Assembly (NCBI GenBank): GCA_022824685.1
Contig: JAJDZJ010000121.1
Location: 1-58,465, forward strand
Reading direction: 5' to 3'
Length of the DNA stretch: 58,465 nucleotides
Source: Caldilineaceae bacterium
Lineage (GTDB): Bacteria > Chloroflexota > Anaerolineae > Caldilineales > Caldilineaceae
Below the pieces are notes generated by a model that was not told the DNA's origin, searched no databases, and was given only the letters and a program-made list of their open reading frames with translations. Positions within the stretch are counted from its first letter, which is position 1. Every line of letters begins with the position of its first letter. Both the position numbers and the translations under genes were made by a program. Below are positions 1-58,465 of the stretch, in pieces.

Positions 1-138
1 CTCGCCGACTGAGGGCCTGATCCGCGGCGTCTTCCCGTCGATATTCAGTAAGCGCAGGGTGATTTCCACTTATTCTCGCTTTCTTCTGGCCACAATTTCA
101 ACTGAATCGGCCTACAGATTTAGATGCGATTGCCCTGG
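1..138 (+). mobile_element. Right end of an insertion sequence (partial)
   Basis: Positions 118-138 (core TTTAGATGCGATTGCCC) match 58325-58345 exactly in inverted orientation, where a transposase-like gene starts about 80 bases further in. The sequence before 118 is therefore read as the right end of an insertion sequence whose body lies outside the window. A frame ending LAD-stop at 1-12 could be the transposase C-terminus, but this is not provable. The element abuts a binding-protein gene that has lost its 5' part. Confidence 0.6.
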
Positions 139-1013
139 CCAATACATGGAACGACACCATCACTAGCGTACAGTATCCCCAGGTATTTCGCATCGCGCCG
201 CTGAGCTCCGAAGTCTCTGCCATCGACGTGAAATTCATGTCCTGGCTGCGCGACAGGGAGGGCCTAAAGTTGGACAAGGTTGTTCTTCTGACGGAGAACA
301 CTGATTACGGGATCCCGGCTGCCGAAGACACTTCCAGGCTCCTGAGCCAGGCGGGGATCGAGTCGGTCACGTTCGGCGTCGACATCGGGACCCAGGACTT
401 CGCCGGGATCATAGAGAGGATCAAGGCAGAAGAGCCGGACCTGATTATGTCCCTGGCGACCGGCGAGGCCTCCTACAATTTCGCCCAGCAGTCCGCAGAC
501 GCCGGCATTGGGCCTCAGGACGTGCCAACTCTGTGTGAGCATGTTGCCTTGGTCAGCGACGCATTCTGGAAAAATGTCCCTGACGGAAATAACTGTTTTG
601 TGCGCCGCATTGGCTTGCCGCCGCAACTGTACAATGACGTTGCCCGCAGCTTTCTTGCCGAGTACGGGGCCCGCACCGGCAAAGAGGGGGCAGAGTCCTA
701 CGCGTTTGCCGCCTACGACGCCGTTCGGATCCTCGGCCAGGCCATCACAGAGGCGGGAACGACAGACCCGGCGGCGATCATCGCTGCGCTGGAGGAAATC
801 GTTTACGAGGGCGCGCTCGGGACGATCACGTTTCCTATCAACAGTTCCAACACATCGCAGCAGGCGGGTGTCGAACCCAAATGGTGGCACCAGTTCCCCG
901 ATCCTGCTGTCACGGTGGTGCAATACCAGCAGCCTGGCGAAGACTCGGTCAAGGCGACCGTTGTATTCCCACAGACATATCGGACCGGCGACCCTGTCCT
1001 CGTCGGGCAGTAG
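139..1013 (+). pseudogene. 5'-truncated ABC amino-acid/amide substrate-binding protein
   Basis: From the IS end at 138 the reading frame (L-A-N-T-W-N-D-T) aligns with the intact paralogue just downstream from about its residue 160, and stays collinear to a TAG at 1011-1013. The signal peptide, lipobox and first lobe of the periplasmic-binding fold are missing. The first in-frame ATG is at 228, so any product would be a 261-residue fragment without an export signal. The remainder is closely similar to the paralogue and has no internal stop, so the disruption looks recent. The pair is a tandem duplication of a LivK/Peripla_BP_6 type gene. Confidence 0.8.
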
Positions 1014-1116
1014 ACTATCAGTAGTCTATAAGGGGCAGCTCGAGTGATGGCTATGGGCGCAATCGGTCCGAGGCGTTCGCCACAGAAAACAACATTTCGA
1101 TTCTTAAATGCCACTC

Positions 1117-1143
1117 TGTAGGGGTGCCCCTTGTGGGCGCCCC
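1117..1143 (+). repeat. GC-rich hairpin repeat, copy A
   Basis: The arms GGGGTGCCC (1121-1129) and GGGCGCCCC (1135-1143) can pair across a CTTGT loop, with one G-U pair. Closely related copies lie at 52782-52811 and 53012-53041. There one arm reads GGGCGTCCC, still pairable to GGGCGCCC with a single bulged base, so the folding is kept although the sequence differs. The size and intergenic position suit a REP/MITE-like element. Confidence 0.6.
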
Positions 1144-1290
1144 TGTCCCTTGTCACGAAACACTCTTCCATTCAGAAGCGCCGCCGCGTTCCTCGCGCAG
1201 TTCCTCCGCCCCTCTTCCCTCGCGCGTGTGGCTCCGCAAACCCAGGGACCACTCCGGTTCGATCCGCTGCCGTTCCACTCACCAGATGCA

Positions 1291-1319
1291 TTGACATGTG
1301 TCCTTTGCTAGTTCATAAT
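1291..1319 (+). promoter_or_regulatory. Sigma70-type promoter for the liv operon
   Basis: TTGACA at 1291-1296, a 17-base spacer and CATAAT at 1314-1319 (11 of 12 consensus bases). It lies about 125 bases upstream of the intact binding-protein start, so that gene has its own promoter independent of the truncated paralogue. Confidence 0.6.
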
Positions 1320-1373
1320 AGAACGTGGCAGGCGTCGGTTACTTCCTGCCGCAGTCTGAGTTGGTTTTCAATT

Positions 1374-1390
1374 GAAGGGGTCTCCCCTTC
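1374..1390 (+). promoter_or_regulatory. Short perfect hairpin in the binding-protein leader
   Basis: GAAGGGG and CCCCTTC form a perfect 7-bp stem with a TCT loop, about 55 bases before the start codon at 1445 and downstream of the predicted promoter. No T-run follows, so it is more likely a 5' stabilising structure or regulator site than a terminator. The function is not known. Confidence 0.4.
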
Positions 1391-1444
1391 TCGACAATAC
1401 ACAACAGTGACAACGGGCCATTAAACGCAAAGGAGAATCGATCA

Positions 1445-2800
1445 ATGAAACTGAAACGAAGGCTAATCTGGACAGCAGCCGCTCTACTTGTCCTGGTGTT
1501 GGCGCTAGCAGGATGCGCGCCCCAGGCCGAGACCGTCGGCGAAGCGGAACCGGCAGCGGAGGAAGCGGCTCCCGAAGCGACCGAAGAACCAATGGCTGAA
1601 GAATCCGACGACATGGAGATGGAGCCGATCAAGATCGGCGCGCTCGCTCCTCTTTCCGCTCCCGGCGCTGTCGTTGGCGGCGAGGCCATGCGCGAGGCAA
1701 TGCTGATCGCGGCCGACGAGTTGAATGCCCGCGGCGGCATCATGGGGCGGCCGGTTGAACTGATCATCGTCGACACCGAGGGGCTGCCGGAACGCGGCAC
1801 CGCTGTTGTTGAACGCCTCATCAATCAGGACGGTGTTGTCGGCATCGGTGGCGGCTACCACAGCTCTGTTGGCGTGGCAGCCAAGGAGGTCGCGCGCGAC
1901 AACGGCGTCCCCATCGTCTTTGCCGAGACATGGAACGACACGATCACAAGCGTTCAGTACGATGAGATCTTCCGCATCGCCCCCCTGAGCTCTGAAGTCT
2001 CCACGGTGGATGTCAAGTTCATCCAGTGGCTGCGAGACGAGAATGGCATGAAGCTCGACAAGGTCGTGATCCTCACCGAGAATACCGACTACGGCATCCC
2101 CGCGGCGGAGAACACGACCGCCCTGCTCGACGAGGCTGGCATCGCCTCTGTCACATTCAGCGTTGATATCGGCACGCAGGACTTCGCCGGCATCATCGAG
2201 CGCGTCAAGGCGGAAAGCCCGGACCTGATTGTAACCCTTGCCACCGGCGAAGCCTCCTACAACTTCACCCAACAGGCTGCCGACGCCGGCATCGGGCCGC
2301 AGGATGTGCCAACGATGTGCAACCAGGTCTCGCTCGTAAGCGATGCTTTCTGGACAAATGTCCCCGACGGCAACCACTGCTTCGTGCGCCGCATCGGCCT
2401 TCCTCAGCAGCTCTATAACGATGTCGCCCAGGCCCTTGTCGCCGAGTACTCGGCCCGCACGGGCAAGGATGACATCGAGTCCTACGCGATGGCATCCTAT
2501 GACTCGATCATGCTGATCGCGCAGGCCATCGAGGACTCTGGCTCCACCGACCCGAGCGACATCATCGACGCCCTGGAAAACATCAACCACATGGGCGCGC
2601 TGGGTCCCATCACCTTCCCGATCAATCGCAGCAACACCCCCGATCAGGCAGGCGTGGATCCCAAGTGGTGGCACCAGTTCCCCGATCCCGCAATCACGAT
2701 TGTGCAGTACCAGGTCGAAGGCCAGGACGCGACCGAAACAACCGTGGTCTATCCTGACGTCTACCAGACCGGCGCACCGATTGTTGTCGGCCAGGAATAG
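1445..2800 (+). CDS. ABC transporter substrate-binding lipoprotein, branched-chain amino acid/amide type
   Basis: 451 residues. The N-terminus is a lipoprotein signal (KLKRR, hydrophobic core, LAGC with the lipidated Cys at 24), followed by an acidic Glu/Ala-rich tether (about 25-60) and a two-lobed Peripla_BP_6 (LivK-like) domain to the end. The ATG is preceded by AAAGGAGAA. It should sit outside the membrane and deliver substrate to the LivH/LivM channel encoded next. The ligand cannot be read from sequence; the family binds branched-chain amino acids, amides, urea and small aromatic acids. A strong hairpin after the stop probably raises its level relative to the permeases. A truncated near-copy lies immediately upstream. 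Confidence 0.9.
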   Translation: MKLKRRLIWTAAALLVLVLALAGCAPQAETVGEAEPAAEEAAPEATEEPMAEESDDMEMEPIKIGALAPLSAPGAVVGGEAMREAMLIAADELNARGGIMGRPVELIIVDTEGLPERGTAVVERLINQDGVVGIGGGYHSSVGVAAKEVARDNGVPIVFAETWNDTITSVQYDEIFRIAPLSSEVSTVDVKFIQWLRDENGMKLDKVVILTENTDYGIPAAENTTALLDEAGIASVTFSVDIGTQDFAGIIERVKAESPDLIVTLATGEASYNFTQQAADAGIGPQDVPTMCNQVSLVSDAFWTNVPDGNHCFVRRIGLPQQLYNDVAQALVAEYSARTGKDDIESYAMASYDSIMLIAQAIEDSGSTDPSDIIDALENINHMGALGPITFPINRSNTPDQAGVDPKWWHQFPDPAITIVQYQVEGQDATETTVVYPDVYQTGAPIVVGQE

Positions 2801-2830
2801 CGTTCTGAATCCTGTAAGTTGAATGATGTT

Positions 2831-2870
2831 GGAAGGCCTGGCAAGCGAATCCCCGGCTTGCAGGCCTTCC
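2831..2870 (+). terminator. Intra-operon hairpin after the binding-protein gene
   Basis: GGAAGGCCTGGCAAGC (2831-2846) pairs with GCTTGCAGGCCTTCC (2856-2870), about 15 bp with one bulged G. No T-run follows, so it fits an RNA-stabilising or partial-termination hairpin. Such structures commonly lie between binding-protein and permease genes and give the binding protein in excess. Confidence 0.6.
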
Positions 2871-2965
2871 ACTGTTGCCTCCCTGAAAGCTGCTGGGGGC
2901 GGCTCCTTCCCTGACACGGTTAGGGCAATTCCCTCCCACTGCCCGCCCAGGCTCTGAGTCATCTC

Positions 2966-4207
2966 ATGGAAAACGCGGCAATCTTCGGCTGGGCCCTACT
3001 GTGGATTCTATTTTGGGGCGCCCTTGGCGGCGTCATCACGCCGCGCATCTATGCCCGCAAGGACCTGGAAATCTCCCAGGCGTCCTTTGGCGGTGCGGTG
3101 ATCGGCGCAGCCCTGGGACCCTTCAGCCTCGTCCCGCTCTGGCTCGCCACGCCTAAAATCACCAGTCGCCTGATCGGAATTTCCATTGCCCTGGTTGTCG
3201 GCATCTTTATCGCCGCGTTCGCTCTCGCCGATCCAGATAACCTCTGTGTCGCCAATGGCGGATTCGTTATCTCCCAGCTCGCCAACGGCATTGTTATCGG
3301 TATTATCTACGGGCTGATGGCGCTAGGCCTGACGCTGATCTTCTCGATATTGGGCGTCGTCAGTTTTGCGCACGGTGAGTTCTACATGATCGGCGGAATG
3401 GTCACATATTTCATGACGGCCCAGTGGATTCCGGGGGTGTCGCCTGTCGTGGCGATCCTGGCAAGTTGTGTTGTGACCTTCGCCATCGGGTACCTGTTCG
3501 AGCTGATCTTCCTGCGTCCGATGGGCAGCGGCGAGATTGAACGTCCGACGGAGTACGCGATCCTGGTAACCTTTGGGCTTGCCTTCTTTCTTCAATACTT
3601 TACGCAGGCCCTTACTTCCGCTGTACCGGTGAAAGCGCAACGGTTCTTCCCATTTCCCCGCGTGGAGATTCCGGCTGAATCCGGCGCGCTGCTCACGACG
3701 ACGCCTGGAAATGTCACCATCTTTGACGCGATTTCGGTACCCAATCCCCGCTTCACTGCCGCGGTCCTTGCCCTGTTGATGCTTGCGGCGCTGCTCTGGT
3801 TCCTCTATCGCACTTGGGTCGGCAAGGCCCTGCGCGCCGTCAGCCAGGACAGACAGGCGGCGGCTGTTACCGGAATCAATCCCAACTCGATGAATACGCT
3901 GGCCTTCAGCATGGGCGCGATGCTGGCAGGGCTTTCCGGCGCCTCGCTGGTACAGGTCTTCTCCTGGCTGCCCCAGGTGGGCATCCCGGCGGCGGCCCGC
4001 TCCTTCGTCATCATCGTGCTCGGCGGCATGGGCAGCCTGCCGGGCGCATTTCTTGGCGGCCTGATCGTTGGTCTGGTTGAGGCCGCGGGAACCGGCTGCA
4101 TCCCCGACGCGACGCGTGCAGCCGCCTACATCCCTGCCTATGGCATGGTCATCCTGACGCTGGTTCTCCTACTTAAGCCGACGGGTCTCTTTGGGCGGGA
4201 GCTATGA
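2966..4207 (+). CDS. livH: ABC transporter permease, LivH type, with N-terminal membrane extension
   Basis: 413 residues, against roughly 290-310 for a usual LivH. The core (about 100-413) carries the BPD_transp_2 fold, including the stretch GLMALGLTLIFSILGVVSFA near residue 115 and the cytoplasmic coupling region around SQDRQAAAVTGIN. The first roughly 90 residues add about three extra hydrophobic segments (WALLWILFWG, GGAVIGAALG, ISIALVVGIFIAAFAL). ATG 2966 is the only start that includes them. The C-terminal TGA overlaps the livM ATG, so the two are probably translationally coupled. With LivM it forms the translocation pore. Confidence 0.88.
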   Translation: MENAAIFGWALLWILFWGALGGVITPRIYARKDLEISQASFGGAVIGAALGPFSLVPLWLATPKITSRLIGISIALVVGIFIAAFALADPDNLCVANGGFVISQLANGIVIGIIYGLMALGLTLIFSILGVVSFAHGEFYMIGGMVTYFMTAQWIPGVSPVVAILASCVVTFAIGYLFELIFLRPMGSGEIERPTEYAILVTFGLAFFLQYFTQALTSAVPVKAQRFFPFPRVEIPAESGALLTTTPGNVTIFDAISVPNPRFTAAVLALLMLAALLWFLYRTWVGKALRAVSQDRQAAAVTGINPNSMNTLAFSMGAMLAGLSGASLVQVFSWLPQVGIPAAARSFVIIVLGGMGSLPGAFLGGLIVGLVEAAGTGCIPDATRAAAYIPAYGMVILTLVLLLKPTGLFGREL

Positions 4208-5484
4208 ATCCAGCCGCCTTATATCGCGTTTCAGGCTCGATTGCCGTCATAATACTGGTCCTCCTTCCGCTGGCTTCCTCAGAAATGGGCGGCGTAGGTC
4301 CCTTCGTCCTGAACAGCTACTTTATGCATCTGGCCATCACGGCCTTCTTTTACGCGATCCTGGCCTCCAGTTGGTCACTCCTGGCCGGATACGCGGGGCA
4401 GTTTTCCTTTGGCCACATGGCTTTCATGGCGATCGGAGGCTATACCTCCGGCCTGATTGGCAAGTTCATCCGCTTCACGACCGCCCCCTCTGAGCTTTGC
4501 ACAGACATCCCGTTGCCAGGCAACTGGTGGCTTGTCGTTCTGAACATTCGCCGCGTAGGGACGATCGACGAGTCCTGTCTCGACATGGCCAAGGCGGAGA
4601 CCCTCCCCGCCGGCACACTGATCGTTTTTCCCCCCGTGTGGGCGAGCATCGCCATGGGCCTGGTCATGGGTGCGGTCTTCGGCCTGCTGGTTGGCTGGCT
4701 GGTGTTGCGATTGCGGAGCACATATCTGGCCCTGTTTACGATCGGGTTCTCCGAGATTCTGCGGGCCTCGATCAGCGCGGAGATTCCGATCACAGAAGGC
4801 CAGAGCGGGTTGGAGCTTGTGCCGCTATTTCCCGCCGGGATCATGGGTTTCAGTTCGACGAGCAAGATTCCGCCCTATTACGCGATGCTGTTCCTCTTCC
4901 TCTTCGCGATGGCGCTGATGACCTGGCTGGCAGGGTCCCGGTTCGGCCTGTTTGTTCGCGCCATACGGGAAGACGAAGAGGCCGCGGCTGCCTTGGGCGT
5001 CAACATCGTGCGCTACAAGGTCCTGGTCTTTGTGGTCACCAGCACACTTGCCGCGGCCGCGGGCGCCTTGCAGGGCCATTACATCGGCATCATCACCCCA
5101 AATACACTGATCATTCTACAGATGTCGCTAGTGATCGCAATGGCCGTGATCGGCGGCCTGGAGAACATCTACACGGCATCGGTCGGCGCCATCATCATCA
5201 CCTTCGTTCTGGAGTTGCTGCGTACGAATGTAGAGATTGGCCCGATTCTCATCGACATGACTCTGTGGCGGCTCGTCTTCTTCGGTCTGCTGCTCATGCT
5301 GACTCTGCGGTTCCAGCGTAACGGGCTCCTCTTCCCGATTCTCGAACGTATCAGTCGCGGCGGCGTCGCCGAGGAGACTGTATCGATTCGCGTCGAAGAG
5401 GAAGAGCTGGTTGAAGATGAGGCAGGAGTGGATGTAGAGGCCGAAGAAGAGGAGAGGGCGGCTTCGCCTGGCAATTCCAAGTGA
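4204..5484 (+). CDS. livM: ABC transporter permease, LivM type
   Basis: 426 residues, BPD_transp_2 family. The motif LAGYAGQFSFGHMAFMAIGG (about 60-79) is typical of LivM, and AIREDEEAAAALGVN (about 255-269) is the ATPase-coupling loop. Residues about 94-135 form a hydrophilic insertion with two cysteines (ELCTD, ESCLD) that would lie outside the membrane; a disulfide is possible but unproven. The C-terminus carries an unusual acidic tail (EEEELVEDEAG through EAEEEE). The start overlaps the livH stop by four bases. Confidence 0.88.
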   Translation: MNPAALYRVSGSIAVIILVLLPLASSEMGGVGPFVLNSYFMHLAITAFFYAILASSWSLLAGYAGQFSFGHMAFMAIGGYTSGLIGKFIRFTTAPSELCTDIPLPGNWWLVVLNIRRVGTIDESCLDMAKAETLPAGTLIVFPPVWASIAMGLVMGAVFGLLVGWLVLRLRSTYLALFTIGFSEILRASISAEIPITEGQSGLELVPLFPAGIMGFSSTSKIPPYYAMLFLFLFAMALMTWLAGSRFGLFVRAIREDEEAAAALGVNIVRYKVLVFVVTSTLAAAAGALQGHYIGIITPNTLIILQMSLVIAMAVIGGLENIYTASVGAIIITFVLELLRTNVEIGPILIDMTLWRLVFFGLLLMLTLRFQRNGLLFPILERISRGGVAEETVSIRVEEEELVEDEAGVDVEAEEEERAASPGNSK

Positions 5485-5515
5485 GTGTTCTGATACAGAC
5501 AGGCGGTAAGCAATC

Positions 5516-6238
5516 ATGCTGGAACTGACCGCGAACAGCATCTACAAGAACTTTGGCGGCCTTGAGGTGCTGAAGGACGTCTCCTTCACCGTGGAAGGGC
5601 CAGAGCTGATCGGCCTGATCGGTCCCAACGGCGCCGGCAAGACGACACTGACCAACATACTGGACGGCGCGCTTAAGCCTACGAGCGGCACGGTCTATAT
5701 GAACGGTGAAAGGATCGACACCCGTCCGCCGTACGGCGTCGCCAGGGCCGGTCTCGGCCGAACCTTTCAGGTTACCAGAGCATTTCGCCGCATGACTGTG
5801 CTGGAGAATCTGCTCATCCCCGCGATGGCGATGCGGGCCACGGCCCGCCAGCGCGACTTCGAGGAGAAGGCGCAGGAGGTGCTGGAATTCCTGACAATCG
5901 CCCATCTGCGCAACGAATACGCACGCGCGCTCTCGGGGGGCCAGCAGAAACTGCTGGAGCTCGGCCGTCTGCTGATGCTCGACCCCCAGATGATCATTCT
6001 GGATGAACCTTTCGCCGGCGTCCATCCCCGTCTGATGGAGGTCATCTACCGATACATTACGGAAATCAACGCGCAAGGCAAGGCATTCATCATCATCAGC
6101 CACGATATGGACACGATTTTCACGCTGAGCCGTCGCCTGCTGGTGCTGAATTACGGAGACCTGATTGCCGACGGCGACCCTGAGGTGGTGCGCGAAGACC
6201 CGGAGGTGAAAGCGGCCTACCTGGGTGAGGACGAATAG
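5516..6238 (+). CDS. livG: ABC transporter ATPase, LivG type
   Basis: 240 residues. Walker A GPNGAGKTT (about 36-44), signature LSGGQQK (about 140), Walker B MIILDEPFAG and the switch His in IISHDMD are all present, so it should be an active ATPase. Family and gene order identify it as the LivG subunit that powers the LivH/LivM importer with LivF. It starts 31 bases after livM and its stop is two bases before livF. Confidence 0.9.
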   Translation: MLELTANSIYKNFGGLEVLKDVSFTVEGPELIGLIGPNGAGKTTLTNILDGALKPTSGTVYMNGERIDTRPPYGVARAGLGRTFQVTRAFRRMTVLENLLIPAMAMRATARQRDFEEKAQEVLEFLTIAHLRNEYARALSGGQQKLLELGRLLMLDPQMIILDEPFAGVHPRLMEVIYRYITEINAQGKAFIIISHDMDTIFTLSRRLLVLNYGDLIADGDPEVVREDPEVKAAYLGEDE

Positions 6239-6240
6239 CG

Positions 6241-6945
6241 ATGCTGGAGATCAATAACCTTTACGTCGGATATTACCGCGATCTGAACATCCTGCAGGGC
6301 GTCACAATGCAGGCCGATGGCGGAAAAATCACCACCATTCTCGGCGCCAACGGCGTTGGCAAGTCCACGATGCTCAAGGCGATATACGGCTTTCTGCGCC
6401 CCAACCAGGGGCAGATTCGGCTTGACGACGAGGATATCATCGACGTGCCCACGCACGAGCGCATCAACATGGGCATCTCCTATATTCCTCAGCAACCTGG
6501 CGTCTTTCGCTTCATGTCGGTGGAGGAGAATCTGGAGCTGGGCGCGTGGACATTCAAGAACGACAAGAACCGCATCAAGCGAAAACTGGCGGAAAATTAC
6601 GAGCGCTTTCCCGATCTGAAGCCTCGCCGCAAATCCAACGCGGGCGAACTCTCCGGCGGGATGCAGCGAATGGTCGAAATAGGCCGCACACTTATGACCG
6701 ATCCGAAGCTGATCCTGGTGGACGAGCCGACCGCGGGCCTGGCAAAGCTGCTCTCGGAAGAGGTCTATCAGATGCTGGTGGACCTTCGGGACCGGGACGG
6801 TCTGACGATCCTCCTGGTGGACCAGGAGATTCGGTCGGCCTTGAAGATCGCCGACTATGTTTATGTGCTGGAATTGGGGCGCAACAAGTTTCAGGGACCG
6901 GCTGAGGATTTCACCGACCTCGAAAAAGCATTCTGGGTTGGATAG
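6241..6945 (+). CDS. livF: ABC transporter ATPase, LivF type
   Basis: 234 residues. Walker A GANGVGKST, signature LSGGMQRM, Walker B LILVDEPTAG. The switch position reads LLVDQEI, with Gln where LivG has His; LivF proteins often have ILLVEQN here, so this is normal for the subunit. It is the last gene of the five-gene importer and is followed within 34 bases by an aminotransferase that may share the transcript. Confidence 0.9.
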   Translation: MLEINNLYVGYYRDLNILQGVTMQADGGKITTILGANGVGKSTMLKAIYGFLRPNQGQIRLDDEDIIDVPTHERINMGISYIPQQPGVFRFMSVEENLELGAWTFKNDKNRIKRKLAENYERFPDLKPRRKSNAGELSGGMQRMVEIGRTLMTDPKLILVDEPTAGLAKLLSEEVYQMLVDLRDRDGLTILLVDQEIRSALKIADYVYVLELGRNKFQGPAEDFTDLEKAFWVG

Positions 6946-6978
6946 GGCCGGCCCCCCGCAAAACTACGAAATCAGCAA

Positions 6979-8271
6979 GTGAAATTCTCACTGTCCCCCT
7001 CGCTCGGCGGCCGGTTAGCGCCCTCGCCCACACTGTATATCAACGAACGCGTGCGGCAGATGTGGGCCAGTGGCGAGACCGTTTACCACCTGGGTTTCGG
7101 CGAGTCCCGTTTTCCTGCCCATCCCAAAGTCGTCAGCGCGCTGGTTGAGCATGCCTCTCGCCAGAGCTACCTGCCCAGCGCGGGAATCCCTGAACTTCGG
7201 CAGGCGGTCGCAGACTTTCACTCGCGGCAGCTCGGGAACGAGGTCAGCGCCGAACAGGTGATCGTAGCGCCGGGCAGCAAGGCCCTGCTGTTTGCATTTC
7301 AGATGGCGACTGCCGGGGCCACCATTCTGCCCACCCCCTCCTGGGTAAGCTATGAGCCGCAATCACGGCTGTTCAACCGTCCCGTAATGCGAATCGAAGC
7401 AACCCCGCAGGACTGCCATCGCCTGCATCCGGACAGGCTGCGGGGGATTCTGAACACCTCTCCCCACGAACAGCACATTCTGATACTGAACAGTCCGAGC
7501 AATCCGACGGGACAGATGTTTGAGCCCGGGCTGCTCGCTGAGGTTGCCGAAATCTGCCGGCAATACAAGGTCCTGGTTCTCGCAGACGAGATCTACGGAT
7601 TGACGGCGTTTGGCCGCGAGCACGTCTCGATCAGCCGTTACTATCCGGAGGGAACGGTCGTGCTCGGGGGGAAGAGCAAGCATCTCTCCCTCGGCGGCTG
7701 GCGTCTGGGCACTGCTATTGTGCCGCAGGGGGAAGGCGGTAAGGAACTGCTGCAGGCCGTCGCCAAGGTCGGCAGCGAACTCTGGTCCTCCGCGTCCGCG
7801 CCGATCCAGTATGCCACGGTGACAGCCTATTCCGAGGACGCCGATCTGGCCGCGTACATCGCAAAATGCACCGCCTTGCACGGAGCCCGCACCCGCTACA
7901 TGTGGCAGGGCCTGTGCGAGCTCGACGTCTCCTGCGCGGAACCGATGGGCGGGTTTTACCTATTCCCCAACTTTGACCACTGGCGCGCGCAACTGGCCCA
8001 GCAAGGTGCTTTTACATCGGTCGATTTGGCCAGATACCTTCTGGACGAGTGGCAAATTGCCACCCTGCCCGGGACGGATTTCGGGACACCGGCGACGGAG
8101 CTATCACTTCGCCTTTCGACCAGCTACATCGATCTGGAGACCGATGAGAAGTCGGCCGCGATGATCGAACTGGCTGAAAGTGCGATCGATGAGGAAGCGC
8201 TGCTTCGGGACCACCACCCGGGCATGAACGAGGTCCTTGCCCGCTTCCAGAAATTTCTGTCCACGCTGTAG
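6979..8271 (+). CDS. PLP-dependent aminotransferase, class I/II
   Basis: 430 residues, fold type I aminotransferase. Landmarks are the PLP-contacting SPSNPTGQ, the D-E-I-Y of LADEIYGL, and the cofactor lysine in GGKSKHLSLGGWRLG (about residue 234). The start is GTG, 33 bases after livF, with no strong Shine-Dalgarno. The position directly after an amino-acid-type importer suggests it deaminates the imported substrate, but the specific substrate is not evident. The ending ALLRDHHPGMNEVLARFQKF is a typical C-terminal helix, so the gene looks complete. Confidence 0.85.
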   Translation: MKFSLSPSLGGRLAPSPTLYINERVRQMWASGETVYHLGFGESRFPAHPKVVSALVEHASRQSYLPSAGIPELRQAVADFHSRQLGNEVSAEQVIVAPGSKALLFAFQMATAGATILPTPSWVSYEPQSRLFNRPVMRIEATPQDCHRLHPDRLRGILNTSPHEQHILILNSPSNPTGQMFEPGLLAEVAEICRQYKVLVLADEIYGLTAFGREHVSISRYYPEGTVVLGGKSKHLSLGGWRLGTAIVPQGEGGKELLQAVAKVGSELWSSASAPIQYATVTAYSEDADLAAYIAKCTALHGARTRYMWQGLCELDVSCAEPMGGFYLFPNFDHWRAQLAQQGAFTSVDLARYLLDEWQIATLPGTDFGTPATELSLRLSTSYIDLETDEKSAAMIELAESAIDEEALLRDHHPGMNEVLARFQKFLSTL

Positions 8272-8404
8272 ATTCTTTTCCTAAGAGGGTCCATCACAAG
8301 AAATCCTTCGCCACAGTTCCTGCCGGGGCTGGGTGGCTCTATCGTGCAAATTGCTGGCATTGCAGCGAGAGTAGAAAGGGATTGACCCTTCAAGAGGGGG
8401 CGAC

Positions 8405-9391
8405 ATGAATGAAAGTCATAGCGGTCCTCCGATTCCAGTTGAACGGGTCGAGCGGGTCGCAGTGATTGGAGCCGGAACGATCGGGGCAAGCTGGGCAGCC
8501 TGTTTCCTGGCGAATGGTTTGGAAGTAGTTGCTGTCGATCCTGTTCGCGAAGAGACGGATCTGCGACAAACAGTTGAAGGGATGATGCCGGCGCTGGTTA
8601 GCCTGGGCCTGGCGGCGAAGGCGGACACAGGCCGGCTGCAGTTTCTGACTTCGGTCGGCAGCGGGCTGGCTGACGTTCAGTTCGTGCAGGAAAACGTGCC
8701 GGAAAGGTTGGAGGCCAAACACGAGGTCCTGCGGGAGCTGGAGACGGTTATCGATCCGCATGTTGTCGTTAGCAGCAGCAGCACGGCGCTGATTCCTACC
8801 GACATCCAGTCGGGGGCAGCGTATCCCCAGCGCCTGATTGTCGGCCACCCATTCAATCCTCCCCATCTCATCCCGCTGGTGGAGATCGCGGGCGGGCGAG
8901 AGACCGCGGCGTCGGCCCTGTCATGGGCGGTCGCGTTTTACCGGTCGATCGGCAAGACGCCAGTGCTGATGAAGAAGGAGGTGTACGGCCATATCGCAAA
9001 CCGGCTTGCCGCGGCGCTCTTCCAGGAGGCTGTACACCTGGTGGCGGAGGGCATCGCGACGGTAGGGGACATTGACCAGGTCATCACGCAGGGCCCCGGT
9101 CTGCGTTGGGCGTTGCAGGGCCCGTTTACCACCTATCACCTGGCCGGGGGACGCGATGGCATCGAGCACTATTTGACCCACCTGGGGCCAACGCAGGAGG
9201 CGCGCTGGCGTTCACTTGGGGAGCCCGAGTTGACTGACGACCTTGTTGCCCTGATCGTGCGGGAAGTCCAGGATGCGCTGGCAGGCTACTCGCTGGCCGA
9301 GCTCGCTGAGATCCGTGACAGAGGGCTCTTGGAACTGTACCGGCTCAAGGAGGAGCTTCCCTTTAGGCCTTCCGGCGACGCCGCAGGTTGA
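8405..9391 (+). CDS. 3-hydroxyacyl-CoA dehydrogenase family protein (carnitine dehydrogenase/lambda-crystallin-like)
   Basis: 328 residues. The N-terminal NAD-binding domain starts VAVIGAGTIGASWAACFLANG. The catalytic His is in VGHPFNPPHLIPLVEIAGG, and the C-terminal helical dimerisation domain runs from about residue 190. Length and missing hydratase fusion fit the single-domain group with 3-hydroxybutyryl-CoA dehydrogenases, L-carnitine dehydrogenases and L-gulonate 3-dehydrogenases; these cannot be separated here. The ATG follows AAGAGGGGGCGAC. It lies 133 bases after the aminotransferase on the same strand, so joint use in substrate catabolism is plausible but inferred. Confidence 0.83.
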   Translation: MNESHSGPPIPVERVERVAVIGAGTIGASWAACFLANGLEVVAVDPVREETDLRQTVEGMMPALVSLGLAAKADTGRLQFLTSVGSGLADVQFVQENVPERLEAKHEVLRELETVIDPHVVVSSSSTALIPTDIQSGAAYPQRLIVGHPFNPPHLIPLVEIAGGRETAASALSWAVAFYRSIGKTPVLMKKEVYGHIANRLAAALFQEAVHLVAEGIATVGDIDQVITQGPGLRWALQGPFTTYHLAGGRDGIEHYLTHLGPTQEARWRSLGEPELTDDLVALIVREVQDALAGYSLAELAEIRDRGLLELYRLKEELPFRPSGDAAG

Positions 9392-9415
9392 GCTTGGCCG
9401 CCGGCGACAAGGCGG

Positions 9416-10828
9416 TCACGACTCTTTCTCGTGGGGATCGTCGCCCAGGCTTCTCTGCAACTGTCTGAGCTCAGATTTCAATTCGGCAACCAGGCCTTGC
9501 CTCGCCGGGTCATGGTAGATGTTATTCAGTTCATCGGGGTCTGTTTCGAGGTCGAACAGCTCCCATTCCGGCGGGGTTGATCTGTCTATGGCGCCGGAGC
9601 TGCCAAGGGCCTCGCCGTAGTAGTAGATCAATTTGTAGCGTTCGGTGCGGATTCCGTAATGCGCCGGAATGTTGAAGTGGGCCAGGTGCATCCAGTATCG
9701 GTAGTACATTGAGGCGCGCCAATCCGAAGGCGGCCTGTCTTCGGCAAGGGGACAAAGGCTTCGGCCCTGCATCGCCGAAGGCGCCTGCACGCCGGTGTAG
9801 TCCAGGATCGTGGGCGCAAAATCGACGTTAAGCGCGATTCTGTCGCTCGCGGCGCCGGGATTGACGGCGCGAGGATAGCGCATCAAAAAGGGGATGCGAA
9901 TCGACTCTTCGTACATGAAGCGTTTGTCATACCATCCATGGTCGCCCAGGAAAAAGCCGTGGTCCGCTGTGTAGATGACGATGGTGTCCTCAGTGAGGTC
10001 GTTGTCGTCCAGAAAGTCCAGAAGGCGGCCTACGTTTTCGTCGATAGAGGCGACGCAGCGAAGATAGTTGCGCATGTAGATCTGATAGTTCCAGGCCTTC
10101 TGCTCCTGGGGGGACATTCCTTGGGGAACGGGGTCCGGCAGGTGGTTTTTCAGATGCATCAGCTCCACCCGCTCCGTAGCCATGCCCGCCGCAGCCGCCC
10201 GATTTTCGTAGCTGTCATGGAAGGTGGCCGGCTCTGGAATCGGCTGGTCGGTGAAGAGGCTGCGGTGCTTGGGATGTGGCTGGAAAGGGTCGTGCGGCGC
10301 CTTGTGAGCGCAAACCAGAAAGAACGGGCGCTCAGCATCGCGTTGCGACAGCCAGCCTAACGATTTCTCCGTCAGGACGTCGGTCACATAACCCTCTTCT
10401 GTGACCTTGGTCCCCATTTCGTGCAGTTCAGGGTCGGTGTACCTCCCTTGCCCTGGGAGAACGCTCCAGAAGTCGTACCCGGCCGGATCGCTGTGCCCGC
10501 CGTGTCCCAGATGCCACTTGCCCACAAACGCCGTCTGATAGCCAGCTTCGTGCAGGAGCATCCCAAGAGTCGTCTCCTGCGTCTGGTCGATCACATCGTT
10601 GAGCGTCTTGATTCCGGTCGTGTGGCTGTATTTGCCTGTATGGACGGAAGCGCGCGCGGGTGTGCAAATGGCGTTCGTGCAGAAGCAGAGGTCCAGTCGC
10701 AGCCCTTCGGAGGCGATACGGTCCAGGTTTGGGGTCCTGTTCAGGCTGCTGCCGTACGCGGACAGCGCGGCCGGCGCGTGGTCATCGGCCATAATCAAGA
10801 GGACATTGGGACGAGGTCGGGCGGTCAT
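9416..10828 (-). CDS. Sulfatase (arylsulfatase/N-sulfoglucosamine sulfohydrolase type)
   Basis: 470 residues from the ATG at 10828, whose product opens MTARPRPNVLLIMADDH; an ATG 45 bases earlier is in frame but adds no family sequence. Metal-binding D15-D16 and the activation motif C55-T-P-A-R59 are present, so the Cys should be converted to formylglycine. Further metal/substrate residues lie in TADHGFFLGDHGWYDKR. No signal peptide is visible, so it may act in the cytoplasm on imported sulfated sugar. It is the last gene of a minus-strand cluster with a sugar importer. No dedicated sulfatase-maturating enzyme is in the window. Confidence 0.88.
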   Translation of the reverse strand: MTARPRPNVLLIMADDHAPAALSAYGSSLNRTPNLDRIASEGLRLDLCFCTNAICTPARASVHTGKYSHTTGIKTLNDVIDQTQETTLGMLLHEAGYQTAFVGKWHLGHGGHSDPAGYDFWSVLPGQGRYTDPELHEMGTKVTEEGYVTDVLTEKSLGWLSQRDAERPFFLVCAHKAPHDPFQPHPKHRSLFTDQPIPEPATFHDSYENRAAAAGMATERVELMHLKNHLPDPVPQGMSPQEQKAWNYQIYMRNYLRCVASIDENVGRLLDFLDDNDLTEDTIVIYTADHGFFLGDHGWYDKRFMYEESIRIPFLMRYPRAVNPGAASDRIALNVDFAPTILDYTGVQAPSAMQGRSLCPLAEDRPPSDWRASMYYRYWMHLAHFNIPAHYGIRTERYKLIYYYGEALGSSGAIDRSTPPEWELFDLETDPDELNNIYHDPARQGLVAELKSELRQLQRSLGDDPHEKES

Positions 10829-10984
10829 AGATGAGCCCCTTTTAGGACAGATAAGCGCCCCCAAGCCAGACATTCTGCATGGGGGCGCAGCGGTTCACTA
10901 TCGACAGCGCTTTGGTCCAACTTGCGCAAAGATATTCTACTCTTCCCCGGGGGAACTGGCGCGCTCAGTTCTTTCGCTCTCGCC

Positions 10985-11010
10985 TAAAGCAGGAATCCAG
11001 TCCTGGATTA
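10985..11010 (-). terminator. Hairpin at the 3' end of the sugar-binding-protein gene
   Basis: On the minus strand AATCCAG-GA-CTGGATT overlaps the binding-protein stop codon and is followed by CCTGCTTT. It may trim or attenuate the transcript before the sulfatase gene. The stem is short and the T-run poor. Confidence 0.3.
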
Positions 11011-12357
11011 GGCGTCCGCCAGCAGTTCATCAACCTCCGGCTTAACGGCGTTGGCGGCCTCTTCCACGGACGTGTCACCCAGCCAGACCAGCTCAAAGGC
11101 CGCGGTGAGCGCGGTGTTGATCTGCGCTCGGCTCTTGTGCTGCCAGACCGGCACGCCAAACTCGTCGATTCGGTCCATGTAGAACTCAACGAATGTGTCG
11201 GGCACGTCGATCTGGTCCAGTACGTATTTGGACGTGGAACGGCGTGCGTTAATGATGCCTCTCTGCGCCCAGTGGCCGTGCGCTTCATCCGAAGCATTGA
11301 ACTTCACCCATTCCCAGGCCTGTTCAGGATGCGGGCTCTCGCTTGGTATTGAGAATGCTGACCCGCCGACGTTTAGCGTGTGCGCGCCGTCGGAGCCGCC
11401 CATCGGATAGGGTGAAATCTCCCACTGGAAAGAGCCGTCGAACTGGTCGATGATGCCGGGGAAGGACGAAATCATGGCCGAACTTCCGGACACGAACAGA
11501 TTGCCCAGCCCCTCGATCAGGTCTGCGGAAGGATGGATGTGATGGGTCTGGATCGCATCGAGATACCAGTTCAGAAATTCGACCGTCGCCTCAGAGTTCA
11601 CGATACATTCGGTTTCATCCTGGTTGAATATATCGGTTCCCCAGGCGATCGCCTGCGGGCGAATCTCGTTTACCCAGTTGTCGACCATGTTGGACATGCC
11701 CCAGACGGTCACCTCTCGCCGGTTGAAGCCGTCATCCTGGGGATGGTTGCCTCCTCTGTCCGTGGTCAACGCGAGGCCGGCCTCAAGCAGGTCGGCATAG
11801 GTGGTTCCTACCCCAGGCCCTGATAGTCCAGCCTCCTCATAGAGGTTGCGATTGTACCAAATGCCCTGTACGCCTACATCCCAGCTGCTGCCGTACTGCC
11901 CGCCCTCGAATGTAAACAGGCCCCAGACAGAGGTGTACCAGTCATCCGGGAACTCAGGCATCGCGTCGATGCGGGGATTCAGATCTTCGATCACACCGAG
12001 AACGGCGTGGGGCCTCACCCATGCTGTGTGCGTCCAGGCGGCGTTGGGCGGCGAGCCGGAGGCGTAGAGCGTATTCAGCTTGGTCCAGTAGTCGCCCCAC
12101 CCGAGCGGCTGCCCCTCAACGATGATCGAGCCTCCGTTCTGTTCGGCGAAGGCATCGGACAACTCATCCATCAGGTCGCCCCATGCCCAAGTCATCGAAG
12201 TGATTGTTACCGACTCCATTGCGGGCGAGCCGGCCATTTCGCCTTCGTCCCCGGCCTGTCCGGCCGGCATCGGCTGGCAGGCAGCCAGCGCGAGCGCCGA
12301 CCCCGCGCCAAGTCCCGCGTTTCGAAGGAAACTGCGACGAGTCATCTGATATGACAT
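11008..12357 (-). CDS. Extracellular sugar-binding lipoprotein of an ABC importer
   Basis: 449 residues from the ATG at 12357, chosen because AGGAGAAG lies 6 bases upstream. The N-terminus combines a twin-arginine motif (TRRSFLRNAG) with a lipobox-like ALAAC, then a SBP_bac_1 (family 1) domain rich in Trp and acidic residues. The protein should be exported folded and tethered outside the membrane. It is transcribed after the two permease genes and before the sulfatase, which suggests uptake of a (sulfated) glycan or glycoside; the ligand is inferred only from this context. Confidence 0.87.
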   Translation of the reverse strand: MSYQMTRRSFLRNAGLGAGSALALAACQPMPAGQAGDEGEMAGSPAMESVTITSMTWAWGDLMDELSDAFAEQNGGSIIVEGQPLGWGDYWTKLNTLYASGSPPNAAWTHTAWVRPHAVLGVIEDLNPRIDAMPEFPDDWYTSVWGLFTFEGGQYGSSWDVGVQGIWYNRNLYEEAGLSGPGVGTTYADLLEAGLALTTDRGGNHPQDDGFNRREVTVWGMSNMVDNWVNEIRPQAIAWGTDIFNQDETECIVNSEATVEFLNWYLDAIQTHHIHPSADLIEGLGNLFVSGSSAMISSFPGIIDQFDGSFQWEISPYPMGGSDGAHTLNVGGSAFSIPSESPHPEQAWEWVKFNASDEAHGHWAQRGIINARRSTSKYVLDQIDVPDTFVEFYMDRIDEFGVPVWQHKSRAQINTALTAAFELVWLGDTSVEEAANAVKPEVDELLADA

Positions 12358-12418
12358 TTCTTCTTCTCCTTTTGGCGCGGCATCTACAGGATGGCGCAAA
12401 GTACGCGCAGATGCGCGA

Positions 12419-13279
12419 TCAGCCCTTCACGCCTGTAAACACGACGCCTTGAATGAAATAGCGTTGTCCAAAGTAGAAAACCAGCAAGACCGGCAGCATA
12501 CTGACTGTGGCCGCCGCCATCATCAACTCCCAATCGGTCGTATATTGGTCCTGAAAAAGGCGCAGACCCAGCGCAAGCGTGTATTTCTTCTGGTCAAACA
12601 GGTAGATCAAGGGCACGAGAAAGCTCTGCCACCGGTTCTGAACGATGAAGATCACTACCGTCATCAGCGCCGCCTTGGAGAGCGGAAGAATAATTCGCCA
12701 GTAGACTCCGAATCGAGTGCAACCGTCAATAATCGCGGCATCATCAAGTTCACGCGAGATGGTCATGAAATACTGCCGCAGAAGAAAGATATTGAAGGCG
12801 CTGCCGCCGAAAAAGGCAGGGACGACCAGGGGGAGATAGGTATCCAGCCACTGCAGCGACCGAAACAGGATGAACTGGGGAATCATGATGACCTGGAAGG
12901 GCAGCATCAGCGTTGCCAGCACCAGCACAAACATGAAGTTGCGGCCGCGCCAGCGCAGCCGGGCAAAGGCAAAAGCAGCCAGGGAGCCGGAGAAGGTCGC
13001 GCCGATCACTGCCAATAGGGTGATCTGGGCCGTGTTCATGATGTATCTGACGAAGGGCAAGACGGTCATCGAATTGGGATAGTTTTCCCATACGATGGGA
13101 TTGGGGATCCAAACGGTGGGAATCTTGAAAACAGCGGCGGGCGTCTTTAGCGAAGTGGACACCATCCACAGGAACGGCAGAATAACGATCACCATGCCGA
13201 CAAGCAGGGTCAGATAGACAAACGTCAGTTTGACGGCTTTGGATTTGCTCCGGCTTTCGCTTATAGACCGTACGGCCAT
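12419..13279 (-). CDS. Sugar ABC transporter permease, MalG/UgpE type
   Basis: 286 residues with about six membrane spans (first one LTFVYLTLLVGMVIVILPFLW). The EAA loop that docks the ATPase reads ELDDAAIIDGCTRFGVYWRIILPLSK. The ending FIQGVVFTGVKG is typical for the family. It starts three bases after the upstream permease stop, so the two are coupled and should form a heterodimeric channel. Confidence 0.88.
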   Translation of the reverse strand: MAVRSISESRSKSKAVKLTFVYLTLLVGMVIVILPFLWMVSTSLKTPAAVFKIPTVWIPNPIVWENYPNSMTVLPFVRYIMNTAQITLLAVIGATFSGSLAAFAFARLRWRGRNFMFVLVLATLMLPFQVIMIPQFILFRSLQWLDTYLPLVVPAFFGGSAFNIFLLRQYFMTISRELDDAAIIDGCTRFGVYWRIILPLSKAALMTVVIFIVQNRWQSFLVPLIYLFDQKKYTLALGLRLFQDQYTTDWELMMAAATVSMLPVLLVFYFGQRYFIQGVVFTGVKG

Positions 13280-13282
13280 CTG

Positions 13283-14257
13283 TCAGCTTCCCTTGACCTC
13301 GCCTTCATAGTAGACCCAGACAGCCGAGGAACGGATGATCAAGAGGGTCAGCACCATGATGTAGACAAAGAGGACCCAGGCCAACGCGGAGGCATAACCC
13401 ATCTGGAAAAACTCGAAGCCCTGCCTGAAAAGGTAGAGCATCACGAACAGACTGGCATTGCCAGGGCCCCCCTGGGTCATGATGAACGGGCCGGCAAACT
13501 CCTGCAGCGCGTCGATCATCCCGATTACGAATTGAAAGAAGAGCACGGGGGAAATCATGGGGAGTGTGATCCGCCAGAATTTCACCCAGTCGCCGGCGCC
13601 GTCAACGTCGGCTGCCTCGTAGAGCTCGTTGGGCACGCCCTGAAGCCCGGCCAGGTAGATGATGATGCCGGCGCCAACGCTCCACAGGCTCATCAGAACG
13701 AAGGAGGCGAGCACCGTGCGCGTGTCCGTGAGCCAGTAGGGCCCTTCGATGCCGATCAGACCCAGCGCGCGATTGAGCATGCCGAAATCGCCGTTGAGAA
13801 TCAGCAGCCAGACCATCGCCACTGCCACACCGCTCACGGTCGCGGGGAGGTAATAGACGGTGCGAATAAAGGCGAGTCCCCGAATACTGGCATTGAGAAG
13901 CATGGCGACCAGAACGCCCAGCGCAATGCGTAGAGGCACAGACGTTAAGGAGTAGATTGTCGTGACTTTGAACGCCTGCAGAACCAGGGGATCGCCCGAA
14001 ATCATTTCGGCGTAGTTTGCCAAGCCGATGAATTCCGCCGGCGTAAACATGCGCCACTCGGTCAGGGAAAGCGCGAGCGAGGCCAGCATCGGACCCAACT
14101 GGAATGCAACAAAGCCAATGATCCAGGGGAGGACGAGAGTCCAGGCCAGGCGCTCTTCACCGGTCAACTGGTACCACAGTCTCTTCTGTTTACGGGCCGT
14201 TGCAGAGGCGACGTTCTCGTGTATGGCCGCCATCAGGGTTGCCGATTCGCTTGACAT
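13283..14257 (-). CDS. Sugar ABC transporter permease, MalF/UgpA type
   Basis: About 324 residues from the ATG at 14257 (MSSESATL). An earlier in-frame ATG at 14353 would overlap the presumed promoter and add no membrane sequence. Six spans are visible, from WTLVLPWIIGFVAFQLGPMLA on. The coupling loop reads NELYEAADVDGAGDWVKFWRITLPMISP. First gene of the minus-strand importer/sulfatase operon. No ATPase lies next to it, so a shared MsmX/UgpC-like ATPase encoded elsewhere is likely. Confidence 0.85.
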   Translation of the reverse strand: MSSESATLMAAIHENVASATARKQKRLWYQLTGEERLAWTLVLPWIIGFVAFQLGPMLASLALSLTEWRMFTPAEFIGLANYAEMISGDPLVLQAFKVTTIYSLTSVPLRIALGVLVAMLLNASIRGLAFIRTVYYLPATVSGVAVAMVWLLILNGDFGMLNRALGLIGIEGPYWLTDTRTVLASFVLMSLWSVGAGIIIYLAGLQGVPNELYEAADVDGAGDWVKFWRITLPMISPVLFFQFVIGMIDALQEFAGPFIMTQGGPGNASLFVMLYLFRQGFEFFQMGYASALAWVLFVYIMVLTLLIIRSSAVWVYYEGEVKGS

Positions 14258-14358
14258 TTGCAGGATCTCGCTTGAAACCTGTGAAGGCGTGGATTTCAAG
14301 CAAGCTGAGTGGATATGGTTCGAGACAGTACTATAGCAGCCTAAAAATGTCAAGCGAA
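14246..14358 (-). promoter_or_regulatory. Half-site array over the sugar-importer promoter
   Basis: TTCGCTTGACATTT (14246-14259) and AAATGTCAAGCGAA (14345-14358) are a perfect 14-bp inverted pair 85 bases apart. Between them lie two more related half-sites facing each other, CGCTTGAAACC (from 14269) and GGATTTCAAGC (from about 14291). On the minus strand the outer copy contains TTGACA (14353-14348), which could be a -35 element, though the matching -10 is poor. The layout suits a repressor that bridges sites by looping. No regulator gene is adjacent. Confidence 0.5.
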
Positions 14359-14560
14359 CCCCAATGTCACGTGGGTCCAGATTTTGAGATTTCAGGAGAC
14401 GCGGCCTTCAGGAAACAACGCAATCCCGCACTTGTACCCCAAAATCCTTACACTCGGGACCGCGCGCCCGAACTGCCTGTTCATTGCAGGAACCGCTTGA
14501 TTCGAGTAGAATTTCAACGTTTCCACCGTTCCCGCCAATCCAATTCCAGCGAGTCTCCCC

Positions 14561-15733
14561 GTGTACCCAGCCACACGCACAACCAACTTCAATCAGTCGA
14601 TGATTCGCGAGATGACGCGACTTGCAATGCAGCACGACGCCATCAACCTGAGCCAGGGATTCCCCGACTTCGACCCTCCGGAGCAGATTGTAAACGCTGC
14701 GGTTGAGGCAGTTCGGGGGACCGCCAACCAGTATACGGTGACATGGGGCTATCCCCCTTTGCGCCAGGCCCTGGCAGAGCAGTATTCGGTTCAGCTGGGT
14801 TGGCCGGTCGACCCGGATGTCCACATCTGTGTTGTCTGCGGGGTGACAGAAGGCATCACGACGACATTGCTGGCGCTGTTGAATCCCGGCGATGAGCTGC
14901 TCATCCTGGAGCCGGGGCACGAGAACTTCCGTCCTTCCGCGCTCCTGGCCGACGCTGAGGCTGTTCCGGTCGTCCTTGAGGCGCCGGACTACCGTATCGA
15001 CGCGGACCGGCTGGAGGCCGCGGTCTCACCGAGAACGCGGGCTCTGCTTCTGAATACGCCGCACAACCCGACAGGGCGTGTTTTTGACAGCCGCGAGATG
15101 ATGGCGCTCACGGAGTTTCTCAACCGGCATGATCTAATTCTGATCACCGACGAAATCTACGACCGTATCCTCTACGACGGACGCGAGCATGTTTCGCCGG
15201 GCAGCCTGGACGGGCTGATCGAACGCACGGTGACGGTGGGGGGGCTGGGGAAGAGCTTCGCAGTTACAGGCTGGCGTTTGGGCTACGTGATCGCCCGCGA
15301 GCCGCTTTCCTCGGCCATTCGCGCCGTACACGATTACTCCACGATCTGTGCCCCCACGCCGCTGCAAGCCGCGGCCGCGGTTGCGCTCGGCCAGCCGAGC
15401 GACTACTGGCAACAGATGCGAGAGGAGTACGGAGAGCGCAGGCAACTGATGTTGGAAATGCTGGAAACGGCCGGATTCTGCGCAGTGCGGCCAGAGGGAT
15501 CCTACTACACGATGGCCGATTACACAGCGATTGACGCGCCGCAAGCGGAATGGGACTCGCACCGCTTTGCCCGCTGGCTCACGACCGATGTCGGGGTGGC
15601 TTGCGTGGCAGGGATCAACTTTTACACGAAGGACCGGGAGAGATACGGAGAGGGAACGGTGCGCTTTGCCTTTGCCAAGCGGCTCGAGACCCTCCACGAG
15701 GCTGGAAGGCGCCTGGCGACCGTTGGGAGTTAG
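14561..15733 (+). CDS. PLP-dependent aminotransferase, class I (kynurenine/aspartate-type)
   Basis: 390 residues from a GTG start. The start is kept because the upstream residues (through QSMIREMTRLA) are conserved in the family, although the ribosome site is weak. Landmarks are INLSQGFPDFDPP, NTPHNPTGR, the D-E-I-Y of ITDEIYDRI and the cofactor Lys in GGLGKSFAVTGWRLGY. The family includes kynurenine-oxoglutarate, methionine and aspartate aminotransferases. It stands alone between two minus-strand clusters, so context does not help with substrate. Confidence 0.85.
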   Translation: MYPATRTTNFNQSMIREMTRLAMQHDAINLSQGFPDFDPPEQIVNAAVEAVRGTANQYTVTWGYPPLRQALAEQYSVQLGWPVDPDVHICVVCGVTEGITTTLLALLNPGDELLILEPGHENFRPSALLADAEAVPVVLEAPDYRIDADRLEAAVSPRTRALLLNTPHNPTGRVFDSREMMALTEFLNRHDLILITDEIYDRILYDGREHVSPGSLDGLIERTVTVGGLGKSFAVTGWRLGYVIAREPLSSAIRAVHDYSTICAPTPLQAAAAVALGQPSDYWQQMREEYGERRQLMLEMLETAGFCAVRPEGSYYTMADYTAIDAPQAEWDSHRFARWLTTDVGVACVAGINFYTKDRERYGEGTVRFAFAKRLETLHEAGRRLATVGS

Positions 15734-15784
15734 GAAGTCCGGGCTTGCTTCTGCGCGCGCATCCAGCGAGAGTACAAACCTCCG

Positions 15785-18073
15785 TCACCTTAGACGGACT
15801 CGCGCCAGCAGGACCTCCGGCTCCCAAACCCCCACCTGGACTGCCGGCTGTAGCGTCTCCGTGTTGTAGATAGTCAGGCGAAGTTCATAGTCGCCGATCG
15901 GAATGTCGGGCGGGACTGCGAGCCGCATCAGCTTGTCATACTGGACCCTTGAGGTCTGCCCCGTTGACGCGCCGCCCGACCGCGGCAGGTCCGCGTCTTC
16001 CTGGACGACCCATCCTCCTCCTTCTCCAGCCGCGTAGAGCCGCAGCGACGCGGCGTAACTGATGTCAGATTCCGCTTCATCCTCCCACCGCAGCGCAACC
16101 CAGATTGTCTCAGCCCCATCGATCTCAATGACCTCCTGGGTGGCATGTTGGACATCGCCCTGGCCCAGCGCGATCCCAACGAGCGAAACGCCGGTATCGA
16201 ATTCGACTGGAGTCGGCTCCAAGCTCCTATAGTAGGTCCAGATTACGCGGCTTTCGATCCTGGGCCCTCCTCCCCTGACGGGCAGGAGTCCCTCGCTCTC
16301 CAATGCAATCGAAGATGGGTCCGTGAATCCGACATACAGTCTGGCCAGGGTTGGGGGGGCGCGTTCCAACGGTATCAGGTAGGCGTCTTCGTACAGCAGA
16401 CCGGGTTCCCAAAGGGTCATGGGTCTGACGCCCCACCCGGGCTGGGTGGTCAGGTTGCCGATCTGCTCGCCAGCGGCGTCCAGCAAGTGAACAAAAAGTT
16501 CATGGTCTCGAGTCTGTTCCTGATGCGCCCGGAAGTAGAGCGTCAACGGGACCTGCTCCCCGGCGAATGCCTCCCCGTCAGGAAGCCGGGCAGCGACCAG
16601 CTCCACCCCATCGCCATACACCTTGCCGATGGGCCTTGCGTCTGACGGCAGTTCATCGACTACACTGGCAGTCCCGTCCACTCCATAGGAATCAGGCAAC
16701 AGTACGGCCAGCGCGTAGAGTGAGCAGGCCCACAGACCTAACGGCACGGCCACGCCAAGCGCAATGCGGCCGATGTGCGAAAGAAAGCCCGCCCAGAACC
16801 GAAGCCCCACCGCGCCGATCACTGCCAGTCCGCTGATGGCGGGAAAGAGCAGCCTGCCCTGCGAGCCTTGCGCGACCGAGATCCAGTAAGCAAGGAGCGC
16901 AAGGGAGATTAGGACCCAAAGCGTCGAGATGCCTGTGACGCTCCCCAGTTGCCGACGAAGATTTCCAAGGCCGCGCGAGGCCCGCAGAGTCTGCCGCCAG
17001 GTGATTAGGGCGCCGACCGCGGCCAGAACGGTCAGCAGTTCAAAGAGTGTGTAAGTCCATGGCGGCAGGAGGATGCTGAACCATCCAAATATGCCGAAAA
17101 AGGACATCTGCAGGCCGCGAAGTTCGCCAAAAAGGCCCTGTATGGTCAGAGGCTCCACGCGCACACCGGTTACGCTGAGCAGATTCTGTGTGCCGAACGG
17201 GTCGCCGTAGAGTTCCACGTTTCGCAGGTACCACCAGCCGGCCACAATCAGTACTGACAGTCCCGCGAGCAGAGCGCCCTCAAAGACGCTGCGCCAGGCA
17301 GTCTTCAGCCGGACGTTGAGCAGGATGGCCGCGGCGGTCAGGGGCAGCAGGCCCAGTCCCTGCAGTTTGCTCAAGGCCGCCAGCCCCAGAATGAGGCCAA
17401 GGCCGATCCAGTGCCGCCTCTGCACCTGGTGTGACCGGACGCGGCTTCTGAGCGCGGCCAGGCTAACGAGGGCGGTGGCGCTGGCGAAAGTGATCAGGTT
17501 GTCGTTCGACAGGCTTGCGCTAATAAAGGTGAACTGTGGAATGGTCGCCGCCAGGCCGGTTGCCAGCAGCCGGGACCATCTGTCATGTGGGAAGGCGTAG
17601 CGGGCAAGCAAGTAGGTAAAGAAAACGGTCAAGGCGCCGAGGATAAGTGAAATCCAGCGCCCTGTGTGAAGCGCGAGGTTGACGCCTCGCAGCGGCGCGT
17701 TTTGGGCGCTGAAGAGCATGAAGTTCTTGTTTCCGGGCTGGTGCGGGTCCCCCATATTGGCCCTGGGATTGCGGACGGCAAAGTCACCCAGGCCGGATTG
17801 GTCGATGCCGGCGGTCGCCAGAGCGACGATGCTGTAGTAAAGCGGCGGCTGACTTCCTTCCTGTTCCCAAGGCCCGGTTTTTTCAGGCGCCTGCACGGGC
17901 AGACCGTTGCCTGCCGCCAGATGGCGCGCGAAGGCATAGTGGAAGATTTCGTCCGGCGTCTCAAAGGGCGGGACGACCAGGCTGTAGGCCAGCCCGGTAA
18001 GCAAGAACAGAGCGAGAATGAGGGAGACAGCGGCCTTTTCCGCTGCGCCCCCATCGGCGAACAGCGTGTCCAT
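15785..18073 (-). CDS. GT-C type membrane glycosyltransferase-like protein with extracytoplasmic C-terminal domains
   Basis: About 762 residues from the ATG at 18073 (MDTLFADGG). Longer frames upstream only overlap the next gene's 3' end. After the first span comes PPFETPDEIFHYAFARHL, an acidic external loop typical of GT-C (GT39/DUF2142-like) enzymes that take lipid-linked sugars. About ten more spans follow to about residue 470. The C-terminal roughly 290 residues are soluble and look like two beta-sandwich modules (VPLTLYFRA-FVHLLDAAGE; IWVALRWED-GDYELRLTIYNTET). Substrate unknown. Confidence 0.72.
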   Translation of the reverse strand: MDTLFADGGAAEKAAVSLILALFLLTGLAYSLVVPPFETPDEIFHYAFARHLAAGNGLPVQAPEKTGPWEQEGSQPPLYYSIVALATAGIDQSGLGDFAVRNPRANMGDPHQPGNKNFMLFSAQNAPLRGVNLALHTGRWISLILGALTVFFTYLLARYAFPHDRWSRLLATGLAATIPQFTFISASLSNDNLITFASATALVSLAALRSRVRSHQVQRRHWIGLGLILGLAALSKLQGLGLLPLTAAAILLNVRLKTAWRSVFEGALLAGLSVLIVAGWWYLRNVELYGDPFGTQNLLSVTGVRVEPLTIQGLFGELRGLQMSFFGIFGWFSILLPPWTYTLFELLTVLAAVGALITWRQTLRASRGLGNLRRQLGSVTGISTLWVLISLALLAYWISVAQGSQGRLLFPAISGLAVIGAVGLRFWAGFLSHIGRIALGVAVPLGLWACSLYALAVLLPDSYGVDGTASVVDELPSDARPIGKVYGDGVELVAARLPDGEAFAGEQVPLTLYFRAHQEQTRDHELFVHLLDAAGEQIGNLTTQPGWGVRPMTLWEPGLLYEDAYLIPLERAPPTLARLYVGFTDPSSIALESEGLLPVRGGGPRIESRVIWTYYRSLEPTPVEFDTGVSLVGIALGQGDVQHATQEVIEIDGAETIWVALRWEDEAESDISYAASLRLYAAGEGGGWVVQEDADLPRSGGASTGQTSRVQYDKLMRLAVPPDIPIGDYELRLTIYNTETLQPAVQVGVWEPEVLLARVRLR

Positions 18074-18278
18074 AGACTGTTTTCCGCGCCAGTCCTTCGA
18101 CCACCGGTCTCGAAATGCTTGGGTCGATCTGCCTGATGAAGTCAAATAGTGGGCCAAGAGAATCCCGTAAGGTGTCGAGTGCGGCTCTCCGCCGTCCATT
18201 GAGTAGGGAGAAGCTTGGGTCCTTCGTGTTCCGGAATGTCCATCGGGAGCGTCAAGAATCGGAGATGCGAATGACGAG

Positions 18279-21200
18279 TCACCGTCCGCAGGCGTCACAT
18301 CCGGCAACGTTAAAGTACACCAGCTGTACGGAATCCTCACCTGTGCCGCTCAGGATCCGGGGGGAGCCTTCCACGTTCACGTCGTAGAGGCCGGCGATGA
18401 GGCGCAGGGGGCCCGCGGGCAGGTCAGCGGGGATGGGCATGGCAGCGCTCTTCAGGAACGGCGACTGTTCCATTCGAAGCTCAGGGTCCCATTGCGCAAC
18501 CAGCGCGCCGGTGTCGTCGAGGAGGTGCAGGAAGACCTTTTCTCCTCCGGTCAAGTCGGTTGGATCACCGGTCCATTCCATATGCACAACCAGTTGGCCG
18601 CCTGGAGGCGGAACGGCAGGGCTGACTTGGGCGCGTCCGAGGGTCAATCCGTTGGCGAATTCGACGTCGAACAGCCGCCACGACTCCGGATATGGCCGCG
18701 AGTAAAGCTCGACGAACCACGGGCCAACCGTTTCCTGCCCCGCCAGCTGGTAGGAGCTGGCGATTGCCTGCCTGGCAAGGTTTGGCGCCTCCATTTCATC
18801 CTCCAGGCTGACCGGCAGGATGATTCGCAATACATTGTCGTCTCGCAACGCGGCTACGGCTTCGGTCGCGCTTTCCAGGTCGTCATCATGACGCGGCAGG
18901 ACGGAATCCTCGACATCGCCCGTGTAATAGTATAAGAAGAGAGTCGGGTCGGGGAAGCTCTGAAGGATGTGGACCTCATCCAGATTCAGCCCGGCGCTCC
19001 ACCGCTCCAGCACTGCCGCCAGCTCCCGCAGACCTCTCGAACTGCTGAACTGCGGGTCTTCGTGGTAGTTTCGCCACGAATAGAGATTCCCCGCTACCAG
19101 GACCAGGACGAGCGTGACTGCGGCAACGCTTCCTATGCGTACTCTGCTGAGGAAAGTCTGGCCGTCTGCGCCAGGGCCGCCGATCCAGATTCTCCATCGC
19201 CAGCCCAGCCAACTCTCGATCCAGCCGCCCAAGCGCGTAACCCCGACCGACATGAGCAGGAGGAAGGGGGGCAGTGTGATGGCATATAGGCTTCCTTGCA
19301 TGTACCATTGCCGGTTCAGAGGGCCCCAAAAGGCAAGTAGCGACACAAACAGAAAGAGCAGCAAAAAGAGTGTCGAGTGGAGTCCAACGCCTTGATGCAT
19401 TGCAAATTGCGCCGTCAGGTCGTTTCCCTCTTCATCCTCGATAGTCCTTCCAGCCGGTTCGCCCTTTCTTTGCGCGAAGCGCAGGGCGCCGACCACTGCG
19501 GCGAGGACTAAGGCGCCTCCGATCAGCCCGGCATTGAGGAGCCAGACGCGGTCGGGCACGAGTTCACCGATGGGATAGTGGGAGACACTCAACCACAACT
19601 GTGAAGCGATGGCGGACGACGGGGCGCCCCCCGTGAAATCAAATGTTTCTGGCCAGGCGCTCACCAGCCAAGGTATGGACAGGACAAATACTGAGATCTG
19701 CGCCCAGACCCAGCGGGTCAGCATTTTCCTGGCAGGCCGCGGGAAGGGGGACCCCTTGTTGCCCAGATATGCGCCCGCCAGCAGAAAGAGCGCGAAGCAG
19801 TTCTGCGCCAGGATGCCAAGCGCCGCGAACGCATGGGTGTAGACTGCCGCCGCTCCGCACAGCGCGTAGGCCAGGAAGACTGCTCTGCTCTCGGATCCGC
19901 TGAAGAGCCTTACTGCCAGCGCCGCGCCTGCAATCGAGAGAGCCAGGCTTAGGGAATGGAGGACGACGATCTGATTTGACCGGACTGCGTAGGCGCTGAA
20001 CGCGATCAACAGGGTCGCCGCCAAAACGGGAAACGCGGGCAGGCGAAGCTCTCTGGCGAGAAGGTAGACAAGCGGAATGGAAAGCGTACCGACAAGGGCT
20101 GAAATCGATCGCAATGCAAACTCGCCAGAACCTACGAGAAGGACCCAGTAGTGGTTTAACAGGTGGCTGGCGGCGAAGTTTAGCTGATCTGATGCTCTGA
20201 GCAGTTGAACTAGAGTAGAAGGCGGTAGCTGGCTGAACCAATAGTAGACGCCTTCATGGGCGAGCAGTTCCTGATCACCCAACTGGTAGAGCCGAAGCGC
20301 GAATCCAGAAACGATGGCCAAGAGCACAAAGGCGCGTTGGAATCGTAAGTCCACAACCAGGCCTTGGCTCATCGAGCGAAATGCTTCGGATTCGTTGGGT
20401 CGAGTCATCAGTTTCTCCCACGTCGCTGCTCTGGCGCGGTTCGCTTGGCGGAGCCGGCCCGCCAATGTCCGGACCCGTCTCCAAGCGTACATCAGTCCTG
20501 CCGCCAGCTGTGCGCGAAATGCGACGAGAAGCGTGAGCCAGGCAAACGCGCTGATCGCGAGGCCCCAACGCACGCTGGCAGGGCGGTAAGCCAGCTCAAG
20601 AATACCACTACCGGTGGGGACAGGGATACCAAGGAAAGCCTGGTGCGCGCGGACGATCGGGAGCGGCGCAGGACGCGACGGTCCGCCGGCAGCCGTCCAA
20701 TCCGCCTGCCATCCTGGCATATGGTTCTCGCTGACGAAGAGCAGGCCTGGCTGGGAACTCTCGATGGCTATTTTCAGATTCCCGGGCCCCAATCGTTCAA
20801 CTTCGAAGGACGCCTCGGTCACCGGGCCGATGGTCATGCGTCCGTCAATCCAGGCGCCTCCCAAGGCATTGGCATCTGCGTCGGCGATCAAGACTTCCTC
20901 AAGCAGGTCGAAATCAGGGTCGGCCAGAAGTTCCAGCGCGGTCTTGTCGTCGACTCGGCGGGCGCTCCGAGCCCACCACAGGCGGGGGGCCACAGTTCTC
21001 AGCCTATGCAAGCGGGTCGACTCGTCCTCCAGAGCGAACTCTTCCACCAGGTCGCTGGCAACGGTCAGTTCTTCTCGCCACGTTAGCACCGTACCGACGC
21101 CGGTGAGCTTCCACATTCTGTCCGGAGGAAAGTCGACAAAGAATCCATTGTAGTTGGACAGGCGTAGTACGCTGGCGGCCCACACGTCCTCCCAGCCCGC

Positions 21201-22841
21201 TACCATGCCGGTGTCTTCAGGCAGGCGCTCCTCGTTGTATACCCTGGGGGGGAGCGAATCCCTCGCCTCAGCCAGAATCTGCGCGGCGTGTGCGGTGGCG
21301 GCAATCTCCGGTCTGGTCAGCGCGGAGCGTGTTGCCGGCCCGTCTGCAAGGATCGTGGTGAAGTTGGTGGCGTAGAGGTCGAGGACAGAGGCGAAGAGCA
21401 GGATGATCAGGTGAACGCGCGCGATACGCAGACGACGGCAAAGGACCAGGAAAAACAGCCCAACAATGATGGATTTGGCTGCATGGAAAAAGAAACCGGC
21501 GTTTGAAACGTCAAGCAGGCCCGGAAGATGCCAGACCGCCCAGATCAGAGCGGCGCCACCCAGGACAAAGACGAAGAATCCCCAACCGAATCTCCGGCGC
21601 CAGCGGGCAGCTAAACCGGGCAGCAGGGCCAATCCATAACCGCTCAAGACTCCCAGTGGAAACGCGACCAGGTAGGCGACCCGCTCCTGGCCGCGAAAGA
21701 GGGACCAGCCCGGCGCAAACCGGTAGAGAAAAGGGTAGACGGGAAGTAGGTCACCCAGAGAGACAAGGAGGGCGAGGAGGCCGGCAAGAACAAAGAAGAT
21801 GGCGGCGGGGCGGGCACAGGGACTTTCAGTTTCGAGTCTGAAATGCTTCGTCAGAAGCGCGGCTACGGCAACCGACGCCAGTCCCAGCCCCAATATTCCC
21901 ACATACAGAGGCGAGTAGAGACTGAAGACGCGGGGTAGGACAATCTGCCAGATGTCCTGCGGGGGAAAGCCGCTGCTCAACTCGTGAAAGGGGCGGGCAG
22001 ACCGTACAGACAGGGCCGTGAACTCAAGCGCCGGCCACAGCTGCGCAAGCGTCAGGCAGATAAGCGTGATCGCATACGCGAGCATCATTCCGGGATAAAC
22101 CAACAGGCGCGGTAGAGCTGGCGGCCCTGCGTTTTGCGAGGGCTCGCCCCCTCCGGCTGCCTTTTGAGCAAGGCGCCAGTGAATGAAGGCCAGCATCAGC
22201 ATCCATCCGCCTACGGCATAGGTGAGGAAGAGGAAAGTCTGGGGATGGTTGGCGAAGAAAGCCACCGCGTGGACGGCGCTGGCGCAGAGCCAGCGGCGCC
22301 AGCGCACTTCCCCTGAAACTGCGGGCAACAGCAGCCACAAGATGAGCGGCAGCCAGACGGCCACCCGCACGATGCCAAGCTGCAAGGGCGGATAGCCGGT
22401 GAGGTAGCCGGAAAAACCGAACACCAGCCCGGCGGCGAATCCTGCCATGCGGTTTCCCGTCAGTCGGCGCACGAGCAGGGCAGTGAAGCCGCACGCCAGC
22501 ACCAGGTGAACGAGCGCCTCCACCTGCAGCCAGTAGAGTCTGCCTACCACGGTGGAACTGAATGATGTGAGCAGAAGGAGAATGTTGCTGACAGGATAGA
22601 AGACCGCCGATTCGGTATCGGCGAGGAAGGGATGGCCGGAGTTTACGTGAGGATTCCAGACAGGCAACTGTCCCGCCAGAAGGGCGCTCTGCTGAAAGAA
22701 GCTGTAGGGAAGGTAGTGGCGGGTAAAATCGCCTGGGGCAAATGAGGACAGCCCAAGCAAGTAGGGGGCAAAGAACAGCGCGGCCAATCCGCAGTACGCC
22801 CAGAGTATGGGGAATCTCGAGCTTCTCCTCTGCTGGTTCAT
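18279..22841 (-). CDS. YfhO-like membrane protein fused to a GT39-like glycosyltransferase
   Basis: 1520 residues, one uninterrupted frame. Residues 1 to about 790 resemble the YfhO family: many spans, FAPGDFTRHYLPYSFFQQSALLAGQ near the N-terminus and a periplasmic C-terminal part with ENHMPGWQADW and a closing span. After a linker (about 800-830) a second protein-like unit follows: GT39/PMT_2-like spans with the acidic loop of LLAHEGVYYWFSQLP, then an external beta-sandwich (QLVVHMEWTGD-VFLHLLDDTG-LIAGLYDV). Each half has the usual length of a separate protein. It starts two bases before the stop of the truncated mgtE reading frame. Confidence 0.75.
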   Translation of the reverse strand: MNQQRRSSRFPILWAYCGLAALFFAPYLLGLSSFAPGDFTRHYLPYSFFQQSALLAGQLPVWNPHVNSGHPFLADTESAVFYPVSNILLLLTSFSSTVVGRLYWLQVEALVHLVLACGFTALLVRRLTGNRMAGFAAGLVFGFSGYLTGYPPLQLGIVRVAVWLPLILWLLLPAVSGEVRWRRWLCASAVHAVAFFANHPQTFLFLTYAVGGWMLMLAFIHWRLAQKAAGGGEPSQNAGPPALPRLLVYPGMMLAYAITLICLTLAQLWPALEFTALSVRSARPFHELSSGFPPQDIWQIVLPRVFSLYSPLYVGILGLGLASVAVAALLTKHFRLETESPCARPAAIFFVLAGLLALLVSLGDLLPVYPFLYRFAPGWSLFRGQERVAYLVAFPLGVLSGYGLALLPGLAARWRRRFGWGFFVFVLGGAALIWAVWHLPGLLDVSNAGFFFHAAKSIIVGLFFLVLCRRLRIARVHLIILLFASVLDLYATNFTTILADGPATRSALTRPEIAATAHAAQILAEARDSLPPRVYNEERLPEDTGMVAGWEDVWAASVLRLSNYNGFFVDFPPDRMWKLTGVGTVLTWREELTVASDLVEEFALEDESTRLHRLRTVAPRLWWARSARRVDDKTALELLADPDFDLLEEVLIADADANALGGAWIDGRMTIGPVTEASFEVERLGPGNLKIAIESSQPGLLFVSENHMPGWQADWTAAGGPSRPAPLPIVRAHQAFLGIPVPTGSGILELAYRPASVRWGLAISAFAWLTLLVAFRAQLAAGLMYAWRRVRTLAGRLRQANRARAATWEKLMTRPNESEAFRSMSQGLVVDLRFQRAFVLLAIVSGFALRLYQLGDQELLAHEGVYYWFSQLPPSTLVQLLRASDQLNFAASHLLNHYWVLLVGSGEFALRSISALVGTLSIPLVYLLARELRLPAFPVLAATLLIAFSAYAVRSNQIVVLHSLSLALSIAGAALAVRLFSGSESRAVFLAYALCGAAAVYTHAFAALGILAQNCFALFLLAGAYLGNKGSPFPRPARKMLTRWVWAQISVFVLSIPWLVSAWPETFDFTGGAPSSAIASQLWLSVSHYPIGELVPDRVWLLNAGLIGGALVLAAVVGALRFAQRKGEPAGRTIEDEEGNDLTAQFAMHQGVGLHSTLFLLLFLFVSLLAFWGPLNRQWYMQGSLYAITLPPFLLLMSVGVTRLGGWIESWLGWRWRIWIGGPGADGQTFLSRVRIGSVAAVTLVLVLVAGNLYSWRNYHEDPQFSSSRGLRELAAVLERWSAGLNLDEVHILQSFPDPTLFLYYYTGDVEDSVLPRHDDDLESATEAVAALRDDNVLRIILPVSLEDEMEAPNLARQAIASSYQLAGQETVGPWFVELYSRPYPESWRLFDVEFANGLTLGRAQVSPAVPPPGGQLVVHMEWTGDPTDLTGGEKVFLHLLDDTGALVAQWDPELRMEQSPFLKSAAMPIPADLPAGPLRLIAGLYDVNVEGSPRILSGTGEDSVQLVYFNVAGCDACGR

Positions 22842-22843
22842 CC

Positions 22844-23458
22844 TCAGACGTTCGTCCCCTGTGAGGTGGGTACGGGAGGTTTCAGCCGACTCAGAGTTTT
22901 GCGCCCGCCTGGTTGGGACCCGGATCTGTCTTGAACATGGCAGCGCAACCAGACTGGTGAGGCCTTCTCATTCCACCCAACCGCCCGTGCTGCCTCAATT
23001 CGATATTGCTCCACATGCCGTTGCAGCATATGCCGGGGAGAATTCATGATCCCCCCTGCGCTATCTTCCGAGTATGCCAGCAGAGGCGCGACGCCTGCCG
23101 CGGCCTCCATTTCAGTCAGGATCTCCTCAGTCGTCCGTTCGTCCAGCTCGCCGATCAGATCGGCAGCCATGTCCGGTTCAATCTCGTCGAGGACGTCAGC
23201 CAGTTCAGAAACCGTCAATCCACTGACGACCTCCACCATCTCCTCTTCGTCCAACTCCTCCAGCACATCGGCCACTTCCTCCCAGGGAAGTTCCTGCATC
23301 ACAAGGTTCTGCGCTTCGGCGGGGATTCGATAGAGAATTTCTGAGCTGTCGGCCGGATGCAAGCGGCGGAGGATGTCAACGACCGCGCCGGTGTCGCCTA
23401 CGTCCAACAGCGCCTCGACTCTTTCCAGCAGTTTCTCGACGGCTACGGGTGATGCCAT
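22844..23458 (-). pseudogene. Truncated MgtE magnesium transporter (N domain only)
   Basis: About 204 residues from the ATG at 23458. Residues 1 to about 135 match the MgtE N-terminal helical domain (HPADSSEIL, LPWEEVADVLEELDEEE, DVLDEIEPDMAADLIGEL) and continue to EDSAGGIMNS, the junction where the CBS domain normally begins. After that the sequence loses family character, and the CBS pair and five-span Mg2+ channel are absent. The frame closes directly before the next gene. This looks like a deletion remnant. A free-standing regulatory MgtE_N protein is possible but the start of a CBS domain argues against it. Confidence 0.65.
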
Positions 23459-23683
23459 GAGTAGCTCCAAAAGGGCGCCGTTTCGCCATTCCGCGAAAGG
23501 GCCGGAAGACGTGAACCTGTCTTCTGGCTTCGGAGGCGCTCCGCAAGGGGGCTTCAAAGAGAAACGCCGACCGTGAATCGGCCGGCGAAGGGCAGCCCTT
23601 TGATGAGATCTATGCCAACGAAATGTTCAGTGGAGATTCGGAAAGACTCTCCCGCCTTTGCGCTTCCCCCAAATGCTCCCGTC

Positions 23684-24652
23684 CTATGGCGCGAAGATGC
23701 CATCCTCAACGGTTTCCGGTTGGGGATAAGGGCTGGCCTCGGCAAATTCGATTGCGTCTTCGATCTCGATGGCGGCTCGCTGGCGGATTTCGTCAAGTTC
23801 GTCCAAATCCGCCGCCTTCTCGGCAAGCAGCTTTGACTCGTAACGGGCCACAGGGTCTTTCTTCTCCCATTCAGCCAGCAGCTCGCGCGGCACGTACTCT
23901 GCCCCGTCATGGATAGCGTGCCCCATCATGCGCATGGTTTTGGCCTCGATCAGCGAAGGGCCGCCGCCGTGCCTGGCCCGTTCAACCGCATCGCATGTTG
24001 CGTGATAGACGGCCTCAACGTCGTTCCCGTCAACAATGACGCTCGGCATGTTGTAACCAGCCGCGCGGTCAGCGATATTCTCGATGGGGATCGAATCCGA
24101 AACATGGGTGGAGTAGGCGTACTGATTGTTCTCCACGATCAAAACATACGGGGCATTGTAGAGTCCAGCCATGTTGAGCGTTTCGTGCCACAGCCCTGCG
24201 CTACTGCCGCCGTCGCCGACGTAGGTCATCGCGACGCGGGCTTCATTGCGCAGTTTCAGGGTCATGGCAACGCCCAAAGTGATCGGCATTGACATGGGGA
24301 TGTGGCTGATATAGCCAACGATTCCCAGACTCAAGTCTCCCATCCCGTGTATGTTGGCGTCGCGCCCGCCGGAGACACCGGTCGCTTTCCCAAGGAGATT
24401 GCCGAAGACGCGGCGCGGGGTGAGCCCGCGCAGAAAGTAGGCGCCAATGTCGCGGTGCATCGGCGCGATTATGTCCTCCGGCGCCAGGGCGTAGGCTGAT
24501 CCAACGCTGACGGCCTCGTGACCTCGTTCGCTGAACGTCCCGCCCAAACCCCGGCCCTGTTTCCACAGATTGACCATGCCTTCGTCAAAGGTCCGGGTCA
24601 AAACCATCCAGTAGAATAGTTCCAGCTTCTGCTCACTGGTCAGCGCCGCCAT
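23684..24652 (-). CDS. Thiamine-diphosphate dehydrogenase E1 component, alpha subunit
   Basis: 322 residues from the ATG at 24652 (MAALTSEQKLELFYWMVLTRTFDE), preceded by AAAAGGGG; earlier in-frame starts lie in non-conserved sequence. It has the E1-alpha ThDP motif GDGGSSAGLWHETLNMAGLYNAPYV, and the phosphorylation-loop region THVSDSIPIENIADRAAGYNMP. It would decarboxylate a 2-oxo acid (pyruvate, acetoin or branched-chain) with an E1-beta partner, but no beta subunit, E2 or E3 is adjacent. The substrate is therefore open. Confidence 0.88.
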   Translation of the reverse strand: MAALTSEQKLELFYWMVLTRTFDEGMVNLWKQGRGLGGTFSERGHEAVSVGSAYALAPEDIIAPMHRDIGAYFLRGLTPRRVFGNLLGKATGVSGGRDANIHGMGDLSLGIVGYISHIPMSMPITLGVAMTLKLRNEARVAMTYVGDGGSSAGLWHETLNMAGLYNAPYVLIVENNQYAYSTHVSDSIPIENIADRAAGYNMPSVIVDGNDVEAVYHATCDAVERARHGGGPSLIEAKTMRMMGHAIHDGAEYVPRELLAEWEKKDPVARYESKLLAEKAADLDELDEIRQRAAIEIEDAIEFAEASPYPQPETVEDGIFAP

Positions 24653-25003
24653 GACCAAACCCCTTTTGCGCTGAACTCTGCATCCGATCGTTCGCGTTAG
24701 TCCGTCAATTCCGCCTGCAATCATACCACAGACTGGTGTCAGTTGCAGCGATTGCACGCGAGAATGCGCCTTCCAAGTTAGGGCCTCAGTGCTGTCTGGA
24801 CGGGGATTTGGGGGGATTCTTGGGATTAGGGGGATGGGTTGGTGTCTGGAAGGAGTGATTGGGGAATGGGCTCTGATATGTGGTCTATGGTTCGTGGCGG
24901 GCCGCGACGACGCGCAGAATGGCAATTTCGCGCGCGTCTGCGGGGCGTCGGCAATCGAGTCCAATGCCGGCCCGGCAACCTTGTCGGACTCGGCAACTGG
25001 GAC
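24653..25003. other. Intergenic region with a G-rich tract
   Basis: 351 bases with no convincing gene. A weak minus-strand -10 (TATGAT, about 24720-24725) lies upstream of the E1-alpha start. Positions 24802-24838 hold five G runs of three to six separated by two to six bases on the plus strand, matching a G-quadruplex pattern. Confidence 0.5.
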
Positions 25004-25735
25004 TCATTCTTCGGGGGAAGTCGGCGTCACACCCAACAGGGCCGCAGCGAGGGCAAGGATCTGTTCGACCACCTCTTCGACAGTGACTCCATAGGTCTGG
25101 ATCTGGCGGGCGTCTTCGGCTGGCCGCAGCGGCGCGAGGGCGCGGTGACTGTCCGTCCGGTCCCGTAGCCGCATGTCCTCCAGGACTCTGTCGTAGTCGG
25201 CTTCCCTTCCCCGTTCAACGAGCTCGCGAAAGCGGCGGCGCGCCCTCTCCTCTAGCGGCGCCTGCAGGTAGATCTTGAGCGGAGCCTCCGGAAGCAGGAC
25301 GGTTCCAACGTCGCGGCCAACCATTACGATGCCTGCCTTGCCCGCGGCCCCTGAGCCGTACGCCAAGCCGATACCGCGCTGCTTGCGCGTCAACTCCCGC
25401 CGGACCCGTGCATTGGCGGCCACCACGGAGACGATGCTGTCGACTCGGGGGCTGCGAATGGCCCAAGTGACGTCCACATGCCCGACCAGGATGGTTGCCT
25501 GGCGGCCATCGGAGAGATCGCTGGCAGGGGCGTCGACTTCGATGCGCAACTGTTCGGCAAGTTGGCCAACCGCTTCGCCGTCCGCGCGATCGATGCCATG
25601 TTCCAAGACGGCCCAAGCGACCGCACGATACATGACCCCTGTATCGAAGAAGACAAAGCCCAGCCGCTGGCCGACGGTGAAGCCAACGGTGCTCTTGCCC
25701 GATGCGGCAGGTCCGTCAATCGCGATAGCGTTCAC
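25004..25735 (-). CDS. cmk: Cytidylate kinase
   Basis: 243 residues from a GTG at 25735 (opening VNAIAIDGPAASGKSTVG). The ATG 96 bases earlier adds only non-conserved sequence. The P-loop GPAASGKST is followed by the CMP-kinase features FDTGVMYRAVAW, an RQATILVGHVDVTWAIRSP region and VGRDVGTVLLPEAPLKIYLQA. It phosphorylates CMP and dCMP. The length of about 225-245 is normal. Its neighbour on the same strand is a 23S/16S pseudouridine synthase, a pairing common in bacteria. Confidence 0.9.
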   Translation of the reverse strand: MNAIAIDGPAASGKSTVGFTVGQRLGFVFFDTGVMYRAVAWAVLEHGIDRADGEAVGQLAEQLRIEVDAPASDLSDGRQATILVGHVDVTWAIRSPRVDSIVSVVAANARVRRELTRKQRGIGLAYGSGAAGKAGIVMVGRDVGTVLLPEAPLKIYLQAPLEERARRRFRELVERGREADYDRVLEDMRLRDRTDSHRALAPLRPAEDARQIQTYGVTVEEVVEQILALAAALLGVTPTSPEE

Positions 25736-25889
25736 GGTCCGGTCACGGTAGGGAGGAGGGCCATCCCGGTAGAGCGACCCTGGATTGTGGTTGAACGAAC
25801 AAAGAGAGGAAGTCGGTGTCCACGGAACCAACGCCGCGAGAGGTTGTCACTGAAGGCTCGGTGCATGTTGGGGACCTGTCATGCGAGGT

Positions 25890-26795
25890 TCAATGTCTTC
25901 GCCTCTGCCCGCGAGGAGAGGTGCGGCGCCTTGCGCGCGGGCGGTCAACCTGCTTGGTCTTGCGCGTCCCTTGTGGGCGTCTGCGTTTGCCCCGGTCAAC
26001 CATGTCCTTGAGGGCGAAGACCTCACCGGAGGTCAGAGGCCTGGCCATACCGGGTTCCAGCCCCTCCAGGGTAAGCGGGCCGATCGACCACCGAATCAGC
26101 CTTTTCAACTCGATGCCCACAGCCGCGGCCATGTGCCGAATCTGGCGCTTTTTTCCCTCACGCAGAACAATTCGCAACCAGACACCTTTGTCCGGGGGCG
26201 TCGATTTCCAGCCGTCGGAAGGCGTGGCCGCGAATGAACGGCTTCCTTTGTCGAGCGTTAGCCGAGCCGGAATCCCGTCCGCGACTTCGACGCGGGCGGG
26301 GGCTGTCCGACCGCTTTCCAGATCAATTCCTTCGCGCAGACGGACAAGAGCGTCGGCGGAAGGGCGTTTCGCTACCAGTACGAAGTAGGTTTTGGGATGC
26401 TCAAAACGAGGGTGGGTCAGCCTGTTGGTCAACGGGCCGTCGTCGGTCAAGAGCACAAGGCCTTCGCTGTTGAGGTCGAGCCGGCCAACCGGATAGACGC
26501 GGCCAACGCCGCCAGGGAGCAGGTGCGCGACCGTCCTGCGGCCGCGCCTGTCCCCGCCAATGTCGCTGAGGACACCGCGCGGCTTGTAGACCCGGTAATA
26601 GACGTTACTCTGGGAAACGGGGACAGGGCTGCCGTCGACAGCGATCGAGACCTTGCCCGGATCCACTTTGGTTCCCAACTCAGTGATTACCCTGCCGTCA
26701 ACCCGAACGCGGCCGGCTGTAATCAGGGATTCGCAGGCTCTCCGGCTGGCAACGCCGGCGGCAGCCAATACCTTCTGCAGACGCTCTTCAGTCAT
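25890..26795 (-). CDS. Pseudouridine synthase, RsuA/RluB family
   Basis: 301 residues from the ATG at 26795 (MTEERLQKVLAAAGVASRRACE). N-terminal S4 RNA-binding domain, then the catalytic domain with the uridine-attacking Asp in GRLDLNSEGLVLLTDDG and the KTYFV motif. The family modifies rRNA. The C-terminus ends in a basic tail (GKRRRPQGTRKTKQVDRPRARRRTS). The DNA of that tail at 25964-25979 shares 16 bases with the hairpin repeat found at 52.8 and 53.0 kb. Confidence 0.88.
   Translation of the reverse strand: MTEERLQKVLAAAGVASRRACESLITAGRVRVDGRVITELGTKVDPGKVSIAVDGSPVPVSQSNVYYRVYKPRGVLSDIGGDRRGRRTVAHLLPGGVGRVYPVGRLDLNSEGLVLLTDDGPLTNRLTHPRFEHPKTYFVLVAKRPSADALVRLREGIDLESGRTAPARVEVADGIPARLTLDKGSRSFAATPSDGWKSTPPDKGVWLRIVLREGKKRQIRHMAAAVGIELKRLIRWSIGPLTLEGLEPGMARPLTSGEVFALKDMVDRGKRRRPQGTRKTKQVDRPRARRRTSPRGQRRRH
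25964..25979 (-). repeat. Partial copy of the hairpin repeat inside a coding tail
   Basis: GCGTCCCTTGTGGGCG is identical to the centre of the repeats at 52790-52805 and differs slightly from those at 1117 and 53012. It lies in codons for the disordered basic tail of the pseudouridine synthase. A 16-base match by chance in this window is unlikely. Confidence 0.45.
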
Positions 26796-26861
26796 GTGAC
26801 CCCACTTGCGCAAGAGGCGGCAGCCCTTAGGGGGAACAGCCGCTCCGAAATCTACCTTCTG

Positions 26862-28091
26862 TCACTGGACAAATAGCCTTTGCGTCGCAATCACGGCCTC
26901 GCCCAAGCGCCACTCCAGAATGCCTGCAGGCATTCCGGAAGTCCAAATGCCTGAAGGAGGAGGTTCGAGGCGTCGAAAGACCCGCAATTCCTGGCGTTCC
27001 CATCCTGCAAGCAGGGCATCGAAGAAGGGCCCGGCTTCGAGCGCGGCTGGATCGACATTGATGCCATCGGCATACAGAAACCAGCGATTGCCGTCCTCAT
27101 CGAAGAGCCTGTCCAAAGCTGTGGGACGGTCGGGCAAACGCAAAGGGACCCAACTGTAGTTGCCCTGTACCGCCTGCAAAACTGCACGCATATCGTGGTA
27201 TCGGTCCACGCTGCCGAGGATGACCGCAAAGAGTTGATGCCCGTTCTTCTCCAGGCCGATGATCAGAGATTGTCCGCTCTCAAGCGTCGTCCCGGTCTTG
27301 ACTCCATTCACGCCAGGGTAGGAGCCGAGAAGACGATTTGTCGTTTGAAGCTGATGGCCGCCCACTGTCATCTCGGCCGTCCCCACAATCTCGCGAAAGA
27401 GAGGGTACTCCCACAGCAAAGTGACCAATTTCAGAAGATCCTGGGCGCTGCTTCTCTGGCCTTCGGCGTCGAACCCATTGGGATTGCGGAACTGGGTCCC
27501 ATGCATGCCCAATTCGCCGGCCCGCCGGTTCATGTTGTGGACGAAAGCGTCAACATGTCCGGAATGATGGCGGGCCAAGGCCATGGCCGCGTCATTTCCG
27601 CTCGGAATCAGCAGACCGCGTAACAGTTCTTCGACACGCAATTCCTCTCCCGCGCCCAGTCCCATGACGGCCCCGCCAACCAGATCCTCGCGCTGAACAG
27701 TAACCGCCTCCGAGAGTCTGTCCTGTTCCATGACAAGCAGCGCCGTCATCAGCTTCGCCAGGCTTGCAGGCGAGACCGGAAGGCGCCCCGCCTTTTCCAT
27801 AAGCTCGCGGCCGCTGTCGACATCATACACAACGACCGATGCGGCACTGACATCAGGAGGGGGAACCCTGGCCTCCTGGATCTGGCGTAACTGGCCTACG
27901 GTGAATCGCTGGTTTGCGTTAACGTCTCGATCGAGGATCGTTGGGGGGCCAAAACCGCAGAGGAAGAGCGAGAAAAGGATCAACAGAGCCACAGCGCGAT
28001 GCGCTCGGTAGGCCGTGGCGTATTCTGTAGCGGGCAGAAAACGGGCGGCGCTGCCCAGACTGTTTCGATTCCCGGCTGTGCCGACTGTCAT
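26862..28091 (-). CDS. D-alanyl-D-alanine carboxypeptidase (DacA-like, peptidase S11)
   Basis: 409 residues. One hydrophobic export segment (about 33-47, ALLILFSLFLCGFG) follows a long N-terminal stretch, so the real start could be internal. All three penicillin-binding motifs are present: S110-L-A-K113 in SPASLAKLMTALL, SGN in LLIPSGNDAAMALARHH, and KTG in VNGVKTGTTLESGQS. A C-terminal beta-rich domain follows, lacking an obvious amphipathic anchor. It trims the terminal D-Ala from cell-wall peptides, which implies this strain makes peptidoglycan. Confidence 0.88.
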   Translation of the reverse strand: MTVGTAGNRNSLGSAARFLPATEYATAYRAHRAVALLILFSLFLCGFGPPTILDRDVNANQRFTVGQLRQIQEARVPPPDVSAASVVVYDVDSGRELMEKAGRLPVSPASLAKLMTALLVMEQDRLSEAVTVQREDLVGGAVMGLGAGEELRVEELLRGLLIPSGNDAAMALARHHSGHVDAFVHNMNRRAGELGMHGTQFRNPNGFDAEGQRSSAQDLLKLVTLLWEYPLFREIVGTAEMTVGGHQLQTTNRLLGSYPGVNGVKTGTTLESGQSLIIGLEKNGHQLFAVILGSVDRYHDMRAVLQAVQGNYSWVPLRLPDRPTALDRLFDEDGNRWFLYADGINVDPAALEAGPFFDALLAGWERQELRVFRRLEPPPSGIWTSGMPAGILEWRLGEAVIATQRLFVQ

Positions 28092-28339
28092 TTTGGAAGT
28101 CCGTCGCTATGGTTTCATCCAGCCCAGAAGCATGGTTATGGCTGCGGGGCGCAGGGGCTAACCAATTGGAACTGCTGCTGACCTGACTAAGGACGAGTTT
28201 GGGCATAGGCGAGAAATCCGGCGACGCAATGGGTGGGCCGATGCCGGACCTCGCTATGCTGGGGAGGAAGACCCGGCAAGCAATGCAGTTGCGATGGAGG
28301 CGCCTGGAGCGGACCCGCACAAGCCGTGGTTCGTCAGAA

Positions 28340-29287
28340 CTATGCCGCCGCCGTCTGCTCCCTGGCCCTTACCGGCTTCCTCGTCCTGGAGAAGAGGGAC
28401 CCTTCCTCCCAGGCAACGACGAGAGGTGTGGCGGTAAAAATTGAGCTGTATGTACCTGAAACCAGGCCGACGATCAGGGTGGCCATGAAGATGCGCAGCG
28501 TGCTTCCGCCAAAGAACAGGATGGCTGCAAGCACCAGGAGCGCCGTTACCTGGGTGGCGATTGAGCGCTGAGCCGTCTCTATAATGCTCCGATTGGCAAC
28601 GGTCGCCAGCGGTTCACCGCGGTGGCGGCGCAGGTTCTCTCGGATTCGGTCGAAGATCACGATTGTGTCGTTGACGCTGAAGCCGATTACAGTCAGTGTT
28701 GCGGTCAGGAAAAGGGCGTCCAGCTCCCAACCTGCGACCAGGTTCATAATCGACAGAAACGAAACTGTAATTATAACGTCATGTACCAGGGCCGCGATGG
28801 CGGCGACACCGTAGCGGAACGGGTGGGAAACTTCCCGGAACGCCAAGGCAATGTAGGCCAGAATCAGGACGGAGGCGGCGATCACCGCGAGCAAGGCGGC
28901 CTGGCTTACCTCCGCGCCGATGGCCGGTCCGATGCTTCGGTAGAGGCGTTCGTCAAATGCGCCGAAGCGATCGACGATTGCTTGTTCGATCACCTCTTTC
29001 TGCGCCATATCGATATTCTTGAATTTGACCTGAACCGTGCGATCATCGTCAACATGGAATGCCTTTGTGTCCGTGAATCCGGCTTCCACAAAGACGCCGC
29101 CCAGCTCTGTCGGCGCCACCGGCTCTTCGAATCGCATCTCCCACTGCGTACCGCCGGTATAGTCTATACTCAGGGGCAGGAGGCCGCCAGTTGAAGAGAG
29201 ATTCCAAAGCACGAAGAGAATGCCTGGCAGAATTCCAAGCAGCGAGATCAAGAACCAGAGCCTGCGACGTTCGACTAAACGATACAT
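28340..29287 (-). CDS. secF: Protein translocase subunit SecF
   Basis: 315 residues from the ATG at 29287 ([15 protein letters not shown]). Family features are [14 protein letters not shown] after the first span, and the clustered C-terminal spans with [20 protein letters not shown] and [17 protein letters not shown]. With SecD it uses the proton gradient to help SecYEG export. It is transcribed directly after secD (118 bases between them). Confidence 0.92.
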
Positions 29288-29405
29288 AGGATTCTCTTTC
29301 CTAATTCTGCCGACACTTGTGGGGTCTGGGAACGCAACCAATGCCGGCTGCGCTCTGAGATTGTCCTTTCAGGTCGAAGCGACCGCGCAACTCTTGGCGG
29401 AGCTT

Positions 29406-30806
29406 CTAATAGCCCAACAACCCGCGACTGCCCAACAGCCTCTCTCCCTGCTGTGAGAGAAAACTGCGCATGAACGTGCGCGTAACAAATACGGCAGTGA
29501 ACATGGACAGCAGCACGCCGACGGACAGTGTGATGGCAAATCCCTTTACAACACTGGCGCCAAAATTGTTGCCAAACCAGTAGAGGACGGCACATGAGAT
29601 CAAGGTCGAGAGATTGCCGTCACGGATTGCGGGCCAGGCGCGGCTGAAGCCCGTTTCCACGGCCAGACGCAAGGAGCGGCCACTGCGCAGCTCCTCCTTC
29701 ATGCGTTCAAAGATCAGGATGTTGGCATCTACAGCCATGCCGATTGAGAGAATAAAGCCGGCGATGCCGGGCAATGTCAGGGTCACTGGCATTAGCTTGT
29801 ACATGGCAAGGTTCAGGGTCACGTAGATTGCCAGGGCCACGGTTGCGAGAAGGCCGGGCAAGCGATAGAGCAGCACCATGAAGAGCAGCACCAAGGCTCC
29901 GCCCACGATCCCGGCCTGCAAGCTGCGGTCGATCGAATCCTGCCCTAGGCTTGCGCCGATCGTGCGTACATCCACGACCTCAAGCGGAACCGGCAGAGCG
30001 CCATATCGCATCTGAATCGCCAGACTTTCCGCTTCCTCCTGCGAGAAGTCACCTGTGATCACCCCGTTGTCGTTGATGGCCGCGTTGATTACCGGGGTCG
30101 AAAGGACGCGCCCATCCAGGACTATCGCCAGAACCTCGCCGATGTTATCGCGGGTGTACGTAAAAAAGTCGCCGCTGCTCTCGCTCTTAAGGTCAAACTG
30201 GATCTGCCAGAAGGTATACTCGTCCTGTGTCGCGACGACAGCCTGCAGAATGTCGCCGGTCATGATCGTCTCGAAGGCTTCTTCCGGGTAGGGAATGGAC
30301 TGTGGGGCAGCCTCTCCGGCGGCAATCGACTCCTGCAAGTCTGTGACCGCGTTAGGCCGGTTGGTCGTATTGATGAAATCATCAGGTCGGACGGGGAATC
30401 CCCCGAGGTCGACGAACTCCAATTGGCCGGTGGAGCGAATTGTTTCGATCGCCTGGTCCGGATTCTTGACGCCGGGCAGCTCCACGATCATCCGGCGCTC
30501 GCCCTGCAACTGAACGGTCGGCTCCGCGAGTCCCAGGCCATTTACTCTCTGCTCGACGATGATTTTCGCCGAATTGAGCGCGTCCTCAGGCAGCGGCTGG
30601 TCTTCGCTGATTTCTGCCTCGAGCAAGACCTGGGTTCCGCCCTTCAGATCCAGCCCCAAGGTGAGGTCGCGGATGTCTCGCTGGGTATCCACACCCGGTG
30701 CCAGGCTTTCTTCCAGCCACACGGGATGGTCGAGAGGAAGCGCGACAAACAGCGATCCCGCGAAGAGGCACAGGATAATGGCTACGTAGATATACTGGTT
30801 CCGCAT
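29406..30806 (-). CDS. secD: Protein translocase subunit SecD
   Basis: 466 residues. The P1 domain opening [17 protein letters not shown] and the membrane motif [30 protein letters not shown] are diagnostic. It partners SecF. A sigma70-like promoter lies about 200 bases upstream, leaving a long leader. No yajC or other sec gene is adjacent. Confidence 0.93.
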
Positions 30807-31012
30807 ATTGGCCCTTTACGATTACACATTTTGCGCCGCGAAACCTGTCCGGGACACCGAAGCTGTTGCAAGCTGTTCCGGCGGCCAGGCGGCGAGAACT
30901 TTGGCGCACAGCGCTGGCGGTCGCCCAATCGGCCGGGCACTGCATAGCCGGCACCCTTAGACCCCTTGGAAGACAGCGAGCAACTGCCCCATACAGGAGC
31001 GCAATCTTATTC

Positions 31013-31041
31013 ATTATATGCATTCAGGCTAACGACTCCAA
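31013..31041 (-). promoter_or_regulatory. Promoter for secDF
   Basis: On the minus strand TTGGAG (31041-31036), 17-base spacer, TATAAT (31018-31013). The predicted start leaves an untranslated leader of roughly 200 bases before the secD ATG at 30806. No known riboswitch was recognised in that leader. Confidence 0.55.
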
Positions 31042-31396
31042 AACCGAAGCCTGTTTTTCGCTCCTACGGCTGTCATTCGGATGAGCGGCAGTTGTAGGAG
31101 CGGGGCGACCTGGCCTCGATGGCGGGAACGAGGGGGGAGCCGGCATCGTCGGCTGGCGCAGCCTTCGCCGCTGCCACTGGCGCTTCCCAAAGCCGAGGGC
31201 GTAAAGGACGAGGGTAGTGGCGTCCGGAATCTTCCTAGCGGTAGATACGGGGAACAACGGCCCAAGAATAGAGGTAAGCGAATGGTCCCGTTTGATCTTC
31301 ATTAGGCCTGGTCGGCCGTCATCGAACGCCTGACCGTTCAGAATGCGGCAAAAATGCAAGGTGGGAAGTGGCGCCTGTTCCCGAACTGTCCTGAGT
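31042..31396. other. Intergenic region, nothing recognised
   Basis: About 350 bases between the secDF promoter and the leader-RNA promoter. Frames on both strands are open but short, low in conserved-looking sequence and without ribosome sites. I see no supportable gene or structure. Confidence 0.4.
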
Positions 31397-31425
31397 TTGA
31401 CAATTGGCCGCAACTGTGAAATACT
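31397..31425 (+). promoter_or_regulatory. Promoter of a small leader/sRNA unit
   Basis: Perfect -35 TTGACA at 31397-31402, 17-base spacer, AATACT at 31420-31425 (4 of 6 consensus). A transcript would begin near 31432, just before the Shine-Dalgarno at 31445. Confidence 0.55.
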
Positions 31426-31460
31426 TGCAGCGTATCTTAAACACAAGGAGGTGATGCCCT

Positions 31461-31520
31461 ATGGATAACTGTAGTCGTAGTACTGGTCCGATAGCATCAC
31501 CTCCGGAGATCGCTCTCTAA
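31461..31520 (+). CDS. 19-residue leader peptide candidate
   Basis: ATG at 31461 follows AAGGAGGTGAT (31445-31455), an 11-base perfect complement to the 16S rRNA tail, with 5-base spacing. The peptide reads MDNCSRSTGPIASPPEIAL and ends in TAA at 31518-31520. Codons 12-15 are the anti-Shine-Dalgarno sequence, so translation would melt the fold that hides its own ribosome site, and a ribosome at the stop would cover the right arm of the 16-bp hairpin. There is no run of one amino acid, so it is not a classical biosynthetic attenuator. Confidence 0.5.
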   Translation: MDNCSRSTGPIASPPEIAL

Positions 31521-31543
31521 GCGATGCTATCGGACCAGAAGCG

Positions 31544-31577
31544 ACAAGGCCCTGCCTTTGGCAGGGTCTTGTATTTT
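31544..31577 (+). terminator. Rho-independent-type terminator of the leader RNA
   Basis: ACAAGGCCCTGCC (31544-31556) pairs with GGCAGGGTCTTGT (31560-31572) across a TTT loop, 13 bp with one G-U, followed by ATTTT. It ends the small unit about 225 bases before the P450 start codon. Confidence 0.7.
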
Positions 31578-31802
31578 CCGGAGCTTAGCCGGCGCCGCAA
31601 TGCCGCCACTGGGTAGGGATCGGAATATCCTCCCAAGTGGGAAGGAGTTTCTGTAAGGTAATCTCCCACTAGCATTGCCATCGTGGTGAAGCGACTTACA
31701 AACAGTCTTTTCCCGTGTTTTCACGTTCAAGTCGCTGGCGTTTGAAAAGCGTCGCAGAATGACGCATAGCGAAGTGGACTGGTTCGAAAAGGAGAAAACC
31801 CC

Positions 31803-33197
31803 GTGACCAGCGCAGTCGCCCCAGTGAAGCGGCGGACGGCGCCGCCCGAAGCACGAGCCCACTGGCTCTTTGGCAATGTCGGACGCCTGAAGCGGGATCC
31901 GCTTGGAAGCATACAGGAGTTTGTATCCGAGGCAGGACCTGCGGTCAAGTACCGGTTTTTTGCCAGCATGTGGGGCTATCTGTTTGTCCACCCCGACCAC
32001 TACCAACATATCCTCCAGGATAACTACAAGAATTTCACGAAGATTCCCCACCCCACCTTCATTCTATTGTATCCACTGGTCGGGAAGGGCCTGCTGAGCA
32101 ATGACGGCGAATCGTGGCTCAGTCAGCGGCGTCTGGCCCAGCCAGCCTTCCATCGGAGTCGGATCCGCGGAATGGGGGAGACCATGACGTCAGCGGCGGA
32201 GCGGCGCTTCTCCCGATGGGAGGCGTTTGTTCGTTCCGGGGACGTTGTCGCATTTGACCGCGAGATCATGGAGTTGACTCTCGAAATTGCCGGCAGGACG
32301 CTGTTCAGCGTCGATCTGACCAACGAGGCCCGCGAAGTCGGCGACACCTTCGGTAGGTTGAATCAGCTATTTGTGAAACTGGTGGTTTCGCCTGCCTCGC
32401 TCTACACAATGAAGGTCCCCTTCTGGCCCAGCACGCGCCGCGTCAAACGCGATATCGACGCGCTTGATCGACTGATCTACGGCATGATTGGTGACAGACG
32501 CGAATCTGGAAACCCAGGTAGCGACCTGATGGGAATGCTGCTGTCCGCGCGCGACGCGGAAACCGGCGAAGGGATGGACGAGAAGCAGTTGCGCGATGAG
32601 GTGATCACCCTGTTGATTGCCGGACACGAAACAACTGCGCTACTTCTCACGTGGTTCTTCTATTGCTTGGCGCAATATCCCGATGTTGAAGCCCAGGTTC
32701 ACGACGAAGTGGACCGAATCCTGAATGGCCGTCTGCCGACGGTCGAGGACATACCCAATCTTGCCTATACGCGCCAGGTGGTTGACGAAACGATGCGTCT
32801 TTACCCTCCAGCGTATGCCCTGTCCCGCTTTGGCAACCGGGACGATGTCGTTGGGGGTTTCGATCTGCCAGAAAAGTCTGTGATAACGCTTAGCCCCTTT
32901 GTCACCCACAGGCAACCTGAGTTTTGGCCGAACCCGCTTGCATTCGATCCCGATCGATTCTCTCCCCAGGCAGCAAAGGGCCGCCATCGCTTTGCCTACA
33001 TTCCCTTCGGCGCGGGGCCCCGTCAATGCATCGGCGAAGGGTTTGCGCTGACCGAAAGTGTTCTGGTCGCCGCAGCGATCGCACAGCGTTTCCGGCTGCG
33101 GAGTCCTGACAACCATGCCGCAGAGTTGGACCCGCAAATCACCCTTCATCCAAAGGGAGGAATGCCTCTGTTCTTCGAATCTCGCCAATCCCAGTGA
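31803..33197 (+). CDS. Cytochrome P450
   Basis: 464 residues from a GTG preceded by AAAAGGAGAAAA. All core P450 elements are there: oxygen-activating I-helix AGHETTALLL (about 273), E-x-x-R in DETMRLYPP (about 329-332), and the haem-thiolate loop FIPFGAGPRQCIGEGFA with the ligand Cys near 408. It should be a soluble monooxygenase needing external redox partners; none is encoded nearby. The closest resemblance by eye is to the CYP4/CYP102-like clade of bacterial P450s. A small structured RNA unit ends 225 bases upstream and may regulate it. Confidence 0.9.
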   Translation: MTSAVAPVKRRTAPPEARAHWLFGNVGRLKRDPLGSIQEFVSEAGPAVKYRFFASMWGYLFVHPDHYQHILQDNYKNFTKIPHPTFILLYPLVGKGLLSNDGESWLSQRRLAQPAFHRSRIRGMGETMTSAAERRFSRWEAFVRSGDVVAFDREIMELTLEIAGRTLFSVDLTNEAREVGDTFGRLNQLFVKLVVSPASLYTMKVPFWPSTRRVKRDIDALDRLIYGMIGDRRESGNPGSDLMGMLLSARDAETGEGMDEKQLRDEVITLLIAGHETTALLLTWFFYCLAQYPDVEAQVHDEVDRILNGRLPTVEDIPNLAYTRQVVDETMRLYPPAYALSRFGNRDDVVGGFDLPEKSVITLSPFVTHRQPEFWPNPLAFDPDRFSPQAAKGRHRFAYIPFGAGPRQCIGEGFALTESVLVAAAIAQRFRLRSPDNHAAELDPQITLHPKGGMPLFFESRQSQ

Positions 33198-33533
33198 GTT
33201 GAAGTTCGACCTGCCAGAAACCGGCCTCCCGATGTGAATGGCGGCGGGTTTCTTGGCGCCCCCTCTCAAACCCTGAGGCAGGCGCCGGTACGAAGAAGCT
33301 CTTCATCGCTCGCCTTTCCACCGGATTTGCACGAACCTGTTCCACCAATTCATTGTAGCTTCCCCTGACGGGTGCTATACTGGCCGTCACGGAATTCAAC
33401 GCGCCTGAAGAACCTTCACCGTGGCAATTCAGATCAACTGCAATTGGCCAGGTTGAATTGAGGTCCGGACAAGGACCTGCAAGCAATAAGCGGATGGGCG
33501 CGAACAAACCCAAAAGCAAGGAGTCTGGTTCCG
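33198..33533. other. Intergenic region upstream of the thuA-like gene
   Basis: 336 bases. A promoter lies at 33353-33381, then a roughly 145-base leader with an inverted repeat AGGTCC-GGACAA-GGACCT (about 33460-33477). No gene is evident. Confidence 0.45.
33353..33381 (+). promoter_or_regulatory. Promoter for the thuA/Gfo-Idh pair
   Basis: TTGTAG (33353-33358), 17-base spacer, TATACT (33376-33381). It points to the two sugar-related genes that follow. Confidence 0.5.
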
Positions 33534-34184
33534 ATGACAAAAAAATCGTTGATGGTTTGGGGCGGTTGGGAAGGCCACGAACCGAAGCAGTGCGTGGACA
33601 TTTTCGCACCGTTGATTCGCGATGCCGGCTTCGAAGTGGATGTCGAATCCTCGCTTGACGTTTACACCGATAGCGAGCGAATGGCCTCCTACGACGTCAT
33701 CACGCAAGTGTTCACGATGAGCTCCATCACAAAGGAGCAGGAAGCGGGTCTGCTGGAAGCTGTCACGAACGGGGCGGGCTTTGCCGGCTGGCACGGAGGT
33801 ATGGCCGATGCCTTTCGCCAGAACACGGAATACCAGTTCATGGTTGGCGGGCAGTGGGTGGCCCATCCGGGAAACATCATTGACTACACGGTTAACATTG
33901 TCGATCAGAGCGACCCGATCACGGCAGGGCTGGAAGACTTTGCCATGCACAGTGAACAGTATCTGATGCACGTAGACCCAAGCAACGAGGTGCTGGCGAC
34001 GACTACATTTTCCGGAGAGCACGCTGCCTGGATCGAGGGAACCGTTATGCCGGTCGTGTGGAAGCGTCAGTGGGGCCAGGGCAACATATTCTACTGTTCG
34101 CTGGGACACGTGGCAAAGGACTTCGATGTCCCCGAGGCGAGGGAGATCGTGCGGCGAGGAATCATCTGGGCGGCAAGGACCTGA
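33534..34184 (+). CDS. ThuA-like domain protein
   Basis: 216 residues, the size of a single ThuA domain. The N-terminus [15 protein letters not shown] and later [25 protein letters not shown] and [19 protein letters not shown] are characteristic. It has a class I glutamine amidotransferase-like fold without the amidotransferase Cys. The family is tied to uptake or turnover of trehalose and related sugars; the biochemical reaction is unclear. The ATG has AAGGAG 10 bases upstream. The next gene, 57 bases on, is a sugar-type dehydrogenase, a pairing seen in many sugar catabolic clusters. Confidence 0.85.
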
Positions 34185-34241
34185 TCGTGCCCGAAGCATT
34201 AAACTGACAGCGAATAGCCAGAAGATGAAGGGGAGTCGAAG

Positions 34242-35351
34242 ATGGAACTGCCAGTGCGAATCGGCATCGTCGGTTGCGGCATCATCAGCAGCCGCTACAT
34301 TGAAGTAAGTCGGGAACTGCCGGAGATTGAGGTTGTCGCCTGCGCCGACGTGATCGACGCCGCGGCTGAGGCCCAGGCTGAGAAGTACGGGCTCAGACGT
34401 CTGTCTCTTGACGATCTGTACGCTGCCCCGGTTATTGACATGGTGCTAAATCTCACGCCTCCCCCCGCTCACTTTGGCGTCAGCAAGGCCGCTCTGGAAG
34501 CAGGGAAAGCTGTCTACAGTGAGAAGCCACTGGCCGCGACCTTCGCCGAGGGCAGAGAGTTGCTGGCGCTCGCCACCGAGAAGGATCTCCGCATTGGCTG
34601 CGCGCCGGACACTTTCCTCGGCGCTGGGCATCAGTCGGCGCGTCTGTACCTGGACGAGGGCGTCATCGGCGCTCCAGTCGCGGCCAACGCGTTCATGATG
34701 AGCCGCGGGCACGAATACTGGCACGCAAACCCCGCCTTCTACTACAAACCGGGCGGGGGCCCCATGCTGGACATGGGCGTTTACTACCTGACTGCGCTGG
34801 TCAATCTTCTCGGGCCTGTAACGCGCGTGACTGGTACCGCGCGAGCGACATGGCCGGAGCGCACCATTCTCAGCCAACCGCGGCGGGGTGAGGTGATCCA
34901 GGTGGAAGTCCCCACCTACGTGACCGGCGTGCTGGATTTCGCCTGCGGAGCCATCGGCACAGTGATCACAACCTTTGATACGAAGGCATCAAATCTGCCG
35001 AATATCGAGCTGTACGGCGCGACCGGTTCGCTCGATCTGCCCGACCCGAACACCTTTGGCGGCCCGCTTCAACTACGCACGGCCGAGGACGGGTCATGGA
35101 AGGAGCTGCCCCTCAGGCTCGGCCATGCCGGCAACAGCCGGGGATTGGGCCCGGCGGACATGGCTGTCAGCGCGGTTGAAGACCGGCCGCATCGTGCCAG
35201 CGGGGAGATGGCGCTGCACGTACTTGAGATCATGGAGGCGATTCACGTCGCCTCCGAGTCGGGACGCCATGTGGAGTTGACGACTCGCTGCGACCGTCCG
35301 GATCCTCTGCCGGAAGGTGTCTACGAGGGTGTAAGACCTCCTTCTGGTTGA
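34242..35351 (+). CDS. Gfo/Idh/MocA family oxidoreductase
   Basis: 369 residues. Rossmann opening [18 protein letters not shown], the lysine motif EKP in VYSEKPLAA (about 93), and the second-domain stretch [22 protein letters not shown] with the family Asp and Tyr. It should oxidise or reduce a sugar or cyclitol with NAD(P). It is co-directional with the ThuA gene and probably co-transcribed. Confidence 0.88.
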
Positions 35352-35705
35352 GTCTGGCCTGTTCCGCCTACTGGTCTGTCTCCTGCAAACTGCACTGCCA
35401 GCTCGGAAAAGGTCGCGTAAATCTTGCACACCGCCTGCCCAATTCACGACGAATGCCTTCACTTGTTCCTGCGCCAACTGGTCTCTGAATGTGAGGACTG
35501 AACGTAGTCGAGGACCCTGGCATACGCCTCGTCTCTAACCTGACAAGCCGGGGATCCGATTACCGGGATTGCGTTGAAATCCTATGGCGACGCCTCCTTC
35601 AGTGTGGTTCCGCTTCATTATTGTGTTTGAAAAAAGCGCTCCCGGGAACCTGAGGCGCACTTACGGAATGGGAGCTCTTTTGCCTTTGAAAGTTGAGAGG
35701 CTCAG
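35352..35705. other. Intergenic region, nothing recognised
   Basis: 354 bases between the Gfo/Idh gene and rtcB. An A-rich stretch (TTTGAAAAAAGCGC, about 35627) lies upstream of rtcB but no confident promoter pair. No gene or RNA was recognised. Confidence 0.4.
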
Positions 35706-36950
35706 ATGACAGTGCAAATCATTCAGGGCGTGCCCGTCTGGGGTGACCCGCTGGACAACGCAGTGAAACAGATCGTCAACTGTGCGCAGGATGCTGACGC
35801 GGTCGCGTTGATGGCGGACCATCACCTCGGCTATACGGTTCCAATTGGCGGCGTCGTGGCCTACCATGACAAGCTGAACCCCGCCGGAGTCGGCTATGAC
35901 ATCGCCTGCGGGAACAAAGCCATTCGCCTCGATATCCCGGCTGTCGAAGTACGAGAGAATATAGAACGGATCATGGACGATATCTGGGCGACCATCTCCT
36001 TTGGAATCGGGCGCAAGAATAAGGAGCGGGTGGACCATCCCCTTTTCGACGACGATCCGGCCTGGGACCTGCCAGTCGCCGCCAAACAGAGAAATCTGGC
36101 GGCGGAACAGTTGGGAACCGTAGGCAGCGGCAATCATTATGTGGACCTGTTTGAGGATGAACAGCAGCGAATCTGGGTCGGCGTTCACTTTGGCTCCAGG
36201 GGACTTGGCCATCGCCTTGCTACGCACTTCATGAAGGCGGCCGACGGGGAACGGACTGGGAATGCGGGACCCAAACCGGAGCGCAAGGGTCGCGCGCGAA
36301 AGCGGCGAAGCGCTCTTGAAGGCGTTCCGAGCTTACTTGGCGTCGACTCAGTCCTGGGGCAGGAGTATCTCGCCTGCATGTCGCTTGCGGGGCGGTATGC
36401 CTATGCAGGCCGCGACTGGGTATGCGAACGCGTGGCCAGGATGCTGGGCGCAACAATCGTCGAGGAAATACACAACCATCACAACTTCGCCTGGAAGGAG
36501 CAACACGGGGGCGAAAAGCTGTGGGTCACAAGGAAGGGCGCGACCCCGGCATTTCCCGGGCAGAAGGGCTTCGTAGGCGGATCGATGGGTGATATTTCAG
36601 TCGTGCTGGAAGGCATTGAAAGCGAAGAGGGTAAGCAGGCGCTCTATTCGACGGTCCACGGCGCGGGCCGGCTCATGTCACGCACGCAGGCCGCGGGACG
36701 TTTCCGCTGGAAAAAAGGGCGCAAGGTGCAGGTCAAGCGGGGCCAGATTGGGCGCGAGCAGATGCTGGCGCCGGTTCGAAAGTTGGGCGCGACGCTGCGC
36801 GGCGCGGGGACGGACGAGGCGCCCCAGGTCTACAAGCGGCTGCCTGAGGTGCTGACGCACCATAGCAACACGATTCGAATCCTGCATTCACTCACGCCGC
36901 TAGGCATCGCAATGGCCGGCGAGGACGAGTTCGATCCATATCGTGACTGA
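35706..36950 (+). CDS. rtcB: RNA-splicing ligase RtcB family protein
   Basis: 414 residues, shorter than the roughly 480 of canonical RtcB and closer to the RtcB2-like group. Mn-binding and catalytic segments are present in order: AGVGYDIACGNKAIRLD (about 60), GTVGSGNHYVDLFED (about 138), a His-rich EEIHNHHNFAW (about 254-262) and VHGAGRLMSRTQA (about 318). It should join 2',3'-cyclic-phosphate and 5'-OH RNA ends using GTP. Neither archease (which helps RtcB turnover) nor a tRNA gene with an intron is nearby, so repair of damaged RNA is a reasonable inference. The ATG follows GAGAGG. Confidence 0.85.
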   Translation: MTVQIIQGVPVWGDPLDNAVKQIVNCAQDADAVALMADHHLGYTVPIGGVVAYHDKLNPAGVGYDIACGNKAIRLDIPAVEVRENIERIMDDIWATISFGIGRKNKERVDHPLFDDDPAWDLPVAAKQRNLAAEQLGTVGSGNHYVDLFEDEQQRIWVGVHFGSRGLGHRLATHFMKAADGERTGNAGPKPERKGRARKRRSALEGVPSLLGVDSVLGQEYLACMSLAGRYAYAGRDWVCERVARMLGATIVEEIHNHHNFAWKEQHGGEKLWVTRKGATPAFPGQKGFVGGSMGDISVVLEGIESEEGKQALYSTVHGAGRLMSRTQAAGRFRWKKGRKVQVKRGQIGREQMLAPVRKLGATLRGAGTDEAPQVYKRLPEVLTHHSNTIRILHSLTPLGIAMAGEDEFDPYRD

Positions 36951-36967
36951 CTGAGACTTCCGCCGGC

Positions 36968-37005
36968 GGCGGCCTCCCCAACAGGCCTCTTGGATGGAGG
37001 CCGCC
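36968..37005. terminator. Bidirectional hairpin between convergent genes
   Basis: GGCGGCCTCC (36968-36977) and GGAGGCCGCC (36996-37005) form a perfect 10-bp stem between rtcB (plus) and the DUF6295-like gene (minus). No T-run follows on either side. Confidence 0.5.
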
Positions 37006-37033
37006 TATCCTGCTGGCCTTCGAACCAGCCGCG

Positions 37034-37306
37034 CTACGTCTCCTTAAGCAGTCCCTTGCCTTCCGCCTCGCCGAGCACCGTTTGAATCGTCTCGACCAGC
37101 TGGCGGGCGGACTCTACACTCAGTTCCACGGCGACGCGGGCCCCGGGTCCGTGGCTCTCGTTGACGAAGTCGATGTTCAGGGCGTGTTCCTCGGGCGCGT
37201 GAAAGGGGTGGTCCCAACTCACGTTCGCCTGGTTCATATCGAACCAGCCGCCTGCGCCCTTGCCGAATCCTTCGAGCGGGACTTTCTGGACGATCATCGT
37301 ACACAT
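37034..37306 (-). CDS. DUF6295-like small protein
   Basis: 90 residues from the ATG at 37306 (MCTMIVQKVPLEGFGKGAGG), chosen because AAGGAGGAG lies just upstream. Longer frames read through low-complexity sequence antisense to the hydrolase end. The stretch DHPFHAPEEHALNIDFVNES is distinctive, and the assignment to DUF6295 is from memory of that pattern. No function is known. It is 59 bases downstream of the dienelactone hydrolase gene on the same strand, so the two are probably co-transcribed. Confidence 0.65.
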   Translation of the reverse strand: MCTMIVQKVPLEGFGKGAGGWFDMNQANVSWDHPFHAPEEHALNIDFVNESHGPGARVAVELSVESARQLVETIQTVLGEAEGKGLLKET

Positions 37307-37364
37307 ATCTCCACTCCTCCTTGAACGGAATCTTGATCGGACTTTGTTGCGCAATCTTCGGGGC

Positions 37365-38123
37365 TCAGGCGGCCAGTTTGTCGCCGAGAAAGGCCCAGAT
37401 TTTATCCCAGCCGTCGACTGCCTGGGCTTGGCGGTAGCTGGGGCGGTGGTCGTAGAAGAAGCCGTGGCCGGCGCCGTCGTACATGTGGAACTCGTAGTCC
37501 TTGTCGTGGCGCTTGAGGGCTTCCTCGTGAACTGCCACCTCTTCAACGGTTGGGCTGTGATCCTCTGCGCCGAACAGACCAAGGACAGGGCTCTCGAGGT
37601 CGGAAGTGTAGTCTACGGGCGCGACAGGCCGCTGCGGTGTGAGTTGGTCGGATTGCATGACAACACCGCCGCCCCAACAGTCAACAACGGCATCGAAGCC
37701 CGCGACCCGGCTGGCGGCGAGCACAGCATGCCTTCCGCCCGAGCAGGTGCCAAACACGCCGACTTTGCCGTTCAGATTGGGTAGGGCCCGGAGATATTTC
37801 ATTGCGGCCTCGATATCCGCCACGGCCTGATCGTCAGGGACCCCGCCATCGGCGCGTACCGCCGCAGCCACGTCGTCGGGCGTGCCATGCCCGGCTCGTT
37901 CATACAGATTTGGCGAGATTGAGGCGTACCCGTGATGCGCAAACCGCCGGGTTGCCTCGCGGTACCATTCGTCCCAGCCAGGCATGTGATGGATGAGCAC
38001 CATACCCGGGAAGGGCCCTTTCCCCAACGGACGGGCACAGTAGGCGAGGACCCTGTCTCCGTTCGCTCCCTGAATGGCGACGGTTTCGGCGAGCATACCT
38101 TCATACTGATCGGTTGTATACAT
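37365..38123 (-). CDS. Dienelactone hydrolase family protein
   Basis: 252 residues, alpha/beta hydrolase. The nucleophile is Cys127 in GVFGTCSGGRHAV, with acid and His candidates in GLFGAEDHSPT and GAGHGFF, i.e. the Cys-Asp-His triad of this family. No signal peptide. The ATG is preceded by AGGAGAATGCAAA. Members cleave dienelactones in aromatic degradation, but many act on other esters and lactones; no other aromatic-pathway gene is near. Confidence 0.86.
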   Translation of the reverse strand: MYTTDQYEGMLAETVAIQGANGDRVLAYCARPLGKGPFPGMVLIHHMPGWDEWYREATRRFAHHGYASISPNLYERAGHGTPDDVAAAVRADGGVPDDQAVADIEAAMKYLRALPNLNGKVGVFGTCSGGRHAVLAASRVAGFDAVVDCWGGGVVMQSDQLTPQRPVAPVDYTSDLESPVLGLFGAEDHSPTVEEVAVHEEALKRHDKDYEFHMYDGAGHGFFYDHRPSYRQAQAVDGWDKIWAFLGDKLAA

Positions 38124-38564
38124 TTTGCATTCTCCTGGAGTTTTGAAAGGGGTTGCCGGCGCAGGACTTCAGGCGGAAGCTTCACAACGCGGCTCGAACT
38201 GCCCTGCATCACATCCAACTGCTGCGCAGCCAGTCCTGGCGGATTCCGCTTAGCATACCACAGTCCAGCGCAAATGCGACTGCAACAAGCCGAAAAACAG
38301 GGCTTTCTTCAACTTGATTTGCAAATGATAGCGAACTAAAATAGATCGAATCAGGCCCCATGCAGGGTCTCAAGATTTCAACATTCCGGGACGGTTTCTC
38401 AACCAGGCGGCAATCAGATATCAGACTGGCCTGCGCGGCGCCTTGAGCCGCAGCCGCCAACGGGCATGGGCGCGCTGTTTCTCAAGTCCTTTCGAGGTGA
38501 TCGAGGTCGAGAGCCCAGTGATGAGTCGGAGTAGAGAGCATCCTCAGCCACACAAGGTGACCCA
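38124..38564. other. Intergenic region between divergent genes
   Basis: 441 bases between dienelactone hydrolase (minus) and the Nudix gene (plus). It should contain both promoters, but I cannot assign convincing -35/-10 pairs. No gene or structure was recognised. Confidence 0.4.
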
Positions 38565-39320
38565 ATGAACATTCTGCCCCATGCGGTAAACCGATTCAAT
38601 GGCATTGAAATCAACACCGAGGATCTGCCGGGCAAGCCCGACGAGTTTGCGGCGAGCCTTTCATCTTCCCTTATCAAATGGATCCAGGATGGCCGTTTTC
38701 TTGTCTGGCTGCACTTGCCGATTGAGCGGGCCCCCTTGATCCCGATCTCAACCGCGGCGGGATTCGTCTTTCATCACACTGAAGAAAACTATGTACTCCT
38801 TGTTCGCAGACTTCAGGAGGATGCCCTGGTACCGGGCTATGCAACCCACTACATTGGCGCCGGCGGCGTGGCGATCAACGAGCGTCAGGAGTTGCTGGTC
38901 GTTTCCGAAAGGCACAGGGGATCATCGCGGCCATACTATAAGTTGCCTGGCGGCGCGCTCCATCCCGGCGAACACCTGGCTGCGGCGGTGGTGCGGGAGG
39001 TACTGGAAGAGACAGGGGTGGAAACCAGGTTCGAGTCTGTTATCTGCTGGCGGCACTGGCACGGCTACCGCTATGGCAAGTCGGATATCTATTTCATTTG
39101 CAGGCTTAAACCGCTTACCGAGCGGATCGAGAGAGATGACTGGGAAATCGACGAGTGTCTGTGGATGCCCGTGAACGAGTATCTTCAACACGATCTTGTC
39201 GGAGACTTTAATCGCGCCATAGTTGAGGCGGCCATCAGTACGCCCGGCCTGAAGAACACCTGGATGGATGGCTACGACGATCCAACGATGCGGGAGTTCT
39301 ACTGGCCTGAGTTTTCGTAA
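38565..39320 (+). CDS. Nudix hydrolase with pre-Nudix domain (NUDT6-like)
   Basis: 251 residues. The Nudix box G130-x5-E-x7-REVLEETGV (130-152) is complete, so the Mg-binding helix should be active. Residues 1 to about 90 resemble the pre-Nudix domain of plant/animal NUDT6-like proteins (FNGIEINTEDLP, SSSLIKWIQDGRFLVWLHLPIE). Relatives with this layout hydrolyse ADP-ribose, NADH or related nucleotides. The ATG has AAGGTGA upstream. It is followed 190 bases later by an ADP-ribosylglycohydrolase family gene on the same strand. Confidence 0.87.
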   Translation: MNILPHAVNRFNGIEINTEDLPGKPDEFAASLSSSLIKWIQDGRFLVWLHLPIERAPLIPISTAAGFVFHHTEENYVLLVRRLQEDALVPGYATHYIGAGGVAINERQELLVVSERHRGSSRPYYKLPGGALHPGEHLAAAVVREVLEETGVETRFESVICWRHWHGYRYGKSDIYFICRLKPLTERIERDDWEIDECLWMPVNEYLQHDLVGDFNRAIVEAAISTPGLKNTWMDGYDDPTMREFYWPEFS

Positions 39321-39510
39321 CCGCGACGACCTGATCGCCCTCACAGGGGGACGGCGTCGATGACTTGGCGCGCCATTTGGGTGCGCGAGATGCGGCGCGG
39401 GCTCTCTGTGGGAAAGTCCTTATGCCGGGAAAGACTCAGGATGCCGGTTGTGGGGCGAATGGGTTAGGGCCGAACGTACGGAGTAAAGGCAGAAAAAGAG
39501 GCGTGACAGG

Positions 39511-41676
39511 ATGCCGATTCCAAGCGACTATTCAGAGAGAGTCTACGCCGGCGTACTCGGCAAACTGATCGGCGTGTACCTGGGCCGGCCCTTCGAAGGC
39601 TGGACCTATGAGATGCTCGATGAACGCTTTGGCGAGATCAACTACTATGTCCATGAGCATCTTGACGTGCCCCTGGTCGTGACGGACGATGACATTTCCG
39701 GCACGTTCACCTTCTTGCGCGCATTGCCCGACTACGGCAACTCCGATTCGATCACGCCGGCGCAGATCGGGCAAACCTGGCTGAACTACATCATTGAGGA
39801 GCGTACGATTCTCTGGTGGGGCGGGATGGGCAACTCCACCGAGCATACGGCCTATTTGCGACTGAAGGAGGGAACTACCGCCCCTCGCAGTGGCTCGATG
39901 GCGCTGAACGGCCAAGTCGTAGCCGAGCAAATCGGGGCGCAGATATTCATCGACGGGTGGGCGATGGTTTCGCCAGGGGATCCGGAGCTGGCGGCTGAAC
40001 TGGCCCGTCGCGCGGCCAGCGTTGCCCACGATGGGGTCGCAGTTCACGGCGCGCAGGCGCTGGCGGCGATGGAAGCCCAGGCCTTTGTCGAAAACGACAT
40101 ACAGAGGCTGATCGATACAGGCCTGGCCGTCATTCCAGGAGACTCTCTGATTCGCGCCGTCATCGAGCAGATTCGGGAATGGCACGCGGTCAACGGCCCC
40201 GACTGGAGAAAGACCAGGGAGCAGATTGCTAACAAATTTGGCTACGACAAGTACGGAGGCAACTGCCACATGGTTCCCAATCACGCGCTGATCATCCATT
40301 CCCTTCTTCACGGCGACGACAACTTCCAGAAGACGCTGATGATCGTCAATACAAGCGGCTGGGATACTGATTGCAATTCAGGAAATGTTGGCTGCTTGCT
40401 GGGAATAAAGAACGGGTTGGCTGGTCTCGAGGACGGCCCGGACTTTCGCGGGCCGGTTTCTGACCGGCTCTATCTGCCAACCGCCGATGGCGGAAGGGCG
40501 GTGACCGACGCTGTGACTGAGAGTGTGCACGTAATCAACGTGGGTCGAGCACTGGCCCAGGAGCCGCCGTACAAGCCCAAGAACGGCTCCCGCTATCACT
40601 TTGAGCTGGCAGGTTCAGTTCAAGGCTTCGTGCCTGATGACAGTGTTGACAGCCGCGGCACTCTGACCCTGGAAAACGTGGAAGGACATAGCCGTTTGGG
40701 AAGGCGCAGCCTGGCATTGCACTTCGACGGTATCGCCGCGGGGCGTCCGGCGAGGACGGCAACCCACACGTTCGTACCCTCAAAGGAGACTGCCGAATAC
40801 TTCGAGCAGCGAGGATACGGTCTGATGGCATCGCCCTCGCTCCATCCCGGCCAGACAGTGACCGCCGAGTTGGAGGCGGACGCCGGCAACGAACGGGCCG
40901 TGGAAGCAGGCCTGTTTCTGCGCCGGTATCGCGCTCGAGATGACCAGCTCATCGTTGAGGCTGGTCCTACGCAACTGCTCGAGCCTGGGGAGCGCCGAAT
41001 CTTCCGTTGGACGGTTGCGGGTGCCGGCAACGAGCCGGTGGCTGAAATCGGGGTCGCGGTTCACAGCGCCGAACGAACGCAGGGCACGGTATACCTGGAT
41101 TATTTGACTTGGGAAGGAAAACCTGAGGTAACTTTTTCGCGCCCGGACGCGCCCGCGGATCTGCGCCGGCTGGGAATGTCTGCGCCGCAGATGTGGCGGC
41201 GAGCCTGGGTCGACGGCGTGGACAGCTACGACTTCCGGTGGCCTGAGGCATTCCGAATTGTTCAGAATCGAGGCCGCGGCCTGCTCATGACAGGGACCAG
41301 GGAGTGGGCCGATTACGAGGTGGAGTCGGAAATGACCTTTCACCTGTGCAAGGCTGCCGGCATTGCGGCAAGGGTGCAAGGCATGAGGCGCTACTACGCC
41401 ATCCTGCTCTGCCGTTCAACCGATGGACGCGGGTTGGCCCGTCTCGTGCGCGCGCTGGACGGGGACACGGTCTTGGCGGAAGTCGATTTCCCCTGGGAAT
41501 TCGGAGAGTCGCATACCCTGAAGCTGCGCGTCGCAGGAGATCGTTTGCAAGGATATGTCAACGACATGAACACGCCTCAATTCGAGGCATCTGACGACAA
41601 GCTGGCTGGAGGCGGAATTGCCCTGGTTGTCGAGGAAGGCAGGGTAATGACCGATGAAGTGGTCGTGCGACCTTAA
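39511..41676 (+). CDS. ADP-ribosylglycohydrolase family protein with C-terminal beta-sandwich domains
   Basis: 721 residues. Residues 1 to about 360 are the all-helical ADP-ribosylglycohydrolase fold: ERVYAGVLGKLIGVYLGRPFEG at the start, metal-site acidic residues in VTDDDISGTFTFL, and DTDCNSGNVGCLLG (about 288-301). The remaining roughly 350 residues are beta-rich; the last part (about 590-721, GRGLLMTGTREWADYEVES to the end) resembles a LamG/DUF1080-type sandwich that binds carbohydrate in other proteins. No signal peptide is seen. The substrate may be an ADP-ribosylated molecule or another N-glycoside. Confidence 0.82.
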   Translation: MPIPSDYSERVYAGVLGKLIGVYLGRPFEGWTYEMLDERFGEINYYVHEHLDVPLVVTDDDISGTFTFLRALPDYGNSDSITPAQIGQTWLNYIIEERTILWWGGMGNSTEHTAYLRLKEGTTAPRSGSMALNGQVVAEQIGAQIFIDGWAMVSPGDPELAAELARRAASVAHDGVAVHGAQALAAMEAQAFVENDIQRLIDTGLAVIPGDSLIRAVIEQIREWHAVNGPDWRKTREQIANKFGYDKYGGNCHMVPNHALIIHSLLHGDDNFQKTLMIVNTSGWDTDCNSGNVGCLLGIKNGLAGLEDGPDFRGPVSDRLYLPTADGGRAVTDAVTESVHVINVGRALAQEPPYKPKNGSRYHFELAGSVQGFVPDDSVDSRGTLTLENVEGHSRLGRRSLALHFDGIAAGRPARTATHTFVPSKETAEYFEQRGYGLMASPSLHPGQTVTAELEADAGNERAVEAGLFLRRYRARDDQLIVEAGPTQLLEPGERRIFRWTVAGAGNEPVAEIGVAVHSAERTQGTVYLDYLTWEGKPEVTFSRPDAPADLRRLGMSAPQMWRRAWVDGVDSYDFRWPEAFRIVQNRGRGLLMTGTREWADYEVESEMTFHLCKAAGIAARVQGMRRYYAILLCRSTDGRGLARLVRALDGDTVLAEVDFPWEFGESHTLKLRVAGDRLQGYVNDMNTPQFEASDDKLAGGGIALVVEEGRVMTDEVVVRP

Positions 41677-42080
41677 AGGCTCCTGTCCCTGCCATCGCCT
41701 GCCCATCCTGACACCGCGACACTTCACGTGAGCATTCGTGTAGGAGGCAGTCATAGGGCGTCCGTCGCAGTTCTTCAACCCACTTCCGCTTCTCCCATGA
41801 GTCTCGAGACTGAATAGTAAACTGGTTGCGCCAGAAGGATTGGGTCCATCCCATGCCATTGACAATCCACCGACCCTTCTCCTGCCAGAAGACCGCCTTG
41901 TTGGCAGTGCTCCGTCGCCTGCTATCCTGAAAATCCTTCCCATTCCGGCAAATCCTGATTCATGTCCTGTCCAAGATACTGAAGTGCGCCCAGCGTCTGC
42001 CGCGATTGAACTGGCAGATCACGTGTGTGATAATGGATACTGCAGCGTTTTACCAGATACCTCAGTCAGGTTCGTCATAC
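41677..42080. other. Intergenic region, nothing recognised
   Basis: 404 bases before the dam-like gene. An in-frame extension of that gene to 42006 is possible. TTGACA at about 41860 has no fitting -10. No gene or RNA was recognised. Confidence 0.4.
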
Positions 42081-43031
42081 ATGCAAGTCAGGCAACTACA
42101 CTTTCCTTCTGTTTCGCAAGAGAACCGAGATGCAAAACCATTTCTCAAGTGGGCCGGCGGCAAGGGACAGTTGCTCCCCCAAATCGGGCGCCATCTCCCC
42201 GCCGGTCTTTGGGAAGGAAGCCTCAGCAAATATGCTGAACCGTTTATCGGCGGCGGCGCGGTGTTCTTTCTCATTTCCAACTACTTTGACATCCGCGAGT
42301 TCTTCATTTCCGATATGAACGCGGACTTGGTTCTGGCCTACCGCACAATTCAACAGCAGGTTGAAAGTCTGATTGAGAGACTGGATCATATTCAGGGTCA
42401 GTTTCTGAAACTGGACAGAGAAGAACGCCGACATTTCTACTACGACGTGCGAGGGTCCTTCAATCAGAAGAGAGTCAGCCGCACCAGTCCGTCTTCGGCA
42501 ACGGACCCGGCATCGCATGTCGCGCGCCTCATTTTTCTGAACCGCACCTGCTTCAACGGCCTTTACCGCGTAAACTCTCTGGGCGAATTCAATGTTCCTT
42601 ACGGGAACTACAGCAATCCCAGAATCTGCGACGAGGCCAACCTTCGCTCGGTTTCGCGATCACTTCAAGGGGCGGAGATACACTTCGGCGACTTTACCGC
42701 ATGCAAGAGCTTTGTCGACGAGTCCACTTTCGTCTACATGGATCCCCCGTACCGGCCGATCAGCAAGACGTCCAGCTTCAACTCCTTCTACATGCACCGA
42801 TTTGACGACGATGAACAGAGACGGCTTGCCCACTTCTACCAGGAGCTGGGGCGCGCCGGCGCCAAACTGATGTTAAGCAATTCGGACCCGCACAACGAGA
42901 ATCCTCAGGATACATTCTTTGAGGACCTCTATTCCGGATTCGCCATTCACAAAGTGTTCGCGAATCGGCGCATCAACAGCAACGGCAAAAAGCGCGGTCC
43001 GATAACTGAGCTTTTGATTGCAAACTATTGA
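42081..43031 (+). CDS. DNA adenine methylase (Dam/DpnM type)
   Basis: 316 residues from the ATG at 42081, or 341 from 42006; the N-terminal extension is not conserved-looking. The SAM-binding motif PFLKWAGGKGQLLPQI and the catalytic DPPY in FVYMDPPYRPISKTSSF are in the order of the alpha-class N6-adenine methylases, whose usual target is GATC. The FLNRTCFNGLYRVNSLGEFNVPYG segment is typical of Dam/DpnM. No restriction endonuclease gene is adjacent on either side, so it appears to be an orphan methylase or the remnant of a restriction-modification pair. Confidence 0.88.
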   Translation: MQVRQLHFPSVSQENRDAKPFLKWAGGKGQLLPQIGRHLPAGLWEGSLSKYAEPFIGGGAVFFLISNYFDIREFFISDMNADLVLAYRTIQQQVESLIERLDHIQGQFLKLDREERRHFYYDVRGSFNQKRVSRTSPSSATDPASHVARLIFLNRTCFNGLYRVNSLGEFNVPYGNYSNPRICDEANLRSVSRSLQGAEIHFGDFTACKSFVDESTFVYMDPPYRPISKTSSFNSFYMHRFDDDEQRRLAHFYQELGRAGAKLMLSNSDPHNENPQDTFFEDLYSGFAIHKVFANRRINSNGKKRGPITELLIANY

Positions 43032-43278
43032 GGGCCAGGAGGCGAAGCGCCAATGCGCGACGGCAGTTTCTAACGCTGGCTTCTCAGTGCAACAGCGAGG
43101 CCCCGCGCGTCTTGGGCGCGACTTTACCTCCCACAGACTGCCACAGACGCTTTTCCCGTGGGCATCCGTGAAGGATAGAGGAACGCGCTCGAATCTGAAG
43201 CATTGGTTGGAAGGCGGGCCGGGGCGCGGCAGACGAATGGGCTACCCGTTGAGACTTCGGGACTCCGGCTTCATCGAG

Positions 43279-43935
43279 CTACCTCAGCCTTAACTCCTCC
43301 TGCAGAATGACATCCCGCATGGCCGCTTCAATATATGGATAGGCGAGCCAGACCGACGCGCCGCCGAAGAGCGCGCCCGTCACCGTGCGAAGCCACCAAT
43401 TGCTCTCGCGCAGGCCGAAGAGCTGGCTAAGGCCGTCGAGGGCCATTGGGAAAAGCAGCAGGACATATATTTTCAGGCTGATGGAGTGGAAGCGTCCTCG
43501 CAGCAGGCCGAAGAGCAGACCGGCCGCCACAACTGAACCGTAGATGGCAACATCGCGTTGACAGATAGCGACCTTGTAGCCGGTATCTTCGTTTCCGCGA
43601 TAGGCCCTTCGTTCGAAGAGGCCCTGGACGGGATCCAGCCCCGACTTTTCCAGCGACGTGAGACTGTATAAGGGCTGCTCGCCGAAGAGGAAGTAACTGC
43701 GTTCAGGAAGTTGGTGGCACGTAGCAGAATAGGCCGAGTAGATGAGAGACGCAGGCAAGGTCAAGCCGGACTTTGCGAGGAGCGGCGCAAGAAATGGGAG
43801 GATCAGGTAAAGGGCAACCAGGGAATTGAATAGGGCGAGCCAGTGTCGGGCAATCCCCATGACTGCGCCATCGACTCGGCGCGCAACCGCCGATTGGACT
43901 CTGCTCTGCATCTGTTCCCCGCGGCTCGAATTCAT
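43279..43935 (-). CDS. DUF2085 membrane protein
   Basis: 218 residues with about five spans. YSATCHQLPERSYFLFGEQPLYSL and VAICQRDVAIYGSVVAAGLLFGLLRGRF are the DUF2085 hallmarks (conserved CHQ and CQRD cysteines). Function unknown. It is the last gene of the cytochrome c maturation cluster on the minus strand, 26 bases after the glutaredoxin-like gene, so a role in membrane thiol or metal handling is conceivable but unproven. Confidence 0.8.
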   Translation of the reverse strand: MNSSRGEQMQSRVQSAVARRVDGAVMGIARHWLALFNSLVALYLILPFLAPLLAKSGLTLPASLIYSAYSATCHQLPERSYFLFGEQPLYSLTSLEKSGLDPVQGLFERRAYRGNEDTGYKVAICQRDVAIYGSVVAAGLLFGLLRGRFHSISLKIYVLLLFPMALDGLSQLFGLRESNWWLRTVTGALFGGASVWLAYPYIEAAMRDVILQEELRLR

Positions 43936-43961
43936 CGTATCGGCCTGTCCAGACTCGCCTG

Positions 43962-44219
43962 CTATGTCTTCACTTGGGAGCGGATTATGCGTCGCAGAGC
44001 CGTCTGCTCGATGGGATGGTCCAGGCTCAGGATGGCCTGGCCGTCCCTTTCAACAGTTACGTACGGCACGCGCGGCATTTCTTCCTGGACGACGCCGGTG
44101 TCCTCCACCAGGAACGTCTCTGTGAAGTCAAATCCGAACTCCACCTGCAGGTCCAGGAGTTCATACTTGATGGCGTCGCAAAGTTGACAGTTGTGCTTGG
44201 TGAAAAGGGTTACGCGCAT
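43962..44219 (-). CDS. Glutaredoxin-like thiol protein
   Basis: About 85 residues from the ATG at 44219 (MRVTLFTKHNCQLCDAIK); the ATG 12 bases earlier is equally possible. The CxxC redox pair is C11-Q-L-C14 and the cis-Pro region is VPYVTVERDGQA, so it is a single thioredoxin-fold domain of the DUF836/glutaredoxin-like kind. The start overlaps the TlpA-like gene stop, so the two are coupled, consistent with a role in the same thiol relay. Confidence 0.78.
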   Translation of the reverse strand: MRVTLFTKHNCQLCDAIKYELLDLQVEFGFDFTETFLVEDTGVVQEEMPRVPYVTVERDGQAILSLDHPIEQTALRRIIRSQVKT

Positions 44220-44227
44220 TGCGCGGC

Positions 44228-44833
44228 TCACTGGTCTCTGATCTGGTCGACGAAACCGTGCAGCTGTTCCCCAGCCAGGAATCCCGGCCAGCGGGCGCCG
44301 ATCGATCCGTCTGGACGGATAAAGACGGTCGTGGGCATATTTCGCACACTGTAAGCCCGGCGAATCAAGTCTTCCTGGTCCCGTACGACGGTCATGTTCA
44401 TTCCGAACTCCGAAGCGAACGTCTCAATTGCAGCAAGCTCCTCACCAACGTTTACCTCCAGTACAACAAGCTGGGGATCGGACTCGTGAAGCGCAACTAG
44501 GTCCGGCATTTCGGCGCGGCAAGGACCGCACCATGTGGCCCAAAAGTTGAGTACGACGGGCTTGCCCTGGAGGGAAGCGAGGTCGGCGCCGCGACCATCC
44601 TCCAGAAAGAAGGCGAAGTTGGGCGCGTCGTCGCCGACGCCTGCGCTCCCCTCCTGGACGCGTTCCGCTACGGGGAAGCCTTTGCCCAGCTCGTTCGGGA
44701 ACTGGTCGAGAGGCGTGGGCGCGAAATCCTGTGGCGTGTCCCCGCCGGGCGGAGCCGCGGCGCAGGCGGCGATGGCCAACGCGACTGCAGCCCACGCTGC
44801 CAGCTTTGACAACTGTTTCAGCCGACTGTTCAT
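44228..44833 (-). CDS. TlpA/ResA/CcmG-like membrane thioredoxin
   Basis: 201 residues. Lipoprotein-type signal with AIAAC (Cys24), a short linker, then a thioredoxin domain with the active site WATWCGPC (C102, C105) and cis-Pro in VRNMPTTVFIRPDGS. It should reduce apocytochrome c haem-binding cysteines on the outer face, taking electrons from the CcdA protein encoded seven bases upstream. It may stand in for CcmG. Confidence 0.86.
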   Translation of the reverse strand: MNSRLKQLSKLAAWAAVALAIAACAAAPPGGDTPQDFAPTPLDQFPNELGKGFPVAERVQEGSAGVGDDAPNFAFFLEDGRGADLASLQGKPVVLNFWATWCGPCRAEMPDLVALHESDPQLVVLEVNVGEELAAIETFASEFGMNMTVVRDQEDLIRRAYSVRNMPTTVFIRPDGSIGARWPGFLAGEQLHGFVDQIRDQ

Positions 44834-44839
44834 ATTCGT

Positions 44840-45769
44840 TCAGCTCCTGTCGCCGGAGAGCGCCGCGCCGCTCAGGTAGCCGATGTAGGCAGGAATCAGG
44901 GGCAGCACACAGGGACTGATAAAGCTGATGATGCCTGCCACAAAGGCCAGGGGGGCTGCGCTGAGCGCTCCGGCGCTGAAGGCTGCGTTGACGCCAATTG
45001 AGGAGGAAAGCGCTTCTTCCAACAGGAAAACCCATTCATTCAAGAACGCAAACTGCGTCGTTAGCATCGTTAGCCGGTCTGCCCAGAGAAGCCAGGCTAC
45101 GTAGAGCAAAAAGATGCCGCTGATGACGCTAACGACGTTGGCGTGGCGGTTTAGCCTGCGCAGAATTGAAGTGGCACTGCCGAAAGCGGCTCCGGTAAGC
45201 AGGAAGGGAAGCCCAAGTCCCAGGCTGTAGATGGCCAGCAGCAAAGCGCCCTGGGCGACGGTGGCGCTGTCGCTTGCCAGAAAGAGGATGCTGGCCAGGA
45301 TTGGACCGACGCAGGGGACCCAACCTGCACTGAAGCTGACACCCATCATTGCGCTGCTGAGGTAACCCCAACCGCGTTTCACTTTGTGCAGCTCGGTCAC
45401 CCTGCGTTCGGTATACATGAGGGCATTCAGAAAGCGCAGAATGTCGACCAGCGCCGCGACGGCCGGGTTGGAGGCAAGGCGTTCATTTGACTGAACGCGA
45501 TTTACAACCCAGCCGAGAACGCCAAGCGTGGTCAGGCCGAAGACCCCAAGAAGGACGGCGCCGATCCGCTGAACGACGGGGAGGTATTGGTTCAGATTCT
45601 GTCCCAACAGGCCGGCGGCCGAACCCAGAAGCGTAAAGATTGCGCCGAAGCCGATCACAAAGGCAAGAGAGTGAAGGAAGGTGTTGCTGCGTGTTGCCTG
45701 CTTGGGTCCTGTGGTGTTCGAAAGGCGACCGGACCTCATGGTTCCCGTGCTTGAAATGTTCTGCGCCAT
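44840..45769 (-). CDS. ccdA: CcdA-like thiol-disulfide transporter with permuted segments
   Basis: 309 residues, six or more spans. Both redox cysteines of the family are present, but in reverse order. The normally second one lies first (C153 in SFSAGWVPCVGPILAS), and the segment that normally opens CcdA (LAFVAGIISFISPCVLPLIPAYIGYLSG, C287) is at the C-terminus. The mature sequence begins FLHSLAFVIGFGAIFTLLG, which in ordinary CcdA comes right after the first hairpin. No copy of the missing opening is found upstream of the start. It should pass electrons from cytoplasmic thioredoxin to the adjacent TlpA-like protein. Confidence 0.8.
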   Translation of the reverse strand: MAQNISSTGTMRSGRLSNTTGPKQATRSNTFLHSLAFVIGFGAIFTLLGSAAGLLGQNLNQYLPVVQRIGAVLLGVFGLTTLGVLGWVVNRVQSNERLASNPAVAALVDILRFLNALMYTERRVTELHKVKRGWGYLSSAMMGVSFSAGWVPCVGPILASILFLASDSATVAQGALLLAIYSLGLGLPFLLTGAAFGSATSILRRLNRHANVVSVISGIFLLYVAWLLWADRLTMLTTQFAFLNEWVFLLEEALSSSIGVNAAFSAGALSAAPLAFVAGIISFISPCVLPLIPAYIGYLSGAALSGDRS

Positions 45770-45905
45770 GGCATTAACCTGTTTACGATTCTAGTCTGCC
45801 CAGCGTCGCTCGCAAGGCGGCGAACGGAGAGTTCTGGGTCTACTGTATAGCGCCAGAGGCTGGCGGGCAGTAAACAATCTTACCAAGATTGGACCGGGAT
45901 TCCCT

Positions 45906-46055
45906 TCACACTTGATCTCTGGATCCTCTGTGCAGGACCTCCTCCTGCAACGTCTTCAACTCCCTTTCCAGATTCCGTTGGCGGTTTAACATGAAGACCA
46001 GGTAGCCCCCAACGAGCAGCCACAACAGGACCAGGGCCACTGTCAGATATATCAT
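45906..46055 (-). CDS. ccmD: CcmD-like haem exporter small membrane protein
   Basis: 49 residues, too short for many gene callers. The ATG (46055-46053) overlaps the ccmC TGA (46054-46052). The protein has one span (MIYLTVALVLLWLLVGGYLV) followed by a short charged coiled segment (NRQRNLERELKTLQEEV), the standard CcmD layout. In E. coli CcmD holds CcmE-haem with CcmC. Position directly after ccmC supports the call. Confidence 0.8.
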   Translation of the reverse strand: MIYLTVALVLLWLLVGGYLVFMLNRQRNLERELKTLQEEVLHRGSRDQV

Positions 46056-46789
46056 TCGACGATTTCCCCTCGAATAGCGTGGATAAGGGACTCTAATTCC
46101 AGCTGGCGCACTCTGTGAAACAGTAACGCAAAGAAGAGTAGCGCGAATCCTATCATTGCCATCGCAAGCGTTTGCCCCATGGTCGGGCCGATCGAGAATC
46201 CCCCCTGCGCCTCCTGGTTGGCGCCATCGAAGACGATGGGATGAATGGACCGGAACAGCCGGGCGCTGTAGTAGGTGAGAGGCACGCTCAAAAAGGCGAA
46301 AATGGCGTAGATGCCGGCAAAGCGGGCTCGCGTGTCAGGGTTCTCAAATCCGCTTCGGAATAGCATATAGGCAATGTAGATCAGGACCGTAATTGTCGCC
46401 GTGGTGAGACGGGGATCCCAGGTCCAGTACGTGTTCCAGGCCGGCTTGGCCCAAATGGCGCCGGACAGCAGCACGAACACCCCGAAAATCGTGCCGATTT
46501 CCACGCCGGCCGCCGCCCACCGGTCCCACATCAGGCGCCGACTGATCAGGTAGCCCAGGCTGCCGACCAGTGAAGCCAGGAATCCAAGGAGGGCGGCGAT
46601 GTTGCTGCCAATGTGGAAGTAAAAGATCCGTTGCGCGACCTGTTCAACGCCGGAGAGATTGATGGCGTCTCCGGCGTAAAGAAGCGCCGCCCACGTGGCT
46701 GCGATCATGCCAAGCGCCGCGACGGCATCAAAGACCAGAAGGAGGGCAAACCAGCGACCGGCGCCTCCCTGAACTGTGGATTCGTTCAT
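46052..46789 (-). CDS. ccmC: Haem exporter/cytochrome c assembly protein CcmC
   Basis: 245 residues, six spans. The WWD-type haem-handling motif reads WAKPAWNTYWTWDPRLTTATI (about 112-132), and His residues lie in the outer loops (e.g. IFYFHIGSN). It attaches haem to the CcmE chaperone. Its stop overlaps the ccmD start and it begins 22 bases after ccmB ends. Confidence 0.9.
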   Translation of the reverse strand: MNESTVQGGAGRWFALLLVFDAVAALGMIAATWAALLYAGDAINLSGVEQVAQRIFYFHIGSNIAALLGFLASLVGSLGYLISRRLMWDRWAAAGVEIGTIFGVFVLLSGAIWAKPAWNTYWTWDPRLTTATITVLIYIAYMLFRSGFENPDTRARFAGIYAIFAFLSVPLTYYSARLFRSIHPIVFDGANQEAQGGFSIGPTMGQTLAMAMIGFALLFFALLFHRVRQLELESLIHAIRGEIVE

Positions 46790-46811
46790 TGGCGCGTTCC
46801 TGTACTCTGTG

Positions 46812-47540
46812 TCAACCCTGTTCCCAGATCAGGTCGACAATCAAGAATGCGACTGCAAAGACCAAAACATCATACAGCGCGATAATGCCAATCCAGGGCC
46901 AGGCTTCTGAAGTAGCTCTTCCATCAAGTACAGCAGCCGTCAGACCCACACCAGAGATGAAAAGCGGCGCCAGGACCGGTAGCAAGAGTACAGGAAGCAG
47001 AGTCTCTCTCGCCCTGTTGCGTGCTGTAAGGGCCGCGAATAGTGTCCCGACGGCTACGTAGCCGATTGTGCCCAGCAGCAACCCCAAGAGTATCAGCGGT
47101 TTCAGCAGATTGACGTCGAAGAGAATGAGCAGGGCCGGCACAAGAAGCGCTTCGACAATCAGGAAGTAGAGCAGATTGGCGGCAGTCTTGCCCAGGTAAA
47201 GCGCCGACCGTTCCACAGGAGCAAGTAGCAGCCCTGTAAGTGTGCCGCGATCGGTCTCCGACCCGAATGAACGGTGAAGCCCCAAAACGCCTGAAAACAG
47301 AATAATCACCCACAGGATTCCAGGTACCACCAGCTCCGTCCGCGGCACGCGCAGGTCGAAGGCCAGTCCAAATATGACGGCGGCAAGGACCGAGAACGCG
47401 GCCATGGTCCCCAGGACTTCCTTGGCGCGCAACTCCGTGCGCACGTCTTTGTCGGCCACGGCCATTACAGCTCTGAAATAGCCGGCCAGACCGGCGCGCG
47501 TCCGTGATTGTCCGCCCTCCTTAGGGAGCTCTGCCATCAT
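46812..47540 (-). CDS. ccmB: Haem exporter permease CcmB
   Basis: 242 residues, six spans, CcmB family (ADKDVRTELRAKEVLGTMAAF near the N-terminus, GVLGLHRSFGSETDRGTLTGLLLAPVERSALYLGKT centrally). It forms the membrane part of the CcmAB ABC complex that frees holo-CcmE from CcmC/D. A separation of 66 bases from ccmA on the same strand supports co-transcription. Confidence 0.9.
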   Translation of the reverse strand: MMAELPKEGGQSRTRAGLAGYFRAVMAVADKDVRTELRAKEVLGTMAAFSVLAAVIFGLAFDLRVPRTELVVPGILWVIILFSGVLGLHRSFGSETDRGTLTGLLLAPVERSALYLGKTAANLLYFLIVEALLVPALLILFDVNLLKPLILLGLLLGTIGYVAVGTLFAALTARNRARETLLPVLLLPVLAPLFISGVGLTAAVLDGRATSEAWPWIGIIALYDVLVFAVAFLIVDLIWEQG

Positions 47541-47606
47541 GTCCCGCGTTCGACCGCCGGCCCTGCGCCGGAGAGAAGAGAGCCAACACTCATGCGCGGC
47601 TTCTTA

Positions 47607-48284
47607 CTACCCATTACGTTTCGAGCCGGCAATCTGTTGCAGGCAACCACTGCGCAACTCGCAGACCCGGTCGGCCCAGCTGAAGGCGCGCGCCGTGTCA
47701 TGCGTTGTAACGAGAACCGCCCGCCCTCTGCCGCGCAGCTGTGTGAAAAGGTCGGACAACTCTTCCAGGCTATGTCTGTCCAGGCCGGTGTCCGGTTCAT
47801 CGAAAATTACCACCGGCGGGTCGTGCAACAGTGCCCTGGCGATGGCCAGCCTTTGGGACATCCCCCGGCTGTACGTCCGAACTGCATCGTCCCGGCGGCC
47901 CCAAAGTCTGAGCGATCTCAATAGGTGTGCGATGCGCGCCCCGGCGTCCTCCAGATCGTACAGGCGGGCGTAGAAGCCGAGGTTCTCCAAGCCTGTGAGT
48001 CGATCGTACAGCAGGGGGGCGTGGGCGACAACTCCGACATAACGGCGGATCTCGTTGCCCGCGTCAGACAGGAGCACGGGTCCTAGCCAGACCTCTCCCC
48101 GGTCCGGCCTGTCCAGCCCGGCGACGATTCGTAAGAGCGTCGTCTTGCCTGAACCGTTTGCGCCCAGTAAGGCCAGGACTTCGCCGGCGGCTACGGAAAA
48201 AGTGACATCGCGCAAGATGTGCCTGTGACCGTGCCGTTTCTGGACATTATCGCAACGGATCAGCGGGAGCGAGGGCTTGGTCAC
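47607..48284 (-). CDS. ccmA: Haem exporter ATPase CcmA
   Basis: 225 residues from a GTG that overlaps the preceding gene's TGA by four bases. Walker A GANGSGKTT, signature YSRGMSQRLAIARALL, Walker B VVIFDEPDTGLD and switch His in VTTHDTA are intact. The SRGMSQR form of the signature is normal for CcmA. Confidence 0.9.
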   Translation of the reverse strand: MTKPSLPLIRCDNVQKRHGHRHILRDVTFSVAAGEVLALLGANGSGKTTLLRIVAGLDRPDRGEVWLGPVLLSDAGNEIRRYVGVVAHAPLLYDRLTGLENLGFYARLYDLEDAGARIAHLLRSLRLWGRRDDAVRTYSRGMSQRLAIARALLHDPPVVIFDEPDTGLDRHSLEELSDLFTQLRGRGRAVLVTTHDTARAFSWADRVCELRSGCLQQIAGSKRNG

Positions 48285-50167
48285 TTTGCCTCGCCCACTC
48301 TCTCATGGGTCAGGGCGATGGCGATCAACTCCTGCTTCAGGTTCGCCCTTTCTCTTTGCCACACTTTCTCCTCCAGCTCACCAAGGGCGTGCAGATCGTC
48401 GAGTCGGGCTATCTGGTCTATCAGCTCCGCGCGCCGCGCTGTCATCTGCGCAGTTGTCGGCGGCCTCCTGTTTCGTTCCCTGTGCATAAACAGCAGCATC
48501 GCGATAAGAAGAACGAGTGTTACGACCCCTCCGAAAACCACAGGTACACGGGCATCCAGGGGCGGCGCCGCGATTGGCATCTGCCGGTTGCTCTGCGGCT
48601 CGCGTTCCGCACGGGGATCAGCCCCCCCGGCCGGGATGAGCCGCCGCAGCCGAACTTGCAAAGGGAGACCACTCGAAACCGGGGCGCTCCAGCGACGGAA
48701 ACTGACCCCCTGGATCGTTTCCTGGCCGCCCGGGTCCAGGAGTTCGCCGCCGATCGCAACGTCCGCTTCCAGATCAGGCAGGTCGGCAACCAGTACGTTC
48801 AGCAGTTGAATGTCATGGGAGACCGGAAAACTCACTTCGGCGGAGTCATCATCAAAGGGAAGCCGGTACCGCACAAAAATCTGCCGGGCGCCGGCGCCGG
48901 GGCGAACGGGACGCGTGTCAAAGAGGGTCTGCTGGCGCAGAAGATACTCTTCCCCTATCAGCCCGTCCTGGACTTCAACGCCCTGCGCGTCTGCCGGCAG
49001 GCCGATGCCAAGCGTAACCGGCCCTGCCAGTGCATCCTCTCTGGTTCCGATGACTGTACGGTCGGACGCGTTGCCGAATGTGAAGAGCTGCCCCACGAGC
49101 AGAGCGCCCGCCTCGTGCTCAATGATCCAATTGGCGCGGCTGACATGAATGCCTTGCGGATCGGTCGTCGTCTCGTATACTGGCAACGATGTGTCGATTC
49201 GTTCCGGGCCGCTACGGTCTTCGGTGAATTCGGGACCGCTGAACGCTAGGATCGGCGAAGTGTAGCGAACGTCTCGATAGGAGGTTTCGACGAGAAAGTA
49301 GAAGCCTTCGTCCACCGGCAGATCCTGGAAGGAGAAACCGCCTTCAGCTACAGTCATGGCAGTTCGGGTCTCCACAAGCGAGGTCTGCTGGTATACGTTT
49401 AGCATGACCTCGGAGGGCTGCAGCGCCGGGCCGCCTTCCGTTCCCTGAACGACTTCGCCGCCAATTGTGCCGGGTCCAGAAACTGAAAAGGGCGCCCAAG
49501 CCGGTTCGTAGGTGAAGGCGCGCACATACTCGAGCACAGCCTTCCGCTGGGACATGGACCAGTCCGAACCGAGTTCTGGGTGTATTTCCCGCCAGTGTTG
49601 CTCCAACTGGGCCTGGCTGGCGAATATCATTTGGGCCTGCGCGGAAAAATCAGGCAAATCGCCGCTGGCCTCTGCGCCGTCACCGCGTCCGTCAGCGCCG
49701 TGGCAAGCGCGACAGGACTGGGCATAGAGTTCTTCCCCTTCTGCGATCTCCGATTCGTCCGTGTGAAGACTCCAGGAATAGTAGACGGCTTGCCATATCT
49801 GTTGATCGCTCATGCTATTTCGCCACGGAGGCATCAGGTTCTCGATGCGACCGAACTTTGTGACGAAGAAGAGTTCAGCTGGCGAACGATCCCAGATTGC
49901 GGCCGGGTCGGAAAAGACGGTCGGGTCGGCGGCCGCGCCGGCGGGGCCGTCTCCGTCACCAGCGGGGCCGTGGCAAGGCGCGCAATTCTGGGCATAGGAT
50001 TGGGCTGCCAGTCCGGCAAAAGGCGGGCGTTGCGGGATCGGGACCTGCTGTGGGTCAAATGACGGGGAAGGTTCCTGCGCTCGAAGTCTGTCGGTTGACA
50101 GGGACACGGAAAGAGCCACTGCGCAGGCTAACAGAAGAAAAGCGCAAGTGGGCCTTTTGCTGAGCAA
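48281..50167 (-). CDS. Di-haem cytochrome c membrane protein
   Basis: 628 residues. Signal-like N-terminus, then two cytochrome c domains with C62-A-P-C65-H66 and CRACH (about 151-155), each with a downstream Met ligand candidate (NLMPPWRNSM for the first). The middle (about 230-530) is beta-rich and external and includes a carboxypeptidase-regulatory-like segment. A span at about 545-562 (VTLVLLIAMLLFM) is followed by a cytoplasmic coiled-coil (ARRAELIDQIARLDDLHALGELEEKV). It sits between ccmE and ccmA and is coupled to ccmA, so it may be a client or a component of this maturation system. I know no named family for the whole. Confidence 0.75.
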   Translation of the reverse strand: MLSKRPTCAFLLLACAVALSVSLSTDRLRAQEPSPSFDPQQVPIPQRPPFAGLAAQSYAQNCAPCHGPAGDGDGPAGAAADPTVFSDPAAIWDRSPAELFFVTKFGRIENLMPPWRNSMSDQQIWQAVYYSWSLHTDESEIAEGEELYAQSCRACHGADGRGDGAEASGDLPDFSAQAQMIFASQAQLEQHWREIHPELGSDWSMSQRKAVLEYVRAFTYEPAWAPFSVSGPGTIGGEVVQGTEGGPALQPSEVMLNVYQQTSLVETRTAMTVAEGGFSFQDLPVDEGFYFLVETSYRDVRYTSPILAFSGPEFTEDRSGPERIDTSLPVYETTTDPQGIHVSRANWIIEHEAGALLVGQLFTFGNASDRTVIGTREDALAGPVTLGIGLPADAQGVEVQDGLIGEEYLLRQQTLFDTRPVRPGAGARQIFVRYRLPFDDDSAEVSFPVSHDIQLLNVLVADLPDLEADVAIGGELLDPGGQETIQGVSFRRWSAPVSSGLPLQVRLRRLIPAGGADPRAEREPQSNRQMPIAAPPLDARVPVVFGGVVTLVLLIAMLLFMHRERNRRPPTTAQMTARRAELIDQIARLDDLHALGELEEKVWQRERANLKQELIAIALTHERVGEAK

Positions 50168-50282
50168 TCTTCAATTCCGAATTCTGGGTGAGGCAATATC
50201 AGCGAGGGAGCAAAGCAGAGGGAGCGGCCTGATCGGAGCCGGAAAACTGTTATTGCTCATCGAAGGCCATCCACGCCCCAAT

Positions 50283-50792
50283 TCAGCGGCTTGCCTCAAG
50301 TAAAATGTCCTCCGGGGCCTCTTCGTAGCGACTGGGACATTTGAGAAGGAGAACGTCTGCCTCAAAAACGCCGCCGGGCGTTAGTTCGCCCTCAACGATG
50401 ACGGAAGCGGCCCGTTGAAAGTTGTCCGGACGGGGCTCGTAATAGACAATCTCAAGCTGTCCGTTTGGGCTTTCCTCGTCTTGGATTCTGAATCGCAACG
50501 TTACTGCCTCGGCATCCCACTGCTCGCTGCCGTCGACAACGACACCATTGACCCTCAGGCGTTTGTCCTCAAGGGCCCCGCTCTGCTGCTGGACCTCATC
50601 CACCGTCAACCAGTAGGCCTTGGCGGTGGTCAGGCCGTAGACCATCAGCGAGACGATGACACTAATCAACAAGAGGCCCGCCACCAGGAACTGCGGTTTG
50701 ATACCGGATCGTTTCCGCGCCAAGTGGGAAGGAATTGGCCCTTCCTCAAACTCCCTTTCCAAATCCTCAGTCGGTGGTGTAGAAGTGTTCAC
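50283..50792 (-). CDS. ccmE: Cytochrome c maturation haem chaperone CcmE, CxxxY variant
   Basis: 169 residues. One N-terminal span (about 35-55) and the OB-fold VDEVQQQSGALEDKRLRVNGVV through VIVEGELTPGGVFEADVLLLKCPSRYEE. The residue that binds haem covalently in most CcmE is His in HxxxY; here the motif is C152-P-S-R-Y156. CxxxY versions are known from archaea and some bacteria such as Desulfovibrio. The protein should carry haem from CcmC to the ligation site. It is the first gene of the minus-strand cluster. Confidence 0.87.
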   Translation of the reverse strand: MNTSTPPTEDLEREFEEGPIPSHLARKRSGIKPQFLVAGLLLISVIVSLMVYGLTTAKAYWLTVDEVQQQSGALEDKRLRVNGVVVDGSEQWDAEAVTLRFRIQDEESPNGQLEIVYYEPRPDNFQRAASVIVEGELTPGGVFEADVLLLKCPSRYEEAPEDILLEASR

Positions 50793-50918
50793 AGTTGGCC
50801 TTATTTCTTATCCAGCCTGTCGCGAGGCTGTCAAGGTTCTTCCTCCAGCGCCCATCCAGGAGACAGCCGAAAACGCCTGGACATTATAGACGTTGTGCGG
50901 CGCGCAACAGAAATCGAG

Positions 50919-51275
50919 TTACTGTTGAGGCGCGCTGTCCAGGTCCCACTCAACTTCCTCGGCGAGGAGGTCCTCGGCCGATTCCGCCAGCGGCGCGGGC
51001 ACCAACACATCCCGTTCCGCCAGACCGCCATAGACGAACCCATAGATACGGCCCATCGCCTCACCGCGGACAATAGCGGGTATGCCTGCGCTTTGCAGGC
51101 GGCCCTTGACGATCTGGGCCTCCATGGGATTAGCCGCCTGCCATACCACAACGGGCTCCTGCGATAGTGAGCCGCCTGTCGTAGCCGAAGCCTTTTCCGC
51201 GGCCGTCTCAACCGTTCGCGTCCGGTCCCGGTTCCTCGTCCAAAGCCTCAAAAGTCCTCCTGCTAACGTCGTCAT
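50919..51275 (-). CDS. DUF2007-type putative signal-transducing protein
   Basis: 118 residues. After a variable N-terminus the core (about 45-110) reads VVWQAANPMEAQIVKGRLQSAGIPAIVRGEAMGRIYG and RDVLVPAPLAESAEDLLAEE, a pattern of DUF2007 (small ferredoxin-like domains of unknown role). It starts 15 bases after the metallo-hydrolase gene ends and is probably co-transcribed with it. Confidence 0.72.
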   Translation of the reverse strand: MTTLAGGLLRLWTRNRDRTRTVETAAEKASATTGGSLSQEPVVVWQAANPMEAQIVKGRLQSAGIPAIVRGEAMGRIYGFVYGGLAERDVLVPAPLAESAEDLLAEEVEWDLDSAPQQ

Positions 51276-51290
51276 GGCACACTCCTGCGA

Positions 51291-51944
51291 TCACTCAAAG
51301 GAATACGCGGCGGCTCGTCCGATGAAAGGATTGGTCTCCCGTTCGTCGCCAATCGTCGTCGCGTCGCCGTGGCCGGGATAGACCGCGTAGTCGTCGGGAA
51401 GCGTGAGCAACTGCCTTTGAATGCTGTGCAAGAGCGTTGGGCCGTCTGCGAGCGGCAGGTCGAACCGTCCGATGCTGCCGCGGAATAGCGTGTCACCGGC
51501 GAAAATCTGCTGGTTGCTGTGGTCTACGAAGACGACGTGGCCGGGAGAGTGGCCGGGAGCAAAACGGATTTCCAACGACTCTGTGCCGAATTCAATGGAG
51601 TTTCCCGGCTCGAGAAAATGGTCGGGTTCGTCGATAGGATCGACGCTTGCCCCAAGCCATTCGCGGACGCGTTCCGGGGCCGCCCGCAGGATGGGAAGGT
51701 CCTCTCGATGCAGGTGGAAGGTGGCGCCGGTGGCTTCCCGCAGAGAGTTCACAGCCAGGACATGGTCGAAGTGGGCGTGGGTATTGATGATCTTCTCAAT
51801 CGTCAGCCCCATTTCGTCGATTTCGCCAAGGATGGCGCGCGCGCTGTCTCCGGGGTCAATGACGACACCCCGCATCGTCTCCTCACAACCCAGGATGTAA
51901 CAGTTTTCCTGCAACAGTCCAACGGTGAGGCCGGTGATCAGCAT
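51291..51944 (-). CDS. MBL-fold metallo-hydrolase, glyoxalase II-like
   Basis: 217 residues. The di-metal site is complete: THAHFDHVLAV (HxHxDH), PGHSPGHVVF and FAGDTLFRGSIGRFDLP, with a closing VYPGHGDATTIGDERETNPF. It belongs to the thioesterase-type glyoxalase II-like group, but the substrate is not determined by sequence. It lies 36 bases downstream of an HxlR regulator on the same strand. Confidence 0.88.
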   Translation of the reverse strand: MLITGLTVGLLQENCYILGCEETMRGVVIDPGDSARAILGEIDEMGLTIEKIINTHAHFDHVLAVNSLREATGATFHLHREDLPILRAAPERVREWLGASVDPIDEPDHFLEPGNSIEFGTESLEIRFAPGHSPGHVVFVDHSNQQIFAGDTLFRGSIGRFDLPLADGPTLLHSIQRQLLTLPDDYAVYPGHGDATTIGDERETNPFIGRAAAYSFE

Positions 51945-51979
51945 TCTCGCCGCGCTCCTTGAATGGATTTCACAGTCCT

Positions 51980-52360
51980 TCAGCCTGTTTCAATCTGCGC
52001 CAAGGCCGCGCTTTCCTTCTCATTGCAGACCCAGCGTTCGCTCCAGCCGGCAATTTCCGCGATCACCGGCGCCAACTCGCTGCCTTTGTCCGTCAAGCTG
52101 TATTCGACATGCGGAGGTATCGCGCTGACCTGCTCCCGCATGACCAGACCTTCGTCTTCCAACATTTTGAGTCTGCTGCTGAGCGTGCTGGGATTGACGC
52201 CGCCCAACTCCTCCTGAAGTTCGCAGAATCGTTTGCTGCGGGCATTGAGAAGTCGGTGGACAATCTGCAACGTCCACTTCTGACCAATGATACGCGCGGC
52301 CGCTTCAACAGGGCAGGGCAACTCATCCGGTAGAACCGCAGGATGGGTTGGCGTATGCAT
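51980..52360 (-). CDS. HxlR family transcriptional regulator
   Basis: 126 residues from the ATG at 52360 (MHTPTHPAVLPDELPCPVEAA). Single winged helix: IIGQKWTLQIVHRLLNARSKRFCELQEELGGVNPSTLSSRLKMLEDEGLV, then EYSLTDKGSELAPVIAEIAGW, as in HxlR/YodB. The N-terminal Cys in LPCPVE is where thiol-sensing members carry their redox Cys, so it may sense electrophiles and control the hydrolase gene after it. That control is inferred from adjacency. Confidence 0.85.
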   Translation of the reverse strand: MHTPTHPAVLPDELPCPVEAAARIIGQKWTLQIVHRLLNARSKRFCELQEELGGVNPSTLSSRLKMLEDEGLVMREQVSAIPPHVEYSLTDKGSELAPVIAEIAGWSERWVCNEKESAALAQIETG

Positions 52361-52781
52361 TGGGCAGATTCCATTCCTTTCCGCTACCCGACTCCGTCTG
52401 CGTTGGGTTTGCGCGGCATAAAAGATCCAGGCGCAATTGCAGTTGCCGTCCACACCTGTTCACCAGTGTTCAATCCCGGCTCGACCTCAGGCGTAGGGCG
52501 ATTCTGGCATCGGGCATTATGGTACTATGCGCGTTGCGCCTTGTCAAAGGATCCGAGTACGAGGGTGCAGACCACATTTGGGGTTGCCAGGAGAAGCGGG
52601 TCCCAGGATTCAGTGGACTACTCGCCCTCCTCCGCCCCTCCCCTGCAGTTTCCCGAGTCCCCTGCCCCCCTCCTCCCGCGCCTGAGGCCCCGCCCCACCA
52701 CTTACCACCAACCACTGCTTCCCGAATGGGTGCCCTTGTTCGCCCATGCACCGCTCACCCCTCCCTCATTCCGCAAACCCC

Positions 52782-52811
52782 CTGTAGGGGCGTCCCTTGT
52801 GGGCGCCCAAG
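52782..52811 (+). repeat. GC-rich hairpin repeat, copy B
   Basis: GGGCGTCCC, TTGT loop, GGGCGCCC, an 8-bp stem with one bulged T. Same element as 1117-1143. Confidence 0.6.
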
Positions 52812-53011
52812 CCCCTCCGCACAGCGACCAGCCTCCAATCAGAGACGCCAACACGTCCCCCTCGCTCTTCCCCTGCAGTTCACCGTGCCCCCGGCCCCCT
52901 CCTCCCGCGCCCGAGGCCCCGCCCCACCACTTACCACGAACCACTGCTTCCCGAATGGGTGCCTCTGTTCGCCCCATGCACCCCTCACCTCTCCCTTATT
53001 CCGCAAACCCC

Positions 53012-53041
53012 CTGTAGGGGCGTCCCTTGTGGGTGCCCAAG
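53012..53041 (+). repeat. GC-rich hairpin repeat, copy C
   Basis: As copy B, 230 bases further on, with GGGTGCCC in the right arm (the C-to-T change still allows G-U pairing). Confidence 0.6.
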
Positions 53042-53296
53042 CCCCTCCGCGCAGAGACCAGCCTCCAATCAGAGACGCCAACACGTCCCCCGCGCTCTTC
53101 CCCTGCAGTTCACCGTGCCCTTCCCACCGCCGCTCGCCCCCCAATTTCCCGTCCGGACAACGAATCACTGTGGCACTGTTGTATCAATCCATAGGTAGCC
53201 TGAAACTCGCCCCCTTTTTGGACTGCACCCGAGAATGAGGCATCCGCGGCGTAACTGCAGTGGCTCTGCGTAGGGCCAGGAGGGGAACCTACGGAA

Positions 53297-55759
53297 TCAG
53301 TCGGCGCGGGGAATCCTGCCCAACCTCGTTCGAGATCCGTCTACCTCCAACCAGAGTGTGGGATCCCCACCGTCATAAGTGATTTCGAAGATGCTGCGAA
53401 CCAGCTCGCCTGCGCGCCACCGGGCAGTTGGGTAACTGCCTCCGGCTAGCGGTGATGCCTCAGCCTGGTCGCCCAGAATCAACCTCATGGTCATGTCGTC
53501 CGGCCACTCGGCGGGGAGAGGAGTCGGAGCTTGCCAGTAGACATGTACCTGGAGAATGTCGCCGCTGGCAAGGGCTGTCTTGGGGGCGTGTCCAAAGGAC
53601 TTGCGATAGAACTCATACCCGACAAGGGTTACGCGGCCAAGGACGTACTCTGAATGATGCTGCACGGGTAGGGTGGAAAGTGGAATCGGTTGGTTGGGGC
53701 GCTCCAAGACAGGATGCGCGATTTCGACGGCGTCTCCCAAAGGGGTGGCCAGACGAGCCCCGCTTTCCGGGTCGTATAGTGCAACGATGAGGCGATAGTT
53801 CCCCGGTGGCGTTCCGGGCGGCAGCGGAAGGCCGTGGTTGTCGGCGACCACGTCGCCCCCCCGCCAGTCGGTGGCGGGAAGCATCCCGCCCCCCGGTTCG
53901 CCGTCTCGCTGGACGACCACCTGGTTCCTGTCATTCAGCAGCTGCACCGATACTTTGAGGCGCCTGTCCGCCGCGGACAAGGATCGCCAGCGCAGGCCGA
54001 TGAGGAGCGTGTCGCCGCCTGCGAGGGGTTGAGGCGAGAGGCAGACGTCGTATAGTTCAGCTGTGTCGTCAAAGCGGTGGGGCTGTTCCAGCCCGGCGCA
54101 AGACAGCTCCCGCGGCATGAAATAGGTTACAAATCGCACATTTCCCTGCCAGCTTTCAAGGCCCTTGAAGGCGTTCTGTCCCAGCCAGTTCTCTACGATT
54201 CCCTCGCTGTCCGACTGCTCTGTTGCCCAGAAGACGGCGAAGATTCGGTCTCGATTCCTCGTTTCGCGTTCAAGAGTTTCTTCGGTCTTGGCTCGGTCAG
54301 GCGGCCTGTCTACCGGCAACGGCAGGGCGTCCACCTTGACGTCATAGTACCTCCAGACGTCAGCTTGCCCTCGCGCGTTCAGGATGACGAGGTCGTCAAC
54401 CGGATCTGCCAGCGCCGCTACGGTCTGGGCCATGCCGGCGTAGTTGTCACGCGCGCCAGGATCAGTGTAATAGGAGGGAAGGGTGAACGCGGCAAGAGCC
54501 GCGGCCAGGCCGGCGATGGCCGCGGCAGAAACAGAGGACAACACCTTGGAGGGACGGTTCGACCTCGCACTTTCTGCCTTCCGCGGCGCACGCCCAAACC
54601 AGTTCGGTTGAAGCATCGAAGTGAACCCATCAGCCAGACTGCGCTGAGACGCCGCGGCCGCTATGCACCAGGCTGGCGAAGCCACCAGCAGAAACTTCAG
54701 GAAAGAAGGACTGAGCAGGCCGAATCCAAACATCACGGCCATGGGCAGCAGAATCCAGAGCAGAAGCGCCGTCCCTGCGTAGGTCCTGCGCAAGCGCCAG
54801 AGCCCGCATACTGGTAACAGCCCGACCAAAAGGAGCCAGCCCCATGCCAGGCGAGGCGCGTTGCGAATCGTACCCGTTGCCAGTGTCTGCAGCGCGAGAC
54901 GCAAGGCTCCCGCTGCATCGACATATCCGTCCTGAGAGGGCCAGTTGAGCAGCCGGTCTACTCCAATCGGCAACCAGGGCAGGAAAGCGAGGAGAGCCAG
55001 CGCGTTCAAGCCCAGAAAGAGGAGGAAGGGTCTCCCCTTTTCGGATGCGCAGGCCCCGTCAGGAGACTGGTTGAGCGGGGCGACTTTCGTTGGCCCCGAT
55101 CGGCTGCCCAAGCCCAGCCGCCACGAAAAGGCGGCGCCGAGGGCTGCCGCCCAAATCACGCCAAAGAAGTAGTGCGTCCACAGACCTGCGGCGGCAGCCA
55201 GCGTGTAGATGGCCGCATATCCGATGACCGAAGCGTTCGGGGTACCAGCACTGGCTCGCCGTTGCATCGCGAGCAGGGCCCACATCAATACAGTACTTTC
55301 CAGGGCGAGCAGGGCGTACATGCGCGCTTCGTGGCCAAAGTAGGTTTGGAATGGGCTGACCGCGGCCAGGAGTGCGGCAAGTTGGGGGAACAGGAAACGG
55401 TCGCTGGCAGCTCCGTTGTCCGATTCCATCCCCTTGCCAATCTCGCGCGCTGCCAGGTAGATTGCCGCTACTGTGAGGAGTCCGGCAACCGCGGAGAGGC
55501 TGCGCATCCCCCAGGCGCTGTAACCGAACGGGCCGGCCCAGACCTTCAGGAGCCAGTAGTAGCCGGGAGGATGGATGTCGGCCGCGGCCTCACGGGCTAT
55601 CTGTTGGAAGCCCCGCTGCGCCAGCGCCCATGAGTTGCCTTCGTCGTGCCAGAGGGAGGAACAGGTGAGGCAGTGGAACCGGACGAAGGCGGCCAGCGCC
55701 AGAGTAGCGATAAAGAGGGCGCGGCGCAGAAGAGGGGACCGCGCCGTCAAGCTCCACAT
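53297..55759 (-). CDS. GT39-like membrane glycosyltransferase
   Basis: 820 residues. The N-terminal part matches the PMT_2/GT39 fold: VRFHCLTCSSLWHDEGNSWALAQRGFQQIAREAAADIHPPGYYWLLKVW, with the acidic D-E in the first external loop, then about ten spans. From about residue 440 it is soluble and external, with two beta-sandwich modules (LLIGLRWRSLSAADRR-NYRLIVALYDPESG; LQVHVYWQAPTPL) like those of the proteins at 15.8-22.8 kb. It would transfer a sugar from a polyprenyl donor at the outer face. It is four bases from the upstream glycoside hydrolase-like gene. Confidence 0.8.
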   Translation of the reverse strand: MWSLTARSPLLRRALFIATLALAAFVRFHCLTCSSLWHDEGNSWALAQRGFQQIAREAAADIHPPGYYWLLKVWAGPFGYSAWGMRSLSAVAGLLTVAAIYLAAREIGKGMESDNGAASDRFLFPQLAALLAAVSPFQTYFGHEARMYALLALESTVLMWALLAMQRRASAGTPNASVIGYAAIYTLAAAAGLWTHYFFGVIWAAALGAAFSWRLGLGSRSGPTKVAPLNQSPDGACASEKGRPFLLFLGLNALALLAFLPWLPIGVDRLLNWPSQDGYVDAAGALRLALQTLATGTIRNAPRLAWGWLLLVGLLPVCGLWRLRRTYAGTALLLWILLPMAVMFGFGLLSPSFLKFLLVASPAWCIAAAASQRSLADGFTSMLQPNWFGRAPRKAESARSNRPSKVLSSVSAAAIAGLAAALAAFTLPSYYTDPGARDNYAGMAQTVAALADPVDDLVILNARGQADVWRYYDVKVDALPLPVDRPPDRAKTEETLERETRNRDRIFAVFWATEQSDSEGIVENWLGQNAFKGLESWQGNVRFVTYFMPRELSCAGLEQPHRFDDTAELYDVCLSPQPLAGGDTLLIGLRWRSLSAADRRLKVSVQLLNDRNQVVVQRDGEPGGGMLPATDWRGGDVVADNHGLPLPPGTPPGNYRLIVALYDPESGARLATPLGDAVEIAHPVLERPNQPIPLSTLPVQHHSEYVLGRVTLVGYEFYRKSFGHAPKTALASGDILQVHVYWQAPTPLPAEWPDDMTMRLILGDQAEASPLAGGSYPTARWRAGELVRSIFEITYDGGDPTLWLEVDGSRTRLGRIPRAD

Positions 55760-55762
55760 TTT

Positions 55763-57043
55763 TCAGTCTTGCCCAGGCAGGTCGGCAGTGTAGGTCCGGA
55801 TCGACTGGTACACCGGTAGGGGCGTAAAATCCGGGGCGAGGAGACGGAAATAGGCTTCCGGCTGCTGATTCTGTTCCCAGTGGTCCGTGGCCCGCTTCAA
55901 ATACCAGACGTTGGCTACGCCCAGCCAGGGCCAGTCTGCGCGGATGCGTTCGAAAGCCTGGGGCAGGTACGCGGCCTGCTGTTCCAGGCTGACGCGACCG
56001 TAACGCGGTTCGACACCGTTGGGCGCGGCGTTCCAGTTCATTTCGCTGATCCAGATGGGCTTGTGTCCGTCGCCATTGGCAACCATCAGGTCGCGAATGA
56101 ATTGGGGGCGGCCGAAGTTCATGACGCGAGGGTGCATACGCTGGTCGGTCGGCCCCGACCAGAGGCCATATCCCTGGGTTGCCATCACGTCGAAGTAGGG
56201 AGCGGCGCCGGCGTCGTACATTCTCTGCAGGAAGAGCAGGTCGGAAAAGCCGCGCCCGGGCGCCGTTGTCCCGTCGAGATCGATAGTCGCCGCCAAGGCG
56301 CCGGCGACGATCACAGCGTCGGGGTCGGAGGCCCGGATGGCGGCGGCGCCGGCTCTCAGCAGCTCCACATAGGCCTCCGGGTCAACAGGATGGTCGCCCC
56401 ATTCGGGGTAGATGTTCGGTTCATTCCACAGTTGGTAGTGGCGGATGCGGCCGCGATATCGAGTTGCGACTGCGCGGGCGAAGTCCGCGAAGTCGTCATA
56501 GTTATCGGGCGGCGCATAGGGGCCGAGTTCGTTGCCCTTGGCCCGGCTCCAGGCCGGCGGGTTGGAGATTCTCACGATGAGTTGCAGCCCGGCCTGATCG
56601 GCCAGTTCGACGATGTGATCGTACTTTTCCCAAGAGGAGCGGACCGGCGCGTGGCGGCGGTCGTCGAAGTCGCCCTTCGCGTGAATCTCGATATCTTCCC
56701 AGGGGAACTCCTGTCGCAGCCATTGAAAACCTGCCTGCGCGGCCATCCGAACAGCCTGTTCCCGCTTTGCCGGTTCGACCTCCTGTTCGAGAAAGACGTT
56801 GACACCGAACGGAGAGACGTCGGCGCCTTCGGCCAGCAGTTGGGGGGCCGGGTTCGGCCGCGGGCGCAGCGTCCCCCCGGCGAGGTCGGTCAACCCCTTG
56901 ACCTGGGCAAGGAAGTCGGTCTCCCCTGTCTGCGACCAGAGCCAGGCCCGGACGGGTGTGAGCGCCAATAACAAGAGGGCCAGTCCGCCGCACAGCAGCA
57001 GGCCGGCCCAAAGAAACAGAGTTTCACGTACGGCGCGTTTCAC
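55763..57043 (-). CDS. Membrane-anchored glycoside hydrolase-like protein
   Basis: About 426 residues from a GTG at 57043 (VKRAVRETLFLWAGLLLCGG); a longer frame to 57160 exists but adds no conserved sequence. One N-terminal span anchors a (beta/alpha)8 clan GH-A-like domain: QWLRQEFPWEDIE, the acid/base candidate Glu in HYQLWNEPNIYPEW, and the nucleophile candidate Glu in PIWISEMNWNAAPNG. This layout suits GH5/GH39-like enzymes. It precedes the GT39-like gene on the same strand, so the pair may build or trim a surface glycan. Confidence 0.8.
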   Translation of the reverse strand: MKRAVRETLFLWAGLLLCGGLALLLLALTPVRAWLWSQTGETDFLAQVKGLTDLAGGTLRPRPNPAPQLLAEGADVSPFGVNVFLEQEVEPAKREQAVRMAAQAGFQWLRQEFPWEDIEIHAKGDFDDRRHAPVRSSWEKYDHIVELADQAGLQLIVRISNPPAWSRAKGNELGPYAPPDNYDDFADFARAVATRYRGRIRHYQLWNEPNIYPEWGDHPVDPEAYVELLRAGAAAIRASDPDAVIVAGALAATIDLDGTTAPGRGFSDLLFLQRMYDAGAAPYFDVMATQGYGLWSGPTDQRMHPRVMNFGRPQFIRDLMVANGDGHKPIWISEMNWNAAPNGVEPRYGRVSLEQQAAYLPQAFERIRADWPWLGVANVWYLKRATDHWEQNQQPEAYFRLLAPDFTPLPVYQSIRTYTADLPGQD

Positions 57044-57290
57044 AGTGTTTGATAGACCTGTTCTGTGGCAGAGGCAGTGCCGGGCAGCAGTCCTCCCGCT
57101 GGCTCGGCAAGTTGTGAAGGCGGTATTAGTGGCAATGCAAACCCTTGGCCATAAAGCCACCCTCTAAGAAACGACTCAAATTTCAACGCTGTTGGATCTA
57201 GGCTCGCCAAATGATCTTTTGGGTAACTTGCTCGACCACAGCCACAAAGTTGAGGATCCTGTCGAGTGGCTCTGGAAGGCAGTTGGAAAG

Positions 57291-58205
57291 CTAGTTCTTT
57301 CTGAAAGTGATGTCCTCACATGTTAATCCGCTCGGAAGTGTCTTGATCCACTTCTCGGAAATTGGCGAAAGGGCCCCTGAGTTGGAGCCCGACAGACCCC
57401 TGTCCCTTGGAACGCCCGGTGGGCAGTTGACAATGTAGATTTCTACGGTTGTTCCTGAGCCCGTGCCCTGGCCAAAGGGAGTGAATCCCCACTTGCCTGC
57501 TGAATCTCCGCACCCTGTACACTTGGTGTTGCGAGGCCCGTGGAAGGCAATGTGCACACACACTTCGTTGACCGGATTGTTGTTTCCGTCTCGAACGTAG
57601 CCGCTGAAGAAACTGATTGATGAGTGGGCGTTGCAGTTGCCTTCACTGACAAGCGAGTACGGGAACCTGGGCGCCGGCGGTTGTGTCGGGGCCGGCACGG
57701 GCGTGGGCGGGATGGATGTCGCTGTCGGTGGCGGTGGAGCAGGAATCACCTGGGCGATCTGCACGATCTGCGGGCTGGTTGCCGTCACCAGAGGGCCGTA
57801 TAGCCATCCCGTCTGCCCGTTATAGTTTATCTGCCACCAGTCGCCAAGGCCAGGGTTCTTGCCGGTTATTTCGAACCGCTGTCCCGGCGCGGCGGTACCG
57901 ATCACATTGTAGTTGGTGCCCGGGCCGCCGCGGACATTTATGATGACATTGCCAATGGTTGCCATGGGCATGTCGGGCGTGGCAGTCGCTGCCGGGGGCG
58001 CCGGCGTAGCGGCCGGTTGGGTCTGGGGTTGTGGTGTACTCACCTGGCCGCCGCCGGTCCCTGCCGCGGCGCCGACAGGCGTGGATGTGAAGGTCGGTAC
58101 GGGCGTGTTGGTTGGCAGAGCCGGTTCGACTGACGTATTGCGCGAGCCACAGGCCGCCAGCAACAGGACTGCAAACAAAAAGGTCAGCGAATGTAGCCAA
58201 CGCAT
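57291..58205 (-). CDS. Lipoprotein with SH3b domain
   Basis: 304 residues from the ATG at 58205 (MRWLHSLTFLFAVLLLAACGS), chosen because AGGGGG lies 7-9 bases upstream. Lipobox LAAC, a Pro/Thr-rich linker, an SH3b domain (INVRGGPGTNYNVIGTAAPGQRFEITGK, then DWWQINYNGQTGWLYGPLV), a second Pro-rich linker and a C-terminal domain of about 100 residues with four cysteines (NCNAHSS, EVCVHIAF, TKCTGCGDS). SH3b domains often bind cell-wall peptides. The C-terminal domain is not recognised. Confidence 0.78.
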   Translation of the reverse strand: MRWLHSLTFLFAVLLLAACGSRNTSVEPALPTNTPVPTFTSTPVGAAAGTGGGQVSTPQPQTQPAATPAPPAATATPDMPMATIGNVIINVRGGPGTNYNVIGTAAPGQRFEITGKNPGLGDWWQINYNGQTGWLYGPLVTATSPQIVQIAQVIPAPPPPTATSIPPTPVPAPTQPPAPRFPYSLVSEGNCNAHSSISFFSGYVRDGNNNPVNEVCVHIAFHGPRNTKCTGCGDSAGKWGFTPFGQGTGSGTTVEIYIVNCPPGVPRDRGLSGSNSGALSPISEKWIKTLPSGLTCEDITFRKN

Positions 58206-58324
58206 TGGTTGGGTCCCCCTGTTCATTTCAATAAGCATTCTTTCACGTGCATAAACCGAGGGAAAAAGTGCCAATCAAGTATATCACAGGCTGATTGCGC
58301 GGTGGAAAGGGATTTCAATCTACT

Positions 58325-58465
58325 CCAGGGCAATCGCATCTAAATTGGGTTGAAAAATGGGTAAGATGACGGAATAGAGACGATTTGATACGATTGAGAG
58401 TCCTTTCACCAGACAAGGGGGGACTCATGGCGGATAGAAAGGTCGTATCACTGGTTGAACACTTT
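58325..58465 (+). mobile_element. Left end of an insertion sequence (partial)
   Basis: Terminal repeat at 58325-58345, inverted relative to 118-138, followed by about 80 bases of leader and a transposase start at 58427. The element runs off the window. The flanks (CAATCTACT before 58325 and CCAATACATG after 138) do not match, so the two ends are not from one simple insertion with a target duplication. Confidence 0.65.
58427..58465 (+). CDS. Transposase, N-terminal fragment
   Basis: ATG at 58427, then ADRKVVSLVEHF to the window edge. The xxLVEHF opening resembles ISAs1-family DDE transposases, which begin with a short domain of this kind, but 13 codons cannot prove the family. AAGGGGGGA precedes the start. 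Confidence 0.5.
   Translation, partial: MADRKVVSLVEHF

Follow-up and report, generated by a model that had tools for sequence, protein, structure and literature searches.

A Widespread Chloroflexota RNA Gene in Which an Internal Copy of the 16S Anti-Shine-Dalgarno May Compete with the Ribosome for Its Own Shine-Dalgarno, with Translation Itself as a Possible Signal

The hok-type mRNAs of type I toxin-antitoxin systems fold one way while nascent and another way when complete, and internal pairing withholds the translation of a short open reading frame (ORF). Some small RNAs (sRNAs) carry C-rich seed loops of the anti-Shine-Dalgarno (anti-SD) type. In leader-peptide attenuators, of the trp type or translational ones of the erm type, and in antibiotic-sensing upstream ORFs such as topAI (PMC12121999), translation of a short ORF selects between mutually exclusive helices; for peTrpL, of the Sinorhizobium meliloti trp attenuator, leader products are described as acting in trans (PMC7298713). 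Chloroflexi-1 RNA (RF01698) is a structured RNA candidate from Chloroflexus aggregans (PMC2864571). Here we describe an element that resembles several of these systems, found in a window of 58,465 nucleotides (the whole stretch of Caldilineaceae DNA that was analysed). We read it, with a probability of roughly 0.6, as an autonomous short transcript whose own translation would be gated by a bistable Shine-Dalgarno (SD) switch and reset by the ribosome. The original prediction of a self-contained switch, composed of an SD, a copy of the 16S anti-SD, a competing hairpin, a short ORF, and a terminator, is backed by the comparative data.

The feature in the window is real, and every coordinate first assigned to it is correct: the promoter, the 11-base SD, the 19-codon ORF, the 11-bp pairing, the 16-bp hairpin, and the 13-bp terminator are all present (Table 1). 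The promoter matches the consensus at 10 of 12 positions and was the single match in a scan of 1.2 kb (30800-32000), where 0.4 were expected. The SD, which has 7 copies in the whole 5.2-Mb genome, is complementary at all 11 bases to the 16S 3' end, ...GGATCACCTCCTTTCT; this end was taken from three complete genomes of the same genus by a search with RF00177, the window's assembly having no 16S gene. In the window, elements 1 and 2 form the 11-bp helix P_A, and the two arms of P_B constitute a perfect 16-bp inverted repeat. The terminator stem (31544-31572) includes one G-U pair, is directly followed by ATTTT, and overlaps neither P_A nor P_B; it was missed by a consensus scan because its U-run is short. 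For this segment of the window the minimum free energy (MFE) is -68.5 kcal/mol, whereas shuffled sequences average -41.5 (z = -7.3); none of 200 shuffles was as stable. Its conservation in other genomes takes the feature well outside what chance would give.

Table 1. Positions of the observed and predicted parts of the element in the window
Feature	Coordinates	Strand	Basis
Sigma-70-type promoter TTGACA-N17-AATACT, with TG before the -10 box	31397..31425	+	Promoter scan and conservation in homologues
Predicted transcript of ~145 nt	31432..31577	+	Start inferred from promoter, end from terminator
Extended SD, AAGGAGGTGAT	31445..31455	+	11 bp to the 16S 3' end; kept across the family
Element 1, 5' arm of helix P_A, GGAGGTGATGC	31447..31457	+	
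19-codon ORF, ATG...TAA, peptide MDNCSRSTGPIASPPEIAL	31461..31520	+	132 members have an ORF of 14-22 codons
5' arm of hairpin P_B, CTGGTCCGATAGCATC, overlapping element 2	31483..31498	+	Inverted repeat; compensatory changes
Element 2, anti-SD GCATCACCTCC within the ORF; 3' arm of P_A, first bases also in P_B	31494..31504	+	
Element 3, 3' arm of P_B, GATGCTATCGGACCAG	31523..31538	+	A homologous third element is present in other classes
Intrinsic terminator, 13-bp stem, TTT loop, ATTTT tail	31544..31577	+	Sequence and fold; conserved in homologues

As judged from genome sequences, the element generally occurs in one copy and is distributed widely in Chloroflexota. By blastn it was found in 16 of 17 genomes of the same genus, with one strong site in each, and also in other genera, families, and genomes of the same class. 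When 84,980 species genomes were scanned with a pattern, 62 matches came back, 61 of them in Chloroflexota-type metagenome-assembled genomes (MAGs), including one labelled simply 'bacterium' that matches a genome of the same family, and the remaining one an unrelated Devosia site (L092). The covariance model R1, built from an alignment of 47 sequences (A1), matches 141 of the 199 genomes sampled from the class, and 91 of the 131 that are of high quality. Outside the class it gives weak matches in many genomes; of those inspected, most are homologues with identical layout, and a few (e.g., L178, L212-L214, L217, L218, and L226) lack the anti-SD or seem unrelated. A second model, R2, built from diverged forms without any sequence of the window's genus, matches 93 of the 400 genomes sampled across the phylum, in many families with E below 1e-12, and finds the site in the window (E 3e-5) with no other match in that genome; these E-values are rough, owing to a short calibration, and many of the genomes are MAGs. 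Thus homologous structure, which the original prediction expected in related genomes, is present in them. Many genomes of the phylum match neither model, and therefore the gene is absent there or too diverged. The window's genome holds one site, a second match being its own palindrome, and most relatives likewise have one strong match per genome. The homologues have a common layout: a strong promoter, a AAGGAGGTGAT-like SD, an ORF that contains an anti-SD and ends in a stop codon, then a third element that re-pairs the anti-SD, and a terminator.

Several individual loci are recorded here as observations in their own right. One genome (G396) has two R2 matches, both at E below 1e-18, suggesting two copies, and in two others (G341 and G229) a second R2 match is weak, at E about 2e-4 to 4e-4. 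Four loci of one family (f59: L178, L212, L213, and L214) have an SD and a short ORF whose stop codon lies at the terminator hairpin loop, without an anti-SD; a reduced relative and an unrelated short-ORF/terminator gene are both possible. Highly diverged candidates (L222, L225, and L228 of f61; L216, L170, and L174 of f94; L227 and L181) keep the same SD-ORF start with a different order of the complementary segments, and could represent additional forms of the switch. Upstream of the SD, at a distance of about 14 nt, the Anaerolineae homologues have a conserved CTATCY-like box (31432-31445; A1 columns 3-9), which in the MFE fold of the window forms weak pairs with the SD; in non-Anaerolineae classes a CCGNNNAGG-like box stands in its place.

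The element appears to belong to no catalogued RNA family. A search of the window against Rfam 15 gave no family at gathering score, even at lax E-values, and in 15 diverse homologous loci nothing matched at the element itself, with rRNA, SRP RNA, and tRNA found only elsewhere in these loci. Literature searches turned up no paper whose title and abstract seemed to describe the element. A phage origin was considered and rejected, with 0 matches in two pattern scans of viral contigs.

The two helices are mutually exclusive because element 2 is common to both. In A1, P_B shows two-sided changes at 8 of 13 pairs in 88 cells, and none of 500 shuffles was as good; members of A1 were partly chosen by a search pattern requiring GCRTCRCC, and its cell counts partly reflect this pattern. 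A separate diverged alignment, A4, has two-sided changes at 6 of 10 pairs of P_B, with 0 of 500 shuffles reaching its covariation score. The ten core pairs of P_A form in all 47 sequences of A1, and their variation consists of G-U-preserving changes only. Since A1 alone is without a two-sided change in P_A, and since its members are partly pattern-selected, this helix was tested apart by permutation, comparing the free energy of each SD leader paired with its own ORF and with swapped partners; the test replaced fixed-register counts on alignment A3, where P_A is misaligned by the model for the more distant clades. Native duplexes average -21.0 kcal/mol versus -19.7 (sd 0.13) for permuted ones, and none of 2000 permutations reached the native value; for 68 distinct leaders the means are -21.3 and -19.8, with 0 of 5000 permutations reaching the native one. 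The test ignores tree structure, and neutral drift would not create complementarity. Co-changes in P_A are clade-specific: GCTA/TAGC, GCCC/GGGC, GCGAC/GTCGC (L133), and GCAAC/GTTGC (L192).

In A4, element 2 is compatible with element 1 in 97.5% of cells and fits element 3 in 92.5% (0 of 500 shuffles), the latter tracking it by two-sided changes. Such fitting to element 1 while element 3 tracks element 2 is the pattern expected of a strand with exclusive partners. Thus compensatory substitutions, anticipated in both stems, were recovered, and the comparisons argue for both helices, strongly for P_B and through clade-specific co-change for P_A. The energies of the two differ by a median of 1.0 kcal/mol, and lie within 3 kcal/mol of each other in 65 of 134 cases. 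In the window the balance is tilted towards P_B by about 4.5 kcal/mol, and therefore P_A may be only transient there. P_A is weak in some other members as well: L053 has lost part of the anti-SD, and L169 and L172 stand at -12.8 kcal/mol.

A different use of the same sequence would be that of a trans-acting sRNA, whose ATCACCTCC copy, exposed by the ribosome or by refolding, pairs with the SD of other mRNAs and blocks it. Among internal segments the anti-SD block is conserved best, ACCTC is left in the loop of the P_B fold in Anaerolineae (MFE fold), and the RNA has the looks of an autonomous, self-terminated transcript with a predicted promoter and terminator of its own, as a base-pairing sRNA does. 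An anti-SD seed would match many mRNAs. However, neither fold leaves the anti-SD wholly unpaired, and in the non-Anaerolineae forms, where the third element pairs nearly the whole of it, pairing is almost complete; thus exposure is not the conserved state, and the earlier notion of a free RNA presenting ACCTCC does not hold as the conserved logic. Moreover, element 2 extends past its 16S-like part and matches the flank of its own SD (GC...), which fits an intramolecular partner. We consider the sRNA reading unlikely, though it is the best of the alternatives to an SD switch acting on its own ORF.

This ORF is kept, and its peptide is not. An ORF of 14-22 codons is present in 132 tabulated members (the tabulation took 9-30 codons only, and candidate L038 failed), each with a strong SD, a start codon, and a stop codon, as would suit a dual-function or small-protein gene that has the peptide of 14-22 residues as its product and helices serving only to control how it is translated. 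The N-termini are often M-D/N-x-S-S. On the other hand, the anti-SD lies in all three codon phases (83, 28, and 19 members) and reads, depending on the clade, as ASP, GIT, or HHL; the peptide is therefore not conserved. Its length and C-terminus also vary, and it has no Pfam family at the cut-off. The conserved block of A1 ends exactly at the end of the SD complementarity. In the same alignment, the wobble base of the Pro codon is T in 47 of 47 sequences and the first base of the next codon is C in 46 of 47, both positions lying outside the search pattern; this C alone is required for pairing, and hence the dissimilar residues R, Q, L, and P, which have only it in common, are equally acceptable. 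By this pattern of conservation the constraint acts on the RNA and not on the peptide, and a functional peptide seems to us improbable. The conserved peptide sought after the original prediction was thus not found, and a charged-tRNA sensor, doubted from the start, becomes less likely still because the peptide is re-framed between clades. What is kept is the geometry: in 100 of 130 members the stop codon follows the anti-SD by 13-16 nt, in any frame, just before element 3.

Neighbouring genes bear on the proposal that the element acts on the P450 gene downstream of it. As an autonomous unit with its own predicted promoter and terminator the element is well supported: a promoter with at least 9 of 12 consensus matches lies upstream in 92% of 131 homologues versus 8% of shuffled controls, one with at least 10 of 12 in 88% versus 1%, and a hairpin with a T-rich tail lies downstream in 123 of 131 homologues versus 5 of 131 shuffles. 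A leader or attenuator, regulating the P450 or another downstream gene through read-through, is suggested by the co-directional P450 gene and by the likeness of mutually exclusive helices with a terminator to attenuators. However, the P450 neighbour is confined to the window's genus and one relative. Elsewhere the neighbours are unrelated (AIR synthase-like, SDR, ornithine cyclodeaminase [OCD], CLC channel, histidine kinase, RecN-like, PIG-L, and photolyase genes), and one large group of Anaerolineae loci has tRNA genes together with an HNH gene that runs convergently; in 29 of 87 loci the opposite strand carries the first ORF of 130 aa or longer downstream of the element. In addition, the terminator is separate from P_A and P_B, and in several relatives the P450 gene, read by eye, seems to have its own promoter after the terminator. 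Because the neighbours are unrelated and often convergent, the element is not a P450 leader, and attenuation of any downstream gene is very improbable. A chance palindrome, repeat, or mobile element, for which the perfect 16-bp inverted repeat might speak, has a negligible probability and is contradicted by comparative data, the element being usually single-copy, co-varying, and widespread in the phylum with conserved promoter and terminator.

Some further observations concern the surroundings. Upstream of the element and divergent from it, the window has the SecF and SecD genes (28340-30806, minus strand). In L009, L010, L013, L018, and L032, a TTGACA-N17-TATAAT-like promoter followed by a TTGTGAAnTnATTCaCAA-like palindrome is found 3' of the terminator and upstream of P450, which suggests separate control of P450 by a transcription factor. 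The tRNA cluster beside the convergent HNH endonuclease gene in L040, L044, L045, L055, L074, and L096 includes His, Gln, Phe, Gly, Ala, and Leu tRNAs.

The anatomy of the proposed switch (the family, its autonomy, both helices, the ORF and stop geometry, and the non-conserved peptide) is well supported by comparison of sequences; from it we infer expression, translation, the order of folding, and a role linked to ribosome capacity. In the nascent RNA, element 2 within the ORF would close the SD at element 1, forming P_A. Element 3, once transcribed, would compete for element 2, leading to P_B and freeing the SD, so that only the completed transcript in the P_B state would load ribosomes well. 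A ribosome translating the ORF would have to melt both P_A and P_B and would terminate at the stop codon just past the anti-SD; given ribosome geometry, a ribosome terminating at such a stop would cover elements 2 and 3. After its departure the RNA would re-partition between P_A and P_B, and the signal would be the act of translation, not the peptide. Any output would have to act in trans, since the members have no downstream gene in common and the transcript ends at a terminator of its own; this step is argued solely from the absence of a shared neighbour. The role that we tentatively favour is reporting or buffering of free initiation capacity (30S loading), and the view of the whole family as RNA genes whose internal anti-SD competes with the ribosome for their own SD, with translation itself as the signal, is put forward as equally tentative. 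The likely order of the candidate roles is initiation capacity, then an anti-SD sRNA, then a functional peptide.

Overall, what appears to emerge is an uncatalogued RNA family spread through a phylum. The three-part logic of SD, anti-SD, and anti-anti-SD is normally limited to leaders of regulated genes; here this logic has no target gene attached and is organised around an ORF with a freely changing peptide. If the mechanism is true, ribosome loading would have in the element a natural read-out or sink, and the competition of an RNA with the 16S anti-SD for its own SD could be studied in a compact and testable system.

The element differs from Chloroflexi-1 RNA in that neither RF01698 nor any other Rfam family matches the window or the element in the 15 diverse loci. 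With the sRNAs that have C-rich loops it shares a sequence complementary to SDs; in contrast to theirs, its anti-SD sits in an ORF and pairs with its own SD or with a third element, nor is this anti-SD exposed as a loop in every clade. The proposed folding resembles that of the hok-type metastable mRNAs in the change of fold on completion and in internal pairing over a short ORF, whereas the peptide is hydrophilic and re-framed between clades, not a hydrophobic toxin-like one; on the antisense side, the only promoter-like site found by the scan of 30800-32000 lies on the plus strand. Like peTrpL, whose transcript yields products that can act in trans, the element is a predicted short leader-like transcript with an ORF, and its output would likewise act in trans. 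However, the peTrpL attenuator still precedes its operon and its peptide acts in trans, while the element has neither an operon nor a conserved peptide. Finally, leader-peptide attenuators share with it a short ORF, exclusive helices (1:2 versus 2:3, here with covariation), and an intrinsic terminator at the end. Unlike them, the element has no conserved co-directional downstream gene and no run of regulatory codons in its ORF; neither of its alternative helices is, or controls, the terminator or a downstream SD, and P_A would hide the SD of the element's own ORF.
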